Assembly: GCA_022117465.1 (NCBI GenBank)
Contig: JAHCGZ010000006.1
Coordinates: forward strand, 1 to 64,000
Source of the DNA: Candidatus Nitrosopumilus limneticus
GTDB taxonomy: Archaea; Thermoproteota; Nitrososphaeria; Nitrososphaerales; Nitrosopumilaceae
Length of the DNA stretch: 64,000 bases
Direction of reading: 5' to 3'
Position 1 is the stretch's first letter. Each line of letters starts with the position of its first letter. The notes under the pieces were generated by a model. It had not been told where the DNA came from and did no database searches. It saw only the letters and a list, made by a program, of their open reading frames with translations. Of the stretch, positions 1 to 64,000 are shown piece after piece. Position numbers and translations under genes: made by a program.

Positions 1-223
1 GTGGAACAAATGGAACAGTGCATTGATCACCGCAATCAGAACAAGTTACAGTTGTATCTTCTCTACCATTGTCTCTTGAGTATCGTGAAGATCTGTCATC
101 ATTTGAGTATCGTGAGGATCTGTCATCTTTGGAATTTCTAAAAGAACGTGATGGTCTATCGTTAGAAGATGAATTAGAATTAGAATATTTTTTATCAGAA
201 TGTTTTGATCTGTATAGGTCCAT
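1..223 (-). CDS. Partial small zinc-ribbon protein (CxxC-x17-CxxC type)
   Basis: The start codon is at 223 and the gene runs off the left edge, leaving 74 residues. The first 58 are a low-complexity Ser/Arg/Asp/Asn stretch with an imperfectly repeated DDRSSRYS unit. The sequence then enters a cysteine motif, C61-x2-C64-x3-C68, followed by VPFVP. That is the N-terminal half of the small zinc-binding module known as the CxxC-x17-CxxC domain, whose second CxxC pair would lie outside the window. The Arg-rich tail suggests nucleic-acid contact, but this is inference. No partner gene is visible. Confidence 0.6.
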   Translation of the reverse strand, partial: MDLYRSKHSDKKYSNSNSSSNDRPSRSFRNSKDDRSSRYSNDDRSSRYSRDNGREDTTVTCSDCGDQCTVPFVP

Positions 224-296
224 TTTATAATAAAATTAAAAGTTGTTGGGTATAGATACTTAGATCTCTAATTTGTGCCTAGAATTTAAAAAAATA

Positions 297-626
297 TCAA
301 ACTAGAGATTTATCCATTTCTGTAGACATTAATTCCTGAACTTTGAGAAAATATAATTTTGTAGAATATGGCATCTCATCTAAATTATTATCAACTACAA
401 TCATGAAATATCTAACAGCCCTCTTTGAAATATCTAAATTGAATTTCATTGTAAGAACAGGATCCTGATGTACTTTGATTTTATCCTGAAGCCAAGGTGG
501 AGCCAAATCAATTGTTTCTTTAATAATTTTATCATACCAAAATGAAAGATTTTGAGGTTGAAGGCCTTGTTTTAGATTAGATACATCAGTGTCTATTTTC
601 TTCATCATGTGATTGATTATTGTCAT
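297..626 (-). CDS. Conserved hypothetical protein, 109 aa
   Basis: A soluble acidic/basic mixed protein with no signal peptide, membrane segment or metal motif. It appears mostly helical, with aromatic and leucine positions spread through residues 20-100. Start choice is uncertain because Met residues occur at 1, 7 and 8. A perfect 12-bp palindrome (TTTCATATGAAA, 631-642) lies immediately upstream and could be an operator or chance in AT-rich DNA. I do not recognise the family. Codon use matches its neighbours, so it is likely a real lineage-specific gene. Confidence 0.55.
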   Translation of the reverse strand: MTIINHMMKKIDTDVSNLKQGLQPQNLSFWYDKIIKETIDLAPPWLQDKIKVHQDPVLTMKFNLDISKRAVRYFMIVVDNNLDEMPYSTKLYFLKVQELMSTEMDKSLV

Positions 627-681
627 GAAATTTCATATGAAAATTTTGTTTTATTCAGATTACTCAAAATACTGTAAGCTA

Positions 682-1155
682 CTAGTCAATTGGTAGCAAG
701 TTTCCATCAGAATCAATCTCAGCATTTTTAATTCTAGTTGTAGAAATTCTAACTCCATCTTTTGCCAGAGTCATTGGAACTACAATAACATCTACAAGTG
801 GCAAATTATTTTTAGATCTTAATTTATTCAAAATATTTCCTTGATTACTTGTTTCATCACTTACAACAAGTGCCTGAACATCTTTTCCTAAAACTGCAGG
901 TCCAAAATCATTATTTAATTGACTAATTTCAAAATCATTATTTGGAAATTCTTTAAAAATTATTGATACCAAATTCTTAAGACGCTCATCATATTTATGA
1001 ATGGGAGTCTTTCCTTTTTTTTGGACAAATTCATCACTTGTTAATCCAATTATCACTTTATCAGAAATTTCGAATGCATTTGCAAGTAAAGTCAAATGAC
1101 CACGATGAATAATGTCAAAAGTTCCACCCATAGCAATCAGAGAAAATTTTGACAT
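682..1155 (-). CDS. coaD: Archaeal phosphopantetheine adenylyltransferase
   Basis: Catalyses adenylyl transfer from ATP to 4-phosphopantetheine, the penultimate step of coenzyme A synthesis. The 157-aa protein is a nucleotidyltransferase-fold enzyme. The N-terminal signature GGTFDIIHRGH (residues 10-20) contains the HxGH catalytic motif, and ISTTR (137-141) is the C-terminal nucleotide-binding motif. Length and motifs fit the archaeal COG1019 form rather than bacterial CoaD. It is transcribed away from the secreted-protein gene at 1189-2286, which lies upstream on the same strand with a 33-base gap. The family call is secure; exact substrate is inferred from the archaeal clade. Confidence 0.85.
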   Translation of the reverse strand: MSKFSLIAMGGTFDIIHRGHLTLLANAFEISDKVIIGLTSDEFVQKKGKTPIHKYDERLKNLVSIIFKEFPNNDFEISQLNNDFGPAVLGKDVQALVVSDETSNQGNILNKLRSKNNLPLVDVIVVPMTLAKDGVRISTTRIKNAEIDSDGNLLPID

Positions 1156-1188
1156 GTACTTGTAAAGAATTCTTTGAAAATAAATCTA

Positions 1189-2286
1189 CTACTTTACAAG
1201 TATTAGTACAAAAGGTCCTTGAATGCCAAGAGGAATATTATTTCTATCCCAAACAAATGTTTCAATGAAAAATAATCCTTTTTTTTCAGGAATCCAATCT
1301 ATAGATTGTAGTTCAAGCCCATTTTTAACAAATTCACCATCAAATTTTCCAATATATTCAACAGTAGGAGGCATATTAGGATCAAAAGAACTTTGTTTAA
1401 TTTGGACATAGTAGGTGTAAGGAATTTTATTAGTAATGTTGTCTGTAGAAAATTCAATAAAAGTTTCGCTTTGAATTTGAACTGGGTTACCTATTTTAAT
1501 TTCCGATAATTTTTTTCCTAACATATCATTGACAGTAACATCAGAAATTGTTGCTAAATTTATATAAATTTGAGGTCTATTGATTGTTATATTTGTAGAA
1601 TAAGAATATGATTTATCAGATTCTGAAAATATCAAAAATCCAACAGAAGAGGAATTAATTTTTTCATTTAATTTTAATGAAATTAATTCATTTATCTCAA
1701 CATCACCAATTTCAATAGTAGAGATTTGAATAATCCTATCAAAAACATCATAAAATGCAAAATGAACAAAAGTATTAGAAATCAGAGTATCTGTATTTTC
1801 TAATGTTCCTGAAAAAGACAAATTATAATTAGAAGTAGATGAAGCGCCTAAAGATTCTAGAAATACATCATCTACAGAAATTTTAAGGGAATTTTTCATT
1901 GATTCCGAAGTATCAAAAGTTAAAATTTTTGTATCTACTTGAGTAATATCAGAATTAGTTGCTGAACGTATCATAAATGGAGATTTACCATTAGGAGGAA
2001 TTACTTTTAATGTTGAAGTTCCTTCTTGTATTTCTAATGAATTTGAGTTTTTACTATCATAGAAATTTGCCTGAATTACAACATTAGTTACAAAAGATAA
2101 AGAATCATTATTTTCAATTATACCAATTACTACGGTATATCCTTCGGAATCACGATATATGAAATTAGCATCAGAGTTCGTAGATATTGCTAATGTATTT
2201 TGTAAGTCAGTATATTCTTGCGAATATACTTCTGAAATAGGAATTAAAATAAAAATGAAAAAAATACCAAAAATAATTTTCTTCAT
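1189..2286 (-). CDS. Secreted or membrane-tethered beta-sandwich protein
   Basis: About 365 residues from the preferred start, which places a short Lys-Lys charge and a hydrophobic helix at the N-terminus followed by SEVYSQ, a typical secretion signal. A start 21 bases upstream (2307) is also possible. The rest is rich in Ser, Asn, Thr, Ile and Val and alternates in beta fashion. A segment near residues 45-130 resembles FxLYD-like extracellular domains. No catalytic or cofactor motif is evident. It likely sits on the outer face of the membrane or within the S-layer space. Function unknown. Confidence 0.6.
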   Translation of the reverse strand: MKKIIFGIFFIFILIPISEVYSQEYTDLQNTLAISTNSDANFIYRDSEGYTVVIGIIENNDSLSFVTNVVIQANFYDSKNSNSLEIQEGTSTLKVIPPNGKSPFMIRSATNSDITQVDTKILTFDTSESMKNSLKISVDDVFLESLGASSTSNYNLSFSGTLENTDTLISNTFVHFAFYDVFDRIIQISTIEIGDVEINELISLKLNEKINSSSVGFLIFSESDKSYSYSTNITINRPQIYINLATISDVTVNDMLGKKLSEIKIGNPVQIQSETFIEFSTDNITNKIPYTYYVQIKQSSFDPNMPPTVEYIGKFDGEFVKNGLELQSIDWIPEKKGLFFIETFVWDRNNIPLGIQGPFVLILVK

Positions 2287-2413
2287 AAATATAATTGGAT
2301 AAATCATTAATCAAACACGGTAGCTAAGATAGTCAACAAAAAACGCAACAAGGTTAAACCTAGATTGCACTAGAAGTATAAATAATAAAAAGAAATTAAA
2401 AACAGATTTAATT

Positions 2414-2515
2414 TTATTTTCTCTTTGCTGTTATTGCTAACCAGTATACTAAGCCTGGTGCTAAACCAACAATAAGAGGAATCCATACAGGCCATCCGTC
2501 TACTGCACTTGTCAT
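2414..2515 (-). CDS. Small single-pass membrane protein, 33 aa
   Basis: A short gene starting at ATG 2515 and ending at TAA 2414. The product begins MTSAVDGWPVW, has one hydrophobic helix (residues 11-29) and ends in KRK, giving a positive-inside topology. A TATA-like element (TTTAAATAGG on the minus strand, about 2535-2545) lies about 27 bases upstream of the start, which fits leaderless transcription. Glycine, tryptophan and proline content are too specific for random AT-rich DNA. It may be a small subunit of a respiratory or transport complex, but no partner can be named. Confidence 0.6.
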   Translation of the reverse strand: MTSAVDGWPVWIPLIVGLAPGLVYWLAITAKRK

Positions 2516-2590
2516 AAGGAAAAAGTCAAACTTATCCTATTTAAATCCACCCAGCGGTTCGAAATTCATCATTGATCGGGTAATAGAAAG

Positions 2591-2664
2591 TGGACCGGAC
2601 GGAATTTGAATCCGTGACCCCCCGCGTGCAAGGCGGGTATACTACCAGGCTATACTACCGGCCC
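2591..2664 (-). tRNA. tRNA-Ala (TGC)
   Basis: A 74-nt cloverleaf on the minus strand. The acceptor arms GGGCCGG and CCGGTCC pair with one G-U. The anticodon stem CCCGC/GCGGG encloses TGC (genomic 2628-2630), and the T arm carries TTCAAAT. Discriminator is A. No intron and no encoded CCA. Confidence 0.95.
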
Positions 2665-2744
2665 ACAAGAAGAAAACTTACAGAGTGGATTTTAATTGTT
2701 GTCATCTCGGATAGAATTTTATTTGAATAAGGAAAAATCACTCC

Positions 2745-3299
2745 ATGGTGCTTTTAGAGTCACAAATTAAATTAAAAAAAGGACATAGTGCTCCAGATTT
2801 TGAATTATTAGGAATAGACGATAAAATACACAGACTCAAAGATTATGAAAATTATAAAGGAATATTGGTCATTTTCATGTGCAATCATTGTCCATATGTA
2901 AAAGCAAAAGTGGCGGCATTAAACGAATTATTTGAAGAATGTGGTAAAGATATAGCAATAATAGGAATAAACAGTAATGATTCTACAAATGTTCCAGAAG
3001 ATAGTTTTGAAAAAATGAAACAAATAGCAAAAGAAAAAAAATTTCAATTTGATTATTTAGTTGATGAAACTCAAGAAATTGCAAAAAAATATGGCGCAAT
3101 GTGTACTCCAGATCCATTCTTGTTTAACAGTCAAAAAGAATTGGTTTTTCACGGTAAAATAGATAATGCCATGAAACCTGATGATGTAGCTACAGAAAAA
3201 ATAATGATTGTAAATATAAAAAAATTGATTTCTGGAGAAAAAATTGAAAATGATTTTGACCCATCAATTGGCTGTTCAATTAAGTGGAAAGAAAACTAA
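2745..3299 (+). CDS. Thioredoxin-fold peroxiredoxin/TlpA-like protein
   Basis: A 184-aa AhpC/TSA-related thioredoxin-fold protein. The redox motif is C46-N-H-C49-P-Y-V-K, with the conserved cis-proline segment C120-T-P122-D-P. It has no signal peptide, so it acts in the cytoplasm. The CxxC pair suggests a thiol-disulfide reductase or peroxidase role, while extra cysteines (67, 120) could provide resolving thiols. The gene stands alone between tRNA-Ala and tRNA-Ile. Substrate and electron donor cannot be derived from sequence. Confidence 0.8.
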   Translation: MVLLESQIKLKKGHSAPDFELLGIDDKIHRLKDYENYKGILVIFMCNHCPYVKAKVAALNELFEECGKDIAIIGINSNDSTNVPEDSFEKMKQIAKEKKFQFDYLVDETQEIAKKYGAMCTPDPFLFNSQKELVFHGKIDNAMKPDDVATEKIMIVNIKKLISGEKIENDFDPSIGCSIKWKEN

Positions 3300-3332
3300 A
3301 CTTAAATGACTCTTACCTAGAGATTCCATCGT

Positions 3333-3407
3333 GGGCTCGTAGCTCAGCTTGGCTGGAGCGTTCGACTGATAATCGAAAGGTCATGTGTTCGAATCACATC
3401 GGGCCCA
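3333..3407 (+). tRNA. tRNA-Ile (GAT)
   Basis: A 75-nt cloverleaf. Acceptor arms GGGCTCG/CGGGCCC pair, and the anticodon stem TTCGA/TCGAA encloses CTGATAA with anticodon GAT at 3368-3370. The T arm contains GTTCGAATC. It ends 7 bases before the 3-prime end of the convergent regulator gene. Confidence 0.95.
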
Positions 3408-3414
3408 TTTTTAA

Positions 3415-4308
3415 TTATTTAATATTTTCAGATATTGTATTAGACCACTGTAAAATATCGCCTATATTATTAGATAATAAATCAGAATTAATTTTAGTTT
3501 TTTTAGAAATTTGACCACATAATGCTAATTTCATAAGTTTGTCAGATTTTTTTTTAGTAGGATTAATGGAATCGGCAAAAAACGTTAATCCCTCAGAAGT
3601 TTGAGAAAAGATTACGATCAATAACATGCCAGGTTTTTGTTTCCAAATCTTTCCAACTAATTTTTGAAAATCTAAATCAAATAAAACATTGATTGCAGAT
3701 GACATGTCACCTAAATGAAAAACATTCCATCCATCAGAATGATATGATGCAGAAGCAGATTCAGAAATTAAAATACTTTCAGGATCAGCAGCTATTACAA
3801 CTACATTTTTTTTAGGATCTGATATTATTGGAATTTGATTAAAAATATTTAGAGATTTAGAAATAGTAGTTTTTAGAAGATTTTTTTCTGCAGTTCCAAT
3901 TTTTCCTGAATCATATAGATTGTTGACATGTTCAATTGTAGGATAAATCACTTCTAAAATTAATTTATTAATTGATGAACCTGAATTAAGACAATTTCGA
4001 ATTAGAGAATAGATTTGATTCTCATTACCTTTAATCAATAATTCAAGATATTGTGATATAATTTTAAAGTAATCATCAGGAAAAATAAAAGATTCTTGAC
4101 CAGGTTCTAAAGACCACAATGTTATATTTCCAATATTTTTTTGACGAAGTAATCCTTCGGCTGCAAAAACTTTTAGATATTTTATCATAGTAGTTCTATT
4201 AACATTAATTTTTTTAGAAATCTCAACTCCAGACATGCCACTATCAGAATCTTTCAAAATAGAAATTAATTTTTCTCGAATTTCTTCAGAAACATATCCT
4301 CTAACCAT
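3415..4308 (-). CDS. HTH regulator with B12-binding-like sensor domain
   Basis: About 297 residues. Residues 1-70 form a winged HTH of the ArsR/Lrp type, with a recognition helix near VNRTTMIKYLKVFAAEGLL. Residues 80-165 are helical and resemble the four-helix cap of cobalamin-binding sensors. Residues 165-270 form a Rossmann-like domain resembling the B12-binding fold of CarH/LitR-type regulators. However, the usual DxHxxG ligand motif is replaced by ADPES near the expected position, so cobalamin binding by histidine is unlikely. The start at 4308 is preferred over 4314 because a TATA element (4331-4338) then lies at -27. It is divergent from the 4423 gene, which it may control. Confidence 0.65.
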   Translation of the reverse strand: MVRGYVSEEIREKLISILKDSDSGMSGVEISKKINVNRTTMIKYLKVFAAEGLLRQKNIGNITLWSLEPGQESFIFPDDYFKIISQYLELLIKGNENQIYSLIRNCLNSGSSINKLILEVIYPTIEHVNNLYDSGKIGTAEKNLLKTTISKSLNIFNQIPIISDPKKNVVVIAADPESILISESASASYHSDGWNVFHLGDMSSAINVLFDLDFQKLVGKIWKQKPGMLLIVIFSQTSEGLTFFADSINPTKKKSDKLMKLALCGQISKKTKINSDLLSNNIGDILQWSNTISENIK

Positions 4309-4422
4309 GTTCATCTTTAATCATGGTATTCTATAAAGACTAATTTTCAATAAAATTAAAATAATTTTAAAAATAAAACATTATATACTTGGGTACTTTA
4401 ATGTACGGTAAGGAAAAGTAAA

Positions 4423-4809
4423 TTGCCAAAAGCAGGATTCAAATCAATCACAGTTTCAGAAACAGTTTACGATAAGTTCCACGATGTTTATCAAAAGAGT
4501 AAAGACAATCTTACAATGAAAGGTGTCAATAGTTTTTCAGGTTATGTTACTTACATATTAGAAGAAATGATGCAAAAGGATAAGACATTTGCAAGATATG
4601 CTCCAAAGATAGAAAAAATTTCTGTAGATGATGATCGAGTGATTCTTAAAGACAATATGAAAAATAGAATTGCAGAAGTTGCAGTTCAAAAAGGAGAGTT
4701 ATTTTGTCAGCTTTGTGATCAAAAAGACTGCGTACATGTTGGATATGTATTTTCATTACCAGATGTTTATGAAGTACTAAATGCTAGAGGCATAAAAAAT
4801 CCAAAATAG
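4423..4809 (+). CDS. Conserved protein with RHH-like N-terminus and Cys/His cluster
   Basis: A 128-aa soluble protein with a TTG start. Residues 5-50 have the length and pattern of a ribbon-helix-helix or similar DNA-binding region (SITVSETVYDKF followed by a long helix). Residues 95-105 hold C95-x2-C98-x4-C103-x-H105, a probable zinc or iron-sulfur site. A TATA element is at about 4381-4388. It is divergent from the HTH/B12-like regulator across a shared intergenic region of roughly 110 bases. The combination suggests a metal- or redox-responsive regulator, but this is inference. Confidence 0.6.
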   Translation: MPKAGFKSITVSETVYDKFHDVYQKSKDNLTMKGVNSFSGYVTYILEEMMQKDKTFARYAPKIEKISVDDDRVILKDNMKNRIAEVAVQKGELFCQLCDQKDCVHVGYVFSLPDVYEVLNARGIKNPK

Positions 4810-4814
4810 ATTAA

Positions 4815-4899
4815 TGGAGGAGGTGGGATTTGAACCCACGAACTCCTAAGAGATAGGATCTTAAGTCCTACATCGTTGGCCGGGCTTGATTACTCCTCC
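4815..4899 (-). tRNA. tRNA-Leu (TAA)
   Basis: An 85-nt class II tRNA with long variable arm on the minus strand. Acceptor arms GGAGGAG/CTCCTCC pair perfectly. The anticodon stem TAGGA/TCCTA encloses CTTAAGA with anticodon TAA (genomic 4861-4863). Discriminator is A. Confidence 0.95.
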
Positions 4900-4990
4900 A
4901 AAAGATTACAAATATCTGTGAAATTTAACAGTTTAGAAAAATATTAGAAAGAATGAAGAATTATAAGGATTTTCTACAGAGAGTTTTTGT

Positions 4991-5064
4991 GCTTCGATAG
5001 CTCAGCCTGGTAGAGCGTTACATTGGTAATGTAAAGGTCGCGGGTTCAGATCCCGTTCGAAGCT
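4991..5064 (+). tRNA. tRNA-Thr (GGT)
   Basis: A 74-nt cloverleaf with acceptor arms GCTTCGA/TCGAAGC, anticodon stem TTACA/TGTAA and anticodon GGT at 5025-5027. Its 3-prime end is one base from the stop codon of the convergent methylase gene, an arrangement typical of insertion next to a tRNA, though no attachment-site duplication was found. Confidence 0.95.
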
Positions 5065-5065
5065 T

Positions 5066-5926
5066 TTAATAATTTTTAATTAATAATTCAAAGTGTCCAG
5101 TTCTTTTATTGGAATTTGAATTGATTGAACGGTTTGCCTTGATCTTATTAATTTTCCAAGATTTATCTGAAAACATGTCAGTAACTTCTTTTGAATCAGA
5201 ATTTGATAAAAGAACATTACATCCTTTTGAATCCAATTTCATACAAAGAGTTGCTAATCGATTCAGATCATCATATGTAAAATTCTTGTTTGTGTAACTA
5301 GTAAAATTTGCAGTTTCAGTAACTGGTTGGTATGGAGGATCAAAGTATATCAGATCACCTTTTTGTGCATCTCTCAAAACTGCTTCAAAATCACGACATT
5401 GTATTTTGACTTTACTGGATGTTAAAATCTCACTAACTGAGCGTAAATTATCCTCATTTACGATATTCGGATTAGTATATTTTCCTAGAGGTACATTGAA
5501 TTTACCTTTACTATTTACGCGATACAATCCATTAAAACAAGTCCTGTTCAAAAAGATCAATCGAGATGTTTTTTCAATTTCAGTTTTAGGATTACTTTCT
5601 CTAATAGAATAATAATATGACTTTGAATCTTTCTGATAATATTTTTCGTGTTGTTTTAGTGAATATATCAAATCATCAACTTTATCACGAATAGTGACAT
5701 ATGCTAAAACAAGATCAGAATTAAGATCTGAAATAATACATTTTTGTTTCTTATTTTCAATTAGCATATTAAATAATAATGCACCACCACCAAGAAATGG
5801 CTCAAAATAGGTACCAAATGATTTAGGTAAATTTTGATTCAATACTGAAATTAATTGTCGCTTTCCACCAGCCCATTTTACAAATGGTTTTGGCGTAACA
5901 AGTATCTGATCATATTGTTGCTTCAC
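5066..5926 (-). CDS. Orphan Dam-type adenine-N6 DNA methyltransferase
   Basis: A 286-aa D12-class methylase. Residues 16-22 (KWAGGKR) and 41-50 (FEPFLGGGAL) form the S-adenosylmethionine-binding motif I, and DPPY (196-199) is the catalytic motif IV. This order is that of the alpha group, whose best-known members methylate GATC, so GATC is the likely but unproven target. No restriction endonuclease or specificity gene is adjacent, so it may act in mismatch marking, replication or gene regulation. It abuts tRNA-Thr, and a 7-bp-arm inverted repeat lies just upstream of its start. Confidence 0.85.
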   Translation of the reverse strand: MKQQYDQILVTPKPFVKWAGGKRQLISVLNQNLPKSFGTYFEPFLGGGALLFNMLIENKKQKCIISDLNSDLVLAYVTIRDKVDDLIYSLKQHEKYYQKDSKSYYYSIRESNPKTEIEKTSRLIFLNRTCFNGLYRVNSKGKFNVPLGKYTNPNIVNEDNLRSVSEILTSSKVKIQCRDFEAVLRDAQKGDLIYFDPPYQPVTETANFTSYTNKNFTYDDLNRLATLCMKLDSKGCNVLLSNSDSKEVTDMFSDKSWKINKIKANRSINSNSNKRTGHFELLIKNY

Positions 5927-5948
5927 ATAATATAATCACAAAATTACA

Positions 5949-5968
5949 TATTGTCAAAATAGACAATA
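5949..5968. promoter_or_regulatory. Inverted repeat upstream of the methylase gene
   Basis: Perfect 7-bp arms TATTGTC and GACAATA are separated by AAAATA. The element lies 23 to 42 bases upstream of the methylase start, the position of archaeal TATA/BRE binding. A protein bound here would block transcription, so it is a candidate autoregulatory operator. Chance occurrence in AT-rich DNA cannot be excluded. Confidence 0.4.
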
Positions 5969-6008
5969 AAAGATCACAAGCTGTGCAATATTTTTTAATC
6001 AAATTTGT

Positions 6009-6024
6009 TTAGGGAATCCCCTAA
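6009..6024 (-). terminator. Hairpin downstream of amoA
   Basis: Arms TTAGGG and CCCTAA enclose the loop AATC. It lies about 30 bases beyond the amoA stop, and on the minus strand a U-rich segment (TTTTATTATTTTTAATT) precedes it. The T-tract alone could terminate in archaea; the hairpin may stabilise the 3-prime end. Confidence 0.4.
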
Positions 6025-6055
6025 TTAAAAATAATAAAACGAAAATGATTGTGTT

Positions 6056-6706
6056 TTAGTCCCACTTTGACCAAGCGGCCATCCATCTGTATGTCCAAGT
6101 GTTCAATTTACAACCGAGTGCTGCAAATGTACATGCCAATACTGCACCTGCACCTGCGCCCAGTGCGACTGGACTGTTATAGAACTTACCTACTTGGGGT
6201 TCTATCGGTGTCATATATGGTGGCAATGTTGGTCTTGGATATTTGAATGCCGTTTCAAGTGGGTCTGCAACTGTTATCAGGTTTACCATATTGAATAATG
6301 GTAAAGACATTCCTACCAGTACGCCGCCAAACAGTATCAACGAGTGTTTGTTCTTCTTTGTTGCCCAGTAGACTAAATCCAAAAGCATTGCTGATGGTAA
6401 CCAAACTGGAGTTACAATGAAGTCATATGGGTATCCTAGTGCAAACCATGCACCTTTTGCTATCCATGTGTATACTGTCATAATTAGAGCGTAGTACGTT
6501 GCTGTGCCTGGAACGCCTGTAAATGTAAGATAGTATGTTGCTCCTACAATAAGCATCAAAGTTTGCGATATTGAAAATACCGTAAACGATGTCCAAGCCC
6601 AGTCAGTGTAGAAGATGTAATCTCCTGCATTAATTGTTAACAGAGTTGAGTTAACTGCAACAACTACTATGAATAAGTAGTGTGTACATCGTCTTAACCA
6701 GACCAT
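6056..6706 (-). CDS. amoA: Ammonia monooxygenase subunit A
   Basis: AmoA is an integral membrane subunit of ammonia monooxygenase, which oxidises ammonia to hydroxylamine. The 216-aa protein from MVWLRRCTHYLF matches the standard archaeal AmoA throughout. It has about six membrane helices and the diagnostic segment WAKKxxKHSLI-like region after the third pair. An upstream in-frame start would add 19 residues, but a TATA element at 6729-6738 sits about -27 from 6706, fixing the shorter start and implying a leaderless mRNA. It is the last of three minus-strand genes amoC, amoX, amoA, each with its own promoter. Confidence 0.98.
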   Translation of the reverse strand: MVWLRRCTHYLFIVVVAVNSTLLTINAGDYIFYTDWAWTSFTVFSISQTLMLIVGATYYLTFTGVPGTATYYALIMTVYTWIAKGAWFALGYPYDFIVTPVWLPSAMLLDLVYWATKKNKHSLILFGGVLVGMSLPLFNMVNLITVADPLETAFKYPRPTLPPYMTPIEPQVGKFYNSPVALGAGAGAVLACTFAALGCKLNTWTYRWMAAWSKWD

Positions 6707-6728
6707 AGTGATTTGAGGAAAAGGTCCG

Positions 6729-6738
6729 TATATAAAAT
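6729..6738 (-). promoter_or_regulatory. TATA element of amoA
   Basis: TTTTATATAC on the minus strand, centred about 27 bases before the amoA start codon. This spacing places the transcript start at or beside the ATG. Confidence 0.65.
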
Positions 6739-6811
6739 TATACAGTTTGATGGAGATCGGCACTTAAGAAGTAAATTAAAATTAAAAAGAAGTAATTTGA
6801 GGTTATTCTGT

Positions 6812-7174
6812 CTATTTTCCAACAAATAATGATATCATAATTGTACCTACTGTAACAGCACCTACGACACCAGCAACTATACCGTTGCTATTTTTATTGG
6901 AACCTTCTTCCATTACTTTAACACAGAAGATGTAACCTATTGCCTCAATGATTGTGAGTACGATGAATGCAAAGTGACCACTTGGTGTTGGATATGCCCA
7001 TGGATAATAAAAGTATCCTGCTGCAGTTCCACCAAAAGTTGCTAGCCATGCTGCAATGAATGAAATGGTAATCATACCAGTCATGTTTTCAACGCGTCGT
7101 CCAATCATTCGTTCAACGTCGGCATTTGATGAACCGCCAGCGCCGCCAGAACCGAATCCTTTTGGAAGAGTCAT
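6812..7174 (-). CDS. amoX: AmoX, accessory AMO membrane subunit
   Basis: A 120-aa protein with a Gly/Ser-rich N-terminus (residues 5-16) and three membrane helices at about 33-57, 68-86 and 98-118. Its position between amoC and amoA is diagnostic of AmoX in ammonia-oxidising archaea, where it is reported to copurify with the AMO complex. No catalytic or metal motif is visible, which suggests a structural role. A TATA element near 7201-7208 lies about 30 bases upstream of the start. The gene is separated from amoC by about 120 bases that include a T-rich terminator, so it is not simply cotranscribed. Confidence 0.9.
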   Translation of the reverse strand: MTLPKGFGSGGAGGSSNADVERMIGRRVENMTGMITISFIAAWLATFGGTAAGYFYYPWAYPTPSGHFAFIVLTIIEAIGYIFCVKVMEEGSNKNSNGIVAGVVGAVTVGTIMISLFVGK

Positions 7175-7200
7175 TATGGAATTTATCTGATTCAGAATCC

Positions 7201-7208
7201 TTTTAAAT
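7201..7208 (-). promoter_or_regulatory. TATA-like element of amoX
   Basis: TTTAAAAG on the minus strand (within AAGATTTAAAAGGATT), about 30 bases upstream of the amoX start. Less canonical than the amoA and amoC boxes. Confidence 0.5.
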
Positions 7209-7250
7209 CTTTCTTAAAATGCTGTTTCCATCACGATCAAGATGACTTAG

Positions 7251-7287
7251 AAAAATAATAAAAATAGAAAAAGGTGTGCTTTTACAC
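7251..7287 (-). terminator. T-rich terminator of amoC
   Basis: Downstream of the amoC stop, a small hairpin with arms GTGT/ACAC (7274-7287) is followed on the minus strand by CTTTTTCTATTTTTATTATTTTT. T-tracts of this kind terminate archaeal RNA polymerase. It would give amoC a separate transcript from amoX and amoA. Confidence 0.5.
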
Positions 7288-7294
7288 GTTGTGT

Positions 7295-7858
7295 CTATGG
7301 AATGCTTCTACTGTACAATTTACCTTCTAAGGCCATCTTGTACATTTCTGCAACATATGGATTCTCACCAGGAGTTTCTGCACCTAGTTCTACAAGTCGA
7401 GCATATACTCTAACTACGTATGCTAGTGCACCCATGAAAGCTACTACAACTCCCATGTTAAACATCCAGTGATTTGGTACTGCAAATATTTCTTCTACAA
7501 ACCAGAAATGCCACATCTCATTGACCCCAATTGTGAACATTGTTGCAAGGTAACCAAGAATGGTCATCTTTAAACCAGTGTTCATTGAATTGTTAGGACC
7601 TCTAAGAACAGGTATTTTTCTATCATAGATTGCTGCTGCTCCCCATCCAAGTGGTAATGTGATGAAGTGGGAGTATAGCCACCAATGTGCTGGTGTAAAT
7701 GCACTATCTCTGATAGAGGTTTGATGCAAAGAACCATCAACGAAGTTATCAACTTCGACTGATGCTGCAGTGGATCCCATAGCTATGACGATGAGCCAGA
7801 TTTTCTTTAGTCTCTGGATCTCAACTTCTTTTGGAATTAATGCGGGCATCTGTGCCAT
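7295..7858 (-). CDS. amoC: Ammonia monooxygenase subunit C
   Basis: AmoC is the second membrane subunit of AMO and is homologous to PmoC. The 187-aa sequence is the standard archaeal length and has several membrane helices with conserved TPAHWWLYSHF and NEMWHFWF segments. N113, H117 and H130 match the spacing of the Asn/His/His set (CuD-type site) defined in PmoC, and D51, H58 and H64 are further metal-ligand candidates. It starts a leaderless transcript: a TATA element at 7881-7888 is 27 bases upstream. It is divergent from amoB across 256 bases holding a long palindrome. Confidence 0.97.
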   Translation of the reverse strand: MAQMPALIPKEVEIQRLKKIWLIVIAMGSTAASVEVDNFVDGSLHQTSIRDSAFTPAHWWLYSHFITLPLGWGAAAIYDRKIPVLRGPNNSMNTGLKMTILGYLATMFTIGVNEMWHFWFVEEIFAVPNHWMFNMGVVVAFMGALAYVVRVYARLVELGAETPGENPYVAEMYKMALEGKLYSRSIP

Positions 7859-7880
7859 GTGTACATATTGGTGAATGGCA

Positions 7881-7888
7881 GATATAAA
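7881..7888 (-). promoter_or_regulatory. TATA element of amoC
   Basis: TTTATATC on the minus strand, centred 27 bases before the amoC ATG. It is a strong match to the archaeal TATA box and implies a leaderless mRNA. Confidence 0.65.
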
Positions 7889-8007
7889 GCAAGAGATTAG
7901 AATTTTGATGTTTTTAATGAATTTTTTATATAATTTATCTAAATAAAATAAAATAATTATATTTTATTAAAAATTAAGTATTAATAATTATATCATTTTT
8001 TTAGCAA

Positions 8008-8041
8008 TTTCATTGGTTATCATTAATGATAATCAATGAAA
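8008..8041. promoter_or_regulatory. 34-bp near-perfect palindrome between amoC and amoB
   Basis: Two 17-nt arms meet at the centre ATTAAT with a single non-complementary pair (8016 G against 8033 T), which would still pair as G-U in RNA. The outer half is TTTCATTG and the inner half TTATCATT. Because both flanking genes start here and diverge, it is not a terminator. It lies about 30 bases upstream of the amoB TATA element and about 120 bases upstream of the amoC one. The GATAAT/ATTATC-like half-sites resemble those of Fur-type metal regulators, but assignment is speculative. Candidate operator for the AMO genes. Confidence 0.55.
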
Positions 8042-8070
8042 AATATGTCGATCCTCGTTGCCAAGGTAAA

Positions 8071-8078
8071 ACATATAA
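8071..8078 (+). promoter_or_regulatory. TATA element of amoB
   Basis: ACATATAA about 40 bases upstream of the amoB ATG would start a transcript with a leader of about 14 bases. A second TATA-like GGATATAAT lies too close to the start codon to serve. Confidence 0.45.
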
Positions 8079-8114
8079 CGATGAAATCTACCTCCTCATT
8101 AATAGGGATATAAT

Positions 8115-8684
8115 ATGGTCGAAAAAAAGATTCTCGTATTCGGACTAGCTGTAGTACTTGCACTAGGAACATTAGGATTCAACTGGGTTGAATCAGTAAT
8201 GCCAACTGCAAATGCACACGGTGTCCAAGCACAACTCCAAAGTCGTTTCATCAGAATTGAAGATGAAACCTTCAATAGACAATCCCTGCAAACTGGCGAA
8301 ACCTTGACACTTCAAGGAACATTAGTCAGTCTTGTAGAAAGAGACCTTAGAGGATGGTTGTCCATTTTCTCAGAGTCAACCAACGCAGGTAACAGATGGG
8401 AAATGTTAGCAAGAGACCCACCAGGAAACGTCTTTGACATTCCAGGTAATGCTGTTGTTGATTATTCATTATCTGCAAAAGCACTTGAAGCAGGTGTATA
8501 CCACGTACACACCCAACTCAACGTAGCAAAGGTTGGTCCAGGACTAGGTCCAGGTCAAACAGTTGTCGTAGAAGGTGAACCAATTATCAAACCAATTCCA
8601 TATACCAACATCGCATACCAATCAATCATAATTGGCGTCGGATATGTTATTACGTTTGCAACTAGACCTTGGCAAGTTATCTAA
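8115..8684 (+). CDS. amoB: Ammonia monooxygenase subunit B
   Basis: AmoB carries the extracellular copper-binding domain of AMO. The 189-aa protein has a secretion signal with cleavage after NA34, which would expose H35 as the N-terminal ligand. Together with H130 and H132 (YHVH) this reproduces the three-histidine CuB site known from PmoB. A single C-terminal membrane helix (about 164-184) remains. Archaeal AmoB is much shorter than bacterial PmoB and lacks its second cupredoxin domain, as here. It is divergent from amoC. A T-rich tract follows its stop. Confidence 0.97.
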   Translation: MVEKKILVFGLAVVLALGTLGFNWVESVMPTANAHGVQAQLQSRFIRIEDETFNRQSLQTGETLTLQGTLVSLVERDLRGWLSIFSESTNAGNRWEMLARDPPGNVFDIPGNAVVDYSLSAKALEAGVYHVHTQLNVAKVGPGLGPGQTVVVEGEPIIKPIPYTNIAYQSIIIGVGYVITFATRPWQVI

Positions 8685-8775
8685 AATAACCCACTTTTTC
8701 ATTTTATAGTTACAACCTACGCTTTGCGTTAAATTATCAAGAACCTTTTATTCATAATAAAACAATAACAAACAA

Positions 8776-9090
8776 ATGTTAAATTTTAAAATAATCAAGT
8801 TAGATATTAATCAAAGTTACTTTTTCGGACAAGTTGAATTTCGTTCTGATAAATACAAAGTAAATATTCAAAATGAAAGAAGAGGAAAAGTTCTCAAATT
8901 ACCTTTTGAAATAGATTCAAAAAATAAAAAAATTATTGTTAGAGTATCAGGTCCAGGAAATTTGTTTGTAGAAGATTATTTACCATACCAAGGAGAATCA
9001 GAATGGTTAGAAATAGACTCAAATGAAATTACATATTTTCTAGCAGATCATCAAGACAAATTAGATACAATTGAAATAATGTATGAGTAA
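8776..9090 (+). CDS. Conserved hypothetical beta-rich protein, 104 aa
   Basis: Residues alternate in a beta pattern with many charged surface residues. There is no signal peptide, membrane segment or cysteine. The start has a weak upstream TATA context (CTTTTATTCATAATAA). It lies between amoB and the 9129 gene on the same strand, separated by 91 and 38 bases. A role connected to AMO is possible only by position. Not recognised as a named family. Confidence 0.55.
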   Translation: MLNFKIIKLDINQSYFFGQVEFRSDKYKVNIQNERRGKVLKLPFEIDSKNKKIIVRVSGPGNLFVEDYLPYQGESEWLEIDSNEITYFLADHQDKLDTIEIMYE

Positions 9091-9128
9091 AAGAAAGGAC
9101 TTTAAAGAATCCTAATGAAATATTGATA

Positions 9129-9656
9129 ATGATTTGGCCAGGTACAGGAGATCCATATAAAAGAAAAAAGGCAATAAGATTTCTTTTGATAAGTGCTGCG
9201 GTAGGAGGTATTGCAGTATTACTTGTATCTGTTGGAGTAAATCCCATGATAGCTAAACAAGCACATAATGCATGTATTGAGGACATGGATACTAATTGGA
9301 AAATATCATTTACATTTGAAATGATTATGGACGGTCAAAGAGCTGAAGTTCAACCAAATATTGGAATCACAGAAGAATGTCAAAGAGCCATATACACACT
9401 TTCTAGTGATGGTACAGTTTATGCAGAATGGACAGAAAATCCCAATTTTGAATTAGGACATTTCCTATACATTTCCAAGTTTCAAATCAGAGATATGGAA
9501 GAATCAAAAACAGAAATTTATGTAAATGATAGATTAGCAGAAAATGGTCTCAAAACACCATTACAAGACAAGTACCATTACAAAGCAGTATTTACTACAA
9601 AGAATTATGATACATCTCAAGACAAAGATTTCTTGCCACCACTACCAGAAAATTAA
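9129..9656 (+). CDS. Membrane-anchored exported protein near amoB
   Basis: About 175 residues starting MIWPGTGDPYKRKK, with an alternative start six bases upstream at 9123. The basic KRKK segment precedes one membrane helix (residues 17-38), so the C-terminal 135 residues lie outside the cell. Two cysteines in the external part (in HNACIED and TEECQRA) are spaced to form a disulfide. The outer domain is beta-rich with no known catalytic motif. Its position next to the amo genes and its topology fit an assembly or accessory factor, but the function is unknown. Confidence 0.6.
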   Translation: MIWPGTGDPYKRKKAIRFLLISAAVGGIAVLLVSVGVNPMIAKQAHNACIEDMDTNWKISFTFEMIMDGQRAEVQPNIGITEECQRAIYTLSSDGTVYAEWTENPNFELGHFLYISKFQIRDMEESKTEIYVNDRLAENGLKTPLQDKYHYKAVFTTKNYDTSQDKDFLPPLPEN

Positions 9657-9758
9657 ATCAAGATAAGAAGAAATACAGACTTAGTTAAATTAGAAAATAA
9701 AATTGAGCGTGAATCAACTTAAAATTTTAAAAATAATTAAAAGATGAAAGTTGGTAAT

Positions 9759-10028
9759 TTACCAATATTTACCATTATCTGGAATAAGACCTATACCTTC
9801 TCTTTCAAAGTGTCTGTCTAATTCATCAACCCATCTCTCACGGTTGTCTTTGTAAGCCCATCCGTGTACACGTAACCAAAATGAGATTACTCCAAGAAGG
9901 AATATTGTAAACATTATGGTTCCGAAGATGTAAATCATTACATCATAGAATAATGGATCATAGTTTGGTCCCAATTGTCCTGTAAGTGATGACAGGATAC
10001 TTAGGAAAGTACCTACGATAGGAATCAT
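9759..10028 (-). CDS. Small membrane protein, candidate AmoY/AmoZ subunit
   Basis: An 89-aa protein with one central membrane helix (about 29-51) and a charged C-terminal tail rich in Arg, Glu, Asp and Trp. A TATA element (TGTATATATC, about 10045-10054) sits 23-26 bases upstream, giving a leaderless mRNA. It and the 10137 gene form a same-strand pair just downstream of the amo cluster. Studies of archaeal AMO report two further small subunits, AmoY and AmoZ, encoded by adjacent genes. Size, topology and context match, but I cannot say from sequence alone which is which. Confidence 0.55.
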   Translation of the reverse strand: MIPIVGTFLSILSSLTGQLGPNYDPLFYDVMIYIFGTIMFTIFLLGVISFWLRVHGWAYKDNRERWVDELDRHFEREGIGLIPDNGKYW

Positions 10029-10080
10029 AATATTTTTGGACTATTTGTGCGATATATACATTACTTTTATTATTACAAAG

Positions 10081-10091
10081 TGCGAGATCAG
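10081..10091 (-). promoter_or_regulatory. Shared upstream motif, copy 1
   Basis: TGCGAGATCAG read on the plus strand, about 30 bases upstream of the TATA element of the 9759-10028 gene. The same 11-mer occurs once more at 10542-10552 in the same orientation relative to the other small membrane gene. A partial copy (GTGCGAG) is at 10123-10129. Candidate activator site. Confidence 0.4.
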
Positions 10092-10136
10092 TATCCACTA
10101 AGGGAGTATAATAAAATGAAAAGTGCGAGGTTTGTT

Positions 10137-10469
10137 TTATCCTCTACCCATTGCTGCGTATTTACCAGATCTTCCTTTCAAAAAGAAAGCCCCTGCAATA
10201 CCACCGAATACTGCACCTGCAATAATTGCTGCACCAACAACACCATCTGCACTAATGTATGGAGTTCCTGATCCAGCAGCTGGATTTGCTTCAGCAGAAG
10301 CAACTCTTCGACTTTGAATCTCAAGTGCTTCTTCTAAAGTATATGATCCGGTTTGTCCTTCATTACCGACATTGCCCATGTACTGTGCAAATGCTACTGC
10401 ACTTTCTGCATAGAGTCCGATAGTGAAGACAGCGATTAAGGATGCTGCTAATAGTATTTTTGTATTCAT
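10137..10469 (-). CDS. Small exported membrane protein, candidate AmoY/AmoZ subunit
   Basis: A 110-aa protein with a signal peptide (residues 1 to about 27, ending AVAFAQ), an external segment and one C-terminal membrane helix (about 75-97) followed by basic KGRSGKY. Its own TATA-like element (TTAAATAAG, about 10499-10507) lies about 33 bases upstream. It is on the same strand as the 89-aa gene at 9759 but separately promoted. As argued there, the two resemble the accessory AMO subunits AmoY and AmoZ. The alternative is a pair of unrelated respiratory small subunits. Confidence 0.55.
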   Translation of the reverse strand: MNTKILLAASLIAVFTIGLYAESAVAFAQYMGNVGNEGQTGSYTLEEALEIQSRRVASAEANPAAGSGTPYISADGVVGAAIIAGAVFGGIAGAFFLKGRSGKYAAMGRG

Positions 10470-10541
10470 ACTTTTTACCTGTCGTTTTCCAGCCGGAGAC
10501 TTATTTAACTTTTATTCTAAAGACCAACAATGATGAAAATT

Positions 10542-10552
10542 TGCGAGATCAG
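10542..10552 (-). promoter_or_regulatory. Shared upstream motif, copy 2
   Basis: Second exact copy of TGCGAGATCAG, about 38 bases upstream of the TATA element of the 10137-10469 gene. It also lies about 40 bases before the divergent rps15 start. Matching orientation and spacing in the two copies support a regulatory role. Confidence 0.4.
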
Positions 10553-10592
10553 CAAAAGTAACGTTTAATTCTACTTTCAATTGAGCCAGATT

Positions 10593-11042
10593 ATGGGACG
10601 AATGCATTCACATAGACATGGTAAATCACATTCAATTAGACCTGCCACACTACGTGCACCATCTTGGATCACATTGACTCCTGCTGAAATTGAAGCATTA
10701 GTAGTAAAATATTCTAAAGATGGTTTAACTCCAAGTCAAATTGGAATTAAATTACGAGATCAACATTCAATTCCATTAATAAAACCAATTACAAAAAAGG
10801 GTATTAATCAAATTCTAGAAGAAAATGGTTTAAAATCAGACATGCCTGAAGACTTGGAAAATATTGTAACCAAAGCAGTAGGTCTACAAAAGCACCTTAA
10901 AGAAAACAAAGGAGATAATAGAAATGTTAGATCTTTAGAATTGATTGAAGCAAAAGTGCACAGATTATCTGTATACTACAAAAGAATTGAGAGAATTCCT
11001 AAGACATGGAAGTATAAATCAGTGGTTGCTCAACTAGAGTAA
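10593..11042 (+). CDS. rps15: 30S ribosomal protein S15 (S13e type)
   Basis: A 149-aa archaeal/eukaryotic S15P/S13e. The conserved N-terminus MGRMHSHRHGKSHSIRP, the region SPSQIG-like, and the C-terminal helices ending in the KYKS motif all fit. The ATG at 10593 is chosen over an upstream TTG at 10581 because the TATA-like GTTTAATT then lies at -30 and the family begins MGRMH. Its stop codon overlaps the start of the RecJ-like gene by one base (TAATG), beginning an operon with recJ, pcc1 and serS, the usual archaeal order. Confidence 0.95.
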   Translation: MGRMHSHRHGKSHSIRPATLRAPSWITLTPAEIEALVVKYSKDGLTPSQIGIKLRDQHSIPLIKPITKKGINQILEENGLKSDMPEDLENIVTKAVGLQKHLKENKGDNRNVRSLELIEAKVHRLSVYYKRIERIPKTWKYKSVVAQLE

Positions 11043-12463
11043 TGACAAAAGAGTTTGAAGAATCACTATCATTTTTTAAAGACAAAATTTCAGATTGTAT
11101 TAAATCTAAAAAATCAGTTTCAATTACAACTCATATTGATTGTGATGGATTAACCTCTGGAAGCATTATTGCTAAAGCATTAATCAGAGAAGGTCTTAGT
11201 TGCACACTAAGAACATCAAAAGAATTTAGTAAAAATGTAGTAGACTACTTAAAAACAGATTCTAGAGATTTTCATATCATAACAGATTTGGGAGGGGGTT
11301 TTGGAAAAGATCTAAATCAAAAATTAGGGGACAACTGGATTGTATTAGATCATCATCAAATATCAGAAGAAGAAAAAGATAATCAAAATATCATAAATGC
11401 ATGGAAATATGGAATTGATGGCGGTTCAGAAATCAGTGCTGGCGGAATGGCATATTTTGCAGCAATGGCATTAAATGAAAAAAATTCAGATTTGTCAGAA
11501 ATTGCAGTTGTTTCAGCATTAGGAGATAGACAGGATCAAGGGGAGAGAAAATCATTTACAGGTAAGAATTTTGAAATTGCAAATACAGCAAAAGAATTAG
11601 ATTTAGTAGAGATAGGTTTAGATTTATTACTAGTTGGAAGAGAAACTAGACCTTTGGTAGAGGCCCTTGCATTTACGTCACAGCCATTTATTGAAGGATT
11701 AACATGGAATAAAGAAACATGTCTAACAGTTCTAAATTCATCAGGAATTCAACTTAAAGAAGAAGGTAGATGGAGAGTTCCAGCAGAACTAAATGACGAA
11801 GAAAAAAAATTACTCATAGAATCCATCGCTAAATTCTCATCAGATAAAAATAATTCAGAAATAATGTCAGAATTAATTGGATACACATACACATTTGTAA
11901 AAGAAGACAAAAGAAGTTTTCTAAGAGATGGTAGAGAATACTCAACTATGTTAAATTCATGTGGAAGAATTAATCGTTCAGGGGTTGGAATGGCAATATG
12001 TATGGGCGATAGAAATAAGATTCTAACAGAAGGAGAAAATATCCTGACAGATTATAGAAAAATGATCAAACAATATATGAATATTTTATCAAATGAAAGA
12101 TGGAGAATTTCAGAAAGTGAAAGTTGTGTAATGGTAAATGGAGACGACATAGTTCCAGAAACAATGACAGGAACAATATCATCATTAATTGCAGGATCAC
12201 CAAAAAATGCTGGAAAAATTGTAATTTTAAGAACTAGAGCAGAAGAAAATACTATAAAATTCTCATCAAGAAAATCCTATAGTTGTAAATCAGACATTAA
12301 TCTTAGTGAATTAATGAGAAATGGGGCAGAGAAATTTGATGGTATAGGTGGAGGTCATAATGGAGCAGCAGGTGCAAAAATAACTAAAGACAAATTGGAC
12401 GAATTTTTAAAATATTTAGAAGTAAATGTCGTTAACGTGTCAAATACAAGTAGTTCTAAATAA
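11042..12463 (+). CDS. RecJ-like DHH phosphoesterase/nuclease
   Basis: A 473-aa archaeal RecJ homologue related to GAN, the GINS-associated nuclease, and to Cdc45. DHH-family motifs are present: D33-x-D35 in THIDCDGLTSG, D103-H104-H105 in VLDHHQ, the SALGDR segment near residue 160, and the C-terminal DHHA1-type GGGHNGAAGA (about 436-445). It likely trims single-stranded DNA or RNA from the 5-prime or 3-prime end during replication or repair. The coupling to rps15 and pcc1 is widely conserved in archaea and suggests coregulation with growth. Confidence 0.85.
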   Translation: MTKEFEESLSFFKDKISDCIKSKKSVSITTHIDCDGLTSGSIIAKALIREGLSCTLRTSKEFSKNVVDYLKTDSRDFHIITDLGGGFGKDLNQKLGDNWIVLDHHQISEEEKDNQNIINAWKYGIDGGSEISAGGMAYFAAMALNEKNSDLSEIAVVSALGDRQDQGERKSFTGKNFEIANTAKELDLVEIGLDLLLVGRETRPLVEALAFTSQPFIEGLTWNKETCLTVLNSSGIQLKEEGRWRVPAELNDEEKKLLIESIAKFSSDKNNSEIMSELIGYTYTFVKEDKRSFLRDGREYSTMLNSCGRINRSGVGMAICMGDRNKILTEGENILTDYRKMIKQYMNILSNERWRISESESCVMVNGDDIVPETMTGTISSLIAGSPKNAGKIVILRTRAEENTIKFSSRKSYSCKSDINLSELMRNGAEKFDGIGGGHNGAAGAKITKDKLDEFLKYLEVNVVNVSNTSSSK

Positions 12464-12668
12464 CATATCAAAGAAAAAGGCAGATGCTGTCCAAAAGGCA
12501 TTAGAGCCAGATAATGTAGATTTTCCAAAAGGATTGAGTCTTTATGTTGAAAAAATTGATAGTAAACTAGTTTTTAATTTTGAAAGTAAGGAAAACATAA
12601 AACAACTAATTGGTACTGTAGATGAAGTGTTAGAACATATCCAAGTTGCATTAAAGGTGATTGAATAA
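12426..12668 (+). CDS. pcc1: KEOPS complex subunit Pcc1
   Basis: An 80-aa protein of the Pcc1/LAGE family, a dimerisation subunit of KEOPS that binds tRNA during t6A synthesis. Hallmarks are the short length, the RPDN-like segment ALEPDNVDFPKGL (residues 26-38) and a helix ending IQVALKVIE. It overlaps the recJ-like gene by 38 bases and shares the last base of its stop with serS. The other KEOPS genes in the window, bud32 and kae1, lie at 28-30 kb. Confidence 0.85.
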   Translation: MSLTCQIQVVLNNISKKKADAVQKALEPDNVDFPKGLSLYVEKIDSKLVFNFESKENIKQLIGTVDEVLEHIQVALKVIE

Positions 12669-13935
12669 TGTTAGATCCTAAATTAATCAAAGAAAATCCT
12701 GAAATTATTAGAAATATGCTCAAATCAAGAGCAGTAGAGTTTGATCTAGATGAGTTAATTGAATCAGACCTAAAAAGACGAGAATTTATAATTAAAACAG
12801 ATGAATTGCGAAAAAAGAAAAATCAAGTAGCAATAACAATATCAGAAAAAAAGAAACAGGTCAAGATGCATCTACAATTTTAATAGAAATGAAAAATATT
12901 TCAAATGAACTTTCAAAGTTAGAATCAGAGCAAGTGGATATTGAAAAAAAATATTTAAAATTGGCATCAACAATTCCAAATCTAATTCATGATTCAGTTC
13001 CAATAGGAGTAGATGATAGTGCAAATAAAGAAATTAAAAAATGGGGCAATATTCCAAAATTTGATTTTAAAATAAAAGATCATATTGATATTTCTCAAGA
13101 TTTGGATTTAATAGATTTAGAAAGAGCTGCAAAAGTGGCAGGTGCCAGATTTTATTATCTAAAAAATGATCTAGTTAGATTAAATCATGCATTAATTCAT
13201 TTTGGATTAGATTTTCTTGCAGAAAAAGGATACTCTCTAGTTCAACCACCATATATGATTAATCGAGAATCAATGGAAGGTGCGGTAATTGCTGAAGATT
13301 TTGAAGAAGTCATTTACAAAGTTCAAGAAGAGGATTTGTACATGATTGGTACATCTGAACATGCAATGGTAGCCATGCATTCAAAGGAAATCATTGAAGG
13401 AAAAAATATGCCAATGAAATATGCAGGAGTTAGTCCTTGTTTTAGAAAAGAAGCTGGAGCACATGGAAGAGATCAAAAAGGAATCTTTAGAGTTCATCAA
13501 TTTGATAAAATTGAACAATTTATCTTTTCAAAACCAGAAGATTCTTGGAAAGAACATGAAAAGATGTTAGAAATTGCTGAAGAGTTTTACCAAAAATTAG
13601 AAATTCCATACAGAGTAATGTTATTGTCAACAGGAGATATGGGAAAAATTTCGGCAAAAACATATGATATTGAAGCATGGATGGCAGGACAAAATGCATA
13701 CAGAGAGATTGTGTCTTGTTCAAATTGTTTAGAATATCAAGCAAGACGATTGAAAATTAGATTTAGAGACAAGACAAATGAGGATACTCAACATGTTCAT
13801 ACTCTCAACAGTACATTAATTGCCACAACTCGAGTTTTAGTAGCTATTATGGAAAATTTTCAAACAAAAGATGGCCACATTCGAATTCCACAAGTTTTAC
13901 AGAGATATATGGGAAATCAGAAAGAGATCCAGTGA
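12668..13935 (+). CDS. serS: Seryl-tRNA synthetase (one frameshift)
   Basis: Charges tRNA-Ser with serine. The N-terminal part (MLDPKLIKENPEI) is the SerRS coiled-coil arm. The C-terminal part has class II motifs, with GTSEHAM and FRKEAGAHGRD as motif 2 and the VLVAIMENFQ motif 3 region. Reading stops at 12883 and resumes in another frame. Restoring one A in the seven-A tract at 12846-12852 gives an uninterrupted protein that reads EKKETGQDAST at the junction, as expected. A sequencing deletion is more likely than a dead gene because SerRS is essential. The gene follows pcc1 with a one-base overlap. Confidence 0.9.
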
Positions 13936-13972
13936 CATACCCTTATATTTTGGATTTAAAGTTCGTTAAGAA

Positions 13973-14586
13973 TTGGCACGTAAAAGACAAGGAAAAATAA
14001 AAGATAAGTGGAGAGAGAAACGTTGGATCAAAGTTAGTGCCCCAGATTCATTTAACAATGTCCAAATTGCATATGTACCAATTACAGATGAAGAAAATGC
14101 AATAGGTAGAGTGATAGAAATTACATTATTTGATATTCTTAAAGGGGATCCATCACAACACCAGTACAAACTTTATTTTCAAATCAATAAAGTAGACGGA
14201 GAAAGTGCGTCAACAATTTTTAAGAGATATGAATATTCAAAGGAATTTTTGCGTAGTTTAGTTAGAAGAGGTTCATCTAAAGTTAGTTTCATAATAGATA
14301 TTAAAACAAAAGATGCATATGTTTCAGAATTAAAATAATAGCATTAACTCATAGACCATTAAATACATCTAGAAAGCACGCACTTAGAATTATTGCAAGA
14401 GATGTAATTAACAATACAATTCCAGAAATGACAATTGAACAATTTGTTCAGGCTACAGTATATAGTAAAATAAATTCAGACCTCATGGCAGCATTCAAGA
14501 AAGTTATCAAGGTAAGACATGTAGGTCTTGAAAAAGTAAAATTAATCAGAACTGCAGATAAAGAAACAAAATTACTAGAAGCATAA
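13973..14586 (+). CDS. rps3ae: 30S ribosomal protein S3Ae/S1e (one frameshift)
   Basis: The first 115 residues, from MARKRQGKIKDKWREKRW with a TTG start, match archaeal S3Ae. The frame then breaks after DAYV. Adding one T to the GTTTC at 14321-14325 gives AYVFRIKIIALTHRPLNTS and an intact C-terminus that ends at 14586 in KLLEA. The LTHRPLNTSRKHA block is a hallmark of this family. Total length is then about 204 residues, normal for archaea. The ribosomal protein is essential, so an error in the sequence is the likely cause. Confidence 0.9.
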
Positions 14587-14612
14587 GTAACTAGAATTAT
14601 CTATTTAGAATT

Positions 14613-15044
14613 ATGATTGATAAGTTAGAAATTACAATAGATGTAATAGTTCATGCAACAGAAGATATTTCAAAAATTTTCCATTCCTTTAATGAGATAT
14701 TAGAAGTTGAAGAAGATAGTTTTACTATAACAGAAACAACAGGTTATTACCAAAATCCCATAATTTTACTAAATGTAAAACTTGTAAAAAAACAGGCTAA
14801 TGCATTTATGAAAAAATTTCTAAAACTACTTTCAATTAATCAAATTAATCAATTAGTAGAAGAAATTGAAGAAAGAACTGAAGATTCAAAATTTCATTTT
14901 AGATTAGATAAACAAGAATTAGTTAAAGGAAAAGTAGTTTTAAGTGAAAAAGATACAGTAAAAATTAAAATCCATATCCCCGTTTACAACAAAAAATATT
15001 CAGTCAAAAAATTTTCAGAGTTATTTCAGAGTCAACTAGATTAA
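14613..15044 (+). CDS. Exosome-associated RNA-binding protein (COG1325)
   Basis: A 143-aa protein of the archaeal RNA-binding family PF01877, often described as exosome-linked. It has a ferredoxin-like alpha/beta fold pattern with no catalytic motif: MIDKLEITIDVIVHATED begins the first strand and helix, and DSKFHFRLDKQELVKGK is the conserved central block. It follows rps3ae with 26 bases between. It probably binds structured RNA as a chaperone or exosome cofactor. Confidence 0.7.
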   Translation: MIDKLEITIDVIVHATEDISKIFHSFNEILEVEEDSFTITETTGYYQNPIILLNVKLVKKQANAFMKKFLKLLSINQINQLVEEIEERTEDSKFHFRLDKQELVKGKVVLSEKDTVKIKIHIPVYNKKYSVKKFSELFQSQLD

Positions 15045-15065
15045 ATAGGAATAGATCAATCACTC

Positions 15066-15144
15066 AATTTGGGAATGAGGAGATATTAGCCGCTCCAGTC
15101 TGAGCTAACGCCTTGAAGACGCCGCGACGAACCGACCCCAAATT
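15066..15144 (+). ncRNA. Candidate structured small RNA, 79 nt
   Basis: A GC-rich block in AT-rich intergenic DNA, closed by an 8-bp stem AATTTGGG (15066-15073) with CCCAAATT (15137-15144). Right after the 5-prime arm is ATGAGGA, close to a C box (RUGAUGA). Internal CTGA near 15099 and CCGA near 15133 resemble D boxes, so a C/D-box guide RNA is one reading. A TATA-like TTAAATAG (about 15042-15049) is about 25 bases upstream. No open reading frame fits. I cannot name the RNA family. Confidence 0.55.
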
Positions 15145-15215
15145 AAATATTTTACGAAAAAATTTTGATTTTAAATTATGGTTTATTATAAATACGGACT
15201 AAAAAGATTACAAGC

Positions 15216-16679
15216 ATGGCTGATTATGATGTTATAATTGCTGGTGGAGGATTAGCAGGTACAATTACAGCACAATCCATATCATATTATTCTAATCAAA
15301 ATTTAAAAATTCTTGTAGTTGATAGAAATCCAGAAACTCTACCAGGAAGAAAGGGACTGGCAGGATGGGTATGTGGAGATGCATGTTCAAAAGAAGCAGT
15401 AAATTTCATGTCAGAAAGAATCAAAGTTCAATGGACTAAACCAGAAATTGAACATAACGTTAAAGGTGTAATGGCATTTTCCCCAGACAAAGAAACAGCA
15501 ATTCCATTTGATGGAGATGGGTTTATGCTTAATCGTACAGAATTACCAAGGATCCAAAATGAAAGATGTAAAAAAATTGGAATTGAATTTGAATTTGAAA
15601 TAAGTTTAACAGGTTTAATTTATGAGGGTCAACAAGTAATTGGAATTCAAGGAATAGATAACAAAACAAAACAACCTTTCAAAAAAACATCAAGATTGGT
15701 AATTGATGCGACGGGCGTAACATCCATTTTAAGAAATGGACTTCAGAACTCAACTAAAGTTGAAAAGAAAATTGCCATAGAAGATTTAGAAATTACTGGA
15801 AGATACATTATGGATTTTGAACCAGGTAAAAAAGATCTTACAGAATTTAATACAGATTATTGTATAATTCATTTAGACCAAGACATTGCTCCAGGAGGAT
15901 ATGGATGGGTATTTCCTAAATCCGAAACTAAAGTCAACATTGGTTTGGGGGTAGAGAAAGCATTTTTAGATAAAAGAAACAAAAGATTAGGTAAAAAAGA
16001 TAATGTTGAATCATTAATGAAAGAATATCTTCAAAGAAACCCATCAATTAAAAATGCAAAACTTTCAGAAGATCCTACAGATACTTTAGGAAATAATCAT
16101 TCGGGAATTTTCCAAGTTTCAGTAAGAAGACAAAATGAATGCATGGTTTCTGGAGGATATATGATGGTTGGTGATGCAGCTTGGATGCCAAAACCAATTG
16201 ATGCAGGTGGAATTGGACCAGCATTAATTGCAGGAACAATTCTTGGAAATAATGTTGCTAAAGCATTTGAAGCAAACGACACATCTGAAGCATCGCTATG
16301 GCAATACAACATAGATTTCATTAAAGCATACGGGTACAAAACAGCAGGTCTAGAACTTTTTAGAAGATTAGTACAACAAATGAATAATGAACAAATCAGT
16401 TACGGTATGAAACACTTTTTGGGAAATATGGATATTGAAGCAATTAGTAAAGGGGAGCATCCAGACTTTTCAGGATTAGGAAAAGTTGGAATGATAATTA
16501 GGGGTGCATTAAATCAAACAGTTGCAAAGGGACTAAAGTATACATCTACTGAAAATCAATGGTTAGTTGAACATTACAATAATTATCCAGAGGAGCCATC
16601 AGGATTTGAACAATGGAAGGGAGTACTGCATCAAAGATTGGATGAATCATTTGCTAAAATAGAAGCTTTTGGAAAATAG
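15216..16679 (+). CDS. Geranylgeranyl reductase family flavoprotein
   Basis: A 487-aa FAD-dependent reductase. The dinucleotide-binding GGGLAG is at residues 10-15, and a second FAD contact is the VGDAAWMPKPIDAGGIGPALIAG region near residue 315. This family saturates isoprenoid double bonds, here most probably those of archaeal membrane lipids (digeranylgeranylglycerophospholipid reductase) or of the polyprenyl/quinone tail. It is somewhat longer than the usual 390-450 residues. It stands alone, downstream of the candidate small RNA. A cysteine-containing GWVCGDACS motif near residue 50 is typical of this group. Confidence 0.8.
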   Translation: MADYDVIIAGGGLAGTITAQSISYYSNQNLKILVVDRNPETLPGRKGLAGWVCGDACSKEAVNFMSERIKVQWTKPEIEHNVKGVMAFSPDKETAIPFDGDGFMLNRTELPRIQNERCKKIGIEFEFEISLTGLIYEGQQVIGIQGIDNKTKQPFKKTSRLVIDATGVTSILRNGLQNSTKVEKKIAIEDLEITGRYIMDFEPGKKDLTEFNTDYCIIHLDQDIAPGGYGWVFPKSETKVNIGLGVEKAFLDKRNKRLGKKDNVESLMKEYLQRNPSIKNAKLSEDPTDTLGNNHSGIFQVSVRRQNECMVSGGYMMVGDAAWMPKPIDAGGIGPALIAGTILGNNVAKAFEANDTSEASLWQYNIDFIKAYGYKTAGLELFRRLVQQMNNEQISYGMKHFLGNMDIEAISKGEHPDFSGLGKVGMIIRGALNQTVAKGLKYTSTENQWLVEHYNNYPEEPSGFEQWKGVLHQRLDESFAKIEAFGK

Positions 16680-16719
16680 ATCCAACATTAAATATTGTTA
16701 TAATTAATCTAAAAAAGCC

Positions 16720-17514
16720 GTGCAAGAAATTCAATATTTAGATTGGAATAATTCAAATCAAATTATCAAAAAAGCATATGAAGCAGGACTTTTTGTTCTC
16801 ATAATTGGACCAAAAGGTACTGGAAAAACATCACTGGTAAGAGATTTTGCAAAACAGAATAATATCAAATTAGAATCAATTAATTTTAGTTTAAGAACTA
16901 GAGAAAGTCATTTGATTGGAACTAAAACACTAAAAGATGGAACAGTAAATTTTGACGAAGGTCTATTAATTAAATCAATGAAAGATGGAAATTTACTTTA
17001 TTTGGATGAAGTTAATGCAGCTGAAGCAGATGTATTACTTAGATTAGATGAAGCATTAGATGATAGAAGACAAATCGTGTTAAAAGAATCAACTGGTGAA
17101 TTAATAAAAGCAAAAGAAAATTGGTTTGTCATAGCAACAATTAATCCACTAACACATAGTGGAACAAAAGAACTCCCACCACAAATTCTAAGTAGATTTC
17201 CAGTACGAATTAGATTAGAATATCCACCAGAAAAAATTGAATTAGATATTGTAAAAAAATATGTTTCAGGAAATCACGAATCAGAAATTATACAAGCTAT
17301 AAAGCTAGCAAATACATTAAGACAGGCTGCAGCAGTTGAAGAGTTATTTTATTCACCAAGTTTGAGAGAAACTATTGCATTTGGAAAATTATTAGATAAA
17401 GATGTATCACCAAAGGAGGCTGCTAAGATTGTTTTTGGAAATGTCTACACACAATGGGGAGATATCGAATATCAAAAAGTAAGTGACATTATTACCTCAA
17501 TGTTTGGAAATTAA
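16720..17514 (+). CDS. MoxR-type AAA+ ATPase
   Basis: A 264-aa AAA+ ATPase with a GTG start. Walker A is GPKGTGKTS (30-38), Walker B is LLYLDEV (92-98), sensor 1 is the ATIN segment near residue 144, and an arginine finger-like SRFPVRI follows near 160. MoxR/CbbQ ATPases work with a VWA-domain partner to insert metals or remodel enzyme complexes. The next gene, with no intergenic spacing, encodes exactly such a partner. The target enzyme of this pair is unknown. Confidence 0.85.
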   Translation: MQEIQYLDWNNSNQIIKKAYEAGLFVLIIGPKGTGKTSLVRDFAKQNNIKLESINFSLRTRESHLIGTKTLKDGTVNFDEGLLIKSMKDGNLLYLDEVNAAEADVLLRLDEALDDRRQIVLKESTGELIKAKENWFVIATINPLTHSGTKELPPQILSRFPVRIRLEYPPEKIELDIVKKYVSGNHESEIIQAIKLANTLRQAAAVEELFYSPSLRETIAFGKLLDKDVSPKEAAKIVFGNVYTQWGDIEYQKVSDIITSMFGN

Positions 17515-19077
17515 ATGCAGTCAATTCAACTTCAAAACGATTCTTTAATAGAAATTGCTACATTCCTCATTAGAAGATGGTCTGAAAAAGAAAACGTTAC
17601 AATTGAAATTTCAAACAATATAGAAACTAAAACAAGATTAAAAGAAAATAAAGTAATCTTAACACCTTTAGAAAAAAGAATAGGAAGTGATTTTCAAAAA
17701 TATAGACAATTTAGAACATCATCATGGTATGAAGCAATGAAAATAAAATATTCTGAAAAGATACTTAGTGATGATCATGCTTTTGGATTTATTCTTAATG
17801 CATTAGAAACACAAAGAGTAGAACAATTAGGACGAAGAATTTGGAAAGGGATGGATGAAGAAATTATTTTTAATTATTCCTATATGCTTGTTTCAAGACC
17901 ACAACTTCATACAGTTTATGGTAAAGCAAGAATTGTAGAAGCATTTTATCAACTTTTTATGTTTGGTGTAATCAAAGGAGAAATCCAAGAAAGTCATTTT
18001 GAAAAAATTAAAAAAGCAAGTATATTTGCAAAAAAAATTGTAAAGGAATCAATAGAAAATAATCTAAAAACAAGTTGGATTGAAAAAAATGTAGCAGAAA
18101 TAATTAAAATGTTAGAAATTGATTCTCTTCTAACAATACCAATATCAGTTGCATTTATGAAAGCTGGAATGGCATTATCAGAAGAAGAATTACGCAAAGT
18201 ATTGAAAATAATTGCAAAAAATAAAGAAAGTGATTTTGGTTCAATTGACACTTCTGCAGTAGTAAAGGGAGATGATGTTTACGATGAATACAAAGTATTA
18301 GTGGATGAAAATAAAAAAATTGAGAACAAAGGTTTTTCATCAGAATCAATTGGAATTCAAATTCCATCAACAAAAAATATTGATGAAACAATCATCTATG
18401 ATTTGAGTTTAATTAATGGATTAAAAATGAAATTTAAAGAGTGGAAAACAGGTTGGAAAGAGCAGCATTTAAGATCAGGAGATGAATTTGATGAAGAAAA
18501 TTATATCGAAGGAAATGAACCATTTTTTACAGATATTAAAAAATCAATCAAAACCAAAATTGTAATTTTATTAGATCATTCATCAAGTATATCTTCAGAT
18601 TCAATTGAATATAAAAAAGCAACAGTAGCGTTATGTGAAGTTTTAGCATTTCTTAAAGTAAAATTTGCAGTATATGCATTTAGTACAGAAAATAGATCAA
18701 TGGTATGTTGGTCAATAAAAGAAGAAAATGTGAAATGGAACAATATTACTGCAAAAAGATTAGCACAAATAGTTGCAAACGGTTCAACACCTTTAGCAGA
18801 AGTTTATGATAAAATGTTTTCAACATTACAGGCAAAACGACCAAATATTTTTTTGACATTAACTGATGGAGAACCATCAGATGCTAACGCAGTTAGAAAA
18901 ATGACAAAATCACTTAAAGCATTAGGAATAATTATGGTTGCTTTAGGATTAGGACCAAATACAGTAAGAGCTACAACCATAGCAAATAATCTCAAACATT
19001 TGGGATATGATAAAACTATGGCAGTAAGTCGATTAAAGGATATTCCAAATAAAGTAATCAATCTTTTGAATACATAA
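17515..19077 (+). CDS. VWA-domain protein, partner of MoxR ATPase
   Basis: A 520-aa protein. The C-terminal 175 residues are a von Willebrand A domain with an intact MIDAS site: D354-x-S356-x-S358 plus a Thr in NGSTPLAE and Asp in LTDGEPSD. The N-terminal 300 residues are helical with a conserved basic start region. CbbO/CobT-like proteins have this plan. It starts directly after the MoxR stop, so the two are translationally coupled. The pair is likely a chaperone for a metal or redox enzyme complex. Confidence 0.8.
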   Translation: MQSIQLQNDSLIEIATFLIRRWSEKENVTIEISNNIETKTRLKENKVILTPLEKRIGSDFQKYRQFRTSSWYEAMKIKYSEKILSDDHAFGFILNALETQRVEQLGRRIWKGMDEEIIFNYSYMLVSRPQLHTVYGKARIVEAFYQLFMFGVIKGEIQESHFEKIKKASIFAKKIVKESIENNLKTSWIEKNVAEIIKMLEIDSLLTIPISVAFMKAGMALSEEELRKVLKIIAKNKESDFGSIDTSAVVKGDDVYDEYKVLVDENKKIENKGFSSESIGIQIPSTKNIDETIIYDLSLINGLKMKFKEWKTGWKEQHLRSGDEFDEENYIEGNEPFFTDIKKSIKTKIVILLDHSSSISSDSIEYKKATVALCEVLAFLKVKFAVYAFSTENRSMVCWSIKEENVKWNNITAKRLAQIVANGSTPLAEVYDKMFSTLQAKRPNIFLTLTDGEPSDANAVRKMTKSLKALGIIMVALGLGPNTVRATTIANNLKHLGYDKTMAVSRLKDIPNKVINLLNT

Positions 19078-19121
19078 TATAAGATATATGACCTCCTAAA
19101 AATTAAAAAATAGAGGCTGAT

Positions 19122-20687
19122 TTGGAACAAAATCAAGATAACATTATTGATAAAGTACTACTTCAACGATTTGAAGAAGAAATTTGGAATAAAGTACCAC
19201 ACTTAGAAAATGATAAAGAAGGTGGAAAAATTGTTAATGCAACTCCACTTGTAGACATTACAGCAGATTTTAAAAAATGTGCTAAAGAAATTTACAAAAT
19301 AGATCTTTCAAGTTCTGAATTACAAGTTTATGGTAAATTGGATTCCACATTACTTACAGGTTCAATCAAACTTAGACCAGCTGCAAACATTATTTATGAT
19401 GCAATCAGAACAGGAAAAATAAAAAGTGGTCAAACAGTAATTGAAGCAACATCAGGTAATTTTGGAATTGCATTAGGAATGTTATCTAAACTTGGTTTAC
19501 AGGTAGTTACAATTGTTTCAAGAAAATTGCAAGAAGGAGTATTTCAAGAATTAAGAAACATGAATATCAAAATAATGGATTTAGAAATGGAAATTTGTCC
19601 TGCACCTGGAATGGAAGGAAAAAAAGATGAATTAGTAGCAAAAGCAACTGCTGTTAATGTACGTTCACAATTATCTCAATTAGGATTTGATCCTTCCATT
19701 TTTGACAATTCAATTACTGAAATTCAATCATTGTTAGCTAAACAGGATATTATTAATTTAGCAAAGTTACTTTCAAAAATTTACAATTGTTTTTGTCCAG
19801 AACAATATGATAATGATTTGAATGTAAATGCACACAGAACAGTTACCGGACCTGAAATAGATCAGCAATTACACGAAAATGGAAACTCACTTGAGTACTT
19901 TAACATTCTATGTACATTTGGAACAGGTGGAACTTCAGGTGGATTGAGCAGGTACATCTCTGAAAAATATGATAAAAAAGGAGTCCATGTGATATTTCCA
20001 CCAGGCGGACAAGACGTTGCAGGAATTAGAACTCATAATAATGCCAGTGGTTTAAAATATTATGAACCAGATAGATATGCTGGAGAATATGAAGTAGATT
20101 TTGAAAAAGCAAAACCACTTTTAAAATTCTTTGTAGATAACGGTCACAATATTGGTGAAAGTAGTGCACTAGAACTCTATGCAACTTTACAATTAGTTAG
20201 TGCAAATAAAGGAACTAAATTTGTAGTAATGATTTGTGATGGAATAGAAAAATATAGAAAGAATTTAGAAAAAATTGGAAAAATTCAAGCTCCACGACAA
20301 GTTTCACAAGAAGAGGTAGCCTCAAATTCAAGAAATTATGATAGAATAATTTGGATTCACACACAATATACTCCGCAAGAAAAAGGAATAGAATTACTTG
20401 CAAAATCTTTAGGCATAGATAAAAGTAAAATATTTGTGCCAAATGCAAGAGTAGCACAACAACTATTATCAGGACAAGGAATTCCTGATGAAATTAATAA
20501 TTCACTTCAAGAATCAAAAGGAAAATCATTAATGGTTTGTATGGCTGGAAGAACATCACTAATGGCTGCAAACGTATTAGCAGAAAAAGGAATTGTAACA
20601 GATAGTCTGATTGGTGGATTAACAGAACTTCCTGAAGCAAAAAATAATCAACTTTCAGAATTAGTTAAACAGGCATCACAGTTTTAA
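19122..20687 (+). CDS. PLP cysteine synthase-like enzyme fused to rhodanese domain
   Basis: A 521-aa fusion with a TTG start. Residues 40-385 are a fold-type II PLP enzyme, with GSIK (K83, Schiff-base lysine), the substrate loop SGNFG (111-115) and the phosphate-binding GTGGTSGG. Residues 400-521 are a rhodanese-like domain with the active loop C473-M-A-G-R-T-S. The enzyme probably makes cysteine or a related sulfur amino acid, with the rhodanese supplying or moving persulfide sulfur. The insert between residues 160 and 250 is longer than in ordinary CysK. It lies 45 bases after the VWA gene. Confidence 0.75.
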   Translation: MEQNQDNIIDKVLLQRFEEEIWNKVPHLENDKEGGKIVNATPLVDITADFKKCAKEIYKIDLSSSELQVYGKLDSTLLTGSIKLRPAANIIYDAIRTGKIKSGQTVIEATSGNFGIALGMLSKLGLQVVTIVSRKLQEGVFQELRNMNIKIMDLEMEICPAPGMEGKKDELVAKATAVNVRSQLSQLGFDPSIFDNSITEIQSLLAKQDIINLAKLLSKIYNCFCPEQYDNDLNVNAHRTVTGPEIDQQLHENGNSLEYFNILCTFGTGGTSGGLSRYISEKYDKKGVHVIFPPGGQDVAGIRTHNNASGLKYYEPDRYAGEYEVDFEKAKPLLKFFVDNGHNIGESSALELYATLQLVSANKGTKFVVMICDGIEKYRKNLEKIGKIQAPRQVSQEEVASNSRNYDRIIWIHTQYTPQEKGIELLAKSLGIDKSKIFVPNARVAQQLLSGQGIPDEINNSLQESKGKSLMVCMAGRTSLMAANVLAEKGIVTDSLIGGLTELPEAKNNQLSELVKQASQF

Positions 20688-20715
20688 TGTTAATTAGATT
20701 ATTATCAATGTAATA

Positions 20716-21165
20716 ATGAAATGTCTTTCAATTTGTCAACCATATGCAGAATTAATTATTCAAAATAAAAAAACAATAGAGTTAAGAAAATGGAATACAA
20801 ATTTTCGAGGTGAATTTCTAGTACATGCACCAATTAAAATTAAAAAAGATGTTTGTAAGAAATTTAAAATAAAAGAAAAATTAACTACGGGTGCAATAAT
20901 AGGTAAAGTAGAACTTTATGATGTAAAAAAATATGAATCACTAAAAGAGATTCAAGGAGATAAAAATAAACATTATTCACTAATTACATTTGAGGAAAAA
21001 GTTTTTGGATTTATTTTAAAAAATCCTAAACCCTTTAGAGTTCCTATCCCATATAAAGGACAATTAGGATTTTTCGATATTACTTTGCCTAAAATAAAAA
21101 ATAACAAAATAATTACGGATATGATTGAAGAAGAATTTAGTTATCAATGGGTTGGGCATCATTAA
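20716..21165 (+). CDS. ASCH-domain protein
   Basis: A 149-aa protein with a full ASCH (ASC-1 homology) domain: MKCLSICQPYAELI at the start, the KTIELRKW motif (residues 19-26) and a beta-rich C-terminus. ASCH folds resemble PUA domains and bind RNA or modified nucleotides, and some members are RNases or amidohydrolases acting on modified cytidine. The K-T-I-E-x-R arrangement is retained. It opens an islet of small genes running to about 23 kb. Confidence 0.75.
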   Translation: MKCLSICQPYAELIIQNKKTIELRKWNTNFRGEFLVHAPIKIKKDVCKKFKIKEKLTTGAIIGKVELYDVKKYESLKEIQGDKNKHYSLITFEEKVFGFILKNPKPFRVPIPYKGQLGFFDITLPKIKNNKIITDMIEEEFSYQWVGHH

Positions 21166-21175
21166 AAGAGTAAAT

Positions 21176-21397
21176 ATGCCCAACAATACATTTGAAAAAG
21201 AAAAAAAGAAACTAACTCCAGAAACAGGATTTAATTTAGTTGGTGTAGATTATTTTGCAGACAATGGGGGTCAATTATATCTAATTGAGCATTTTCAAAT
21301 GTATCAGGATGCATTAAATGCAAAAAAAGATAGGAAAAATCAGGATGAATATTTTATACTCTATAAAGATCAAAATAATGAATTTTGTTCTAGATAA
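21176..21397 (+). CDS. Conserved hypothetical protein, 73 aa
   Basis: Starts at ATG 21176, ten bases after the ASCH gene stop, MPNNTFEKEKKKL. A longer in-frame start at 21125 would overlap the ASCH gene and is less likely. The second half (GVDYFADNGGQLYLIEHFQMYQDALNAKKDR) looks like an alpha/beta domain with a conserved acidic start. No metal or catalytic motif. It is probably cotranscribed with the ASCH gene. Function unknown. Confidence 0.5.
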   Translation: MPNNTFEKEKKKLTPETGFNLVGVDYFADNGGQLYLIEHFQMYQDALNAKKDRKNQDEYFILYKDQNNEFCSR

Positions 21398-21468
21398 ATT
21401 AGAACAGATAAATCACTTTAGTAAAATTTACAAAAGATCTTATCATCAATTAAAAAATTAAGAATCTA

Positions 21469-22044
21469 ATGGTTGATGAAACAGAAGACATAATTAACAT
21501 AATTTATGAAAAAAACGCTTCAAATCAAGTTCAAAATATATCTGAAAAAAATTTGCGAAAAAGTTCTAAAGCAAAATATCAAATTTTTGATGAATCAGAA
21601 TTTACTCGTGGAAGAGAAGTATTAGGAGAGATAATTGTTCATGGTATGTTAGCTTCAGGCGGTACAGATATTGATTGGCTAATTGAACATAAAGGAAGTT
21701 TCATTATTTTAGAATTTAAGGGATTTCACAATGATAAAATCAATATCCCACAAGGACAAATGATAGCATATGAAAAATTACATGAAAAATTAAATCAATC
21801 TACAAAATGCTATTTGTATATTGTAGGATGTGATGATATTGATTTTTCAAATCCAGATTCATCAGTATGGATTTTTGAAATTAATCAATGGAGAAATAAT
21901 ATTATTCCAAAAAATAAAATTGATATTTATAATGAAAATTCAAGTAAACAAAATAAATTCATTGTTTATCGTGAATATATGGATGAAATCACTGTAGAAA
22001 AACTTAGAGAAATAATAGATTCACATTGGAAGGAATTTGAGTAA
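21469..22044 (+). CDS. PD-(D/E)XK nuclease-like protein
   Basis: A 191-aa protein whose centre has the restriction-endonuclease-like signature. D69 in the GGTDIDWLIEHKG strand is followed by I-L-E82-F-K84-G, with Q98 in the helix after it. An N-terminal helix carries E54 in GEIIVH, also typical. All catalytic positions appear intact, so nuclease activity on DNA or RNA is plausible. It may be a resolvase-, repair- or defence-related enzyme. It is not near a methylase or helicase here but within an islet of small genes. Confidence 0.6.
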   Translation: MVDETEDIINIIYEKNASNQVQNISEKNLRKSSKAKYQIFDESEFTRGREVLGEIIVHGMLASGGTDIDWLIEHKGSFIILEFKGFHNDKINIPQGQMIAYEKLHEKLNQSTKCYLYIVGCDDIDFSNPDSSVWIFEINQWRNNIIPKNKIDIYNENSSKQNKFIVYREYMDEITVEKLREIIDSHWKEFE

Positions 22045-22734
22045 TTAGGAATAAAATGAAAACATAAGTGATTTTATGTTTAATCCATTATCTGCTTCAA
22101 TTTTATATGTACCAGAATTTTCCCATCCAGGGCCACCAGCTATAGCTAATGTAGAATAAGTTCCATCATTTTTTACAGAAACCTGTTCTGCCCATGCAAG
22201 TTTACCATTTTGATTTACGATTGATAGATTAACAACTTTACTGTTAGGTGAAACACCACTAATCGAAATAAGATCTTTTTGATCATATGAAGATAAATCT
22301 GTTTCAACAGATAATTGCGATATAATATTAGATGAAGGATTAGATGGAAATGAATTAGTGTTAGTAGAAAGTACAATACCTCCAACAATAATTATTACTA
22401 CAGCAATTCCACCTAATCCTAAAAATAATTTTGAGTTTTTTGAGTTAGACTTTGATCTACGAGAAGGTTGTGATTGAAATATTTGAGATGCATAAGTGGA
22501 TTCAATTTTAGGTATTACAACATCGGGAATTATAATTTCAGGTTTTTCAGAAGGTATAGTTTTAGGTTTTTTACCCAAATATTGTTCTGCCAGATTTTGA
22601 ACATAATTTCGTTCATAATTACTAATTACTTCATTATTTTTACATGCTCTTGCTATTTGCTTTAAAATTCGATCATCACCAAAATCTCCATCCAAAAGGG
22701 AATTTACATCATTAAGTAAGAGATCATCATTCAT
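22045..22734 (-). CDS. Single-pass membrane protein with outer beta domain
   Basis: A 229-aa protein. Residues 1-55 form a helical cytoplasmic region, with ILKQIARACKNNEVISNYERNYVQNLAEQYL resembling a bilobed-tail or SHOCT-like helix pair. A proline- and Ser/Lys-rich linker precedes one membrane helix (about 105-124). The remaining 100 residues form an external beta domain of Ig-like type. It converges on the nuclease-like gene with no spacing. No enzyme motif. It could link a cytoplasmic signal to the cell surface. Confidence 0.6.
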   Translation of the reverse strand: MNDDLLLNDVNSLLDGDFGDDRILKQIARACKNNEVISNYERNYVQNLAEQYLGKKPKTIPSEKPEIIIPDVVIPKIESTYASQIFQSQPSRRSKSNSKNSKLFLGLGGIAVVIIIVGGIVLSTNTNSFPSNPSSNIISQLSVETDLSSYDQKDLISISGVSPNSKVVNLSIVNQNGKLAWAEQVSVKNDGTYSTLAIAGGPGWENSGTYKIEADNGLNIKSLMFSFYS

Positions 22735-22840
22735 GCTGGTTTTTTCACATATTCATTATTTATCAATAGCTTGTTTAACATTTCTAATAATTACTCAATA
22801 AACTATCAAATTACACTAATTTTTAATATATAATTAAAAA

Positions 22841-23017
22841 TTATTTTGAAAGTATTTTTTGGGCTTGTATTATCACAGTTCTAATGTAATCTTTAGCAGT
22901 AGAATCAGTTACACCCATTTGTTTGGCTCTACGATAAAGTTCGTTTTCTTTAGGATCTATCAAATAACATTTTAATAAATAATTTAGTCGGTGAGATCTT
23001 TTTTCATCACTTTTCAT
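22841..23017 (-). CDS. Small helical protein, 58 aa
   Basis: Starts at ATG 23017 and stops at TAA 22841. The product MKSDEKRSHRLNYLLKCYLIDPKENELYRRAKQMG... is basic and helical, with a possible helix-turn-helix (YRRAKQMGVTDSTAKDYIRTV). The turn GVTDSTAKDY resembles the turn and recognition helix of small DNA-binding proteins. It is downstream of nothing on its strand and upstream of the 229-aa gene by about 107 bases. Likely real, with regulatory function inferred. Confidence 0.6.
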   Translation of the reverse strand: MKSDEKRSHRLNYLLKCYLIDPKENELYRRAKQMGVTDSTAKDYIRTVIIQAQKILSK

Positions 23018-23051
23018 AACAACTCTATTTTTTTACATTAAAAAGAAAAGA

Positions 23052-23127
23052 GGATAACAGAATAACCACATGAATTATTTAAAAAATTATCTGCTGAGAG
23101 GTGGCAACTCCTCTCAGGTCGTTATCC
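23052..23127. ncRNA. Candidate nested-stem RNA or regulatory structure
   Basis: A perfect 8-bp hairpin CTGAGAGG/CCTCTCAG (23094-23101 with 23110-23117) has an 8-nt loop. It is enclosed by an outer 7-bp pairing GGATAAC (23052-23058) with GTTATCC (23121-23127). The GC-rich block stands out in an AT-rich gap of 208 bases. Strand is uncertain. It could be a small RNA, an H/ACA-like hairpin (ACA occurs downstream near 23137 on the plus strand) or a terminator pair. No T-tract follows directly. Confidence 0.35.
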
Positions 23128-23225
23128 ATTTGGGGGACATAGTTGTAAAGGGATATTTCTTATTACAATTTTAGTATAAAAACACATGATTAATTCCAAA
23201 CAAAAATTGAGCATAAAATAAATTT

Positions 23226-24188
23226 TTAAGGATTCAAATACGCATCAGTCATAATTTTTTCTAATTCCTCAATATTTGTAGCAAATGTAATTTTAGAACG
23301 TATTTTTGATCCTCCCTTCATACCTTTAGTAAAACGCATTGCTTGACTCTTTAGATTTGCAAATTTTATTTTATAATTACCTGTCAAATGTAAATAATCA
23401 AAAAAGGAATCCAATCTATCTTTAAAAGAATATTCATCGTAAGAATTAGTTTTTAGATAATCATTTATTTGTTTAAATAAAAATGGATTACCCATTGCAC
23501 CACGACCAATCATAACATAATCACAATTAGTTTCATCAATCATTTTTTTAGCATCCTCAGGTGTAGTAATATCACCATTTCCAACAATAGGAATATTAGA
23601 AATTTGTTTAAGCTCTTTAATTAATTCCCAATCAGCATTTCCAGAATAACCTTGATTAACAGTACGTGGGTGAAACGTAATCATTTCAATTCCTTCATCT
23701 TCAGCAATTTCAGCAATATCTCTAAATAAAAAACGACTTGCATCAGTTACACCTGCACGAATTTTTAATGTTACAGGCTTTTTTACAGCATTAACAAGAG
23801 TTTTAAAAATTTGTTCAGTAAGATTAGAATGTTGTAAGAGTGCACCGCCAGCCATTTGCTGAGTAATATGAGGTGCAGGGCAACCCATATTGTAATCGAT
23901 AATATCAAAATATGGTTCAACAATCTTTGCAGCTTGTTCTAATGCAGAAAGATCAGAGCCAAATAATTGAATTGAGAGAGGACGTTCTTGTTCAGAGTAT
24001 TCGATAAATTCAGTAATATTTTTTAAATGATCCTTAAGTTGTTTCTCTTTTGCGATAATACTATGAATATTAGTAAACTCTGTAACAACAAGACCTGCAC
24101 CCATTTGTTTACATTGTAATCTAAGTGCAGGATCACTTACACCTGCCATTGGAGCTAAAAATGCCCTACTAGAAAATTTTGGAAGCAT
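23226..24188 (-). CDS. tRNA-dihydrouridine synthase
   Basis: A 320-aa Dus-family flavoenzyme that reduces uridine to dihydrouridine in tRNA D loops using FMN and NADPH. The N-terminal FLAPMAGVSDPALR motif (residues 10-23), the catalytic C103 in YNMGCPAP, and a C-terminal FMN-phosphate site VGNGDI...MIGRGAMGNPFLF support this. Length is normal for the archaeal form. It is the last gene before the secreted repeat protein and has its own upstream region. Confidence 0.9.
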   Translation of the reverse strand: MLPKFSSRAFLAPMAGVSDPALRLQCKQMGAGLVVTEFTNIHSIIAKEKQLKDHLKNITEFIEYSEQERPLSIQLFGSDLSALEQAAKIVEPYFDIIDYNMGCPAPHITQQMAGGALLQHSNLTEQIFKTLVNAVKKPVTLKIRAGVTDASRFLFRDIAEIAEDEGIEMITFHPRTVNQGYSGNADWELIKELKQISNIPIVGNGDITTPEDAKKMIDETNCDYVMIGRGAMGNPFLFKQINDYLKTNSYDEYSFKDRLDSFFDYLHLTGNYKIKFANLKSQAMRFTKGMKGGSKIRSKITFATNIEELEKIMTDAYLNP

Positions 24189-24261
24189 GAAATGGTTTTA
24201 ATTTTTAGAAATATTAATGATTTCAAAGAAAGTATTAATGTAAAATTTTAAAAAGTTAATC

Positions 24262-26407
24262 TCAAGGCATGGAATCTGGGCAACCGTCAGAGTCCTTATA
24301 TTTATTCCAAGTTTCAGGTTCAGATGGACATAAATCTACTTCATCAATATATCCATCATTATCTAAATCAGTGTTTGGAACAACAGTAGATTCTGCACCA
24401 ACTAAATCAAAACATCCATCAAAATCCAATACACCATTATGATTTTCAGCTTCATCAAGACATTGATCCCATCTATCATCTACTCCATCTTTATCTGAAT
24501 CAAGTGATTGATATTTTGTAGGAATAGAAGAGAGATCATCAGAAATTATATCAGGACAGCCGTCAGTATCTTGAAATTGATTATAAATTTCTCTTTCATA
24601 TTTACATTGATCTAATGAATCAATTATTGCATCAAAGTCTGCATCAGATAACGAAGTTACAGGACCTAAATCAGGGCAACCATCAGTATCAAAATAGCCG
24701 TTATATCTTTCAGCTACTGTAGGACATGTATCCTTGTCATCTGGAATTCCATCCTCATCAGAATCATTATTGAATCTTTGATTAATTTGTGAATTTGAAA
24801 TTCCTAAAGTATCAGGACAGCCGTCATTATCTGCAAATCCATTATAATTTTCAGATTTATCAAGACATTGATCCCATCTATCATCTACTCCATCTTTATC
24901 TGAATCAGTTAATTGATAAGCGAAAGACATTACATTATCATCAAGTACGTCAGGACAGCCGTCGTCATCTGCTAACCCATTCCAAGATTCAGATACATTT
25001 GGACACAAATCTATAGCATTAGAAATTCCATCTGAATCAAAATCATATACAATAGGATCATCAGGACAACCGTCGTCATCTAAAAAGCGATTATAATTCT
25101 CGGCAACATTTGGACATGAATCTAGATTATCTAAAATTCCATCTTTGTCTGAATCTGCAGCTAATCTTTGTTGATAAAGTTTATCAGGACAGCCGTCGTC
25201 ATCTTGGAAGTTGTTGTAAGTTTCTACGGCATATTTACAACTATCAAAAATATCTAGAATTCCATCATAATCAGAATCAATTTGAGAAAGTGTATCAGGA
25301 CAGCCATCTTCATCTTGGAAGTTGTTGTAAGTTTCAGGTAATGAACATCTGTCATCATTATCTATAATTCCATCAGAATCAGAATCATTAATTATAATTT
25401 CACTAGATATTTTATCAGGACAGCCGTCTTCATCTTGGAAGTTGTTGTAAGTTTTCAGATGATGTAATGCATTTATCAACAAAATCTACTAATCCATCTT
25501 TGTCAAAATCAGTTTGAGGAATTAAATCAGGACAGCCATCTCATCTTGGAGTTATTGTAAGTTTCAGGTAATGAAATACATTTATCAAGTTTATCTAAAA
25601 TTCCATCTAAATCACGATCAACCATAATCATATTATTAGTAAATAATTGAGTTGAACGATTATCAGGACAGCCGTCGGCATCTAAAAATCCATTGTATGT
25701 TTCTTTTTCAAACTTACACATATCTATAGTATCTCTAATATCGTCAGAATCAGAATCAGAGCTACATGTTTGGATTAATATCAGGACAGCCGTCGTCATC
25801 CTCAAAGTCATTAATTCTTTCAGGCTGATTAATACATTGATCATTTACATCCAAAATTCCATCATAATCAGAATCATAAATTATAATTTCATCAGCACAT
25901 CCGTCATAATCTTCAAATCCATTCCAAGTTTCTTTTGTATTAGGGACATGTATCTAAAAAGTCTTGAACACCATCAGAATCAGAATCTATTGAAAGTGTA
26001 TCAGGACAGCCGTCTTCATCTTTAAAGTTGTTGTAAATTTCACCATTTAGTGGACAAGAATCTTGTAAGTCAGAAATACCATCTAAGTCTTGATCAAAAA
26101 CTAATTCAGAAGAATTATCATCAGGACATCCGTCTTCATCTTTAAAATTATTGAAAAATTCTCTTAATGTTGGACATTGATCAATATCATCAGGAATAGA
26201 ATCAGAATCAGTGTCTAACCATGTTTTACTTTTAGAAGGACATCCATCAATGTCGCCAAAATAATCCTCTTGTAAACGTGGACAAAGATCAATATCATCT
26301 AAAACGCCATCATTGTCAATATCAAGTGCAGCCAAAATAGGAGAAAAAGGAATACTTAGCGTAGAACCAAGTAAGACCAAAAATACTATAGCATATTTAA
26401 CTTTCAA
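24262..26407 (-). CDS. Secreted thrombospondin type-3 repeat protein (several frameshifts)
   Basis: The gene begins with a signal peptide (MKVKYAIVFLVLLGSTLS) and then consists almost wholly of calcium-binding TSP3 repeats of the type DxDxDGxxDxxDxC, each followed by an E-x-YN-x-F-x-D-x-DGCPD linker. About 15 repeats of about 45 residues alternate. Reading is broken by at least five single-base indels: an extra G at 25943-25945, an indel near 25765, missing bases near 25541 and 25550, and an extra T near 25452-25455. The intact protein would be about 715 residues. Such proteins bind many calcium ions and probably stiffen the cell envelope or mediate adhesion. Confidence 0.8.
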
Positions 26408-26524
26408 TTTACGATTTATTCGGTAATTCCAGTTATTAAATTACACTTTAATTCAATAAATGTACTATTTTCTCAAATAAGACTATCTAAATGAATTTAA
26501 GTGAATTAAGTTAAAGTTCATCGT

Positions 26525-27556
26525 ATGAGTTGTTCTGGGGAAATTGTAGATAATAATAATGAAAATCTTATTCAAATTAAACCAGCCATAGCTGCTCAAC
26601 TTAAAAAAGCAAAATATGGAGTGGCAGATCACTCAACAGTTGAATTATGTCATTGGACCAAAAAATCATTTAAACATGAAGGAAGCTGCTACAAGCACAA
26701 ATTTTATGGAATTTTAACCCATAGATGCATGGAATTTTCACCAGCTGGAATGCATTGTGAAAATCGTTGTGTATATTGTTGGAGACCTATGGAATTCTAT
26801 GATGCGATGAAAATGGAACCAGAACAAGTTGCAGAACCTGAACAAATTCTGAGAAAATTAATGGATGAAAGAAAGAAATTGATTGACGGATTTTATGGAG
26901 ATTCAAGAAATGATAATCAAAGATTAGATGAGTCATTATTACCAACACATTATGCAATTTCGCTTTCAGGTGAACCAACTATGTATCCAAAATTGCCAGA
27001 ATTAATCAAGTATCTAAAATCACTTGAAGCAACAAAATCAATTTTTCTTGTTACAAATGGACAAGAACCAGATATGATTCAAAAATTGCAAGATGAAGAT
27101 GCATTGCCAACACAATTGTATCTGTCAACAAATGCTGCAGATTATGAATCATTTATAAAAATCAACAAACCAAAATATGATGATTCATGGGAAAGATGGA
27201 ATCGTACATTAGATATGTTGAAAAATCTTGATACACGAACGGTTTTAAGAATTACGCTAATTAGAGATTACAATGATCAAAAAGAGATGATACCAGCATT
27301 TGCAGATATGTTTAGAAAAGCAAGTCCTCACTTTATTGAAATTAAATCATATATGCACATCGGACGTTCAACAAATAGACTTGAACACAAAAATATGCTC
27401 GAAATGTATGAAGTAAAAAAATTTAGTGAAGAAATAGCTAAACAAAGTAAAATATTTTCAGTGATGGATGAGAGTCTAGTTTCAAGAATATCAATTTTAC
27501 AAAATAATGTGAGATTTATAGATCGTTACATCTCTACTTATGCAAATACCAATTAG
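26525..27556 (+). CDS. taw1: tRNA 4-demethylwyosine synthase
   Basis: Taw1 (archaeal TYW1) is a radical SAM enzyme that condenses N1-methylguanosine at position 37 of tRNA-Phe with pyruvate. The radical SAM cluster motif is C78-x3-C82-x2-C85. A second [4Fe-4S] cluster is provided by C42, C55 and C68, with the x12/x12 spacing seen in characterised archaeal Taw1. Length (343 aa) fits. It overlaps the convergent rdgB gene by 23 bases at the 3-prime end. The neighbourhood contains several other tRNA-modification genes. Confidence 0.95.
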   Translation: MSCSGEIVDNNNENLIQIKPAIAAQLKKAKYGVADHSTVELCHWTKKSFKHEGSCYKHKFYGILTHRCMEFSPAGMHCENRCVYCWRPMEFYDAMKMEPEQVAEPEQILRKLMDERKKLIDGFYGDSRNDNQRLDESLLPTHYAISLSGEPTMYPKLPELIKYLKSLEATKSIFLVTNGQEPDMIQKLQDEDALPTQLYLSTNAADYESFIKINKPKYDDSWERWNRTLDMLKNLDTRTVLRITLIRDYNDQKEMIPAFADMFRKASPHFIEIKSYMHIGRSTNRLEHKNMLEMYEVKKFSEEIAKQSKIFSVMDESLVSRISILQNNVRFIDRYISTYANTN

Positions 27557-28082
27557 AAAATTTTTTTAGTGCTTTGTATCTGTGTGAAATATTATTTTTA
27601 TCAATTAATTCAGCATAAGTATTTTTTTTATTTTTTGGAATAAATATTGGATCAAATCCCCAACCTTCACCTTTTTGAGATTTAGATATACTACCAGTAA
27701 GTTTTCCTTCAAAAGATTGAAAATTATTTTTATCATAATATATTATAGTTGAGATAAATTTTGCACTTCTATTCTTCTTCAATAAATTAATAATTCCTTG
27801 ATTACCAATAGTTTTTTGTACATATGAAGAGTAGGGACCAGGAAATCCATCTAGAGAATTAATATGTAAAATATCATCTTCAATAATCAAAGGTTTTTTA
27901 CATTTTGAAAATGCATCCTGGGCTTTTTTAATTGCAATTTCTTTAATAGAATTTGATTGTATTTCTTCTAAATTTAATTTAGAAAATTGAATTTGTATTC
28001 CAAAAGAATTTAAAATTTTTTTAACCTCTATGAATTTATGAGTATTTGATGATACAAAAAGTAGATCAGACAACTTGGGCAT
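27534..28082 (-). CDS. rdgB: XTP/dITP pyrophosphatase (HAM1/RdgB)
   Basis: Removes non-canonical purine nucleotides such as XTP and dITP. The 182-aa protein from MPKLSDLLFVSSNTHKF has the SxNxxK substrate motif (VSSNTHK), the catalytic acidic IIEDD segment near residue 67 and the GFPGPYSSY loop. GEGWGFDPIF (about 142-151) is the C-terminal signature. The start at 28082 is preferred; it overlaps the end of bud32 by 17 bases, indicating coupling with the KEOPS kinase, a common archaeal pairing. Confidence 0.9.
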   Translation of the reverse strand: MPKLSDLLFVSSNTHKFIEVKKILNSFGIQIQFSKLNLEEIQSNSIKEIAIKKAQDAFSKCKKPLIIEDDILHINSLDGFPGPYSSYVQKTIGNQGIINLLKKNRSAKFISTIIYYDKNNFQSFEGKLTGSISKSQKGEGWGFDPIFIPKNKKNTYAELIDKNNISHRYKALKKFSNWYLHK

Positions 28083-28692
28083 ACCTACCACGACTTTCAA
28101 TATCAGAAACTAATTTTACTATTTTACTCTGATAAGCGATTCCAACTACAGATTTGTACCCTATTAGAAAATTTTTCCAAGAAGATTTCATAATTTTTGC
28201 ATGCGCACTGTTAAGAATTTCTTTAATTAATCGTAAATCAACTGCATGATCTTCAGGTTTTATCGTATTTTGAGAAAGACCAAAATCAATCATGTAAATA
28301 ATATTTTTAAATAAAATAAAATTGGATGTTGTTAAATCTCCATGCATAACTCCATTTTTATGTAAAAGTCCAACTAATCTACCAATTTCTGTAGATACTT
28401 TAACAATTTTTGATTCAGGTAAATCATGCACAGACTTTCCAGGAATTTCTTGCATTACAATCATACTTTTTTCTAGATTAACAAAATAAACAAGTGGTGA
28501 AGGTATTCCAAAAGATTTTACTTGAGAGAGTACTTGTGATTCTTTAATTGTACGTTGTTTACGTATTTTTGAATCAAGTAGAGAATTTCTATAACTTTTA
28601 ATTTTTCTAATTTTAAAAATAGATTTAGAATTATTCCACATACCTGTGTAGATATCAGCCTCAGCACCTTTTTTTATTAATTTCACTAGCAT
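28066..28692 (-). CDS. bud32: KEOPS kinase/ATPase Bud32
   Basis: Bud32 is the atypical kinase of the KEOPS complex and acts as an ATPase during t6A formation. In 208 residues it has an invariant Lys (K27), the catalytic HGDLTTSN (117-124) and the magnesium-binding DFG (136-138). Short length without an activation segment is typical. Its 3-prime end overlaps rdgB. kae1 lies 352 bases upstream on the same strand, separated by a small gene on the other strand. Confidence 0.95.
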   Translation of the reverse strand: MLVKLIKKGAEADIYTGMWNNSKSIFKIRKIKSYRNSLLDSKIRKQRTIKESQVLSQVKSFGIPSPLVYFVNLEKSMIVMQEIPGKSVHDLPESKIVKVSTEIGRLVGLLHKNGVMHGDLTTSNFILFKNIIYMIDFGLSQNTIKPEDHAVDLRLIKEILNSAHAKIMKSSWKNFLIGYKSVVGIAYQSKIVKLVSDIESRGRYAQVV

Positions 28693-28723
28693 TATATCTA
28701 AAAGAATTCAATAAAAGTTATTC

Positions 28724-29050
28724 ATGGAAGATGGTGAAAAAAGAATAAAACAAGAAGACTGTAATGAGGATAATTTAGGTCCAGGCATTTTAACATTAAC
28801 AAATAAGAGATTAGCCTTTGATAAAACAAAATCAAGAATAATGGATTTTACAAAACACATGGGTGAAACTATACTTGATGTTCCATTAGAAAATGTAGTA
28901 AAAACATGGAAGGAGGGATTATTCATAAAAAAAGTATGTTTTACAGCAAAAATGAATGATGCTGAACAGACATACAAATTTGGAGTTTTTAATACAAAAG
29001 GCTGGGTAAAAAGTATAGAACAAACAATAGAAGAAAAAGATTCTCAATAA
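28724..29050 (+). CDS. Conserved hypothetical PH/GRAM-like protein
   Basis: A 108-aa protein predicted to be a small beta-barrel with a C-terminal helix, resembling bacterial and archaeal PH-like (GRAM) domains: PGILTLTNKRLAFDKTKSR gives two early strands and KGWVKSIEQTIEEKDSQ the final helix. A TATA element (ATTATATCT, 28692-28700) is 27 bases upstream, giving a leaderless transcript. It lies on the opposite strand between bud32 and kae1, whose end it overlaps by 7 bases. Role unknown. Confidence 0.6.
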   Translation: MEDGEKRIKQEDCNEDNLGPGILTLTNKRLAFDKTKSRIMDFTKHMGETILDVPLENVVKTWKEGLFIKKVCFTAKMNDAEQTYKFGVFNTKGWVKSIEQTIEEKDSQ

Positions 29051-30027
29051 TCAACTACAACTGTATCTAATCTCCAAGATTGAGTTACAAATGTATCCTT
29101 TAGTGAAACACCTTTTTTAACTTGTGATTCTAAAAGTCCAGTCCAACATATTTGACTACCACAATCTCCAGAATACTTTAGTGGTACAACATATAATTTA
29201 CAACCATGTCTTTTACATACATCTTTTAACATTTCAGATAATCGTTTGTTAGCTGCAACACCACCAACAATCATTAATTCTTTTTTAGATGTAAATGATA
29301 ATGCACGTTCTACAGTTTCACTAATCATTGCAAAAGCAGTTTCTTGAAGAGAATAACATGCATCAACTTTACTTTTTTTAGAAATTGGTTTTGTTGCAGA
29401 AAGTAATCCAGAAAATGATACATCATTTCCTTTAACAGAATATGGTAATGGAATATAATTTGTAGAAGTAGATGCTAATTCTTCAATATTTTTTCCACAA
29501 GGAGATGCAAAACCAATTGATCTACCAAATTGATCAAGTAATTGACCTAATGTAATATCTAATGTTTCACCAAAAACTCTCCACTGTTTATCAAGAAAGG
29601 ACAAAAGCATTGTATGACCACCAGAAACTAAAAGAACCAAAGGATCACGTGAACCAGTAAGTAATTTTCCTAATTCAATATGACCGATTGCATGATTTAC
29701 AGGATAAATTGGAATTTTATAAAAAGAAGATAAAGATCTTGCAACTACAGCACCAACTCGAAGACAAGGACCCAATCCAGGTCCAGCAGAATATGAAATA
29801 ATATCTAAATCTTGAACAGATACATTTGCTTCTTTAAGACATTCAGACAATACAATAGAACTATTTTCAATATGATGACGAGATGCCTCTCTAGGATGAA
29901 TACCTTCACCAGCTTCAGGTCGAAAAATTCTTCTTACATCAGAAAGAATTTTACCTTTTTTACCTTTTTTTTCAATTATTGCACAAGAAAATGTATGTGC
30001 AGTACTTTCAATTCCTAAACCAATCAT
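29044..30027 (-). CDS. kae1: KEOPS subunit Kae1, tRNA threonylcarbamoyltransferase
   Basis: Kae1 transfers the threonylcarbamoyl group to A37 of ANN-decoding tRNAs. The 327-aa protein is an ASKHA-fold metalloenzyme. The iron/zinc-binding HPREASRHH is at residues 44-52 and IYPVNHAIGH near 115 provides another ligand region. LVLLVSGGHTML near residue 132 is the nucleotide motif. It is followed on the same strand by bud32. Its start is one base from the stop of ychF, so they are likely cotranscribed. Confidence 0.95.
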   Translation of the reverse strand: MIGLGIESTAHTFSCAIIEKKGKKGKILSDVRRIFRPEAGEGIHPREASRHHIENSSIVLSECLKEANVSVQDLDIISYSAGPGLGPCLRVGAVVARSLSSFYKIPIYPVNHAIGHIELGKLLTGSRDPLVLLVSGGHTMLLSFLDKQWRVFGETLDITLGQLLDQFGRSIGFASPCGKNIEELASTSTNYIPLPYSVKGNDVSFSGLLSATKPISKKSKVDACYSLQETAFAMISETVERALSFTSKKELMIVGGVAANKRLSEMLKDVCKRHGCKLYVVPLKYSGDCGSQICWTGLLESQVKKGVSLKDTFVTQSWRLDTVVVDY

Positions 30028-30028
30028 A

Positions 30029-31216
30029 TTATCCCCTACTTAATGTGGATACAATTTTTATCACATCTCCGTGTTTTAATTTTTGATCACCGCTGATTCG
30101 TTGTTTAGTTTTACAGTCTATTGCATGCAAAAAGCCTTTTGCAATATCAGCATGAATTAAACCTGCCAAATCTTTAGCAGTAGAATTTTTTGAAAGTAAT
30201 TTTGTATCAGGAAAAATCACACCATCTTTGTTAGTAAATTTAGATTCATCCTCTACAGGATAAACAACAATTAGATTTAGAGAATCAAACACTGCAGTAT
30301 TTAGAATTTTTTGAATTCCAGTAGACGGAATTTTAGAAAAAATTTTACTAACTAGATCAAGTGCCTTTTGTTGTGGAATAGGAATTTCTTTATCGCCATT
30401 AATTTTAAATCCATTATCTCCAGAGTTATAATTTATGATTCCAGCCTTTGTAGCTTTTCTTAATAATAATTCTGTTTCAGCACTACAAGGAATTACTTGA
30501 TCTGAAATTTTTGTAAGAATACCAAGATCTGGACAAAGATCCGCCTTGTTTGCAGCAATAATCATTGGTTTAGTATTTTTTCGTAATTCTTTAACAAAAT
30601 TTTCAATGTCAGAATTAATCCATTCTTTTGGATTTCTAGTAATAAGACCTTGTTTTTTTAATACTAATTGAATTTGAAAATCCTTAATTCCTAATCCACT
30701 GAATCTTTTTGTAATTCCATCAGTTAAGTTTGATCGTTTTTGATCTATCTCACGAGATATCTTATCCCATTCTCTTTTAAGAATATCAATAAACCATTGA
30801 TCAAATTCATCTTGTACAAATGCAATATCTTCTAAAGGATCATGTACTCCAACAGCTACTGGCTGTCCTTGAATATCTGTAGTACCTGCAATATCAACAA
30901 CATGAATTAAAATTTCAGCTTGTCTTGCATCGTCAAGAAATTGATTACCCAATCCCTTTCCCTCATGAGCGCCTGGAACTAAACCAGCAACATCAATTAA
31001 TTTTACTGGAATTAATCTAATACCATTAATACATAATGGATTGTTATGTTTAACATCAAAGTGTTTACAAGCACAATCAGATTGTACGTATGCAACACCA
31101 ATGTTTGGTTCAATTGTTGTAAATGGAAAATTACCACAAGCTACAGGTGTTTCAGTTGCAGCTGAAAAAAATGTAGATTTTCCAACATTTGCTTTTCCAA
31201 TTATTCCAATTTGCAT
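30029..31216 (-). CDS. YchF/Obg-like GTP-binding ATPase
   Basis: About 395 residues from MQIGIIGKANVGKST. P-loop motif is GKANVGKST, G3-like DVAGLV, and NKAD as the G4 motif near 240. The C-terminal TGS domain (residues 315-395) is an RNA- and ribosome-binding module. YchF family members bind ATP as well as GTP and interact with the ribosome. The start is placed three residues after an alternative Met at 31225. The archaeal variant includes a long central helical domain, as here. Confidence 0.85.
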   Translation of the reverse strand: MQIGIIGKANVGKSTFFSAATETPVACGNFPFTTIEPNIGVAYVQSDCACKHFDVKHNNPLCINGIRLIPVKLIDVAGLVPGAHEGKGLGNQFLDDARQAEILIHVVDIAGTTDIQGQPVAVGVHDPLEDIAFVQDEFDQWFIDILKREWDKISREIDQKRSNLTDGITKRFSGLGIKDFQIQLVLKKQGLITRNPKEWINSDIENFVKELRKNTKPMIIAANKADLCPDLGILTKISDQVIPCSAETELLLRKATKAGIINYNSGDNGFKINGDKEIPIPQQKALDLVSKIFSKIPSTGIQKILNTAVFDSLNLIVVYPVEDESKFTNKDGVIFPDTKLLSKNSTAKDLAGLIHADIAKGFLHAIDCKTKQRISGDQKLKHGDVIKIVSTLSRG

Positions 31217-31288
31217 TACACACAAAAAGGCAATTCTACATATTAGTATTACAGAAATCGTTTAATTTAGTTCTAATAATTTGATATT

Positions 31289-31837
31289 ATGTCAATAGTA
31301 ATAACTGGAAATCCAGGTGTTGGTAAACATACAATTACAAAAAAAATTTCAGAAATACTGAATTATCCAATAATTGATATCAACATTTTTGCAAAAAATT
31401 TAGGATTGTTTGAAAAAAATGAAAATACAAATGATGTGGATACTCAAAAACTTGCAAAAATTATCACGAATGAAAAATTAAATGGAAAAATAATTGTAGG
31501 TCATTTAGCACCATATGTTTTGAAAAAAAATCAAATAGAAATAATTATAATATTAAGAAGAAATCCTTATGAGTTAGAATCAGTGTATAAAGAAAGAAAT
31601 TATTCAGAAATTAAAATTAAAGAAAACATAGGTAGTGAGATCTTAGGAATTATTAGTCACGATACAATTAAAAAATTTGAAGAAAAAGCATTTCAAATAG
31701 ATGTGAGCAAACAAAGTATAGAAAAAGTAGTTGAAAAAGTGTTAGAAGTTATTTCCAAAAAAGAAGGTAATGAAGAAGTTGATTGGTTAAATCTAGTAAC
31801 AAAAAATAATGATTTAAAAAAATTTTTTACTCATTGA
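31289..31837 (+). CDS. Adenylate kinase 6/Fap7-like NTPase
   Basis: A 182-aa P-loop kinase. The Walker A GNPGVGKHT (7-15) has the substitution of Ser by His seen in many AK6/Fap7 proteins. The LRRNPYELESVYKERNYSEIKIKENIGSE block (about 90-118) is the NMP-binding and lid motif of this family. Fap7 homologues assist maturation of the small ribosomal subunit and have adenylate kinase activity. It lies divergent from ychF. Confidence 0.8.
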   Translation: MSIVITGNPGVGKHTITKKISEILNYPIIDINIFAKNLGLFEKNENTNDVDTQKLAKIITNEKLNGKIIVGHLAPYVLKKNQIEIIIILRRNPYELESVYKERNYSEIKIKENIGSEILGIISHDTIKKFEEKAFQIDVSKQSIEKVVEKVLEVISKKEGNEEVDWLNLVTKNNDLKKFFTH

Positions 31838-31868
31838 TTAAATAACACCTGTAATTTTCTCTAATTAC

Positions 31869-33378
31869 TTGTTTGAAATTATTAAAACAGATCTAGCAGG
31901 AAGAATAGGAATAATGTATACAAATCATGGTAAGATACAGACACCAGCTTTTGTTCCTGTTATTCATCCAGTAAAACAAACAATACCATCAAAAAAATTA
32001 AAGAAATTGGTTTTGATGTTGTTATTACAAATGCATACATTACAAAAAATAATTATGGTGATGAAGCAATTAAAAAGGAATTCATAATATAATAGATTTT
32101 GATAAATCAATAATGACAGATTCTGGAGGATATCAGGTGCTAGAGTATGGTGACCTTGAAGTATTACCATCAGATATGGCAAATTTTGAAACAGGAATAT
32201 TAACTGATTTTGCAATTCCATTAGATAAACCAACAGGTTATGGATTACCAATTAAAAAAGCTGAAGCGTATGTGAAACACACACTTGCAGTTTGTAAAGA
32301 AACTTTAGACAACAGTAAGGATAACGGACAAATTTGGATTGGTCCAATTCAGGGAGGAGAACATTTTGAGCTTGTAGCAAAATCTACAAAGGCATTAATC
32401 GATATGGGTTTTCAAATGTTAGCATTAGGAAGTCCAGTTGAATTTATGGAATCATATGAATATAGATTATTAGCACAAATGATTGTATCTGCAAAAAAAC
32501 AAATGCCAGAATCAGTACCACTACATCTTTTTGGAGCAGGTCATCCACTAACAATACCATTTGCAATTGCATTAGGTTGTGATTCATTTGATTCAGCTTC
32601 ATACATGTTGTATGCTAAACAATTAAGATACATCACAGATGATGGAACAAGACATCTATTAGATATTGAAATATTTCCATGTAATTGTGAAATATGTACA
32701 AAGTATACGCCTAACCAATTACGTCAATTAGAAGATACCTTAAAAATTAATGAATTAGCAATTCATAATCTATATGCGATTAAACTAGAAGTAGACAAAG
32801 TAAAACAGGCAATTTATGAAGGAAGATTATGGGAATATGTCATAAAAAAGGCAAGAGCACATCCAAAATTATTTGAAATGATTGAAGTAATGACAGAAAA
32901 TTCTGAATTTTTAGGTTTAGGTACACCAAAATTTAAAGAAAGAGCAATTTTTCTATACAGTAAAGAGGATCAATACCGTCCAGAAGTGCAATCATTTCAT
33001 AAAATAGTTAGAAAGTTCAAATCAAAGAAAAAGAAATTACTAATAACAAAAGAATCCAACACAAAACCCGGATATTTATCTCAACAATATTTATCTTTAA
33101 AAAAGAAAGTTAGAGAATTTGAGACATATCAAATATGTCAATATAATCCACATATGGGATTAATTCCAATTGAAATTTCAGATATATTTCCTGCTGCACA
33201 TCATGAAACTTCTAGAATTAAATATGATCCAAAAGAGTTTACTGAATTTCAAAAAACATGGGAAGACTTTTTTAAGAAAAATAAATTTTCAGAGATTCAT
33301 TATGATAAAAAGGATAAATTTTTAGGATATTTTGTAAAAACATTGCCAAAAGAAATTAAGAAAAAATCATTTGGGTAA
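31869..33378 (+). CDS. tgtA: Archaeal tRNA-guanine transglycosylase (two frameshifts)
   Basis: TgtA exchanges guanine 15 in tRNA for preQ0, the first step of archaeosine synthesis. The 5-prime part (TTG start, FEIIKTDLAGRIGIMYTNHG) and the main part (MTDSGGYQ with catalytic Asp, GPIQGG near residue 155, and the CNCEICTKY zinc motif) are in different frames. Two one-base deletions, one in the A-tract at 31991-31997 and one at GG 32077-32078, restore ITNAYITKNNYGDEAIKKGI. The C-terminal part has about 120 residues beyond the catalytic domain and no recognisable PUA domain. Sequencing error is the simplest explanation of the breaks. Confidence 0.9.
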
Positions 33379-33430
33379 AAAAATTAATTTAATAAATAAA
33401 AATAAAAAGAATGTGCTAAAAGATTCAGCC

Positions 33431-33733
33431 TTATAGTGCTGCGTCTTCTGCCCAACCTTTGATGAAGATACCGTTTTTGTGAAGAGGTACTGGTTGTCCA
33501 GCAGTGTAATTCATTGGTCTCATCCAAAAGATTGATTTTGTTGGGCATACACCTATGCATGCACCATCAGAAATACATCTTTCTGGGTAGAAAACAAATG
33601 CTTTACCTCTTTTCCAGCCTTCAACAGGTTTTACTCTAAGGACATCTGGACCAAGTGTTGTACAGATTTCGACACATAGTGCGCATCCGATACATCTTTG
33701 TTCGTCAATGTCTGGAAGTATTGCTATTGGCAT
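33431..33733 (-). CDS. Dicluster-type ferredoxin with Asp in second motif
   Basis: A 100-aa protein with two iron-sulfur motifs. The first is C14-x2-C17-x2-C20-x3-C24 and is complete, though the usual Pro after the last Cys is Thr. The second is C53-x2-D56-x2-C59-x3-C63-P, with Asp replacing the second Cys, as in some archaeal ferredoxins that carry an Asp-ligated [4Fe-4S] or a [3Fe-4S] cluster. It likely transfers electrons in the cytoplasm. A TATA-like GGTTTAAATAGG (about 33758-33768) lies about 30 bases upstream. Confidence 0.9.
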   Translation of the reverse strand: MPIAILPDIDEQRCIGCALCVEICTTLGPDVLRVKPVEGWKRGKAFVFYPERCISDGACIGVCPTKSIFWMRPMNYTAGQPVPLHKNGIFIKGWAEDAAL

Positions 33734-33768
33734 TACAAAAATAAATTGTCTATATTCCTATTTAAACC

Positions 33769-33870
33769 ATGATTGAATATCATAACTCTGTTATGAAAAT
33801 GATCGAAGAAAAACATATGCGTAAAATCGAGAATCAAAAATATAAAAAACAAAAAGTTAACGTGATGTAG
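33769..33870 (+). CDS. Possible small basic protein, 33 aa
   Basis: ATG 33769 to TAG 33870 encodes a short Lys/Glu-rich helix, MIEYHNSVMKMIEEKHMRKIENQKYKKQ. It occupies the gap between the ferredoxin and 70-aa gene, on the opposite strand. No convincing upstream TATA element of its own was found, because the one near 33763 fits the ferredoxin. Codon content is compatible with coding, but a random frame in AT-rich DNA cannot be excluded. Confidence 0.3.
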   Translation: MIEYHNSVMKMIEEKHMRKIENQKYKKQKVNVM

Positions 33871-33874
33871 ACGT

Positions 33875-34087
33875 TTATTTTCTCATTGCGTCAATTTGAC
33901 CAGAGGTTACCCAATCAAGTAATTCTGCAGATGATGGATTAAGTTCTGCTTTCTTATTCATAAGATTGTTAACCCAAATCCAGTTGATCTGGTTTAGAAG
34001 TACTTTGTTTCCTTCATCGCCTGCACGAGTTTTTTTTACGACAGCTTGATCTTGTTGAGCTATCCACTGAGCATAGGTTCTTCCCAT
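33875..34087 (-). CDS. Conserved hypothetical protein, 70 aa
   Basis: A 70-aa soluble protein rich in Gln, Asn, Lys and Trp, MGRTYAQWIAQQDQAVVKKTRAGDEGNKVLL. Composition and strong codon bias suggest high expression. A TATA-like CTTTAATT (about 34112-34119) sits about 28 bases upstream. No named family. Neighbouring genes (ferredoxin, RNase J-like) do not explain it. Possibly a small nucleic-acid- or protein-binding factor. Confidence 0.6.
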   Translation of the reverse strand: MGRTYAQWIAQQDQAVVKKTRAGDEGNKVLLNQINWIWVNNLMNKKAELNPSSAELLDWVTSGQIDAMRK

Positions 34088-34199
34088 GAGGATCCCTTCT
34101 TAGCTGTCACTAATTAAAGCTTGTGTCGATTCTATACAAAAAATAATGATAGAAAATCTTCTAAAAAGGTTTTAAGGTCTATGAAAATGCCAGTAATTC

Positions 34200-35465
34200 T
34201 TGGATGTTCAAATATTAGGTGCTGCAAATGAAGTGGGTCGATCAGGATTTTTAGTTAATTGTAATGGTACAAAATTATTGTTAGATTATGGAGTGATGTT
34301 TGGAAAAAGGGGCTTGCCTGCACAATATCCTCTACATGTAAAGCCTAAAGATTTAGATGCAATAATAATTACACATGCCCACTTAGACCATTCTGGTAAT
34401 GTTCCATCATTATTTGTAAGTGGAAATACTGACGTATATGCAACTCCACCTACATTTGAACTTTCAGAATTATTAATTAACGACATGTTAAAAATTGAAA
34501 AAAATTCACATCCGTTTGATTTACCAGAGTTAAACAACATGATGAAAAATGCAAAAGAAATTGGATATAAACAAAAAGTAACCAAAGGAAATGCAACTTT
34601 TGAGTTTAGGGAATCAGGTCATGTGATTGGTGGAGGTACAGTATTAGTAGAATCAGAAAAAAAACGATTATTCTATACAGGCGATATCAAAACAAATGGC
34701 TCAAGAATGTTACGAGAAATGGATACAGACATTGGAGAAATAGATTTACTAATCACTGAAAGTACATATGCTAAAACTGAACAAACGCCCAGAAAAATAT
34801 CAGAGCAACAATTAATTGAATTTGCAAATGAGGTAATGGATAGAAAAGGAATATTATTTATTCCATCATTTTCAGTTGAACGCTCGCAAGAAATGGCTTG
34901 TATTTTACGAAGTGCAAATTTTAAACATAAAATTATAATGGATGGAATGGCACTAAAAGTAAATGAGATAATGTTTAAACATCCAGAATATCTCAGAGAT
35001 CCTAAAATATTTTCAGATGCAATAAAAAGTTCAACTGCAATTAGAGAACATGCAGAAAGAAAACGTGCTATGGGTGAACCATGTGTTGTAATATCACCAG
35101 CTGGAATGTTAGTTGGAGGTAATGCAGTATATTACTTGCAACAACTATCATTTGATAAAAAAAATGGAATTGCACTAGTTTCTTATCAAGGTGAAGGTAC
35201 ACCAGGAAGAAAATTACTTGATACAGGAAAGGTTTCAGCGAGAGGAAATGATCTTAATGTACAAGCAGAAGTAAAACAGTTTGAATTTTCTGGACACTCA
35301 GATAAAAAAGAATTATTTGCGATGATTAAAACAATAAAAGGAAACCCAAAAGTATGGACAGTCCACGGAGACTCTGAGTCATGCCAAATATTTGCTCAAG
35401 AAATTCATGAACAATTTGGTTTAGAAACATATGCACCAATGGTTAATGATAAAATAGTCATTTGA
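34200..35465 (+). CDS. Beta-CASP metallo-beta-lactamase ribonuclease (aCPSF2-like)
   Basis: A 421-aa RNA-processing nuclease of the archaeal CPSF/RNase J superfamily. The metal-binding HAHLDH (H59, H61, D63, H64) is followed by a second metal site (FYTGDIK near residue 160) and beta-CASP motifs with a terminal FSGHSD (about 366-371). It lacks the two N-terminal KH domains of aCPSF1 and so resembles aCPSF2. It may act in 3-prime processing or 5-prime-to-3-prime decay. TTG start; a TATA-like GGTTTTAAGG at -27 supports it. It shares a tight junction with ogg. Confidence 0.85.
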   Translation: MDVQILGAANEVGRSGFLVNCNGTKLLLDYGVMFGKRGLPAQYPLHVKPKDLDAIIITHAHLDHSGNVPSLFVSGNTDVYATPPTFELSELLINDMLKIEKNSHPFDLPELNNMMKNAKEIGYKQKVTKGNATFEFRESGHVIGGGTVLVESEKKRLFYTGDIKTNGSRMLREMDTDIGEIDLLITESTYAKTEQTPRKISEQQLIEFANEVMDRKGILFIPSFSVERSQEMACILRSANFKHKIIMDGMALKVNEIMFKHPEYLRDPKIFSDAIKSSTAIREHAERKRAMGEPCVVISPAGMLVGGNAVYYLQQLSFDKKNGIALVSYQGEGTPGRKLLDTGKVSARGNDLNVQAEVKQFEFSGHSDKKELFAMIKTIKGNPKVWTVHGDSESCQIFAQEIHEQFGLETYAPMVNDKIVI

Positions 35466-35466
35466 G

Positions 35467-36309
35467 ATGAAAAATAAATTTCCCATAGACGTAGATAATT
35501 CAATAAATAGTGGTCAAGTCTTTCTTTGGAAAAAAGATGGGGCAGATTGGTATGGGATAAACGGTCAAGACATACTAAAAATAAATAAAAATGGAATAAT
35601 CAAATCACTGACAAATACAAAAACAAATTTTTTTAGAAAAAATGATAACATTCAGAAAATTATCAAATTAATTTCAAAAGATCAAACGGTAAACAAAGCT
35701 GTAAAAGAATATGAAGGATTGAGAATATTTAGGCAAGATCCATTTCAATGTATGATTTCTTTTATAATTTCATCAAACTCTAACATTCAAAAAATTAAAA
35801 GTAGTTTAGAAAAAATTACCGAAAAATTTGGAAAACAAGTTAGAATACAAAATAAAGAGTTTTTTTTATTTCCAGAGCCAGAAAAATTGGCAAATGCTTC
35901 AATAAATGAAATTAAAGCATGTGGAGTAGGATACAGAGCTCCATTTATCAAAGAGGCTGCACAAATGGTTACTTTAAAAAAAATTGATTTTAAATATTTA
36001 GAAAAATGCGATTATTATGAAGCAAAAAAAAATATTTGTTTAGTTCCAGGAATAGGAAACAAAGTAGCAGATTGTATAATGTTATTTTCATTAAATAAAT
36101 TAGAAGCATTTCCATTGGATACATGGATGATTAAAATTTTAGAAAAATATTATTCAAAAGAATTTAAAATTGAGACAAAAACAATTACACAAAAACAATA
36201 TCAATTACTTCATGAAAAAATTGTAAATCATTTTGGTCCATACTGTGGATATGCACAACAATTTTTATTTAAAATGGAAAGAGAAAATAATGATAAAAAA
36301 TGGCTGTAA
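35467..36309 (+). CDS. ogg: 8-oxoguanine DNA glycosylase/AP lyase
   Basis: A 280-aa member of the HhH-GPD family of the OGG1 type. It excises oxidised guanine from DNA. The helix-hairpin-helix LVPGIGNKVADC with catalytic Lys K199 is followed by LDTW with Asp D218. The N-terminal SINSGQVFLWKK matches the OGG1 start. It begins two bases after the stop of the RNase gene, so they form an operon. No Fe-S cluster cysteines, as is normal for OGG. Confidence 0.85.
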   Translation: MKNKFPIDVDNSINSGQVFLWKKDGADWYGINGQDILKINKNGIIKSLTNTKTNFFRKNDNIQKIIKLISKDQTVNKAVKEYEGLRIFRQDPFQCMISFIISSNSNIQKIKSSLEKITEKFGKQVRIQNKEFFLFPEPEKLANASINEIKACGVGYRAPFIKEAAQMVTLKKIDFKYLEKCDYYEAKKNICLVPGIGNKVADCIMLFSLNKLEAFPLDTWMIKILEKYYSKEFKIETKTITQKQYQLLHEKIVNHFGPYCGYAQQFLFKMERENNDKKWL

Positions 36310-36342
36310 ACCCTTAAAATATCAATAAATTTGTAGGTGTCT

Positions 36343-36417
36343 GGGCCTATGGCGCAGCATGGATAGCGTGTTGGACTTCTAATCCAAAAGTCAAGGGATC
36401 GAAGCCCTTTGGGCCCA
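36343..36417 (+). tRNA. tRNA-Arg (TCT)
   Basis: A 75-nt cloverleaf with acceptor arms GGGCCTA/TGGGCCC (one G-U), anticodon stem TTGGA/TCCAA and anticodon TCT at 36378-36380. T arm with GATCGAA. Discriminator A. Confidence 0.93.
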
Positions 36418-36447
36418 CTTCACAATTTATTTATTCACAGTAACAAG

Positions 36448-36807
36448 ATGAGGCACATGGGAGATTTAGAATTTAAATTAAATTCAACTGACATTCATCA
36501 AAATTCTGAAATTGTTGGTACAATTGGTGTATCATACCCTGGACGGTATGACGGAGTGGTAATCAATACAACAATTTTAGATTCAAATCAACATATCATT
36601 TACAAATCATATAATCAAAAAAAGATCTCACAGCATGTTTCAAGATTATTTATCAATAAAGATACAATGCCTGAAAACAAAGCAGAATTTACAGCAGCTA
36701 TTGAATTTGAACCACTACAAGAATACGAAGTAAAATTTAGAGTGTCAATTATTGAACAACACAAAGAAATTGAAAGTAAAATAATTTTTGCAAAATATTC
36801 TAACTAG
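36448..36807 (+). CDS. Arrestin/beta-sandwich-like conserved protein
   Basis: About 119 residues starting MRHMGDLEF, the first start that lies downstream of the tRNA-Arg; a longer frame would overlap the tRNA, so it was rejected. A further start at 36457 is possible. The sequence alternates beta strands (LEFKLNSTDIHQNSEIVGTIGVSYPGRYD...) in a pattern like arrestin-N or other immunoglobulin-type folds. No signal peptide. It overlaps the convergent plastocyanin gene by 4 bases. Function unknown. Confidence 0.5.
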   Translation: MRHMGDLEFKLNSTDIHQNSEIVGTIGVSYPGRYDGVVINTTILDSNQHIIYKSYNQKKISQHVSRLFINKDTMPENKAEFTAAIEFEPLQEYEVKFRVSIIEQHKEIESKIIFAKYSN

Positions 36808-37265
36808 AATCTACTTTTCTCAACTACTAAGGAACCAGTCATCCATGGGTGTGGATCACAGTGATAAAAAAGTTCTTGAGGTTCAGTGAAAAGAAATTCA
36901 TATGACTCCCCAGGCATTACAACTCCTGTAGAACCAAACTCACCACTGTATTTATCCATATGTCTATGATCTGCAGTTACTGTATGTGGAGTTATATCAT
37001 CATTCATCCAAGTAACAAGATTATCTATTGTCAAAGTAATTGTTGGTTTGTTTGGAACATAACTAGGGTTTCCTTCAGTTGATGCACCTTGAGCAATACT
37101 GATTATAAAATTTTTAGTAGGTTCCAAAATGTGTATATCAACAGATGGTTTTTCTAAAGATTCAGGAAGATAAAATGAAGTATAAAATACAATTGAAGCA
37201 CCCATTCCAATAATTAATGCAATTACACCAATTCCATATGCATGACTTGATGACGTAGTACTCAT
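36804..37265 (-). CDS. Plastocyanin-like type 1 copper protein, membrane-anchored
   Basis: A 153-aa protein with an N-terminal membrane helix (about 11-32) and an external cupredoxin domain. Type 1 copper ligands are H94, C136, H139 and M142 (C-x2-H-x2-M), a complete blue-copper set. AOA use such proteins in place of cytochrome c as soluble electron carriers. It is the last of a complex III-like group with cytochrome b and Rieske. It has its own TATA element (TTTATAAG near 37290-37297) 28 bases upstream. Confidence 0.95.
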   Translation of the reverse strand: MSTTSSSHAYGIGVIALIIGMGASIVFYTSFYLPESLEKPSVDIHILEPTKNFIISIAQGASTEGNPSYVPNKPTITLTIDNLVTWMNDDITPHTVTADHRHMDKYSGEFGSTGVVMPGESYEFLFTEPQELFYHCDPHPWMTGSLVVEKSRF

Positions 37266-37317
37266 AATTTTTGTAAATTTTCCAAGTTCTTATAAAGCTT
37301 GTTTAGAATTTTTGCAA

Positions 37318-38922
37318 TCAATGTTTTGTGAGATCTTGAGATCCTAAATTAGGATTATTGTTAGTTCCAATATCTAAATCAGCTTTAGTTGTAGATGTTA
37401 GTATTGTTGGCGCCAATTCCATGGGTTTTTCTTTAGAAGTACCATCTGTAAGTTTAGATGCGCCACTAGGTAAATCTGCAGTAATTTCTGAGATTACTTG
37501 GGATTCAGATATTTGTGGGAGATCTTCAACTATTCGTTTAGGTGCTGGTGGTGGTGCATTCTTTTGCTGACTAAGTGCATATCTGTAGATATGGAAGAAT
37601 GCAGCAAATACCATTAAAATAATTCCAACTAAGAATAGTGAAACATTCTTCATTCCTGTTAAAGCCGCATTGTATGCTGCAATGTTTAGGAAGACTTGGA
37701 ATGCTAATAGTGCAACAAGTAAATAGTTAATCCATTTTTCTGAAAGATTGATAGTTGCAACTTTTTTAGGACCACTACTTTTTGCAAGTTTTGATTTTCT
37801 TTCAGCTTCATTTGCAAGTTTAATCATCATGTATGTAAATCCAAATCCTAATGGAACAAGAAGAATCATTACACCATAGAAGAATATTGGATCAATTACT
37901 AATCGTTCTACTAATGGGATTGATACATCTGGAGAAATATAGAATCCCCAGTAGGTTGTTACCATGATTTGTGCAAGACTGGTAATTCCAAATGCAGTAA
38001 CCATTGGTCTATCTCTCCATGAGAATTTCTTATATCTATCAAGAAATGGAATCAATACAAGAGATATGATAAACACAAGTGGCCACAGTAGACCTGTAAC
38101 AAACTTGTCATATTGAGTTCTCATAAAAGCGTAAATTCCAGTCAAGTACCATTCGGGTACAGTTACACCTGGAGGTACTGTAGGTTCAAACTTGAATCCC
38201 ATATCAATTGGGAAAACCCCACCAGTGATCAAAATTGCACCACCGATTGCCATAACCATTGGAACATCAAATACTAAGAATCTTGGAAAGTGTACTGCCA
38301 TTAATCCTAGCATCACAATAGGTAACAAAAATACGTGTTGTGCATAAAATCTTAAAACAAAATCTGAAAACCCACTACCCAGCGCCGCATCTCGAATCGT
38401 TGGTCCAACAACAGGAATAGATGTTGTCAGCGACGCAGCAATACTAATTGCAAGTTCAGCTCTTTCACTAAATATTACATCGTAACCAGTAAAGGCTTCA
38501 AGGATTGTAACAACACCAAGAATTACACCAGTCATCCATAATACTTCATTTCGAATTTTGTATCTTCCACTAAAGTATTGATAATACATGTGAAGAACTG
38601 CAAGTAAAACCATTGCATTAGAACCGTGATAGTGAATATTTCTTATATGAAAACCAAATGGCACATCATTGTTAATGAATTCAACACTATCCCATGCTCT
38701 ATCTAATATTGGCTGATAGTAAAACATTAGCAGGGCTCCTGAAACTCCAAGAATAATAAATACAGTAAATGTTAACATTCCTAAAAATCCAAATGGACTT
38801 ACAAATCTTGCAGGAAAAGAAAATTTAATTGCAGTAAAGATTGTTCTATCTACTCCATCCCACATCCAATAAAGTAGGGCTACTATACCCGTGTGTCTCT
38901 CAAGTGAAACGGCCATATCCAA
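37318..38922 (-). CDS. Cytochrome b/b6-type subunit of complex III-like enzyme
   Basis: A 534-aa integral membrane protein joining the cytochrome b N-terminal and subunit IV-type C-terminal regions. Bis-His heme ligands are H97 and H111 in the second helix pair and H195 and H210 in the fourth, a spacing of x13 and x14 as in b6-type proteins. The Qo-site PEWY motif appears at VPEWY near residue 254. The last 80 residues are a Pro/Ser-rich cytoplasmic tail not found in standard cytochrome b. The N-terminus overlaps the Rieske stop by 23 bases. Confidence 0.95.
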   Translation of the reverse strand: MDMAVSLERHTGIVALLYWMWDGVDRTIFTAIKFSFPARFVSPFGFLGMLTFTVFIILGVSGALLMFYYQPILDRAWDSVEFINNDVPFGFHIRNIHYHGSNAMVLLAVLHMYYQYFSGRYKIRNEVLWMTGVILGVVTILEAFTGYDVIFSERAELAISIAASLTTSIPVVGPTIRDAALGSGFSDFVLRFYAQHVFLLPIVMLGLMAVHFPRFLVFDVPMVMAIGGAILITGGVFPIDMGFKFEPTVPPGVTVPEWYLTGIYAFMRTQYDKFVTGLLWPLVFIISLVLIPFLDRYKKFSWRDRPMVTAFGITSLAQIMVTTYWGFYISPDVSIPLVERLVIDPIFFYGVMILLVPLGFGFTYMMIKLANEAERKSKLAKSSGPKKVATINLSEKWINYLLVALLAFQVFLNIAAYNAALTGMKNVSLFLVGIILMVFAAFFHIYRYALSQQKNAPPPAPKRIVEDLPQISESQVISEITADLPSGASKLTDGTSKEKPMELAPTILTSTTKADLDIGTNNNPNLGSQDLTKH

Positions 38923-39505
38923 TTACTCCATTACTGTTTGCGTCAAATTTAGGTGGTAAAATAAAAATAAGTCCGTCAGAATCAATTTCCAAAGTTAATT
39001 GAGGTAATGTATTTGATGGTGCAGCTTGTACTGATGCAGGTCCAACAAATGCAGTTCCAGTTAATGGATCATACATACTTCCATGACAAGGACATTCTCC
39101 TCTCTTTCTTCCATCATCTGGCCAATACTTCCATAAACACCAAAGATGTAGACAAATCATACTATATGCACGAAGAGCAGTTGGATCAATTTTTGCTCCA
39201 CCCATCTCTTCAGGAAGTCTGATAAATTGCCATTTACGAAATGCCTCAGCATCAAGTGCAGCATCTCCAGTTGAAGGATAAGTAATTACTTGTGCAGAAT
39301 TAATTTGATAGGTATTGATATTTGCTTGAGTTCCATCAGGTAAAATTACTGGAACTCTTTCTAATGATGCCTGATTAGGATTTGGCATAAAGTTACCAAA
39401 TGGGATAAAGGGAGCAAATGCTAAACCTGTACCTGCGGCACCCATCAATTTTAGAAAATCTCTACGGGATAACCCATCAGATTTTTTACTTTTAACCTGT
39501 GACAT
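38900..39505 (-). CDS. Rieske iron-sulfur protein
   Basis: A Tat-exported Rieske protein of 201 aa from the preferred start at 39505 (MSQVKSKKSDGLSRRDFLK), whose SRRDF motif is a twin-arginine signal. A start 21 bases upstream (39526) is also possible; the TATA element GTTTATAA at 39531-39538 lies about 28 bases before 39505 and favours the shorter form. The cluster ligands CLH (C118, H120) and CPCH (C138, H141) are complete, and C123 and C140 form the usual disulfide. With cytochrome b and plastocyanin it makes the complex III-like module. Confidence 0.95.
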   Translation of the reverse strand: MSQVKSKKSDGLSRRDFLKLMGAAGTGLAFAPFIPFGNFMPNPNQASLERVPVILPDGTQANINTYQINSAQVITYPSTGDAALDAEAFRKWQFIRLPEEMGGAKIDPTALRAYSMICLHLWCLWKYWPDDGRKRGECPCHGSMYDPLTGTAFVGPASVQAAPSNTLPQLTLEIDSDGLIFILPPKFDANSNGVIGYGRFT

Positions 39506-39589
39506 CCAAGCTCTTGTACTCGACAAATTGGTTATAAACCTTATTTGATTTTTAGGTATTTTTTATTTAATTACCAGTATCATGAACGA

Positions 39590-39685
39590 TCAGATCAAAA
39601 GTCCAATATCAACTCCTGTTAAAATTCCAGCATGAAATCCTAAAAGAGTGGTCGCTTTTGGTATACCATTTAATTTTATTGCCAT
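39590..39685 (-). CDS. Possible small membrane-associated protein, 31 aa
   Basis: ATG 39685 to TGA 39590 encodes MAIKLNGIPKATTLLGFHAGILTGVDIGLLI, a plausible amphipathic or membrane segment. If the TGA were read through or is a sequencing error, seven more hydrophobic residues (SFMILVI) and K would follow, making a better membrane helix. It lies between the Rieske gene and the stalk candidate. Given the many indels in this window, the truncation may be artificial. Low confidence. Confidence 0.35.
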   Translation of the reverse strand: MAIKLNGIPKATTLLGFHAGILTGVDIGLLI

Positions 39686-39691
39686 TAATAA

Positions 39692-40660
39692 TTATCTTCG
39701 TCTAGCAATAATTGTAATTTGTAATGCAACTATTAGACCAATAGATGCTATAATTGGAAATAATAATGAATTTAGCTGAGATGATGCCTCCTCAATAGAT
39801 TTAACAGAGGAAGAAATACTTTTTGTATTTTCATTAATGTTTTTACTAGCAGTTGATAAGGTATCATCAAATCTTGAAATATCAGATTTTAAAATATTTA
39901 ATTCAGAAGAGGTTTCATCTAAAGCAGCATTAAGTTTACTGATTTGTTTATTGATTCCACCAAGATCTTGAGTTAAAACATGAGTTGCTGCAAACCCTTT
40001 TGATGTAACACCATCATTAAAGACTGCAATTTGAAAAACATGTGTTCCTTCTTGTGAAGGAGCATAATCAAAATAATAAACACCACCATACAATGTCTTA
40101 AAAGAATCTTTTAATGGTATTGATGAGCCGTCAGGCAAATGAAGTAAGGAATTTCCAAGTAGTGTAGTTGGGTCATTTCCTATGTTTAAGCCGTCACGAG
40201 TCGTTTGAATAAATACTCGAAATGATTGATTTAATGCGCCTGATTCTGGTGCAAAGACAGCAGTCTCAATTTGTCGTTCTACTGCAACAGAAATAAATTC
40301 TGTTGTTGATGAAAATTTAATATCAATTTTTTTTGATAATCCATCTTGTTTTGTACTTAATACCTCAACAACATAAGTCCCATATGGAGTACCTGAAGAT
40401 GGTTCAGGCCAAGTTAATAGTTGGTGATTAAAACTTCCATCGCTGTCTGTTTGAATTTGTTCAAATTTTGTAATTGATTCATCTGGGGCAAATAATCTTA
40501 AAATAAGTTCCTCTCCAGGTAGACCTTTTCCATAAACCTGCAAAGTATGTTCAGGAGAATACACCTTACTATTTGTAGAAATTTCTAATTCTGAAAAAGA
40601 GTATTGAATTGGAATTAACAAAAATACAAAAACAATAGATAGTAAAACAAATAATTTCAT
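39692..40660 (-). CDS. Exported protein with coiled coil and C-terminal anchor, candidate S-layer stalk
   Basis: A 322-aa protein with four parts. There is a signal peptide (1-23, ending SFSE), about 200 residues of two beta-rich domains, a heptad coiled coil (about 233-295, with INKQISKLNAALDETSSELNIL), and a single membrane helix (about 296-318) ending in ARRR. That is the plan of SlaB, the membrane stalk that holds the SlaA lattice in Sulfolobales. It lies directly downstream of the S-layer gene on the same strand, separated by 115 bases with a T-rich terminator. No sequence homology to SlaB is claimed; the match is architectural and contextual. Confidence 0.6.
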   Translation of the reverse strand: MKLFVLLSIVFVFLLIPIQYSFSELEISTNSKVYSPEHTLQVYGKGLPGEELILRLFAPDESITKFEQIQTDSDGSFNHQLLTWPEPSSGTPYGTYVVEVLSTKQDGLSKKIDIKFSSTTEFISVAVERQIETAVFAPESGALNQSFRVFIQTTRDGLNIGNDPTTLLGNSLLHLPDGSSIPLKDSFKTLYGGVYYFDYAPSQEGTHVFQIAVFNDGVTSKGFAATHVLTQDLGGINKQISKLNAALDETSSELNILKSDISRFDDTLSTASKNINENTKSISSSVKSIEEASSQLNSLLFPIIASIGLIVALQITIIARRR

Positions 40661-40736
40661 TTTAGTTTATTTCAAGGGTTCTCCTAGATATTACTTTTGA
40701 AGAAAAAAATTGTGCATAACTTTCGTTAAGAGGTAT

Positions 40737-40756
40737 TAAAAAAAAGAAAAAAAGGG
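40737..40756 (-). terminator. T-rich terminator of the S-layer gene
   Basis: On the minus strand, CCCTTTTTTTCTTTTTTTT follows the S-layer stop by about 20 bases. A long U-run is a strong archaeal termination signal and fits a highly expressed gene. Readthrough to the stalk candidate is possible but not shown. Confidence 0.6.
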
Positions 40757-40775
40757 AAATTAGAACTAGTTATTC

Positions 40776-43700
40776 TTACTGTACGACTATTGTTGTACTG
40801 ACTGGTGGTGATAATGCCGTTGGATTATCTACTGATTCCCATACGAATGCAGTTGCTGTGTAGCTACCACTTTCGGTTGGAATCCATGATAATGCAGGGC
40901 TGAATGATTGACCAGCTGATAGTGAACCTGTAATCCATGCGAGTGAGACTGTTACACCGTTACCATCCTGAATTTGTACCAAGTATGCGAATGATTGCTC
41001 TCTATCTTGACCATTTGCTAATTCAGCAGTGATTTGTACCTGTTGGTCAACGCTAACAGAGTTTAAGCTGTTACCGAATGCATCAACGGTTCTCAAGTTA
41101 GCAGCTGGTGCTCTCTCGAGTGGTGGTACAAGTGTGCCAATTAGTGATGTGGCTGTGATATCAAGTTCATCTGCAGTAGTATATGGTTCAGGTAATGTAT
41201 TGTCCTCATATTCTGTGGTGACTGTGTCACCTTCTGCTACTCTGAGTCTGTGACCAGAAGAGTCGTCAGATACTGTAAAGAATACAGTTCCTTCGAAAAT
41301 TCCAGTAGCCTCATTAGTTTCAGATACAGTTAAGTCAATACCTCCGGCATCGGAGTCAGACCAAGCGTCAACTTTAAAGTTGTCGATTGCCTCTGGGTTT
41401 AAGTTCATATCTGCGTCAATAATTCTTACTACACCTGTTCCGCTTGCTGGATAGCTTGCCTCGAGCCATTGTACCTCTGCGATATTCCATCTAATTAATG
41501 CTGAACCTACAACTGTTTCATCCTCTGAGAATTCAAAGGAGATAGTTAGTCCGTCATTGTTAGTTGCTGCAATGTTACCACTTGTTGGGCCTGAGCCTGT
41601 AGTTAGTGAACTTGCAGTTCCGGTAATTTCATTACCAGAAGTACCGGTTGAAGTGTCGCCGTCTGCATCAAATGCAAATCCTTTGAGAGTTACCTCACCA
41701 ATGAAAATGCCTGTGTCAGCTCCTGATTCGATTAGTTTGTAGTTGGTTAATTGGTTACCTCTTGTAGAGACCTTTAGAGGATCTGTACTACTGTTACCAA
41801 TATCGTCAATTAAAAGACTATCGTAATTGTGATCAGGGGCGACAACTGTGATGTAGACTTTGTCAGTCCATGAGTATACTTTTTGATCGAGTTCTATTGT
41901 TGCACCAAAGTTAGAAGTATAAACTGTGAGTTTAATATCTTCACCCTCTTGTCCAACATAGTTAGCTCCGGCTGGACCAAAGTCGGTATATTCCAAGTCG
42001 ATTTTCTCGCCTCTATCCAATTTGTTTGTACCAAGGGTGTTAGGAATTTCAATGACTACTTGGAAGATTCCAGTAGAGTCACCTGTTTCTCTAAAGCTGC
42101 TTGGTTCTGGATCAATGTTTGCAATGTCAGATATTGCTGACTTTGCTCCCAATGTTCCAGTTGCTGCGTCAGAATCCCACTCAATCAAATCGAGTGTGTA
42201 GGATTGTGCGCCATCATTGTCTAGGTCGAGGTCTGGCTCAATTAAGGTTAAGATCATATCTGAACCAATAATGTAGACAGATTTATCGGATTGTAATACA
42301 CCGTTTCTAAGGTCGAAAGTTGCAGAGTCAGTTACTGATTGAGCTTGACCTGAAGAATCACTTAAGTCATTGTATGTTACGGTGACAATGTCACCTTGTA
42401 AGACACAACCTTGACCGCCTGTAAAGGTGGATGGACAATTATTGTTCACACCATCGTTATAGTCGATAGTTATGTCAGACTCAAACACACCAGAACTTGG
42501 TGATGTTTCCTTCATTGGAGATGTAGATGAACCGACAGTTGAAACTGTTGTTGAGTTAGATCCTCTTACGAGTTTAACTACTACAGTTGTATCTGCGATT
42601 GTATCTGCACCAGATGCTGATACGTTATAATCTGCGTCAGTTACTCTGACGTGGACTACAACATCACCTTGAGCTAATGCGTTCTCATTCGTTCCAGCGT
42701 TAAGATTATTTGCACTTGCATGCAATGGGAATCTTTGATCAGCAGTTGCTGATGGAGTTACGTTACCAAATGGCACTGGATATACAGTTCTATCAAAAGA
42801 TACGGATCCTGTGTTTGCGCGAACGCTTGCACCTGAACCTACTTCAATAGTTTCACCAGAAGCATCTCTAAAGTCAAGATAATTGATTTCGAGATTCTTT
42901 TCCAGTTGTACTGCGTATATTATCTGTACCTGCGGTTGTGGATGTGCCATCATCAGTGTCACAGAATCTAGATGGAACTTGGAAGGCTTCCAGTAACATA
43001 CCAGAATTCTTCCAGTCTCAACTAATGTGAAACCTGAGGCTTGTAAACCGTCGGTAATACCATCTGTGACTATAAGAGCTTCAGATGCAACGGAAGCGGC
43101 ACATGTGTCGTCACCAACATTCACCCATGTCATATCGTCAAATGTGACAGATACTACAAAGTCTGAACCGTTGTTTCCAACTGTGTCGTTTGCCGTTGTG
43201 ATATATACATCAATCAAATCGGAATCGGCGTTAAGGTCTTGATCTTCAAGGGTTACAGTTACAGTATCACCTATCTTGTAGGTTGCAATATCAGTTGAAA
43301 CAATACCACTGTGTGTAGGTGCTGCTAATTGATCTGCAATTTGTGTTTCAATACCGTCTGCGCCCAAATCTAAGTAATTTACTCTTACAGAATCTTCATC
43401 AGTCAAGTCTTCGTGGACAATAATTTTGATATCTCTATCATGTGTTTTGATATTGTCAAATACTGTTTTGCTATCAACGTTGAGTTGATTTAACATTACA
43501 TATTCAACAGTACCGGTAAAGATACCTGTATTGTCACCACTTTCTTTTAACAACATGTGATAAATTGAGTTATTGGCACGCTCTGATGTGGTATCACCAT
43601 CACCAAAGGATAAAATGTCAACATAGAATTCATCGCCTGCGCTTACATTGGCAGAAGCTGTTGTAAAGTTAATTACAACAACGTCAGTTCCTGTGTAGCC

Positions 43701-45443
43701 GCTTGATGCTGTTACATTCAATCTGTACAAACCTATTGCCCCTAAAGTTGCATCTGAACCATCTTCTAATGTTTGAAACGGAATTACATCTCCAGCGATG
43801 TTTGCTGTAGAATTGTCATAGATTTTGATTGCAGTTACTTCAGAGGTAGTAAGTGAATGGATGTTATAACTGATGTAGTTATATCCGTAAGAACCGTTTG
43901 CAGTACTATTTGCATAGATACCTGCTAAGTATGTTGCTACGGTATATCCTGGTCTAATAGAGACATTGTCTCCATGATCATCAATAACTGCAGTTACACT
44001 AGCAATTTTGCTAAATGCATCTACAGTTGTTAAACCCATGCCATATGTTGTAACAATACTATCACGTCCTGCTGTAATTGTTGTATCCTCACCTAATGTA
44101 AGTGGTGATCCAATAATTATTGTAGGTACTTTCGTTGTAGTACTTGCATTGAATGTTTGTTTTTTAAGTGTGTTTGTGTTAAAGTCTTGATCTGTTAAAG
44201 ATATTGTTACCTTTTCACCAGAGTTCCATGTGTCGCCAACTGAAGCATCATCCATGTCAAGGGTACCAAAGAAATTTGATACAGTAAATGACTGTGGAGT
44301 GTCGTTATAATCGATAGTTGCTGTTGTACCTCTTTTTGCACTTGAATTAACTTGAAGATTTGCATCATCAATGTCATCAGTGTTTGAGAATATTCCAGTG
44401 TTATCACCAGTTTCATAGAAATATAGGTAATAATCTGAAACAACGTCGTCTGCCGTATTATCGTTTGATAATACATTAGTTCCGACACTTAAGGTATCAT
44501 AGTCAATTATCAGTTTTCCGTTGTTATCAAAGCCTGCAGTAGTTCTTGATTGTGCTTCGAACATTACTGTGCTGACTCCGTTACCGAGTACGGTGCCGTT
44601 GCTCCACATCATATCTGAAGTGGATGCGGTACCTTCGGCGTTAACAAAGAAAATTATAACGTCTTCGTCTGTTGGGTCGATGTTTAGTGCTGTATCAGTT
44701 ATTGTTAAGTGAAGTTCTGAGCCTTGTGAGGCTGAATTTCTATCCATGGTTAAACCTGCATAGTTATCCAAATCTGCACTTTTATAAATTAATGACACTT
44801 TTTCATCGGTACCTGGTTGCTCTAGTACAACATCGAAATCACCTTGGGCAAGACTAAATGTTTGGATAAATGGCCATAGGTTGTATCCAGGAAAGGGCTC
44901 TGCAATAGTGCTATTAAATATTTGACCCTTAAATCCTGAGACACCAGAAGACAAAATTGGTGCGTTATCTATTACACCAGTTTGTGGTGCTACCGTGTTG
45001 TTAGTAAATATGGCTGTAGAAAATACAGTTAGACCAGAAGTGAATGAGGTTTTCTCAACACCAAAGGCTAGAGTTCCTGCACCTTCAGTAGTAGCTGCTG
45101 TGTGAGTATTTTCCACTGCGTTAATGCCTTCATAATCACCAAAGTATCCATACCAGTAACCGTCTGCACCTTGTGCCAATCTTAATTGATTATTATCAAC
45201 TTTGACTGTTGGTTCAGATACGACTTCATTAGTTTTAACTCTATTTGGATCTTTTACGATTACTTCAACTACACTTGGTCCACCAAAGTAATTTTCGAAT
45301 GTTGCGTTTTCTGCGGAGACATAAAGTTGGCCTGCGGCTGCGGCTTCTGGGACCATTGAAGGTACACCAATAACCATACCACCGGCTAACATTAATGTCA
45401 TTAGCGTAAGACTAGTTAATTTACGTCCTATTTCGTTATTCAT
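40776..45443 (-). CDS. S-layer protein
   Basis: A 1555-aa secreted protein with a signal peptide (residues 1-37, ending VPEAAAAG) and many repeated beta-sandwich domains rich in Asp, Thr, Gly and Val. A recurring edge motif such as ETGDNTGIF or ESGDNTGIF marks each domain. High acidity suggests calcium binding. It corresponds to the major S-layer protein of Nitrosopumilus-type AOA. No C-terminal anchor is present. Residues near 810-845 read as an unusual segment between a pair of compensating indels (about 43015 and 42918); the alternative frame there reads like the rest. It has a TATA element and an inverted repeat upstream. Confidence 0.92.
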   Translation of the reverse strand: MNNEIGRKLTSLTLMTLMLAGGMVIGVPSMVPEAAAAGQLYVSAENATFENYFGGPSVVEVIVKDPNRVKTNEVVSEPTVKVDNNQLRLAQGADGYWYGYFGDYEGINAVENTHTAATTEGAGTLAFGVEKTSFTSGLTVFSTAIFTNNTVAPQTGVIDNAPILSSGVSGFKGQIFNSTIAEPFPGYNLWPFIQTFSLAQGDFDVVLEQPGTDEKVSLIYKSADLDNYAGLTMDRNSASQGSELHLTITDTALNIDPTDEDVIIFFVNAEGTASTSDMMWSNGTVLGNGVSTVMFEAQSRTTAGFDNNGKLIIDYDTLSVGTNVLSNDNTADDVVSDYYLYFYETGDNTGIFSNTDDIDDANLQVNSSAKRGTTATIDYNDTPQSFTVSNFFGTLDMDDASVGDTWNSGEKVTISLTDQDFNTNTLKKQTFNASTTTKVPTIIIGSPLTLGEDTTITAGRDSIVTTYGMGLTTVDAFSKIASVTAVIDDHGDNVSIRPGYTVATYLAGIYANSTANGSYGYNYISYNIHSLTTSEVTAIKIYDNSTANIAGDVIPFQTLEDGSDATLGAIGLYRLNVTASSGYTGTDVVVINFTTASANVSAGDEFYVDILSFGDGDTTSERANNSIYHMLLKESGDNTGIFTGTVEYVMLNQLNVDSKTVFDNIKTHDRDIKIIVHEDLTDEDSVRVNYLDLGADGIETQIADQLAAPTHSGIVSTDIATYKIGDTVTVTLEDQDLNADSDLIDVYITTANDTVGNNGSDFVVSVTFDDMTWVNVGDDTCAASVASEALIVTDGITDGLQASGFTLVETGRILVCYWKPSKFHLDSVTLMMAHPQPQVQIIYAVQLEKNLEINYLDFRDASGETIEVGSGASVRANTGSVSFDRTVYPVPFGNVTPSATADQRFPLHASANNLNAGTNENALAQGDVVVHVRVTDADYNVSASGADTIADTTVVVKLVRGSNSTTVSTVGSSTSPMKETSPSSGVFESDITIDYNDGVNNNCPSTFTGGQGCVLQGDIVTVTYNDLSDSSGQAQSVTDSATFDLRNGVLQSDKSVYIIGSDMILTLIEPDLDLDNDGAQSYTLDLIEWDSDAATGTLGAKSAISDIANIDPEPSSFRETGDSTGIFQVVIEIPNTLGTNKLDRGEKIDLEYTDFGPAGANYVGQEGEDIKLTVYTSNFGATIELDQKVYSWTDKVYITVVAPDHNYDSLLIDDIGNSSTDPLKVSTRGNQLTNYKLIESGADTGIFIGEVTLKGFAFDADGDTSTGTSGNEITGTASSLTTGSGPTSGNIAATNNDGLTISFEFSEDETVVGSALIRWNIAEVQWLEASYPASGTGVVRIIDADMNLNPEAIDNFKVDAWSDSDAGGIDLTVSETNEATGIFEGTVFFTVSDDSSGHRLRVAEGDTVTTEYEDNTLPEPYTTADELDITATSLIGTLVPPLERAPAANLRTVDAFGNSLNSVSVDQQVQITAELANGQDREQSFAYLVQIQDGNGVTVSLAWITGSLSAGQSFSPALSWIPTESGSYTATAFVWESVDNPTALSPPVSTTIVVQ

Positions 45444-45470
45444 GTTATTGATACTTTTCTTAAAAATTTG

Positions 45471-45477
45471 TATTTAA
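45471..45477 (-). promoter_or_regulatory. TATA element of the S-layer gene
   Basis: TTAAATA on the minus strand, centred about 31 bases before the start codon at 45443, giving a very short leader. Strong promoter context is expected for an abundant protein. Confidence 0.5.
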
Positions 45478-45483
45478 GACTAA

Positions 45484-45498
45484 TGGACGATTTGTCCA
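45484..45498. promoter_or_regulatory. Inverted repeat upstream of the S-layer promoter
   Basis: TGGAC-GATTT-GTCCA, perfect 5-bp arms, located 7 bases upstream of the S-layer TATA element where the BRE and activators bind. It lies in a 200-base AT-rich gap that otherwise shows nothing coding. Candidate operator; short arms keep confidence low. Confidence 0.35.
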
Positions 45499-45652
45499 CA
45501 AATTAGCAGTTTATTGTTATTTTTTTATCTATTTCTGTTTTTTTTTCTATATTTTTTATAATTTTAATATATTTTATATAATTTATATCATTATTTAGAT
45601 CATTTAAGTATAATTTATAATATTTACTATTAATTTATGAAATTTTTAGTGC

Positions 45653-46975
45653 CTAATTTTTAGATAATAGTGTCTTGTATAGTAAAATTGCCTCAGATTC
45701 GTTCTTAGAGCCAACAACAACTGCAGAACCGCGCTTCATAAAACTTACAGATAACTCGCTTGTTCTCATTGATAATCCCAACTCACCTAAATTTTCAACT
45801 AGAAATCCTTTTTGTTTTGCAACTGCTGCAACACTTGCAGAATCTAAATCAAATGTTTTAGTTGGAGTAATAGAATAAGTTCTCTTTCCTCTATTTCTTC
45901 CACACAACTCTTCTAAAATTAATTCTTGTTTTTCAACAACTTGTAATTTTCCTGTTCCACAAATTGGACACTCATCAGCTCTAAATGTTTTAGTGCTGTT
46001 AAAATCTAAATTTTCTAAATCAATATGTAAAATTCTGTTTGAAAGATTTGGTTTTTTTCCAGTAATAATTTTTATTGCTTCTGCAACTTCTATTCCACCA
46101 ATAATAGAAAGTATTGATGGATGTACTCCTTCAATACTACAAGTTGGCATTGTGTTTTCATCAAGTGCTGGAAACATGCAATAGTAGCATGCAGATTGTT
46201 TTGGTAAAATTGTAAATGCTTGTCCTGATGTTCCAACTGCAGCTCCTGTAACAAAAGGAATTCCAAATTTAACACAAGCCTTGTTTAATGCATATCTTGC
46301 ATTAACTGAATCAAGTGCATCAATTACAACATCACATCCCTCTACAACTTCAAGTGCAGTATATTCATTTACAGAAACTGTTAGTGCTTCAATGTTACAA
46401 TCAGAATTTAATTTTTTTAATTTTTTTGCTGCAACTTCAACTTTTACTTGTCCAACATCAGATTCATCAAATAGTGTTTGTCTGTGTAGGTTAGATAATT
46501 CAATTACATCTCTGTCAACAATTCGTAGTGTTCCAACACCCATTGCAGTTAATCTTGTAATAATTGGATGACCTAATCCACCTGTTCCTACAACACAAAT
46601 TTTAGAATTTTTTAATTTTAGTTGTCCGTTATATCCAATCTCTTCAAGCATTACTTGGCGTGAATATCTGTCAAGTTCTTTTGAAGATAAATCCTCAGAG
46701 CCTCCAGCCACTGCAGGTAAGATATACACCTCATCACCATCATTTAGAGGGGTTTGCATTCCACTTGAGAATTTAGCATTTTTTCCATTAATGTAGATAT
46801 TAATCAAAGAACGGGGGGTATTATCAGCCTCTAAGACCCTACGCTTAAAATCATCACCTAAAAGTTGAGATATTTTTACAAACGCATCTTGCAAAGATGT
46901 AGCTGAAATTTCAGTTTTTTTCTCGCCACCACCTGCATTTAGTACTGAGGGAACTGTAAATGTAATATTTGCCAT
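45653..46975 (-). CDS. Ubiquitin-like (MoaD/ThiS) domain fused to E1-like ThiF/MoeB enzyme
   Basis: A 440-aa fusion. Residues 1-92 are a MoaD/ThiS-type sulfur-carrier domain ending in AVAGG (GG 91-92) but continuing directly into the next domain. Residues 98-350 are an E1-like adenylating enzyme: GTGGLGH (130-136) binds ATP, zinc is bound by C263-x2-C266 and C336-x2-C339, and C279 in MPTCSIEGVHPS is the expected active-site cysteine. Residues 350-440 are an extra C-terminal domain. The internal GG would need proteolysis before thiocarboxylation. One base separates it from the threonine synthase-like gene upstream on the same strand. Confidence 0.85.
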   Translation of the reverse strand: MANITFTVPSVLNAGGGEKKTEISATSLQDAFVKISQLLGDDFKRRVLEADNTPRSLINIYINGKNAKFSSGMQTPLNDGDEVYILPAVAGGSEDLSSKELDRYSRQVMLEEIGYNGQLKLKNSKICVVGTGGLGHPIITRLTAMGVGTLRIVDRDVIELSNLHRQTLFDESDVGQVKVEVAAKKLKKLNSDCNIEALTVSVNEYTALEVVEGCDVVIDALDSVNARYALNKACVKFGIPFVTGAAVGTSGQAFTILPKQSACYYCMFPALDENTMPTCSIEGVHPSILSIIGGIEVAEAIKIITGKKPNLSNRILHIDLENLDFNSTKTFRADECPICGTGKLQVVEKQELILEELCGRNRGKRTYSITPTKTFDLDSASVAAVAKQKGFLVENLGELGLSMRTSELSVSFMKRGSAVVVGSKNESEAILLYKTLLSKN

Positions 46976-46976
46976 G

Positions 46977-48191
46977 TTACTGAACTAACGCTGAGATTTC
47001 ATTAATGTTTGGCTTGTAGACAGTTGGTTTTGGTAGTACTTGCATAATTGATTCAGTTGCTTTTAGACCATTGCCAGTGATATAACATACAACTTTATCA
47101 TTTTTATCAATTTTACCTTGTTCAACCATTTTTTGTAATACAGAAATTGCTACGCCACCTGCTGGTTCAGTAAAGATTCCTTCAGTTTGAGCCAAGAGAA
47201 GAATTGCATCTAAAATTTCTTGATCATTGCATTCCTCTGCAAATCCATTATACTGTTTTAATCTTTTTAACACATATCTACCATCACCAGGATCACCTAT
47301 TGCTAAACTCTTAGCAACAGTACAAGGATTTTCAACTGGAATAACTTCTTTAGAATTATTTTTAAATGCTTCAACAATTGGTGCACATCCATGTGGTTGT
47401 GCTGCAATCATGTGCATGTTTGATACATCATCAAGTAATGAAACAGTTTGTAATTCCTCAAATCCTTTACAAATTGCATTAAGCATTGCACCACTTCCTA
47501 CAGGAATTATCAGTTGATCAGGTACTGTCCAACCAAATTGCTCTGCAACTTCATATGAAAATGTTTTAGAGCCTTCTACGTAATGTGAACGCATGTTAAT
47601 GTTTACTATACCAATTCCTTTACTATCGCCAATTTGAGCTGCAATTCTATTTGCATCATCATAAGTTCCATCAACTGCAATATAGTTTGCACCATAAGAT
47701 AGTGCTTGAGTAATTTTTGCCATCTCAATATTACTTGGAGCAAATACATGACACGGTAATCCTGCGGCTGCTGCATGTGCTGCAGTTGCAGAAGCTAAAT
47801 TACCAGTTGATGCACAACCAACTGCAGTTAATCCAAATTCTTTTGCTTTTGATATTGCAACACCTGCTGGTCTATCTTTAAATGAAAAAGTTGGATTTAC
47901 AGAATCATTTTTTATGTATAAATTATTTAGACCTAATTTTTTTCCAAGATTTTCAGCCTTTGTTAGAGGGGTCATTCCTGCACCAATACTGACAATATTT
48001 GATTTGTTTTCTATTGGAAGTAACTCAAAATATCTCCAATAGGTCTGTTCGCGATTTGAAAATGTATCTTTTGTTATAGTTGGAAAGTCATATTTTACAT
48101 CTAGAGGACCAAAGCAGTCATCACAGACATACTTGAAGGCAGTTTTGAATTGTTTTTTACATTCTCTACACTGTAATGATGTTCTAGCCAA
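46977..48191 (-). CDS. thrC: Threonine synthase-like PLP enzyme
   Basis: A 404-aa fold-type II PLP enzyme with an N-terminal zinc ribbon (C8-x2-C11 and C23-x2-C26 region). The PLP lysine is in NPTFSFKDRPAG near residue 101. It converts O-phosphohomoserine to threonine in most archaea. Its immediate coupling to a sulfur-carrier/E1 fusion raises the alternative that it is a sulfhydrylase using protein-bound sulfur. Sequence alone cannot separate the two. The gene starts after a 160-base AT-rich gap. Confidence 0.8.
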   Translation of the reverse strand: MARTSLQCRECKKQFKTAFKYVCDDCFGPLDVKYDFPTITKDTFSNREQTYWRYFELLPIENKSNIVSIGAGMTPLTKAENLGKKLGLNNLYIKNDSVNPTFSFKDRPAGVAISKAKEFGLTAVGCASTGNLASATAAHAAAAGLPCHVFAPSNIEMAKITQALSYGANYIAVDGTYDDANRIAAQIGDSKGIGIVNINMRSHYVEGSKTFSYEVAEQFGWTVPDQLIIPVGSGAMLNAICKGFEELQTVSLLDDVSNMHMIAAQPHGCAPIVEAFKNNSKEVIPVENPCTVAKSLAIGDPGDGRYVLKRLKQYNGFAEECNDQEILDAILLLAQTEGIFTEPAGGVAISVLQKMVEQGKIDKNDKVVCYITGNGLKATESIMQVLPKPTVYKPNINEISALVQ

Positions 48192-48354
48192 GATCTGTAA
48201 CTCCCTAAATCAGATAGATAAAAAATCCTAATATCAAGTTAAGTAACACTTAATTTTTTTATATAAAAATATAATAAAATTATAAAATAAAGAATTAAAA
48301 AAATATAAATGAAAAATAGTAAAGTTTTTAGATATTTTTTAAAGTCAAGTTAAT

Positions 48355-48846
48355 ATGAATAAATTAAAAATTATAATTCCAGTATTTATCATAATGATAA
48401 TATCTGTTGGTATAATCATAATAAATTCAAATGAAGAAAAAATTGAGGAGGTAATTGTAGAGCAAGAAATGGAATGGACATATTCAGGACCATTTGGAAT
48501 GGATAAAACAGAATACAATCTTGGTGAAAAAGTTTTCATAGATGTAGTAGACATACCAATAAAAGATAAAGGTACTGCAGTAGTATTAAGACCACTCAAT
48601 TCTACACATTTCATAAAATATTTGAGTATAGATTTTGACGGAAGTCTAAAAAATAATTTTAATCGTTATTTTGAACCAAGATTAAATGAATGGAGAGAAA
48701 TTTGTTCAACAAATGATCTAGTAGGTGATTGGAAAATAAGATTTGTTGGAGTAGAATATGAAGATTTGAATTTTAGAATTATTAATCAAACCTCTTCATG
48801 GGATGATAGAGTATTTGAACCATTAGTTGGTGTAGGTAAATGTTAG
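48355..48846 (+). CDS. Membrane-anchored exported protein, 163 aa
   Basis: One N-terminal membrane helix (residues 5-24) followed by an external domain beginning with an acidic EEKIEEVIVEQE stretch. The rest is beta-rich with a C-terminal WDDRVFEPLVGVGKC. The fold resembles extracellular domains found in other AOA surface proteins, but no named family is recognised. It is convergent with hisI, ending four bases from its stop. Confidence 0.55.
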   Translation: MNKLKIIIPVFIIMIISVGIIIINSNEEKIEEVIVEQEMEWTYSGPFGMDKTEYNLGEKVFIDVVDIPIKDKGTAVVLRPLNSTHFIKYLSIDFDGSLKNNFNRYFEPRLNEWREICSTNDLVGDWKIRFVGVEYEDLNFRIINQTSSWDDRVFEPLVGVGKC

Positions 48847-48850
48847 TAAA

Positions 48851-49177
48851 TTATTTTAATTGATTGTGAAAACAAACTTTTTCACCAGTATGACATGCAG
48901 GACCTGATGGTTCTACAAGATAAATAATTGCATCAAAATCACAATCAACTAAAATCTCTTTAATTTTTTGTGTATTACCAGACTCTTCGCCTTTCATCCA
49001 AAGCTTATTCCTTGAGCGACTCCAAAACCAAGAGTTACCAGTTTTTTTTGTTAATTCTAAAGATTCTTTATTTGTATAGGCAAGTGTTAAAACTTCTTTT
49101 GTATTTGCATCTTGTACAATTACAGGTACAAGACCTCCACACTTTTTAAAATCAATATCATCAATAGATTTATTCAT
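48851..49177 (-). CDS. hisI: Phosphoribosyl-AMP cyclohydrolase
   Basis: A 108-aa enzyme for the third step of histidine synthesis, ring-opening of phosphoribosyl-AMP. The zinc/magnesium residues lie in DCDFDAI (about 79-85) and the final CHTGEKVCFH. WFWSRSRNKLWMKGEESGN is the family hallmark. Length fits a stand-alone HisI without the HisE domain, so the pyrophosphohydrolase HisE must be elsewhere. It is the last gene of the his operon. Confidence 0.95.
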   Translation of the reverse strand: MNKSIDDIDFKKCGGLVPVIVQDANTKEVLTLAYTNKESLELTKKTGNSWFWSRSRNKLWMKGEESGNTQKIKEILVDCDFDAIIYLVEPSGPACHTGEKVCFHNQLK

Positions 49178-49200
49178 GATTCATACCTACAAGTTAGATA

Positions 49201-50003
49201 TTATAATCTTACAGAGATTTTTTTGTCTTTAAGAAAAGATTTCACACCTTGGACACCATGAGAATTATAATGAAAAATAGAAGCAGCAAGGGCAGCATCA
49301 ACATTCGATTTTTCAAATACTTCCACCATATCATCAGGTTTACCACATCCACCAGACGCAATTACTGGAATAGATGCGGAATCAACAATAGATTTTGTAA
49401 GCAAAATATCATAACCATTTTTTGTACCATCAGCATCAATACTAGTAAGTAAAATTTCTCCAGCACCTAGTTTTTCTGCTTGTTTAGCCCATTAATTACA
49501 TCAATACCAGTTTCTTGTTTTCCTCCAAAAATAAAAACTTCAAACCAAAATTTTTTGTCATTTTCTGAAAAAATATTTACATTGTCTTTAAGTTTATAAT
49601 TTCTTTTAGCATCAATTGCAACTACAACACATTGTCTTCCAAATAATGTCATCAATTCAGTAATTAGGGGTGGATTTTTTATTGCAGCTGTATTAATTCC
49701 AACTTTATCAGCACCATTAAGTAAAATATTTCTAGCATCATCAATTGATTTTACACCACCACCAACAGTAAATGGAATATTAATTACAGAGGCAACTTTG
49801 CGAACTAATTCTTTAATTGTTTCTCGCTGTTCATTTGAAGCTGTAATATCAAGAAATATAATTTCATCAGCACCTTCATTGCTATATTTAGCAGCCAACT
49901 CAACGGGATCTCCAGCATCCTTAATTGATTCAAAATTTAATCCTTTGACTACTCTTCCATTTTTTACATCCAAACATGGAATAATTCTTTTAGTTAATGT
50001 CAT
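49201..50003 (-). CDS. hisF: Imidazole glycerol phosphate synthase cyclase subunit (one frameshift)
   Basis: HisF makes imidazole glycerol phosphate together with HisH. The TIM barrel begins [24 protein letters not shown] with catalytic D11. Reading breaks near 49491: restoring one A in the GCCCATTAA segment gives [32 protein letters not shown], containing the second catalytic Asp. The downstream portion ends normally at 49201. Whole length about 267 aa. HisF is required for histidine synthesis and its partners are intact in layout, so the break is probably artificial. Confidence 0.92.
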
Positions 50004-50707
50004 GATAATTTCTTTGCGTCCTCAATAGTTATTTTATTTTCATAAAGTGCTTTGCCTAAAATTACACCCCATGCATTATTTTCTTTTACTTTAGAAATAT
50101 CATTAATATTTGAAATTCCACCACTTGCAATCACATTAGCTTTTTCTAAATCACATGCTTGTTTAAGAAATTCTAAATCTGGTCCTTCTAAAGTTCCATC
50201 ACGATTAACATTAGTTAAAAGAAATTCTGTAAATCCAACATGTAAAAATTCATTCATTGAATCAATTAAAGAAATATCCGTAGTAGTTTGCCAACCATGT
50301 GTTACAATTAATCCATCTTTATGATCAACTGAAATGACAATTTTTTCTGGTCCTAATTTAGTTAGTAATTTTTGTAATAATTCAGGTTCTTTAAATGCAA
50401 AAGTTCCAATTACTACTCTATTAACAATATCAAGTGCATCAAGTATTAATGATTCAGAACGAAGACCACCTCCGATTTCTACAGGAATAGATACACAAGA
50501 AACAATTTTTTTAATTAATTCAAAATTAGATCCCAATCCCAAGGTGGCGTCTAAATCTACAAGATGTATCATGTCAGCTCCAGTATTTTCCCATTTTTTT
50601 GCAATACTGATTGGATCATTGCTGTAAACAGTTTTGTGTTGAGGATTACCTTTGTACAATCTAACTACTTGTCCGTTCATTAGATCAATTGATGGTATTA
50701 CTTTCAT
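50000..50707 (-). CDS. hisA: Phosphoribosylformimino-AICAR-P isomerase
   Basis: A 235-aa TIM-barrel isomerase for the fourth step of histidine synthesis. [20 protein letters not shown] with D8 and the DLDATLG region (about 52-58) hold key residues; the second catalytic Asp is in the VNRDGT segment. It overlaps hisF by 4 bases and hisH by 4 bases. Confidence 0.95.
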
Positions 50708-51311
50708 TTTTTACACATATTTAGAAAATTTTGTATCATAATTTTACCAACATCACCTGATTTTTCAGGATGAAACTGTGTTCCAAAAAAATTATTTTTT
50801 TCAACTACTGCTGGAACTTTTACACCATAATCAGATTCAGCTGTAACTACATCATCAAATGTTGGTTTTGCTCGATAAGAATGAACAAAATAAACCCATG
50901 AACCATCATCAACCCCATTTAATAAAATTCCAGGTTTTTTAATTTCTAAATTATTCCATCCCATGTGAGGAACTTTCATTGTAGATGGTAAAACTATAAC
51001 TTCACCATCAATTACATTAAATCCCTTTTCAATACCTTCCTCACTTTTTTCAAAAAACATTTCCATTCCAAGACAGATACCTAAAACAGGAGTATCGTCT
51101 TTAACATAATCATGAAATTTAGTTTTTGAATTTTTATTAATATTTTTGATTGCAGCATCAAAATTACCCACACCAGGCAACAATAATCCAGAATAAACAT
51201 TAGGTTTATCAAAAGAGGTTATGACTTCCACTGAAGCACCTGCTTTTTCAAGGGAGTTTTTAAGACTAAAAATATTTCCAGCACCATAGTCAATATTGCT
51301 ACACTAACCAT
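50704..51311 (-). CDS. hisH: Imidazole glycerol phosphate synthase glutaminase subunit (one frameshift)
   Basis: HisH supplies ammonia from glutamine. The body has the nucleophile C in LGICLGM and the final catalytic His-x-Glu in FHPEKSG. A stop occurs before the N-terminus; adding one base in GTCAATATTGC (about 51291-51297) yields the conserved beginning [22 protein letters not shown], with the start ATG at 51311. That start overlaps the hisB stop by 8 bases, consistent with the tight operon. About 202 residues in total. Confidence 0.9.
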
Positions 51312-51897
51312 TACATTGAACCTTTAGTACTTGGAATTCCTTTTTGTTTTTATCATATGATGATGCAATTCTAAATGCAACTGCAAGTGATTTAATTGCA
51401 GATTCAACTTTGTGATGATCATTATCGCCATACTTTACAGTAAGGTGAATACAGCTATTCAGATTTTGAAGTAGTGATTGAAAAAAGTGTTCCAAATCTT
51501 CCTTTGAAACATTTTCAATTTTATTTCTTTTTATTGATAAAGTTAATTTTGAAAATGGTCGTTTTATAAGATCAATAGATGCTTCAGCTAGCGATTCATC
51601 CATTGGCACTGACGCATAACTAAATCTAGTAATACCACTTCTTGAACTAAGTGCTTTATCAATTGCTTGACCAATAGTAATTGCAGTATCTTCAATTAAG
51701 TGGTGTTCAATTCCATCATTAGATTTTGCATTAACTTTCAAATCCATCATTCCATGTTTTCCAAAAGATGTGATCAAGTGATCAATAAAATTAATTCCAG
51801 TTTTAATACTGGTATTTCCAACTCCATCAAGATTTACAGATACAGTTATGCTAGTTTCTTTTGTATTTCGAGTAATTGTTGCTTTTCTTTGAGCCAT
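51304..51897 (-). CDS. hisB: Imidazoleglycerol-phosphate dehydratase
   Basis: A 197-aa single-domain dehydratase for step six. Metal-binding HHLIED and DHHKVE motifs (about residues 66-71 and 158-163) are complete. It has no fused phosphatase domain, so the histidinol-phosphatase must come from another gene, perhaps the HAD protein directly upstream. A gap of 24 bases separates it from that gene. Confidence 0.95.
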
Positions 51898-51921
51898 TTT
51901 TTAGAGATTATCTAATATGAT

Positions 51922-52889
51922 TTATTCCAAATTTAATAACTTTGGTAGTAAATTAATTGAATCTAAAACGACAATTGCGTTATTTTGTTCAAATAACTTC
52001 AATTTTTCTTGAGGATTCTTACTAGTTCCAATAATTCCACAAAAAGTAGTGTTATGACCTAAAATTGTAGCCTTTTTAGCCATAATAAAGTCCTCCATAG
52101 AATCACCAACATACAAACAAGATTTACTGTTCATACCGCTAATAGAATTTACAAGTGATTGAGGATTAGGTTTTGCAAGTTCACGTGCTTCATCCTCCAA
52201 AAACACTGAATTTTTTAAATCAAATTTTTCCAGTAAGTGTTTAAGTGAATAACTAACAGATTGTTTTCCTCTTCCAGTAACCATAGAAATTTGTGAACCA
52301 AATTTTTTTTGTAATTTTTTTGATAATTCATCATTAAAAATAACTTGATCATTTTCAATTAATCCAGGATCAGAAAATTTTGAAATAGTTTTGAATAGTT
52401 TTGAATAAAGCTCAGGTCCATAAAATAATTGATCAAATATTTGATACAAAATATTTTCACTATGACTGCCAGGATAAGATAACTTTTTAATAATTTCAGA
52501 AATATCAGTTTGTTTATTTAGAAATTTTCAACTGATTTGATACCAGTAGAATCAGAATTTTTTATAACAGAAAAAATAAATTCTGTTGGATCTTGTTTTA
52601 ATTTTTTTGCAGCAACAAGTGATAAAATTGAGGCATAAGTTAAATCAACTTCATCATTAAATCCTCCTGTAGATTTGAATCCATCAATAATTTTAAAATC
52701 TATATCAATAGAGTCAGTAATTTCTGCAAAATTTTCTAAAACATATTTTGTAGTTGCAGTGATTGTTTGATCATATGATTTTTTTATATCAATTAATACA
52801 CCATCGCAATCAAAAATTAAACTATCAATTTCTAAATCATTAAAGGAATCATCAATGTAAATTCCATCTGATTTTTGTTTTAAAGTCAT
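51922..52889 (-). CDS. HAD phosphatase, candidate histidinol-phosphatase (one frameshift)
   Basis: A HAD-superfamily hydrolase of about 322 residues. Motif I is FDCDGVLID (D27, D29), motif II is the VTGRGK segment, and motif IV is YVGDSMEDF. Reading breaks at 52518; one extra A in GAAATTTT (52521-52527) joins VENF to LNKQTDISEII and the rest. It sits between hisC and hisB, overlapping hisC by 4 bases. HolPase is the one step with no other candidate in this operon, so this enzyme is the best guess. HAD specificity cannot be read from sequence. Confidence 0.75.
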
Positions 52890-53956
52890 TTCAATAAATC
52901 GCGAATAGCAAGTAGAAATTTTGAATTCATTTCTTTTGTTCCAATTGTTACTCTAAGACATCCTTCGTGATTTCCTATTTTACCTAATTTTCGAATAGAA
53001 ATTCCTTGTTCTTCAAGTGCTGAATAGACTCGTTTGTAGTTACTATGGGCATCAAATAAAACAAAATTAGCCTTAGAATCAAAGACTTCAAAAGTATCAA
53101 ATTTTTTCAACGTTTCAATAATTCTTTTTCTTTCAAATTGGATAATTTCAGTTGCATTTTTCATTAAATTCACTTTTTTAAGGGCTAAAATTCCAGATTC
53201 AATAGTAATAGTACTTAGTGGATATGGATATTGTAAAACATTAAGAAATGCATCTGTGAATTTTTTATTTGCAATAAAGTAACCTAAACGAAGACCTGCC
53301 ATTCCAAATGATTTTGATAAAGTTCTAACTACAATTAGATTATTTTGTGTTTTTACAAGACTAGAAAGTGAGTAATCAGAAAATTCACCATAAGCTTCAT
53401 CAATAATTACCAACCCATCAAAAGATTTGATTAGTTTTTGTAATTCAATTTTTGAAAATTGAAATCCAGTTGGATTATTTGGAGAATCAAGATATAAAAT
53501 ATCTGCATTTTTTGATTCTTTGATAAATTCTTTAATATCTAATTTCATATCATTTGAAAATGGAATTGCAATTAATGGGATTGAATATAATTTGCATCTC
53601 TCTTCAAAAAAACTAAAAGTAGGATTTGATGTAAGAACTTTAGTTTCTTTTGAAGCAAAGTTTGATAAAATTAAATCTAAAATTTGATCTGAACCATTTC
53701 CAATACCAATCATTGATGAAGGTACTTTAACAAATTTAGAAATCATTTCAATTAATCTTTCAACACCACCAAGTGGATATTCCCTTACGTCAGAATTTTG
53801 TCTAGCTTCAGATATAATATCATTTTGAAATTCTTTAGAAAGAACATAATTTTCATTTGAATCTAATTTAAGAGAATTTTTATTTAATTGCGGTTTTTGA
53901 TATCCTCCAATTGAAGAAAATTTTTCAACTTTTGAATCAACCCAATTCTTTTTCAT
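52886..53956 (-). CDS. hisC: Histidinol-phosphate aminotransferase
   Basis: A 356-aa class I/II aminotransferase for step seven. The PLP lysine lies in TLSKSFGMAGLRLGY near residue 215, and the SPNNPTG and DEAYGEF motifs are present. It overlaps its neighbours hisD (1 base) and the HAD gene (4 bases). Confidence 0.93.
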   Translation of the reverse strand: MKKNWVDSKVEKFSSIGGYQKPQLNKNSLKLDSNENYVLSKEFQNDIISEARQNSDVREYPLGGVERLIEMISKFVKVPSSMIGIGNGSDQILDLILSNFASKETKVLTSNPTFSFFEERCKLYSIPLIAIPFSNDMKLDIKEFIKESKNADILYLDSPNNPTGFQFSKIELQKLIKSFDGLVIIDEAYGEFSDYSLSSLVKTQNNLIVVRTLSKSFGMAGLRLGYFIANKKFTDAFLNVLQYPYPLSTITIESGILALKKVNLMKNATEIIQFERKRIIETLKKFDTFEVFDSKANFVLFDAHSNYKRVYSALEEQGISIRKLGKIGNHEGCLRVTIGTKEMNSKFLLAIRDLLK

Positions 53957-55222
53957 TACAATCTACCTCGAACTGCTTCATAATGATTTGGTAATCCTTC
54001 AGAAGTAGTTAATGTATCAAGATGTTTTGAAATTTTTGATAATGAAGATTTTGAGGCTGTAACTTCAGTATTTATTTTAATAAAGTCCATTACCGATAGT
54101 GAACCACGAATTTTACCAAATCCATTAGTAGGAAGAATATGATTTGAGCCTAAAACATAGTCACTAGCAGATGATGCTGAGTAATTACCAAGTAAAACTA
54201 ATCCAGCAGTAGTAATTTTTAATGAAATTGATTTTGGATTTTTTGTCATAATTTGTAAATGTTCAGGAGATAAGGAATTTGCCAGATTTATCATATCAGA
54301 GGTATTTTTGCATACTGCAATAAATCCATTTTTAGACAAACTTGATTTAACTAATTCTTTTCTTTGAATTGTTGGTAATAATTTTAAAATTTTTTGATTA
54401 ACAAGTTTTGCAATTTTTTCTGAATTTGTAATTAAATAGCAAAAAGTATCACTACTGTGTTCTGCTTGTGAAATTAAATCAAGTGCTAAAAATTCAGGAT
54501 TAGCAGAATTATCTGCAATAATTCCTAATTCTGTAGGTCCAGCAAGCATATCTATTCCAGTATTTTCACTAACTAGCGATTTAGCCAAAGTAACAAATGC
54601 ACCACCAGGTCCAACAATCTTATCTACTTTTAAAATTGATTTAGTACCATAAGATAATGCAGCGATTGCTTGTACACCTCCAGTTTTATAGATCTCTGTA
54701 GCACCACAAATATCTGCAGCTACAATTGTTAATGGATCAATATTTCCATTAGAATTCGGTGGAGATACCACTACAATTCTTTTTACACCAGCAACTTTTG
54801 CAGGAATAACAGACATAATAACAGAACTTGGATATTTTGCTAATCCAGCAGGAATATAACAACCAGTACTTTGAATTGGTATAAATTTTTTTAATATTTG
54901 TACTCCATCATTATCAATTTTTATATTTTTGAATATTTTTTTAATACTAGATTCTGTTTTTTCAACTCTAGCTTTTGCTAATTCAGTGCTAGAATTTGAT
55001 TTTTTGAAACTTTAGAATATGCATTTTTAATCTCTGTATTAGAAATACGTAATGTAAAAGATTAGCGCCAGTAAATTTTTTTTCATATTTTTTTACTGCA
55101 GAATCACCATTTTTTTGAACATTCTTTAAAATAGATTCAACAACCGATTTATTTTTCTGAGGCTGTTTTGGAAGAATTTTTGCAACAAATTGTTCAATAT
55201 TTGTTACTTTATGGATTTTCAT
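53956..55222 (-). CDS. hisD: Histidinol dehydrogenase (two frameshifts)
   Basis: HisD oxidises histidinol to histidine in two NAD-dependent steps. The C-terminal part (from about 54816) has GPGGAFVTLAK, GPTELGIIAD and the zinc/catalytic EHSSD and SPEHLQ motifs. The first 70 residues (MKIHKVTNIEQF) are in another frame. One missing base near 55052-55060 and one in the T-run at 55001-55006 restore FTLRISNTEIKNAYSKVSKKSNSSTELAKARVEKTE and beyond. The intact protein is about 423 aa, normal for HisD. The start overlaps the hisG stop. Confidence 0.9.
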
Positions 55223-56200
55223 CAATTTTCTTCGTCGCGCTTAATTTCTTCTAATTCTAATATTTGTCGTGGTTCATGAACTACAACTCCTTGTGCAATT
55301 TTTCTTAGTTTAGGAATAAGTTTGTGAAATTCTTCCTTTCTAATTACAGTATTTACACCAAACCAGCCATCTTCACTAAGAGGACTAATTGTAGGTCTCT
55401 TTAAAGAAGGAATTTCGGATAAAAGTTTTTTCATATTTTTTTCTTCTACATTAAGATAAATGTGTAAATACTTTCTTCCATTTACTGCACCTCGCATTAA
55501 TGCTAATAATATCAAAAATCTTTTCACGTTTTTTAGGATCTTTTAATGATTTTTTATTTACAATTAAATGTGCAGTTGAAGTAAGAACCTCATCAACAAT
55601 TTTTAATTTATTTTGGATTAAAGTTGTTCCTGTTTCAGTAACATCCATTATTGCATCAACATCCTCTGGTGGTTTTGCCTCAGTTGCTCCAAATGATAAA
55701 TGAATTTGAACATCTTTATTATTTCCTAAACGCATCCAAGGAGTAATAATTAGTGGATCCTTTTTACCATAATATTTTTGGTATGATTTTAAATTCTTGA
55801 TAAATTTAGATGCAGTTGTCAAGTATTCAGATGAAATACGAAGTGTTTTTTTCTTTTTTGCATAATCTGCAATCATTGCATCAAGATTTTTGTAACTATA
55901 TTTATCAGGAAATGCAATAACAAGTTTAATTTTTCCATATTCTAAATCAAGAATTGGTTCAACATCAGAATTAGTTTCTTCAACCCAATCATTTCCAGTG
56001 ATACCCACATCATACAATCCTTCAGATACAAGAGTAGGAATTTCTTGTGGACGTAGCATCTTAACCATTATACTAGGATCATCAAGGTAAACGCGATATG
56101 TTCTATCTTTTCTATTAACTTTAGTCCATGATTTTTCAAGTAGTTTGAATGTAGCATCTTCTAAACTACCTTTAGGTATTGCAAATTTTACTGTAGACAT
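55222..56200 (-). CDS. hisG: ATP phosphoribosyltransferase, long form (one frameshift)
   Basis: HisG catalyses the first and feedback-regulated step. From MSTVKFAIPKGSLEDATFKLLE the protein has the periplasmic-binding-like catalytic domains with GVGITGNDW-type loop (YDVGITGNDW). The frame shifts near 55497-55510, where DIIS changes to the LMRGAVNGRKYLH frame. The C-terminal 90 residues form the regulatory ACT-like domain of the long HisG type, so no HisZ is needed. Start at 56200 chosen over 56215 because it matches the family. It is the promoter-proximal gene of the operon. Confidence 0.92.
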
Positions 56201-56238
56201 TTTCATTACTTTCACTTTTTAGCTATATAATAGGATGT

Positions 56239-57495
56239 TTAAATTTGCTGAAGTAATTCTTTAGCTTTATCAAGTGAAATAGATTTTACTTGAATCATTT
56301 TTTCAACAATTTGATCAATTTGTGATGGAGTTGCACCTGCTGCTGCTGCAAGATTTCGTGCATGTAATCTCATATGCCCTTTTTGAATTCCTTCAGTACA
56401 AAGAGCTCTAATTGCACTAAAATTTTGAGCTAATCCTGTAGCAGTCATAACACAGGCAAGTTCTTGAGCAGATTTAACATTGAGAATTTTTGCACAAACT
56501 TTAGCAACTGGATGTACATTAGCAATTCCACCAATAATTCCAACTGAAAGAGGAATTTCTAAAATTCCAACTAAATCTCCATTCTCATTTTTACTCCATT
56601 TACTTAATGACCTATATCTTCCTGAAATTGCTGCATATGCATTTGCAGCAGCTTCTATAGCCCTACTATCTTGACCTACAGCATTAGCAACAGAAATGAT
56701 TCCATTCATAATTCCTTTGTTATGAGTAACTGCACGATAAACATCATTATCTGCAAATTCAAATGCCAAAATAATGTCATCCACTACATCCTCTCCACCT
56801 ACAGATTGCTTTTCAAAAATAGCTTTTGCTTTTACCATACGTCTTGTAGAATAATTTGATAAAATTCGAAGCAATGCTGTTCCCCCAGTAATTTTTTCGA
56901 TAAGGGGTGAAACTTCTTCACACATAGTATTTGTGATATTTGCACCCATTGCATCACCAACATCAATTACTAATTCTACAATTAACATTTTACCAGAGGG
57001 TGTATCAATTTCTTTACACATAATTTCCTTAGCGCCTTTATTCATTTTAGATAACGTATTACTTTTTGAATTTGCTAATTTCAAAATTTCAGAAGTAGAA
57101 TCTTGAATTTTTTTAATAGCAGAATTGGTATCAACGTTTAAAATTTGGATCTGACCAATACTGTATGATTCATCAGCAATTACTTCAAATCCACCTTTAA
57201 TTCGTGCAATTTTAGCACCCTTTGATGCTGCAGCAATTACAGAAGGTTCTTCAATAACCATTGGAACCAAGTAATCTTTGCCATTAATTTTGAAATTTGT
57301 TGCAATACCTAGAGGTAATGAAAAAGTTCCAATTGCATTTTCTATCATTTTATCTGCTTTATCAAAAGAAATACCGCCGTTAGTATTTTCTAAAATTTCT
57401 AATTCATCTTTTGAAAGATTTGCAAAATTTCCAATAATGTTTAATCTTTCTTCTCGAGATTTTTCAAAAAATTTGGAAATAGAAGAATCAGGCAT
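56239..57495 (-). CDS. hmgA: HMG-CoA reductase, class II-like
   Basis: A 418-aa reductase that makes mevalonate for archaeal isoprenoid lipids, or works in the reverse sense. Motifs are VIEEPSVIAAAS (81-92, catalytic Glu), DVGDAMGANITNTMCE, and THNKGIMNGI near 265, with the His-containing HMRLHARN near the end. These resemble class II enzymes rather than the class I type with DMGMNM and TGD motifs. Length is typical for class II. The cofactor preference cannot be settled. It stands downstream of the hisG promoter region. Confidence 0.85.
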   Translation of the reverse strand: MPDSSISKFFEKSREERLNIIGNFANLSKDELEILENTNGGISFDKADKMIENAIGTFSLPLGIATNFKINGKDYLVPMVIEEPSVIAAASKGAKIARIKGGFEVIADESYSIGQIQILNVDTNSAIKKIQDSTSEILKLANSKSNTLSKMNKGAKEIMCKEIDTPSGKMLIVELVIDVGDAMGANITNTMCEEVSPLIEKITGGTALLRILSNYSTRRMVKAKAIFEKQSVGGEDVVDDIILAFEFADNDVYRAVTHNKGIMNGIISVANAVGQDSRAIEAAANAYAAISGRYRSLSKWSKNENGDLVGILEIPLSVGIIGGIANVHPVAKVCAKILNVKSAQELACVMTATGLAQNFSAIRALCTEGIQKGHMRLHARNLAAAAGATPSQIDQIVEKMIQVKSISLDKAKELLQQI

Positions 57496-57496
57496 T

Positions 57497-58612
57497 TTAT
57501 TTTAATATCCTCAATAATCTATCATCCAAACCATCTGGAAAACCTTTTCCATCAGTATTTGAAGTAATTACATAGATACTTCCATCATTACCTTCCACAA
57601 CATCACGAATTCTACCATTTCCACTAAGAATTGATTTTTGAGAGCTCAATCCTTCATCAAAATTAACCTGATAGAGATTAGAAGCACGCATTGAAGCCAA
57701 TATGAATTTGGATTCAAAATTAATCTTTTCACCAGAATAAAATAGAATTCCACCAGGCTCAATACTTGGATCATAACAAAGAATTGCATTTTCAAAATTC
57801 ACACCTCCAGAACATTGTTGTTCAGGCCATCCATAATTTTTTCCTGCTAGAATTAAATTGATTTCATCATTTTTTTCAGGTCCAAATTCTGCTACAAATA
57901 AATTATCATTATCATCCCACGTCATTCCTTGTGGATGTCTATGTCCTAAAGAATAAACAGGTGAATTAGGAAAAGGATTATCATTTGGGATACTACCATC
58001 ATCATTTAGTCTTAAAATTTTTCCAGATAAAGAATTAACATCTTGAGGTAAATGTGATTCATCTGAAACTGTACCAGTACCGATATATAATTTTCCATCA
58101 GGTCCAAATTTTAGAAATCCACCATTAGTAAAGGAGGAGCCGGGAATTTTATCTAAGATTATTTCAACATCTTTTAATTTATTTTTCTCTTCAGTAATTT
58201 TTAAAATTTTATTCCACAAATTTCCATTTTCTTCATATGTCAAAAATACATATAGAAAATGATTAGTCGAAAAATTTGGATGGAGTGCAATTCCTAATAA
58301 TCCACCATCAAAAACATTGGCAGTACGAAATGTAGCTAATGGCGATTCCAATAAAACATTATCTTCAATTACTCGAATGTATCCATCTTTTTCTGTTACA
58401 AAAATTCTATCATCAGAAACAGCTATAGCACGAGGCTTGTCAAGATTTTCAGCTAAAATTATTACAGAGTCATTTTCTGAGTAGGAATTTGGTTTTGGTA
58501 ATGGAATGGATGTTTCATAATCTGAAGAAGTTAAAACGAATATAGAAAATATTATTGCACCTGTAATTGCAATGATTTGAATTTTTTTATTCATAAAAAA
58601 CAATCTTTTCAA
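57497..58612 (-). CDS. Glucose/sorbosone dehydrogenase-like beta-propeller
   Basis: A 371-aa exported protein with an N-terminal membrane helix or signal (about 10-30). The six-bladed propeller of PQQ-dependent aldose dehydrogenases is suggested by GGLLGIALHPNF (about 102-113), LKFGPDGKLYIGTG and the HRHPQGM motif. The first His/Arg pair of that motif is near the catalytic base position of such enzymes. PQQ synthesis genes are not seen here, so cofactor is uncertain. It is followed on the same strand by hmgA one base away. AOA often carry several such proteins of unknown substrate. Confidence 0.75.
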   Translation of the reverse strand: MKRLFFMNKKIQIIAITGAIIFSIFVLTSSDYETSIPLPKPNSYSENDSVIILAENLDKPRAIAVSDDRIFVTEKDGYIRVIEDNVLLESPLATFRTANVFDGGLLGIALHPNFSTNHFLYVFLTYEENGNLWNKILKITEEKNKLKDVEIILDKIPGSSFTNGGFLKFGPDGKLYIGTGTVSDESHLPQDVNSLSGKILRLNDDGSIPNDNPFPNSPVYSLGHRHPQGMTWDDNDNLFVAEFGPEKNDEINLILAGKNYGWPEQQCSGGVNFENAILCYDPSIEPGGILFYSGEKINFESKFILASMRASNLYQVNFDEGLSSQKSILSGNGRIRDVVEGNDGSIYVITSNTDGKGFPDGLDDRLLRILK

Positions 58613-58674
58613 ATCCTATTAATTACTTTCAAAAATTTGAGAAAGCGTATATACCGTTAAACATCATTCGATTC

Positions 58675-58749
58675 AGCGGGGTGGGGAAGCCAGGTCATCC
58701 CGGCGGGCTCATAACCCGCAGTTCAGTAGTTCAAATCTACTCCCCGCTA
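58675..58749 (+). tRNA. Initiator tRNA-Met (CAT)
   Basis: A 75-nt cloverleaf whose acceptor arms AGCGGGG/CCCCGCT begin with an A1-U72 pair and whose anticodon stem GCGGG/CCCGC has three consecutive G-C pairs next to the loop CTCATAA. Both features mark the archaeal initiator. Anticodon CAT at 58710-58712. A TATA element GTATATAC (58647-58654) lies about 25 bases upstream. Confidence 0.95.
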
Positions 58750-58750
58750 C

Positions 58751-60079
58751 TTAATTTCTATAAGTACAAAACCAAGAAAGAGATTCATCAAATTTTGAGA
58801 CTTTGTTAGTGATACCAATTCTTTGTAAAGGTCGTGTAAGGTGTCGATGAGCAGACATTTCAGGAACATACAATTGCTTTTGGATTTTTCTTGGAATTTC
58901 CACAGTAATTTTTATAGATTTTCTGTTTCCACATCTAATGCATTGAAATCCTTGATTCTGACCTTTTGACTTCATTTTTTTATTACATTTTTTACACATT
59001 GGATTAGATTTTAAGAGATTTTTTTTAAGATTAAGAATTTTAATAAATTCAAGATTAATTATTCGTGGAAAATTTTTAGAAGCTTTTCTAACCCCTCCAC
59101 CCACTAAAATCTCATCACCAATTATAAGATTAGAAGCAATAATAGAAATTCCTGTTTCTTTATACACGGCACACCAAAATTCATGATTTTTAGAAATAAT
59201 AGTAAAAAAAACATGTCCGCCCTTTGTAATTTTTGGAACATTAGATACAATTCCACATAATGTTCCAGAAGCATATGGTTTTAGGGTTTCAAAATTTAAT
59301 TCATTTTTTAGATGATCGCCAGTTCCTTGATTAGATTTAAAAATCATATATCCATCTAATTTTTCATTACTTTTTAAAATCTTAGTCGCATCTACTAAAG
59401 AATCTACATTTTCTCCTCTTACTCCATAAAAAACTGGATCAGGTCCATTAGGAGTAATTAAAACTCGACCTTTTTTTGTATCAAAACTATTGAATGTATA
59501 TGGAAAAGTTTTTTCTTGCATTATCTTAACACTGTCTGCTGAAATTTTTCTTTCTTTTCCAAATTTTATTTTTTTTCTATAACTTAACAATTCTAATGTA
59601 TGATCATGAAAATCATATCCAATTGCACTAATTGCACCAACTAACCCCTGACCATTTCCTTGATAAAAAAAATCAAGATTATTTTTTTTAATAAATTTTT
59701 TAGCTTTATTTCTATTAATTAATTGCCACAAAGCTAAGTTACTAAATTTAGTAAATTGAGAAGGAATGGAATCACTTTCAAAAAATACAAGTCCTGGATT
59801 TGCTCCATTTTTAGTATCAGAGTATTTTGAAACCATATTCTTGATTTGATTTTTAATTTTTGAAGGATTTTTAGTCTTAATTTTTAATGAAACAGCACCA
59901 TTTCCTCGAGTTTTCCATGGAATATTGGGATTAAATCTAATTAATTTTGGAAAATCAAGAAATTCAGTTTTTTGTTTTTGAAGTAAATCAACAATTTTGT
60001 AGGCTAGAAATGTTGTACACATTCCAGTAGGTGAGTCAGTATCATCAAATCCAATATTAAGAACAGATTCTTTTTTCAT
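58751..60079 (-). CDS. tiaS: tRNA-Ile2 2-agmatinylcytidine synthetase
   Basis: TiaS attaches agmatine to C34 of the AUA-decoding tRNA-Ile. The 442-aa protein has the N-terminal GFDDTDSPTGMCTT (residues 10-23), which is the ATP-binding and catalytic motif of this family, an OB-fold near residue 280 and a C-terminal zinc ribbon (C-x2-C ... C-x2-C around residue 370). It ends two bases from the initiator tRNA gene, a convergent layout. TiaS needs agmatine, so the cell must make it. Confidence 0.93.
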   Translation of the reverse strand: MKKESVLNIGFDDTDSPTGMCTTFLAYKIVDLLQKQKTEFLDFPKLIRFNPNIPWKTRGNGAVSLKIKTKNPSKIKNQIKNMVSKYSDTKNGANPGLVFFESDSIPSQFTKFSNLALWQLINRNKAKKFIKKNNLDFFYQGNGQGLVGAISAIGYDFHDHTLELLSYRKKIKFGKERKISADSVKIMQEKTFPYTFNSFDTKKGRVLITPNGPDPVFYGVRGENVDSLVDATKILKSNEKLDGYMIFKSNQGTGDHLKNELNFETLKPYASGTLCGIVSNVPKITKGGHVFFTIISKNHEFWCAVYKETGISIIASNLIIGDEILVGGGVRKASKNFPRIINLEFIKILNLKKNLLKSNPMCKKCNKKMKSKGQNQGFQCIRCGNRKSIKITVEIPRKIQKQLYVPEMSAHRHLTRPLQRIGITNKVSKFDESLSWFCTYRN

Positions 60080-60161
60080 ATTTTATCTAATTAATTGAGA
60101 CATTTTTAGTTGTTGTAAATTACAGTTGGTTTAAATTAATAACAAAGTATTCGAAGCTAAA

Positions 60162-61157
60162 TTGATAATAATTGATGAAGCACGAATTTTTAAAGAAATA
60201 GATGAAAAAAACCCAGCATCAGTTTCATTAAATGGTCCAGACGGTATGTTACCCCAAGTTCAAGATATGGCAATGAAAATTGCAACAAAATATGACATTC
60301 CAGCTTATGTTTTAGCAGACACAACATGGGGAACTTGCGATTTGAATACAACTGGTTCAAAAATATTAGGAGCAGATATTCAATTTAATATTGGACACAC
60401 AATTAATACAGAATCACTAGAAAAAAATTTAGTTTTAATTGATGCATTTGATAATATTGAATTTGATAGTGTTGCAGAAAAATGTACAGAATTGTTAAAA
60501 GGAAAATTAATTTCACTTGTTACAGATAGTCAGCATTTACATCAAATGGATAAAGTAGAAAAAATTTTAACAAAAAATGGAATTAATGTTAAAATTGGAA
60601 AAGGTAAAGGACAATTAAATGATGGTCAAGTGTTTGGTTGTGAATTTTATCCTGCAACAGAATTAAAAAAAGAAGTTGACGCTTATGTATTTCTAGGACA
60701 AAGTAATTTTCATGCAGCCGGAATTGCATTATCAACAAATTTACCAACATTTGTTTTAGATCCATATTTTAATGAAGTAAGGGAAGTAACAGAATTTGCA
60801 CGTACACTAAAAAAGAAAGCAACACTTGCAATATACAAAGCAGCAGAAGCAAAGTCATTTGGAATAATAATTGGATTAAAAGAAGGACAGTTATCAAAAG
60901 TATTTGGTTTGAAATTTAAAAAAGAATTAGAAAAGGAAGGAAAAAAAGTTCAATTATTTGCATTAACAGATATCACAAATGAAAGATTAAACAATCTAAG
61001 AGGAATTGATGCATTTATTCAGGTTGCATGCCCAAGAATTTCTACAGATAATCAATTTGACAAACCAGTATTATCTACACCTCAAGCAAATGCACTTTTG
61101 AAAGTTTTACGAAAAGAGAGTATTGGTGAATATTTAGAAATTCCACATTGGTTGTAA
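60162..61157 (+). CDS. dph2: Diphthamide synthesis radical enzyme Dph2
   Basis: Archaeal Dph2 is a [4Fe-4S] enzyme that starts diphthamide formation on elongation factor 2 by a non-canonical S-adenosylmethionine cleavage. The 331-aa protein has the three cluster cysteines C59, C160 and C290, one in each repeat domain, as in the characterised archaeal enzyme. TTG start. It stands on the plus strand between tiaS and the TPR gene, which converge away from it and toward it. Confidence 0.93.
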   Translation: MIIIDEARIFKEIDEKNPASVSLNGPDGMLPQVQDMAMKIATKYDIPAYVLADTTWGTCDLNTTGSKILGADIQFNIGHTINTESLEKNLVLIDAFDNIEFDSVAEKCTELLKGKLISLVTDSQHLHQMDKVEKILTKNGINVKIGKGKGQLNDGQVFGCEFYPATELKKEVDAYVFLGQSNFHAAGIALSTNLPTFVLDPYFNEVREVTEFARTLKKKATLAIYKAAEAKSFGIIIGLKEGQLSKVFGLKFKKELEKEGKKVQLFALTDITNERLNNLRGIDAFIQVACPRISTDNQFDKPVLSTPQANALLKVLRKESIGEYLEIPHWL

Positions 61158-61757
61158 TTAAGATATTAAATTTTGAAATTTAACATTATCCAATAATTTT
61201 TCAAATGATTTTGATTTTTTTGCTTTAATTTTGTATTGTATTCCTTGTAAAATAGCATGTTCAAGTAAATTTAGTGCATCATCAAAATTTGAAAGCATTG
61301 CAAAATTAGATGCTTTATCAAAAAGGACATCTCCATTATTTGGATAATCTTTCAAGATACAATTACAACAAGAAATAGATTCCTCATATTTCTTCATAGA
61401 AAATAAAATACGTTCCTTATGATATAATACAATATTATAATTGGGATTATTTTTTAATATATCATCACAAATTGATAATGCTTCAATTAGACTTCCTTGT
61501 TTTCTAAAAGAAGATATTTTATTGATTAGTAAAGATAAGTCTTCAGGACATATTTGTAAACCAATATCATAACATTTTATTGCATTAGTGAAATCTTTGA
61601 GTTTACTTAGAGCGTATCCCTTGTTGTTAAGTGAACTGATATGTTTTGGATCTACATCTAATATTTTATCATAATATGTTATTGCTTGCTGAAATTTGCC
61701 TTGTAAAAATAATCGATTTCCTTCATCTAAAATTGAATTAATTTTAGGATCAGTCAT
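61158..61757 (-). CDS. Tetratricopeptide repeat protein
   Basis: A 199-aa helical protein with about five TPR units. The canonical residues W/L, G/N, A and P recur, for example GNRLFLQGKFQQAITYYDKIL and NNKGYALSKLKDFTNAIKCY. No signal or membrane segment. TPRs usually hold complexes together. It overlaps nothing but ends adjacent to dph2 and starts 3 bases from the MDR gene, so they may be one transcript. Confidence 0.8.
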   Translation of the reverse strand: MTDPKINSILDEGNRLFLQGKFQQAITYYDKILDVDPKHISSLNNKGYALSKLKDFTNAIKCYDIGLQICPEDLSLLINKISSFRKQGSLIEALSICDDILKNNPNYNIVLYHKERILFSMKKYEESISCCNCILKDYPNNGDVLFDKASNFAMLSNFDDALNLLEHAILQGIQYKIKAKKSKSFEKLLDNVKFQNLIS

Positions 61758-61759
61758 TA

Positions 61760-62839
61760 TTAATCAAAATTAGGTTTAATCAAAATTTTGCCAAAAAGAC
61801 CTTTACCGTTTAGCATTTTATTATGTGCCTTAACTGCATCATCTAAAGAATATACAGAATCAATAATTGATTTAATTTTACCTTTTGACATCCAATAGAA
61901 GCACTCCTCTAATTCAGCTTTAGTTCCCTGAGTTGAGCCTAAAATATTAATTCCTTTAAAGAAAATATGTCGTAAATCGGTTTTAACATCATATCCGGTG
62001 GTAGCACCAGTAGTTACAATAGTTCCACCATAATTTAACAAAGTTAATTCTTGATTCCAATGTTTACCACCAATATGTTCAAAAATTACATCAACGCCAG
62101 AAATATCACCATAAGGTTTTATGATTTTTTTAGCAATTGTTCTAACTTCTTTACTCCAATCATCTTTTCTGTGATCAACTGCAAAGTCTGCTCCAAGTTC
62201 TAAACATTTGTCTAGTTTGTCTGGGCTTGCTGTTGCAATAACTGTACAACCAAATAATTTTGCAATTTGAATTCCAAAGCTACCAATTCCAGAACTTCCA
62301 CCCATTATCAATACTAATTGTCCAGGATGAATTTTTGCTCTTCCAACTAACATATGCCATGAAGTTAGTAATGTCATTGATGCAGCTGCTGCGTCATCAT
62401 ATGATACGCCTTCTGGAATTTTTAATACATTAACTTCAGGAAGATGTGTAAATTCACAATATCCACCCCAAAGAGGTCCAGTTTCAAAACCCCAAATGGT
62501 TCTTTTTTTACAATCAAATTCTCTACCATCAGTACATGCTTTACAAACTCTGCATGACATATTTCCATGAGAAACAACTCTATCACCAACCTTGATATTT
62601 TTAACATCGTCACCAACAGCAGTAACTATACCTGCAGCATCTGTTCCAGAAATATGAGGTAATGGTATTGCCAAAGGCTTACCCCTCATTCCCCAAATAT
62701 CATCATAATTTAGTGCTGCAGCCATTACTTTGAAAACAACTTCATCGGAGTGTGGTTCAGGATTAGGTAAATTTTTGATTTTTAAAATTTTAGAAAAATC
62801 ATCATCAGTTGTATATTCGTCATATACTAATGCCCTCAT
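61760..62839 (-). CDS. MDR-superfamily reductase, possible acryloyl-CoA reductase
   Basis: A 359-aa medium-chain dehydrogenase/reductase. A structural zinc is bound by C96, C99, C102 and C110. The catalytic zinc cysteine is missing: the expected position reads ALNYDDIWG, similar to crotonyl-CoA reductase-type enzymes. NADPH-binding GGSSGIG is near residue 175. The autotrophic HP/HB cycle of AOA needs an acryloyl-CoA reductase, and characterised archaeal ones belong to this superfamily, so this is a candidate. Quinone oxidoreductase is the alternative. It is one transcript unit with the TPR gene. Confidence 0.75.
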   Translation of the reverse strand: MRALVYDEYTTDDDFSKILKIKNLPNPEPHSDEVVFKVMAAALNYDDIWGMRGKPLAIPLPHISGTDAAGIVTAVGDDVKNIKVGDRVVSHGNMSCRVCKACTDGREFDCKKRTIWGFETGPLWGGYCEFTHLPEVNVLKIPEGVSYDDAAAASMTLLTSWHMLVGRAKIHPGQLVLIMGGSSGIGSFGIQIAKLFGCTVIATASPDKLDKCLELGADFAVDHRKDDWSKEVRTIAKKIIKPYGDISGVDVIFEHIGGKHWNQELTLLNYGGTIVTTGATTGYDVKTDLRHIFFKGINILGSTQGTKAELEECFYWMSKGKIKSIIDSVYSLDDAVKAHNKMLNGKGLFGKILIKPNFD

Positions 62840-62926
62840 GATTACTTTCTAATTTTTACAGATATATGATTTATCAGGATGTCTTTTACCAAAAACAATT
62901 ATAATCATAGGAAGGAAAATAGGATT

Positions 62927-63478
62927 ATGTCAGATAATTCAGTATTTCCAGGAGATAAAATAGCATCAATTGAGGAATACGAGGCTGGACATAATACTTT
63001 TGATGATGGCGATATGGTTAGAGCATCTACAATGGGAGAAAAAGATCTTGATAAAATAAAAAGAGTAGCAAGTGTCAATCATCCAAAAATGCTATCAATT
63101 CCTAAAGTGGGAGATGTGATAATTGGAACAGTTGCAGCAGTAATGTCATCCATGATTGCAGTTACAATTGAGTACATTAATGGAAAACCAACTACTTCAA
63201 AAGTAGAATGTATTTGCGGCACACGAAATATGAGAATAAGAAATGTAGCATTAGTTAATGACATAGCAACATTAAAAATTGTTGCTCATCTTAATGGAAC
63301 AATTCATGCAGAAATGAATGAACCAGAATTAGGAATTATATTTACAAAATGTAGAAAATGTGGAGGAAAAGTTGTAACAATGCGTGATGCAATAAAATGT
63401 ACAGATTGTTCATGGATTGATGAAAGAAAACTTTCTTCAAATTTTGGTAAAACTAATTTTATACATTTGAGAGAATGA
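62927..63478 (+). CDS. csl4: Exosome subunit Csl4
   Basis: A 183-aa cap protein of the archaeal RNA exosome. It has the Csl4 N-terminal domain (MSDNSVFPGDKIASIEEYEAG), an S1 RNA-binding domain (about 55-120) and a C-terminal zinc ribbon with C-x2-C pairs (CRKC...CTDC). The start at 62927 is preferred over 62879 because family members begin near VFPGDK. It precedes pheA by 4 bases, so they likely share a transcript. Confidence 0.9.
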   Translation: MSDNSVFPGDKIASIEEYEAGHNTFDDGDMVRASTMGEKDLDKIKRVASVNHPKMLSIPKVGDVIIGTVAAVMSSMIAVTIEYINGKPTTSKVECICGTRNMRIRNVALVNDIATLKIVAHLNGTIHAEMNEPELGIIFTKCRKCGGKVVTMRDAIKCTDCSWIDERKLSSNFGKTNFIHLRE

Positions 63479-63482
63479 AAAA

Positions 63483-64000
63483 ATGATAAATGTTTCGTTC
63501 CAAGGTGAACGAGGTGCATATAGTGAAGCGGCAGCAAAATCTTTTTTTAAAAATGATATCAAAACAGTTCCACTACCAACATTTGCAGAAATTTTAGAAA
63601 ATACATCCAAAGATATAACAGAATATTCAATTTTACCTGTAGAAAATTCATTGGAAGGAAGTGTAGGAGAAAGTTATGATTTATTGTATTCAACAGATCT
63701 AAATGCAACTGGAGAAACATATCATAGAATAGAACATTGTTTAATTGGAGTTGGAAAAATAGATGAAATTGATACAGTATATTCACATCCACAAGCTTTA
63801 GGTCAATGTAGAAATTTTATTGAAAAAAATAGCATGAAAACAATTCCCACTTATGACACAGCAGGAAGTGTAAAAATTATTCAAGAACTAAATAAAAATA
63901 ATTGTGCATGCATTGCAAGCAAAGAGGCTGCAGCAATTTACAATATGCCTATTATTGCAGAAAATATTGCAAATAATCTCAATAACTATACTAGATTTTT
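63483..64000 (+). CDS. pheA: Prephenate dehydratase, 3-prime truncated by the window
   Basis: Converts prephenate to phenylpyruvate in phenylalanine synthesis. The visible 172 residues cover most of the catalytic domain: NVSFQGERGAYSEAAA at the start, LPVENSLEGSVGES near residue 50, the SHPQALGQC motif and, at the window edge, the TRF motif that is characteristic of the active site. The ACT regulatory domain would follow outside the window. Start ATG at 63483. Confidence 0.93.
   Translation, partial: MINVSFQGERGAYSEAAAKSFFKNDIKTVPLPTFAEILENTSKDITEYSILPVENSLEGSVGESYDLLYSTDLNATGETYHRIEHCLIGVGKIDEIDTVYSHPQALGQCRNFIEKNSMKTIPTYDTAGSVKIIQELNKNNCACIASKEAAAIYNMPIIAENIANNLNNYTRF

Follow-up and report, generated by a model that had tools for sequence, protein, structure and literature searches.

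What is the function of the long palindrome that separates amoC from amoB in Candidatus Nitrosopumilus limneticus? A palindrome scan of the window, that is, the whole stretch of 64,000 nucleotides (64 kb) analysed here, placed its best palindrome at 8008..8041, TTTCATTGGTTATCATTAATGATAATCAATGAAA, confirming the earlier note's description of a 34-bp palindrome with two 17-nt arms and one non-complementary pair; the arms enclose no loop. The genes amoC (7295..7858, minus strand; PF04896) and amoB (8115..8684, plus strand; PF04744) diverge around it, and it lies ~31–34 bp before the TATA-like CATATAAC of amoB at 8072, in keeping with the roughly 30 bases given previously. Because both flanking genes point away from the palindrome, a terminator reading is unlikely, and an intrinsic terminator was ruled out, as had already been argued. 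A repeat or mobile element was also ruled out, since a search of the own genome at ≤3 mismatches revealed no second copy. Length alone is only mildly surprising and no strong evidence: when the window was shuffled 200 times (first-order), an equal or better palindrome arose in 8 of the shuffles.

Conserved tandem 13-bp units upstream of amoC

Comparison with related loci revealed that the palindrome represents a recurrent motif, two 13-bp near-dyads in tandem with the core TGWTWAWCA, 13 bp apart, hereafter referred to as the box; the pair forms a long palindrome because each unit is a dyad. In the window, motif and column conservation define the units as ATTGGTTATCATT (8012..8024, amoC-proximal) and AATGATAATCAAT (8025..8037, amoB-proximal). 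Among 111 sites (105 distinct), the G and C of both units were nearly invariant. The window copy is unusually symmetric: the conserved part spans 8008–8037 and positions 8038–8041 are not conserved, indicating that symmetry over all 34 bp is for the most part a feature of this genome alone.

Analysis by column of 61 non-redundant Nitrosopumilus intergenic regions showed conserved islands at 7882–7898, 8008–8037, 8048–8057 and 8063–8083. The first of these (7882..7898, minus strand) is the amoC core promoter, which contains TTTATAT ~24–40 bp before the ATG, a position that suggests a leaderless or nearly leaderless amoC mRNA. On the amoB side, the box is followed by a second, strongly conserved element, TCGATCCTCG (8048..8057, plus strand), in the interval between the box and the amoB BRE/TATA region, AAGGTAAAACATATAACGATG (8063..8083, plus strand). 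The AT-rich spacer between the box and the amoC core promoter (7899..8007) has diverged right beside the conserved box and is almost constant in length despite its low identity; a T-run (A-run on the amoC strand) at 7997..8002, with a conservation of 0.87–0.95 per column, adjoins the box.

Matches to amoB were obtained in 75 of 95 genomes. Nearly all of the amoB upstreams at 70 loci of the genus, one of them from the own genome, contained a related motif at the same place; L075 and L076 had no motif near amoB, and in L066 the motif was located further away. The earlier note had proposed that absence of the palindrome from close relatives with the same gene order would count against an operator. 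We found the opposite: all 64 linked loci of the genus had a related element in the corresponding position.

In these 64 linked Nitrosopumilus loci, which remained of the 70 after six without a divergent amoC start on the fetched piece were dropped, the box start lay between −177 and −180 relative to the amoC ATG; in the window, the 26-mer on the amoC strand begins in the unit at 8025..8037, at −179. Across 73 loci, the gap from the amoC ATG to the box was 151–156 bp (SD 0.8), compared with 59–153 (SD 9.4) from the box to amoB, and other intergenic gaps of the cluster had SDs of 20–59 bp; these statistics exclude loci whose box scored under 20 or whose gaps fell beyond set limits. The spacer at 7899–8003 showed 55% mean pairwise identity, by our own estimate not far from chance for such AT-rich sequence, so its length seems to be kept while its sequence drifts. 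In one genome (G027), extra DNA is inserted between the box and amoB and the amoC spacing is unchanged.

A scoring matrix trained on 59 linked Nitrosopumilus sites, with the window excluded, was applied to 40 further loci, 38 from other genera and two from the same genus. Ten were left out because the amoC start was absent from the piece; in the 30 placeable loci the site was found at −177 to −183 (29 loci) or at −168 (one), each with p ≤ 0.05. Three loci (L090, L103 and L108) matched the matrix weakly.

Retention of the box by separated amoC genes

Gene separation revealed which of the two neighbours retains the box. All 13 stand-alone or second amoC genes had one, with the best site at −178 to −192 and p ≤ 0.02 each (L227 was classed as linked, and L228 and L229 were omitted as too short). 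The sites occupied two registers, eight at −178 to −182 and five at −188 to −192, the box thus lying ~10–12 bp further out in the latter. A second register at this distance would fit helical phasing, a reading drawn from five copies. In contrast, the separated amoB genes of five genomes examined (G046, G064, G100, G135 and G245) had no convincing box; the score of 20 at −157 in G135 (L093) was reached by ~5% of shuffles and was counted as no box. Since the box is kept by amoC upon gene separation and the distance that varies little is the one to amoC, comparison of these loci suggests that it belongs with amoC, with amoB probably sharing it. The earlier proposal of a regulatory operator is therefore strongly supported by comparison, whereas its placement mainly at the amoB promoter is not, as the evidence points to amoC. 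The coupling of AMO expression to metal or ammonium status, also proposed there, is hypothetical.

Two further features of these genes were also observed. In G325, two amoC copies (L299 and L313) match piecewise, as if frame-shifted or broken, with the box still present. Distant extra AmoB-like matches (~34–64% identity) occur in four Nitrosopumilus genomes (G035, G007, G067 and G092).

Viral amoC promoters and other archaeal families

Viruses of marine Thaumarchaeota are known to carry amoC as an auxiliary gene. In the viral collection, 24 contigs encode an AmoC relative, with upstream regions of 7 types, and in 24 of 24 the best site was found at −91/−92 from the viral amoC ATG. Across hosts and viruses, box units are of TGTTAATCA versus TGTTCAACA type; 18 of the viral sites had p < 0.005, and the six with TGTTCAACA-type units had p values of 0.045–0.085. 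The viral box lies shortly before a TATA-like TTTATATACT or similar sequence, ending at about −66, ~8 bp before the TATA. When all viral contigs scanned were searched for the exact paired box, it was found in three, all amoC-bearing, and no amoB matches were found in the 24 viral loci. Since host and viral spacings differ, the box did not simply travel with a promoter that stayed the same, and selection keeping it in viruses would be the simplest reading. Viral amoC genes were already known, and the passages on archaeal viral amoC in PMC8115048 and PMC11849493 describe no upstream regulatory site. By eye, the viral amoC promoters (L266–L289) often have two TATA-like stretches, the second near −37, with a block reading GTGCC or GGCAC in between.

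Three units at about the same place as the pair were found upstream of amoC in f11 and f12, two further archaeal families that are probably the Nitrososphaeraceae and a neighbour of these. With a unit matrix from Nitrosopumilaceae, all 22 upstreams had their best three-unit array between −181 and −193 (p ≤ 0.01 each), and with the two-unit matrix 20 of 22 reached p ≤ 0.05, the f11 loci L251 and L254 having p > 0.1. Two f11 loci (L238 and L239) were excluded from these counts because they are the same places as L248 and L261, and several f11 upstreams share a genome (L251–L253, L256/L257 and L258/L259). The signal was weak in f10, probably Nitrosocaldaceae, with two of four loci at p ≤ 0.05 and TGTTAATCAT-like units visible at about −173. 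As judged by sequence comparison, most of the ammonia-oxidising archaea examined, and also the amoC viruses, thus have a two-part site whose distance to amoC is nearly fixed.

Genome-wide specificity of the box

The earlier note had also suggested a search for the same site at other promoters of the genome. A search of 28 genomes for the paired box with ≤2 mismatches found 27 sites, of which 19 were at amoC or in the amoC-amoB gap, including amoC genes away from amoB (G100, G135 and a second copy in G093); all 11 sites with ≤1 mismatch were at amoC. The window box is not among the 27 because it has three differences from the search pattern. Eight sites were located elsewhere, compared with five for a reversed control. 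In 16 genomes of f10–f12, 13 sites were amoC-linked and six were not, compared with five control hits. The search of these 28 and 16 genomes for the paired box at ≤2 mismatches therefore revealed no targets beyond amoC clearly above chance. Genomes and viruses in these comparisons are interrelated, and the counts are not independent.

Proposed function and alternative explanations

The sequences show the conserved element, its near-constant distance from amoC, its retention by amoC after gene separation, the three-unit arrays, its presence in viruses and its specificity; beyond this, we infer protein binding, activation and sharing with amoB. We think it probable that the box is an operator in which two 13-bp dyads adjoin, and that a transcription factor binding there would control amoC, more likely as an activator. 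Such a putative factor would occupy the box most simply as one dimer per dyad, and in Nitrosopumilaceae, where amoB diverges from amoC, the box is also upstream of the amoB BRE/TATA and would probably serve both genes. The constant amoC-to-box length would be explained by a bent or wrapped complex whose geometry is fixed. Archaeal activators act upstream of BRE/TATA. The box has this location at amoB, ending at 8037 ahead of the BRE/TATA at 8063–8083, and at viral amoC, where its end at about −66 is followed by the TATA; it is also upstream of host amoC, ~120 bp from the conserved amoC TATA, which is far for a classical archaeal regulator. It is this location, upstream of the BRE/TATA at viral amoC and amoB and far upstream at host amoC, that in our view makes activation likelier than repression.

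More tentatively, and with somewhat less than even confidence, we suggest a single-target control of amoC throughout ammonia-oxidising archaea, in which an array of two or three 13-bp dyads, at an unvarying ~152 bp from amoC, would form a nucleoprotein complex of fixed geometry with the amoC promoter, and marine viruses would have kept this array in a compact promoter, making their amoC responsive to the switch of the host. This suggestion includes the second register, roughly a helical turn more distant from amoC. An operator controlling amoC would offer a handle on how a globally important ammonia-oxidising enzyme may be switched in archaea. Being conserved, linked to a single subunit and retained in viruses, the box could serve as bait for finding the regulator; it predicts separate control for amoC, and the viral box makes a concrete claim about viruses keeping ammonia oxidation running during infection.

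Among the alternatives, a repressor operator, for example of a Fur- or DtxR-type metal regulator that would lower AMO expression, is unlikely, although it is the most probable of them. Its attraction is the 13-mer AATGATAATCATT, which we take to be the centre of the bacterial Fur box (presumably GATAATGATAATCATTATC); tandem dyads would also suit Fur/DtxR-type repressors, and a protein bound to the viral box, ~8 bp before the TATA, could crowd basal factors. On the other hand, a metal regulon would be expected to have further targets, and that none stood clearly above chance speaks against it; a Fur-like set of several targets including iron genes was not seen among the sites away from amoC (8 versus 5 and 6 versus 5 control sites for the paired box at ≤2 mismatches). 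The large distance to amoC and a location upstream of the BRE, rather than over the TATA or start site, likewise disfavour repression. A distinctly lower probability attaches to a transcribed RNA part, or a long amoC leader of fixed length, in place of a protein-binding operator. The nearly invariant amoC-to-box length (SD 0.8 bp) despite the diverging spacer would be expected from either, but a structured RNA was rejected, as there was no Rfam match and consensus folding of 30 sequences yielded no structure on either strand (the energy was 0.00 for data and controls, so no z-score was obtained), and the conserved TATA close to the amoC ATG and a viral spacing that differs from that of the host also speak against this reading.

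We regard as very improbable that the box is an upstream element of amoB only. Its place ~31–34 bp before the amoB TATA, with a second conserved block in between, is what such an element would show; yet the loci contradict it, since the box is present at every one of the 13 stand-alone or second amoC genes and missing from the five separated amoB genes, viral amoC has it in 24 loci in which no amoB match was found, and it is the distance to amoC that is constrained. Finally, the shuffled windows with an equally good palindrome are all that recommends a chance palindrome in AT-rich DNA, an explanation that the conservation, spacing and matrix comparisons contradict and that we consider negligible.

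Relation to known regulatory sites

The preferred operator, two adjacent 13-bp dyads controlling amoC, resembles some known systems. The 13-mer core may match the Fur consensus, the window unit at 8025–8037 reading AATGATAATCAAT, and AT-rich dyads with AATGATAATCATT as centre would be common to the box and the bacterial Fur box; in contrast to the Fur box, two or three 13-bp dyads abut here, and the site is archaeal and tied to amoC. Archaeal Lrp-type sites, such as the Ptr2 upstream activating site, share short AT-centred dyads upstream of the BRE but differ in sequence, and the amoC box appears to have a single target and a nearly fixed 152-bp gap. Copper-limitation motifs of Nitrososphaera viennensis, according to the excerpts of PMC7785015, are likewise conserved before genes of ammonia-oxidising archaea, but their consensus sequences TTCSGSMTTTGWACYANT and RATTTAAABATAGATTTAAATAATAAS are unlike the amoC box and belong to other genes. 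In N. viennensis, no obvious promoter motif conserved for all six amo genes was identified according to the relevant passage of PMC10030591, a paper on AMO subunits, and in excerpts of PMC3043068 and PMC4010524 the word "palindrome" occurs for CRISPR only. A search of the openly licensed literature by title and abstract start found no description of the amoC box.

Candidate regulators and the amo neighbourhood

Analysis of the amo neighbourhood revealed a conserved 128-aa protein at 4423–4809 that begins with a ribbon-helix-helix-like segment and ends in an invariant CxxC...CxH motif, and which is present in 34 of 38 amo neighbourhoods of at least 12 kb and matches in 187 of 221 genomes. As a regulator of the box it was not supported by co-occurrence, because several box-bearing f11 genomes (for example G295, G296 and G314) had only weak matches and because matches were also found in families without amoC hits. 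The protein had no Pfam or NCBIfam match, and the predicted model was of low quality (mean pLDDT 63) and retrieved no PDB structure at E ≤ 0.001, leaving the fold a guess from the sequence pattern. Downstream of amoB, two small conserved proteins (9759–10028 and 10137–10469), for which no family match was found, may be AmoY and AmoZ by their size and place, as far as these are described in the excerpts of PMC10030591. A protein of HTH and B12-binding type at 3415–4314, located near amo in 30 of the 38 neighbourhoods, is a second candidate regulator.

Follow-up and report, generated by a model that had tools for sequence, protein, structure and literature searches.

Organization of the slaB locus

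The window, i.e. the whole stretch of 64,000 nucleotides of Candidatus Nitrosopumilus limneticus DNA that was analysed, contains on its minus strand a slaB-like gene (39692-40660) which starts with ATG and which, on the basis of its reading frame, homology and modelled structure, codes for a putative SlaB-type S-layer stalk or anchor of 322 amino acids. The gene of the S-layer canopy protein (SLP, 1555 amino acids, 40776-45443, minus strand), a homologue of NmSLP (PDB 8c8k), ends 115 bp upstream of slaB; the shared strand and the distance given in the initial annotation were exact. On its 3' side slaB is directly followed by the genes of a Rieske protein, a cytochrome b and a plastocyanin-like protein.

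The product begins with a putative signal peptide (about residues 1-23, 40592-40660), assigned on sequence and model alone from its hydrophobic character and a predicted helix at residues 2-14. It continues with a beta-sandwich domain homologous to D1 of SlaB (about residues 26-117, 40310-40585), a second beta-sandwich domain which the profile aligned with D3 of SlaB (residues 131-229, 39974-40270), a heptad coiled coil (residues 233-299, 39764-39964) and a C-terminal membrane helix (residues 300-319, 39704-39763) followed by RRR, all of them encoded on the minus strand. The AlphaFold2 model obtained from a 53-sequence alignment (mean pLDDT 85.4) is composed of helix 2-14, the beta domains 26-116 and 131-229, where the pLDDT is mostly 85-95, and helix 233-321; the same plan was found with a 25-sequence alignment (pLDDT 74.8). 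The heptad register runs from L233 to L299 through 20 a/d positions without a break, and the model has a single helix here. None of 20,000 permutations equalled the observed hydropathy contrast (P<5e-5), and the conservation contrast among 25 relatives was significant as well (P=0.0001). The membrane helix was recognised from sequence, conservation and model, and LLFPIIASIGLIVALQITIIARRR at the C-terminus is near-invariant within the genus. The beta-rich domains, the coiled coil and the single membrane helix with its basic end, all proposed at first from the letters of the DNA, were thus recovered in the predicted structure.

The SlaB proteins of relatives are 58-84% identical to the window protein, and the gene was found in 45 of 60 genomes from the genus, among them all eight that consist of a single contig. 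Phage records gave no match by tblastn.

Relationship to SlaB proteins

The best family match of the window protein was the NCBIfam SlaB model NF040788 (S-lay_SlaB_Mtsph, E 2.3e-9), which also matched 51 of the 53 aligned homologues. The score of 36.7 bits did not reach the equivalog cut-off of 700 bits; since S. acidocaldarius also falls below this cut-off, the result excludes the narrow Metallosphaera-type equivalog and not the SlaB family. Among the PDB chains S. acidocaldarius SlaB was the best phmmer match (E 0.0027), and with a profile of 17 sequences from ammonia-oxidising archaea (AOA) the same protein (8qox_B) came out on top at 1.4e-8. In a Foldseek search of 350,542 PDB chains SlaB ranked first for both models (1.8e-7 and 3.3e-10), with low TM-scores (0.26), which are expected for a flexible rod but are not decisive. 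Over D1, hhalign gave 99.3% with SlaB of the Sulfolobales and 99.5% with SlaB of other Thermoproteota. The SlaB likeness suggested in the initial annotation therefore emerged from sequence, profile and structure comparisons alike. The strongest sequence match falls on the N-terminal beta domain, a type of domain that further AOA surface proteins contain as well, and coiled-coil likeness alone is weak evidence for SlaB identity; in the window's genome it is the only protein found to combine a match to the SlaB N-domain with a coiled coil and transmembrane segment.

The profile alignment to 8qox_B is colinear over D1, D3 and the coiled coil, a second stretch extends into the membrane helix, and D2 is skipped. 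A short form of SlaB with this build is known from S. solfataricus and S. islandicus (PMC6911244), and the 322 amino acid protein, with its two beta domains, is of the same form. It shares with S. acidocaldarius SlaB (PDB 8qox chain B) and NF040788 the signal peptide (putative in the window protein), the N-terminal beta-sandwich domains, the coiled coil and one C-terminal membrane helix with a basic end, and the S. acidocaldarius gene is likewise directly downstream of the canopy gene. It differs in the number of beta domains (two instead of three), in the shorter coiled coil (about 66 residues) and in sequence (13-25% identity). SlaB of the Sulfolobales is heavily glycosylated, whereas the window protein has one N-glycosylation sequon only, and this difference counts against the tethering stalk which we favour below.

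Membership in the tetrabrachion family was rejected: the 3-4 heptad register fits throughout, there is no right-handed undecad (11-residue) coil as in tetrabrachion, and the gene architecture differs, as tetrabrachion has arms and stalk in one gene product while the AOA canopy and stalk are separate genes. A PEFG-CTERM sorted surface protein was rejected as well; the window protein has no PEFG motif ahead of its C-terminal helix, while other proteins of the genome do (L003). Coiled-coil matches in Pfam and the PDB (kinetochore, spike, Lpp) were disregarded as generic.

The remark in the initial annotation that no stalk had been named for this type of S-layer is outdated. According to the accessible text of von Kuegelgen et al. 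2024 (PMC11153153), a SlaB homologue with a C-terminal transmembrane segment is present in N. maritimus and SlaB homologues in most Nitrososphaerota, and slaB was scored and mapped across AOA in an mBio survey of 2024 (PMC11559005); a SlaB homologue in AOA has been on record since 2024 and is not new. The N. maritimus homologue, for which that text gives no locus tag, adjacency, spacer or protease, is most likely the same orthologue as the window protein. Two further candidates for the published SlaB were rejected, namely a secreted protein of about 720 amino acids (L208, L209), which ends without coiled coil or transmembrane segment, and two proteins of 268 and 259 amino acids (L003), which have one SlaB-type beta domain and a PEFG end. 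The 720-residue protein is a multi-beta-domain Nitrosopumilus protein encoded near an MTA phosphorylase-like gene, and the SlaB model gives its N-domain about the same score as the stalk.

Association of the SLP and slaB genes

SLP was found directly upstream of slaB in all 20 Nitrosopumilus loci tested and, at the loci where this could be read, in two outer families. Within the family the arrangement holds for 10 of 13 genera; outside Nitrosopumilus, 15 loci from 12 genera were read, and 12 of these loci have it. The two genes adjoin in 63 of the 73 named loci that have at least 300 bp of upstream sequence; N. maritimus is not among the named contigs. The pair seen in the window is therefore conserved across AOA genomes. 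In three genera slaB is not beside SLP (L110, L113, L116), which speaks against the tethering stalk, and two of these still have the order slaB, S8 subtilase, Rieske. One locus (L114, G165:C1:1042528-1044971) has two identical, inverted reading frames of 369 amino acids for the SLP C-terminus beside slaB, either an inverted repeat or an assembly artefact, and one bin (G366) has two SLP-slaB-S8-Rieske cassettes (L117, L118), from duplication or mixed strains.

Across the Sulfolobales and further Thermoproteota, most SlaB homologues are encoded directly behind a canopy-sized gene (1089-1444 amino acids), and six of these canopy proteins (L217, L218, L219, L220, L223, L226) are homologous to the window SLP (E 7e-16 to 2e-57). 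Twelve AOA genomes, mostly of other families, were compared: five contained SLP and full-length SlaB, five contained neither, and in two (G319, G393) paralogues or a contig-edge copy alone were seen. SLP and SlaB thus co-occur or are jointly missing in outer AOA. The family f3 genomes without both are 2.8-3.4 Mb in size and agree with the published finding that Nitrosocosmicus lacks slp and slaB (PMC11559005).

The spacer and the dosage of SlaB

The 115 bp spacer between SLP and slaB (40661-40775) is strongly conserved over the 20 Nitrosopumilus loci. T-runs on the coding strand just past the SLP stop (40738-40756) are the likely SLP terminator, and a AGTAATATCTAGGAG block (40681-40695), conserved in the Nitrosopumilus spacers about 30 bp ahead of the slaB start, is a possible slaB promoter. 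SLP transcripts would be partly terminated in the T-runs, slaB may possibly have a separate weak promoter, and the T-runs could hold the dosage of the stalk low. When the 48 genes of the window were ranked by C-ending codons, SLP was fifth and slaB 27th; the ordinary codon usage of slaB compared with SLP agrees with a low dosage. Both the spacer and the codon data fit the published findings that SlaB of N. maritimus is much scarcer than NmSLP (PMC11153153) and that slaA transcripts exceed slaB transcripts in the Sulfolobales (PMC5744192).

Anchoring of the S-layer

In our view the 322 amino acid protein is most likely a SlaB-type stalk which tethers the Nitrosopumilus S-layer. The initial annotation had assigned it this anchoring role, of which the identity as a SlaB-type stalk was borne out, while the anchoring would follow by homology from Sulfolobus, where SlaB is the stalk (PMC6911244). 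After secretion the C-terminal helix would remain in the membrane and the coiled coil of roughly nine heptads would stand as the stalk, probably as a trimer by analogy with Sulfolobus. The two N-terminal beta-sandwich domains would reach up and bind the membrane-facing C-terminal domain of SLP, and this contact would tether the canopy and set its distance from the membrane. The terminator-like T-run and the ordinary codon usage would hold SlaB well below the SLP level.

The candidate docking domain is the CARDB-like domain at the C-terminus of SLP (40779-41123, minus strand), delimited by conservation and profile comparison and assigned as CARDB-like by Pfam. When genera within the family are compared, residues 1301-1555 of SLP show 78-95% identity and the rest of the protein 18-74%. 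The last domain aligns to NmSLP residues 1622-1734, which is the unresolved tenth domain; the published NmSLP model ends at residue 1616, and the tenth domain was proposed to aid anchoring (PMC11153153). A profile of the last SLP domain matched eleven proteins encoded beside SlaB in other Thermoproteota, in each case at the very C-terminal end; one of them is a Sulfolobales SlaA-type protein (L214, E 1e-12). SlaA of S. acidocaldarius may touch SlaB with its C-terminal D6 (PMC10903991). Because of the conserved C-terminus, the shared terminal domain and the parallel with SlaA D6, docking of SlaB via the last SLP domain is our leading guess, a suggestion drawn from sequence comparison for a domain type that is widespread. 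A claim that the CARDB-like match proves SlaA and SLP to be homologous was held back, since CARDB domains are common, homologues of the last SLP domain occur in other AOA proteins, and the Metallosphaera-type canopy (L213) gave no score in the same profile search. A secreted "mini-SLP" of 398 amino acids (L229, G000:C1:328236-329330), present in other AOA genomes too, consists of the last SLP domains alone (38% identity), lies away from slaB and could share the SLP docking site.

The same domain is at the centre of a different explanation, in which it is chiefly the flexible tenth domain of SLP itself that would hold the protein, by binding lipid heads, glycans or other envelope molecules, with SlaB as a minor, sub-stoichiometric spacer or post. 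It was proposed from the low SlaB abundance and the unresolved domain, as stated in the accessible text of PMC11153153, where no description of a stalk density was found. The SLP C-terminus being the best conserved part of the protein, and the mini-SLP being encoded apart from slaB although it has these terminal domains as well, speak for it too. In Sulfolobus, SlaB and the canopy protein stand in a ratio of 1:2. The amount reported for SlaB of N. maritimus is far below that of the canopy protein (PMC11153153), and with such scarcity SlaB cannot hold every subunit at 1:2. On the other hand, SLP and SlaB are jointly absent in outer AOA and adjacent across a phylum, which is not required of a dispensable spacer. 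We therefore regard this explanation as serious but rather unlikely; it is partly compatible with the SlaB stalk.

The S8 subtilase gene behind slaB

In 69 of the 80 named loci, and in 18 of the 20 Nitrosopumilus loci, the gene directly 3' of slaB codes for an S8 subtilase (the order is seen, among others, in L034-L052 and L107-L126), at a distance of 9-32 bp in the Nitrosopumilus loci. These proteins are roughly 1140-1960 amino acids long, secreted and provided with a C-terminal membrane helix; of five that were examined, all have the Asp and His motifs and four have the Ser motif GTSMAAP. The order SLP-slaB-S8-Rieske-cytb reaches family f2, and in family f3 there is no S8 beside slaB. The 165 bp between slaB and the Rieske gene of the window (39527-39691) aligns to the S8 3' end and downstream DNA of a relative (L043), with a relic of both at 39527-39640 (minus strand); the local score was 85 against a shuffled maximum of 41. 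The sole S8 gene found in the window's genome codes for a different protein of 682 amino acids elsewhere. The lineage of the window has lost the slaB-linked subtilase and a relic is left. Five other named contigs have slaB beside SLP without S8 (L130, L134, L135, L136, L195).

Membrane-anchored S08A proteases were reported in AOA (PMC6790972), and our literature text search found no paper which connects the S-layer genes of AOA with a subtilase. One parallel, tetrabrachion of Staphylothermus marinus, is a coiled-coil surface stalk with the subtilisin-type protease STABLE (PMC5744192), whereas the AOA protease is linked by gene order in relatives alone and is missing in the window. The secondary stalk M164_1049 of S. 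islandicus is a SlaB-like anchor, and its homologue has been shown to be a protease of the cell surface (PMC6712394); M164_1049 differs in being thermopsin-like, with stalk and protease within one protein.

STABLE sitting on its stalk, together with the frequency of S8 behind slaB, sometimes kept where SLP is not adjacent, would also suit a SlaB that stands in the membrane mainly to receive or dock the protease, with S-layer anchoring secondary. This is very unlikely in view of the window lineage and the five contigs, which keep SLP-slaB without S8, of family f3 and of the SlaB-canopy pairs in other Thermoproteota, which have no adjoining S8. Equally improbable is a biogenesis factor capturing newly secreted SLP at growth sites instead of a permanent anchor, which the low SlaB level (PMC11153153) and ordinary slaB codon usage would allow, but Sulfolobus SlaB is structural and dispensable for SlaA assembly in vitro (PMC6911244).

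Returning to SlaB as the tethering stalk, we tentatively extend it to an S-layer module in which SLP canopy, SlaB stalk and membrane-anchored subtilase are encoded in one cluster. The protease, on or under the stalk, would trim or remodel the coat in the way suggested for tetrabrachion-bound STABLE; the CARDB-like domain of SLP would be an ancestral SlaB-docking domain shared with SlaA-type canopies across Thermoproteota; and the window lineage would have lost the protease. Taken jointly, these propositions are plausible and somewhat less than probable. To our knowledge SlaA is viewed as having no homologues outside the Sulfolobales, and the ancestral docking domain runs against that view.

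Significance

To what was known of SlaB in AOA the present analysis adds the position of slaB, its synteny throughout the family, the form with two beta domains, the conservation of the spacer, a candidate domain for docking and the protease gene linked to slaB. Apparently not reported before are the S8 subtilase behind slaB with its loss in the window lineage, the conserved SLP C-terminus with a CARDB-like domain common to other SlaB-adjacent canopies, and the conserved SLP-slaB spacer with its T-runs. With one stalk gene beside SLP, a candidate docking domain and a protease partner, the question of anchoring in AOA becomes a set of specific pairwise tests. The S-layer of AOA is believed to enrich ammonium at the membrane, and the way in which it is held and the width of the space beneath it bear on the marine nitrogen cycle.
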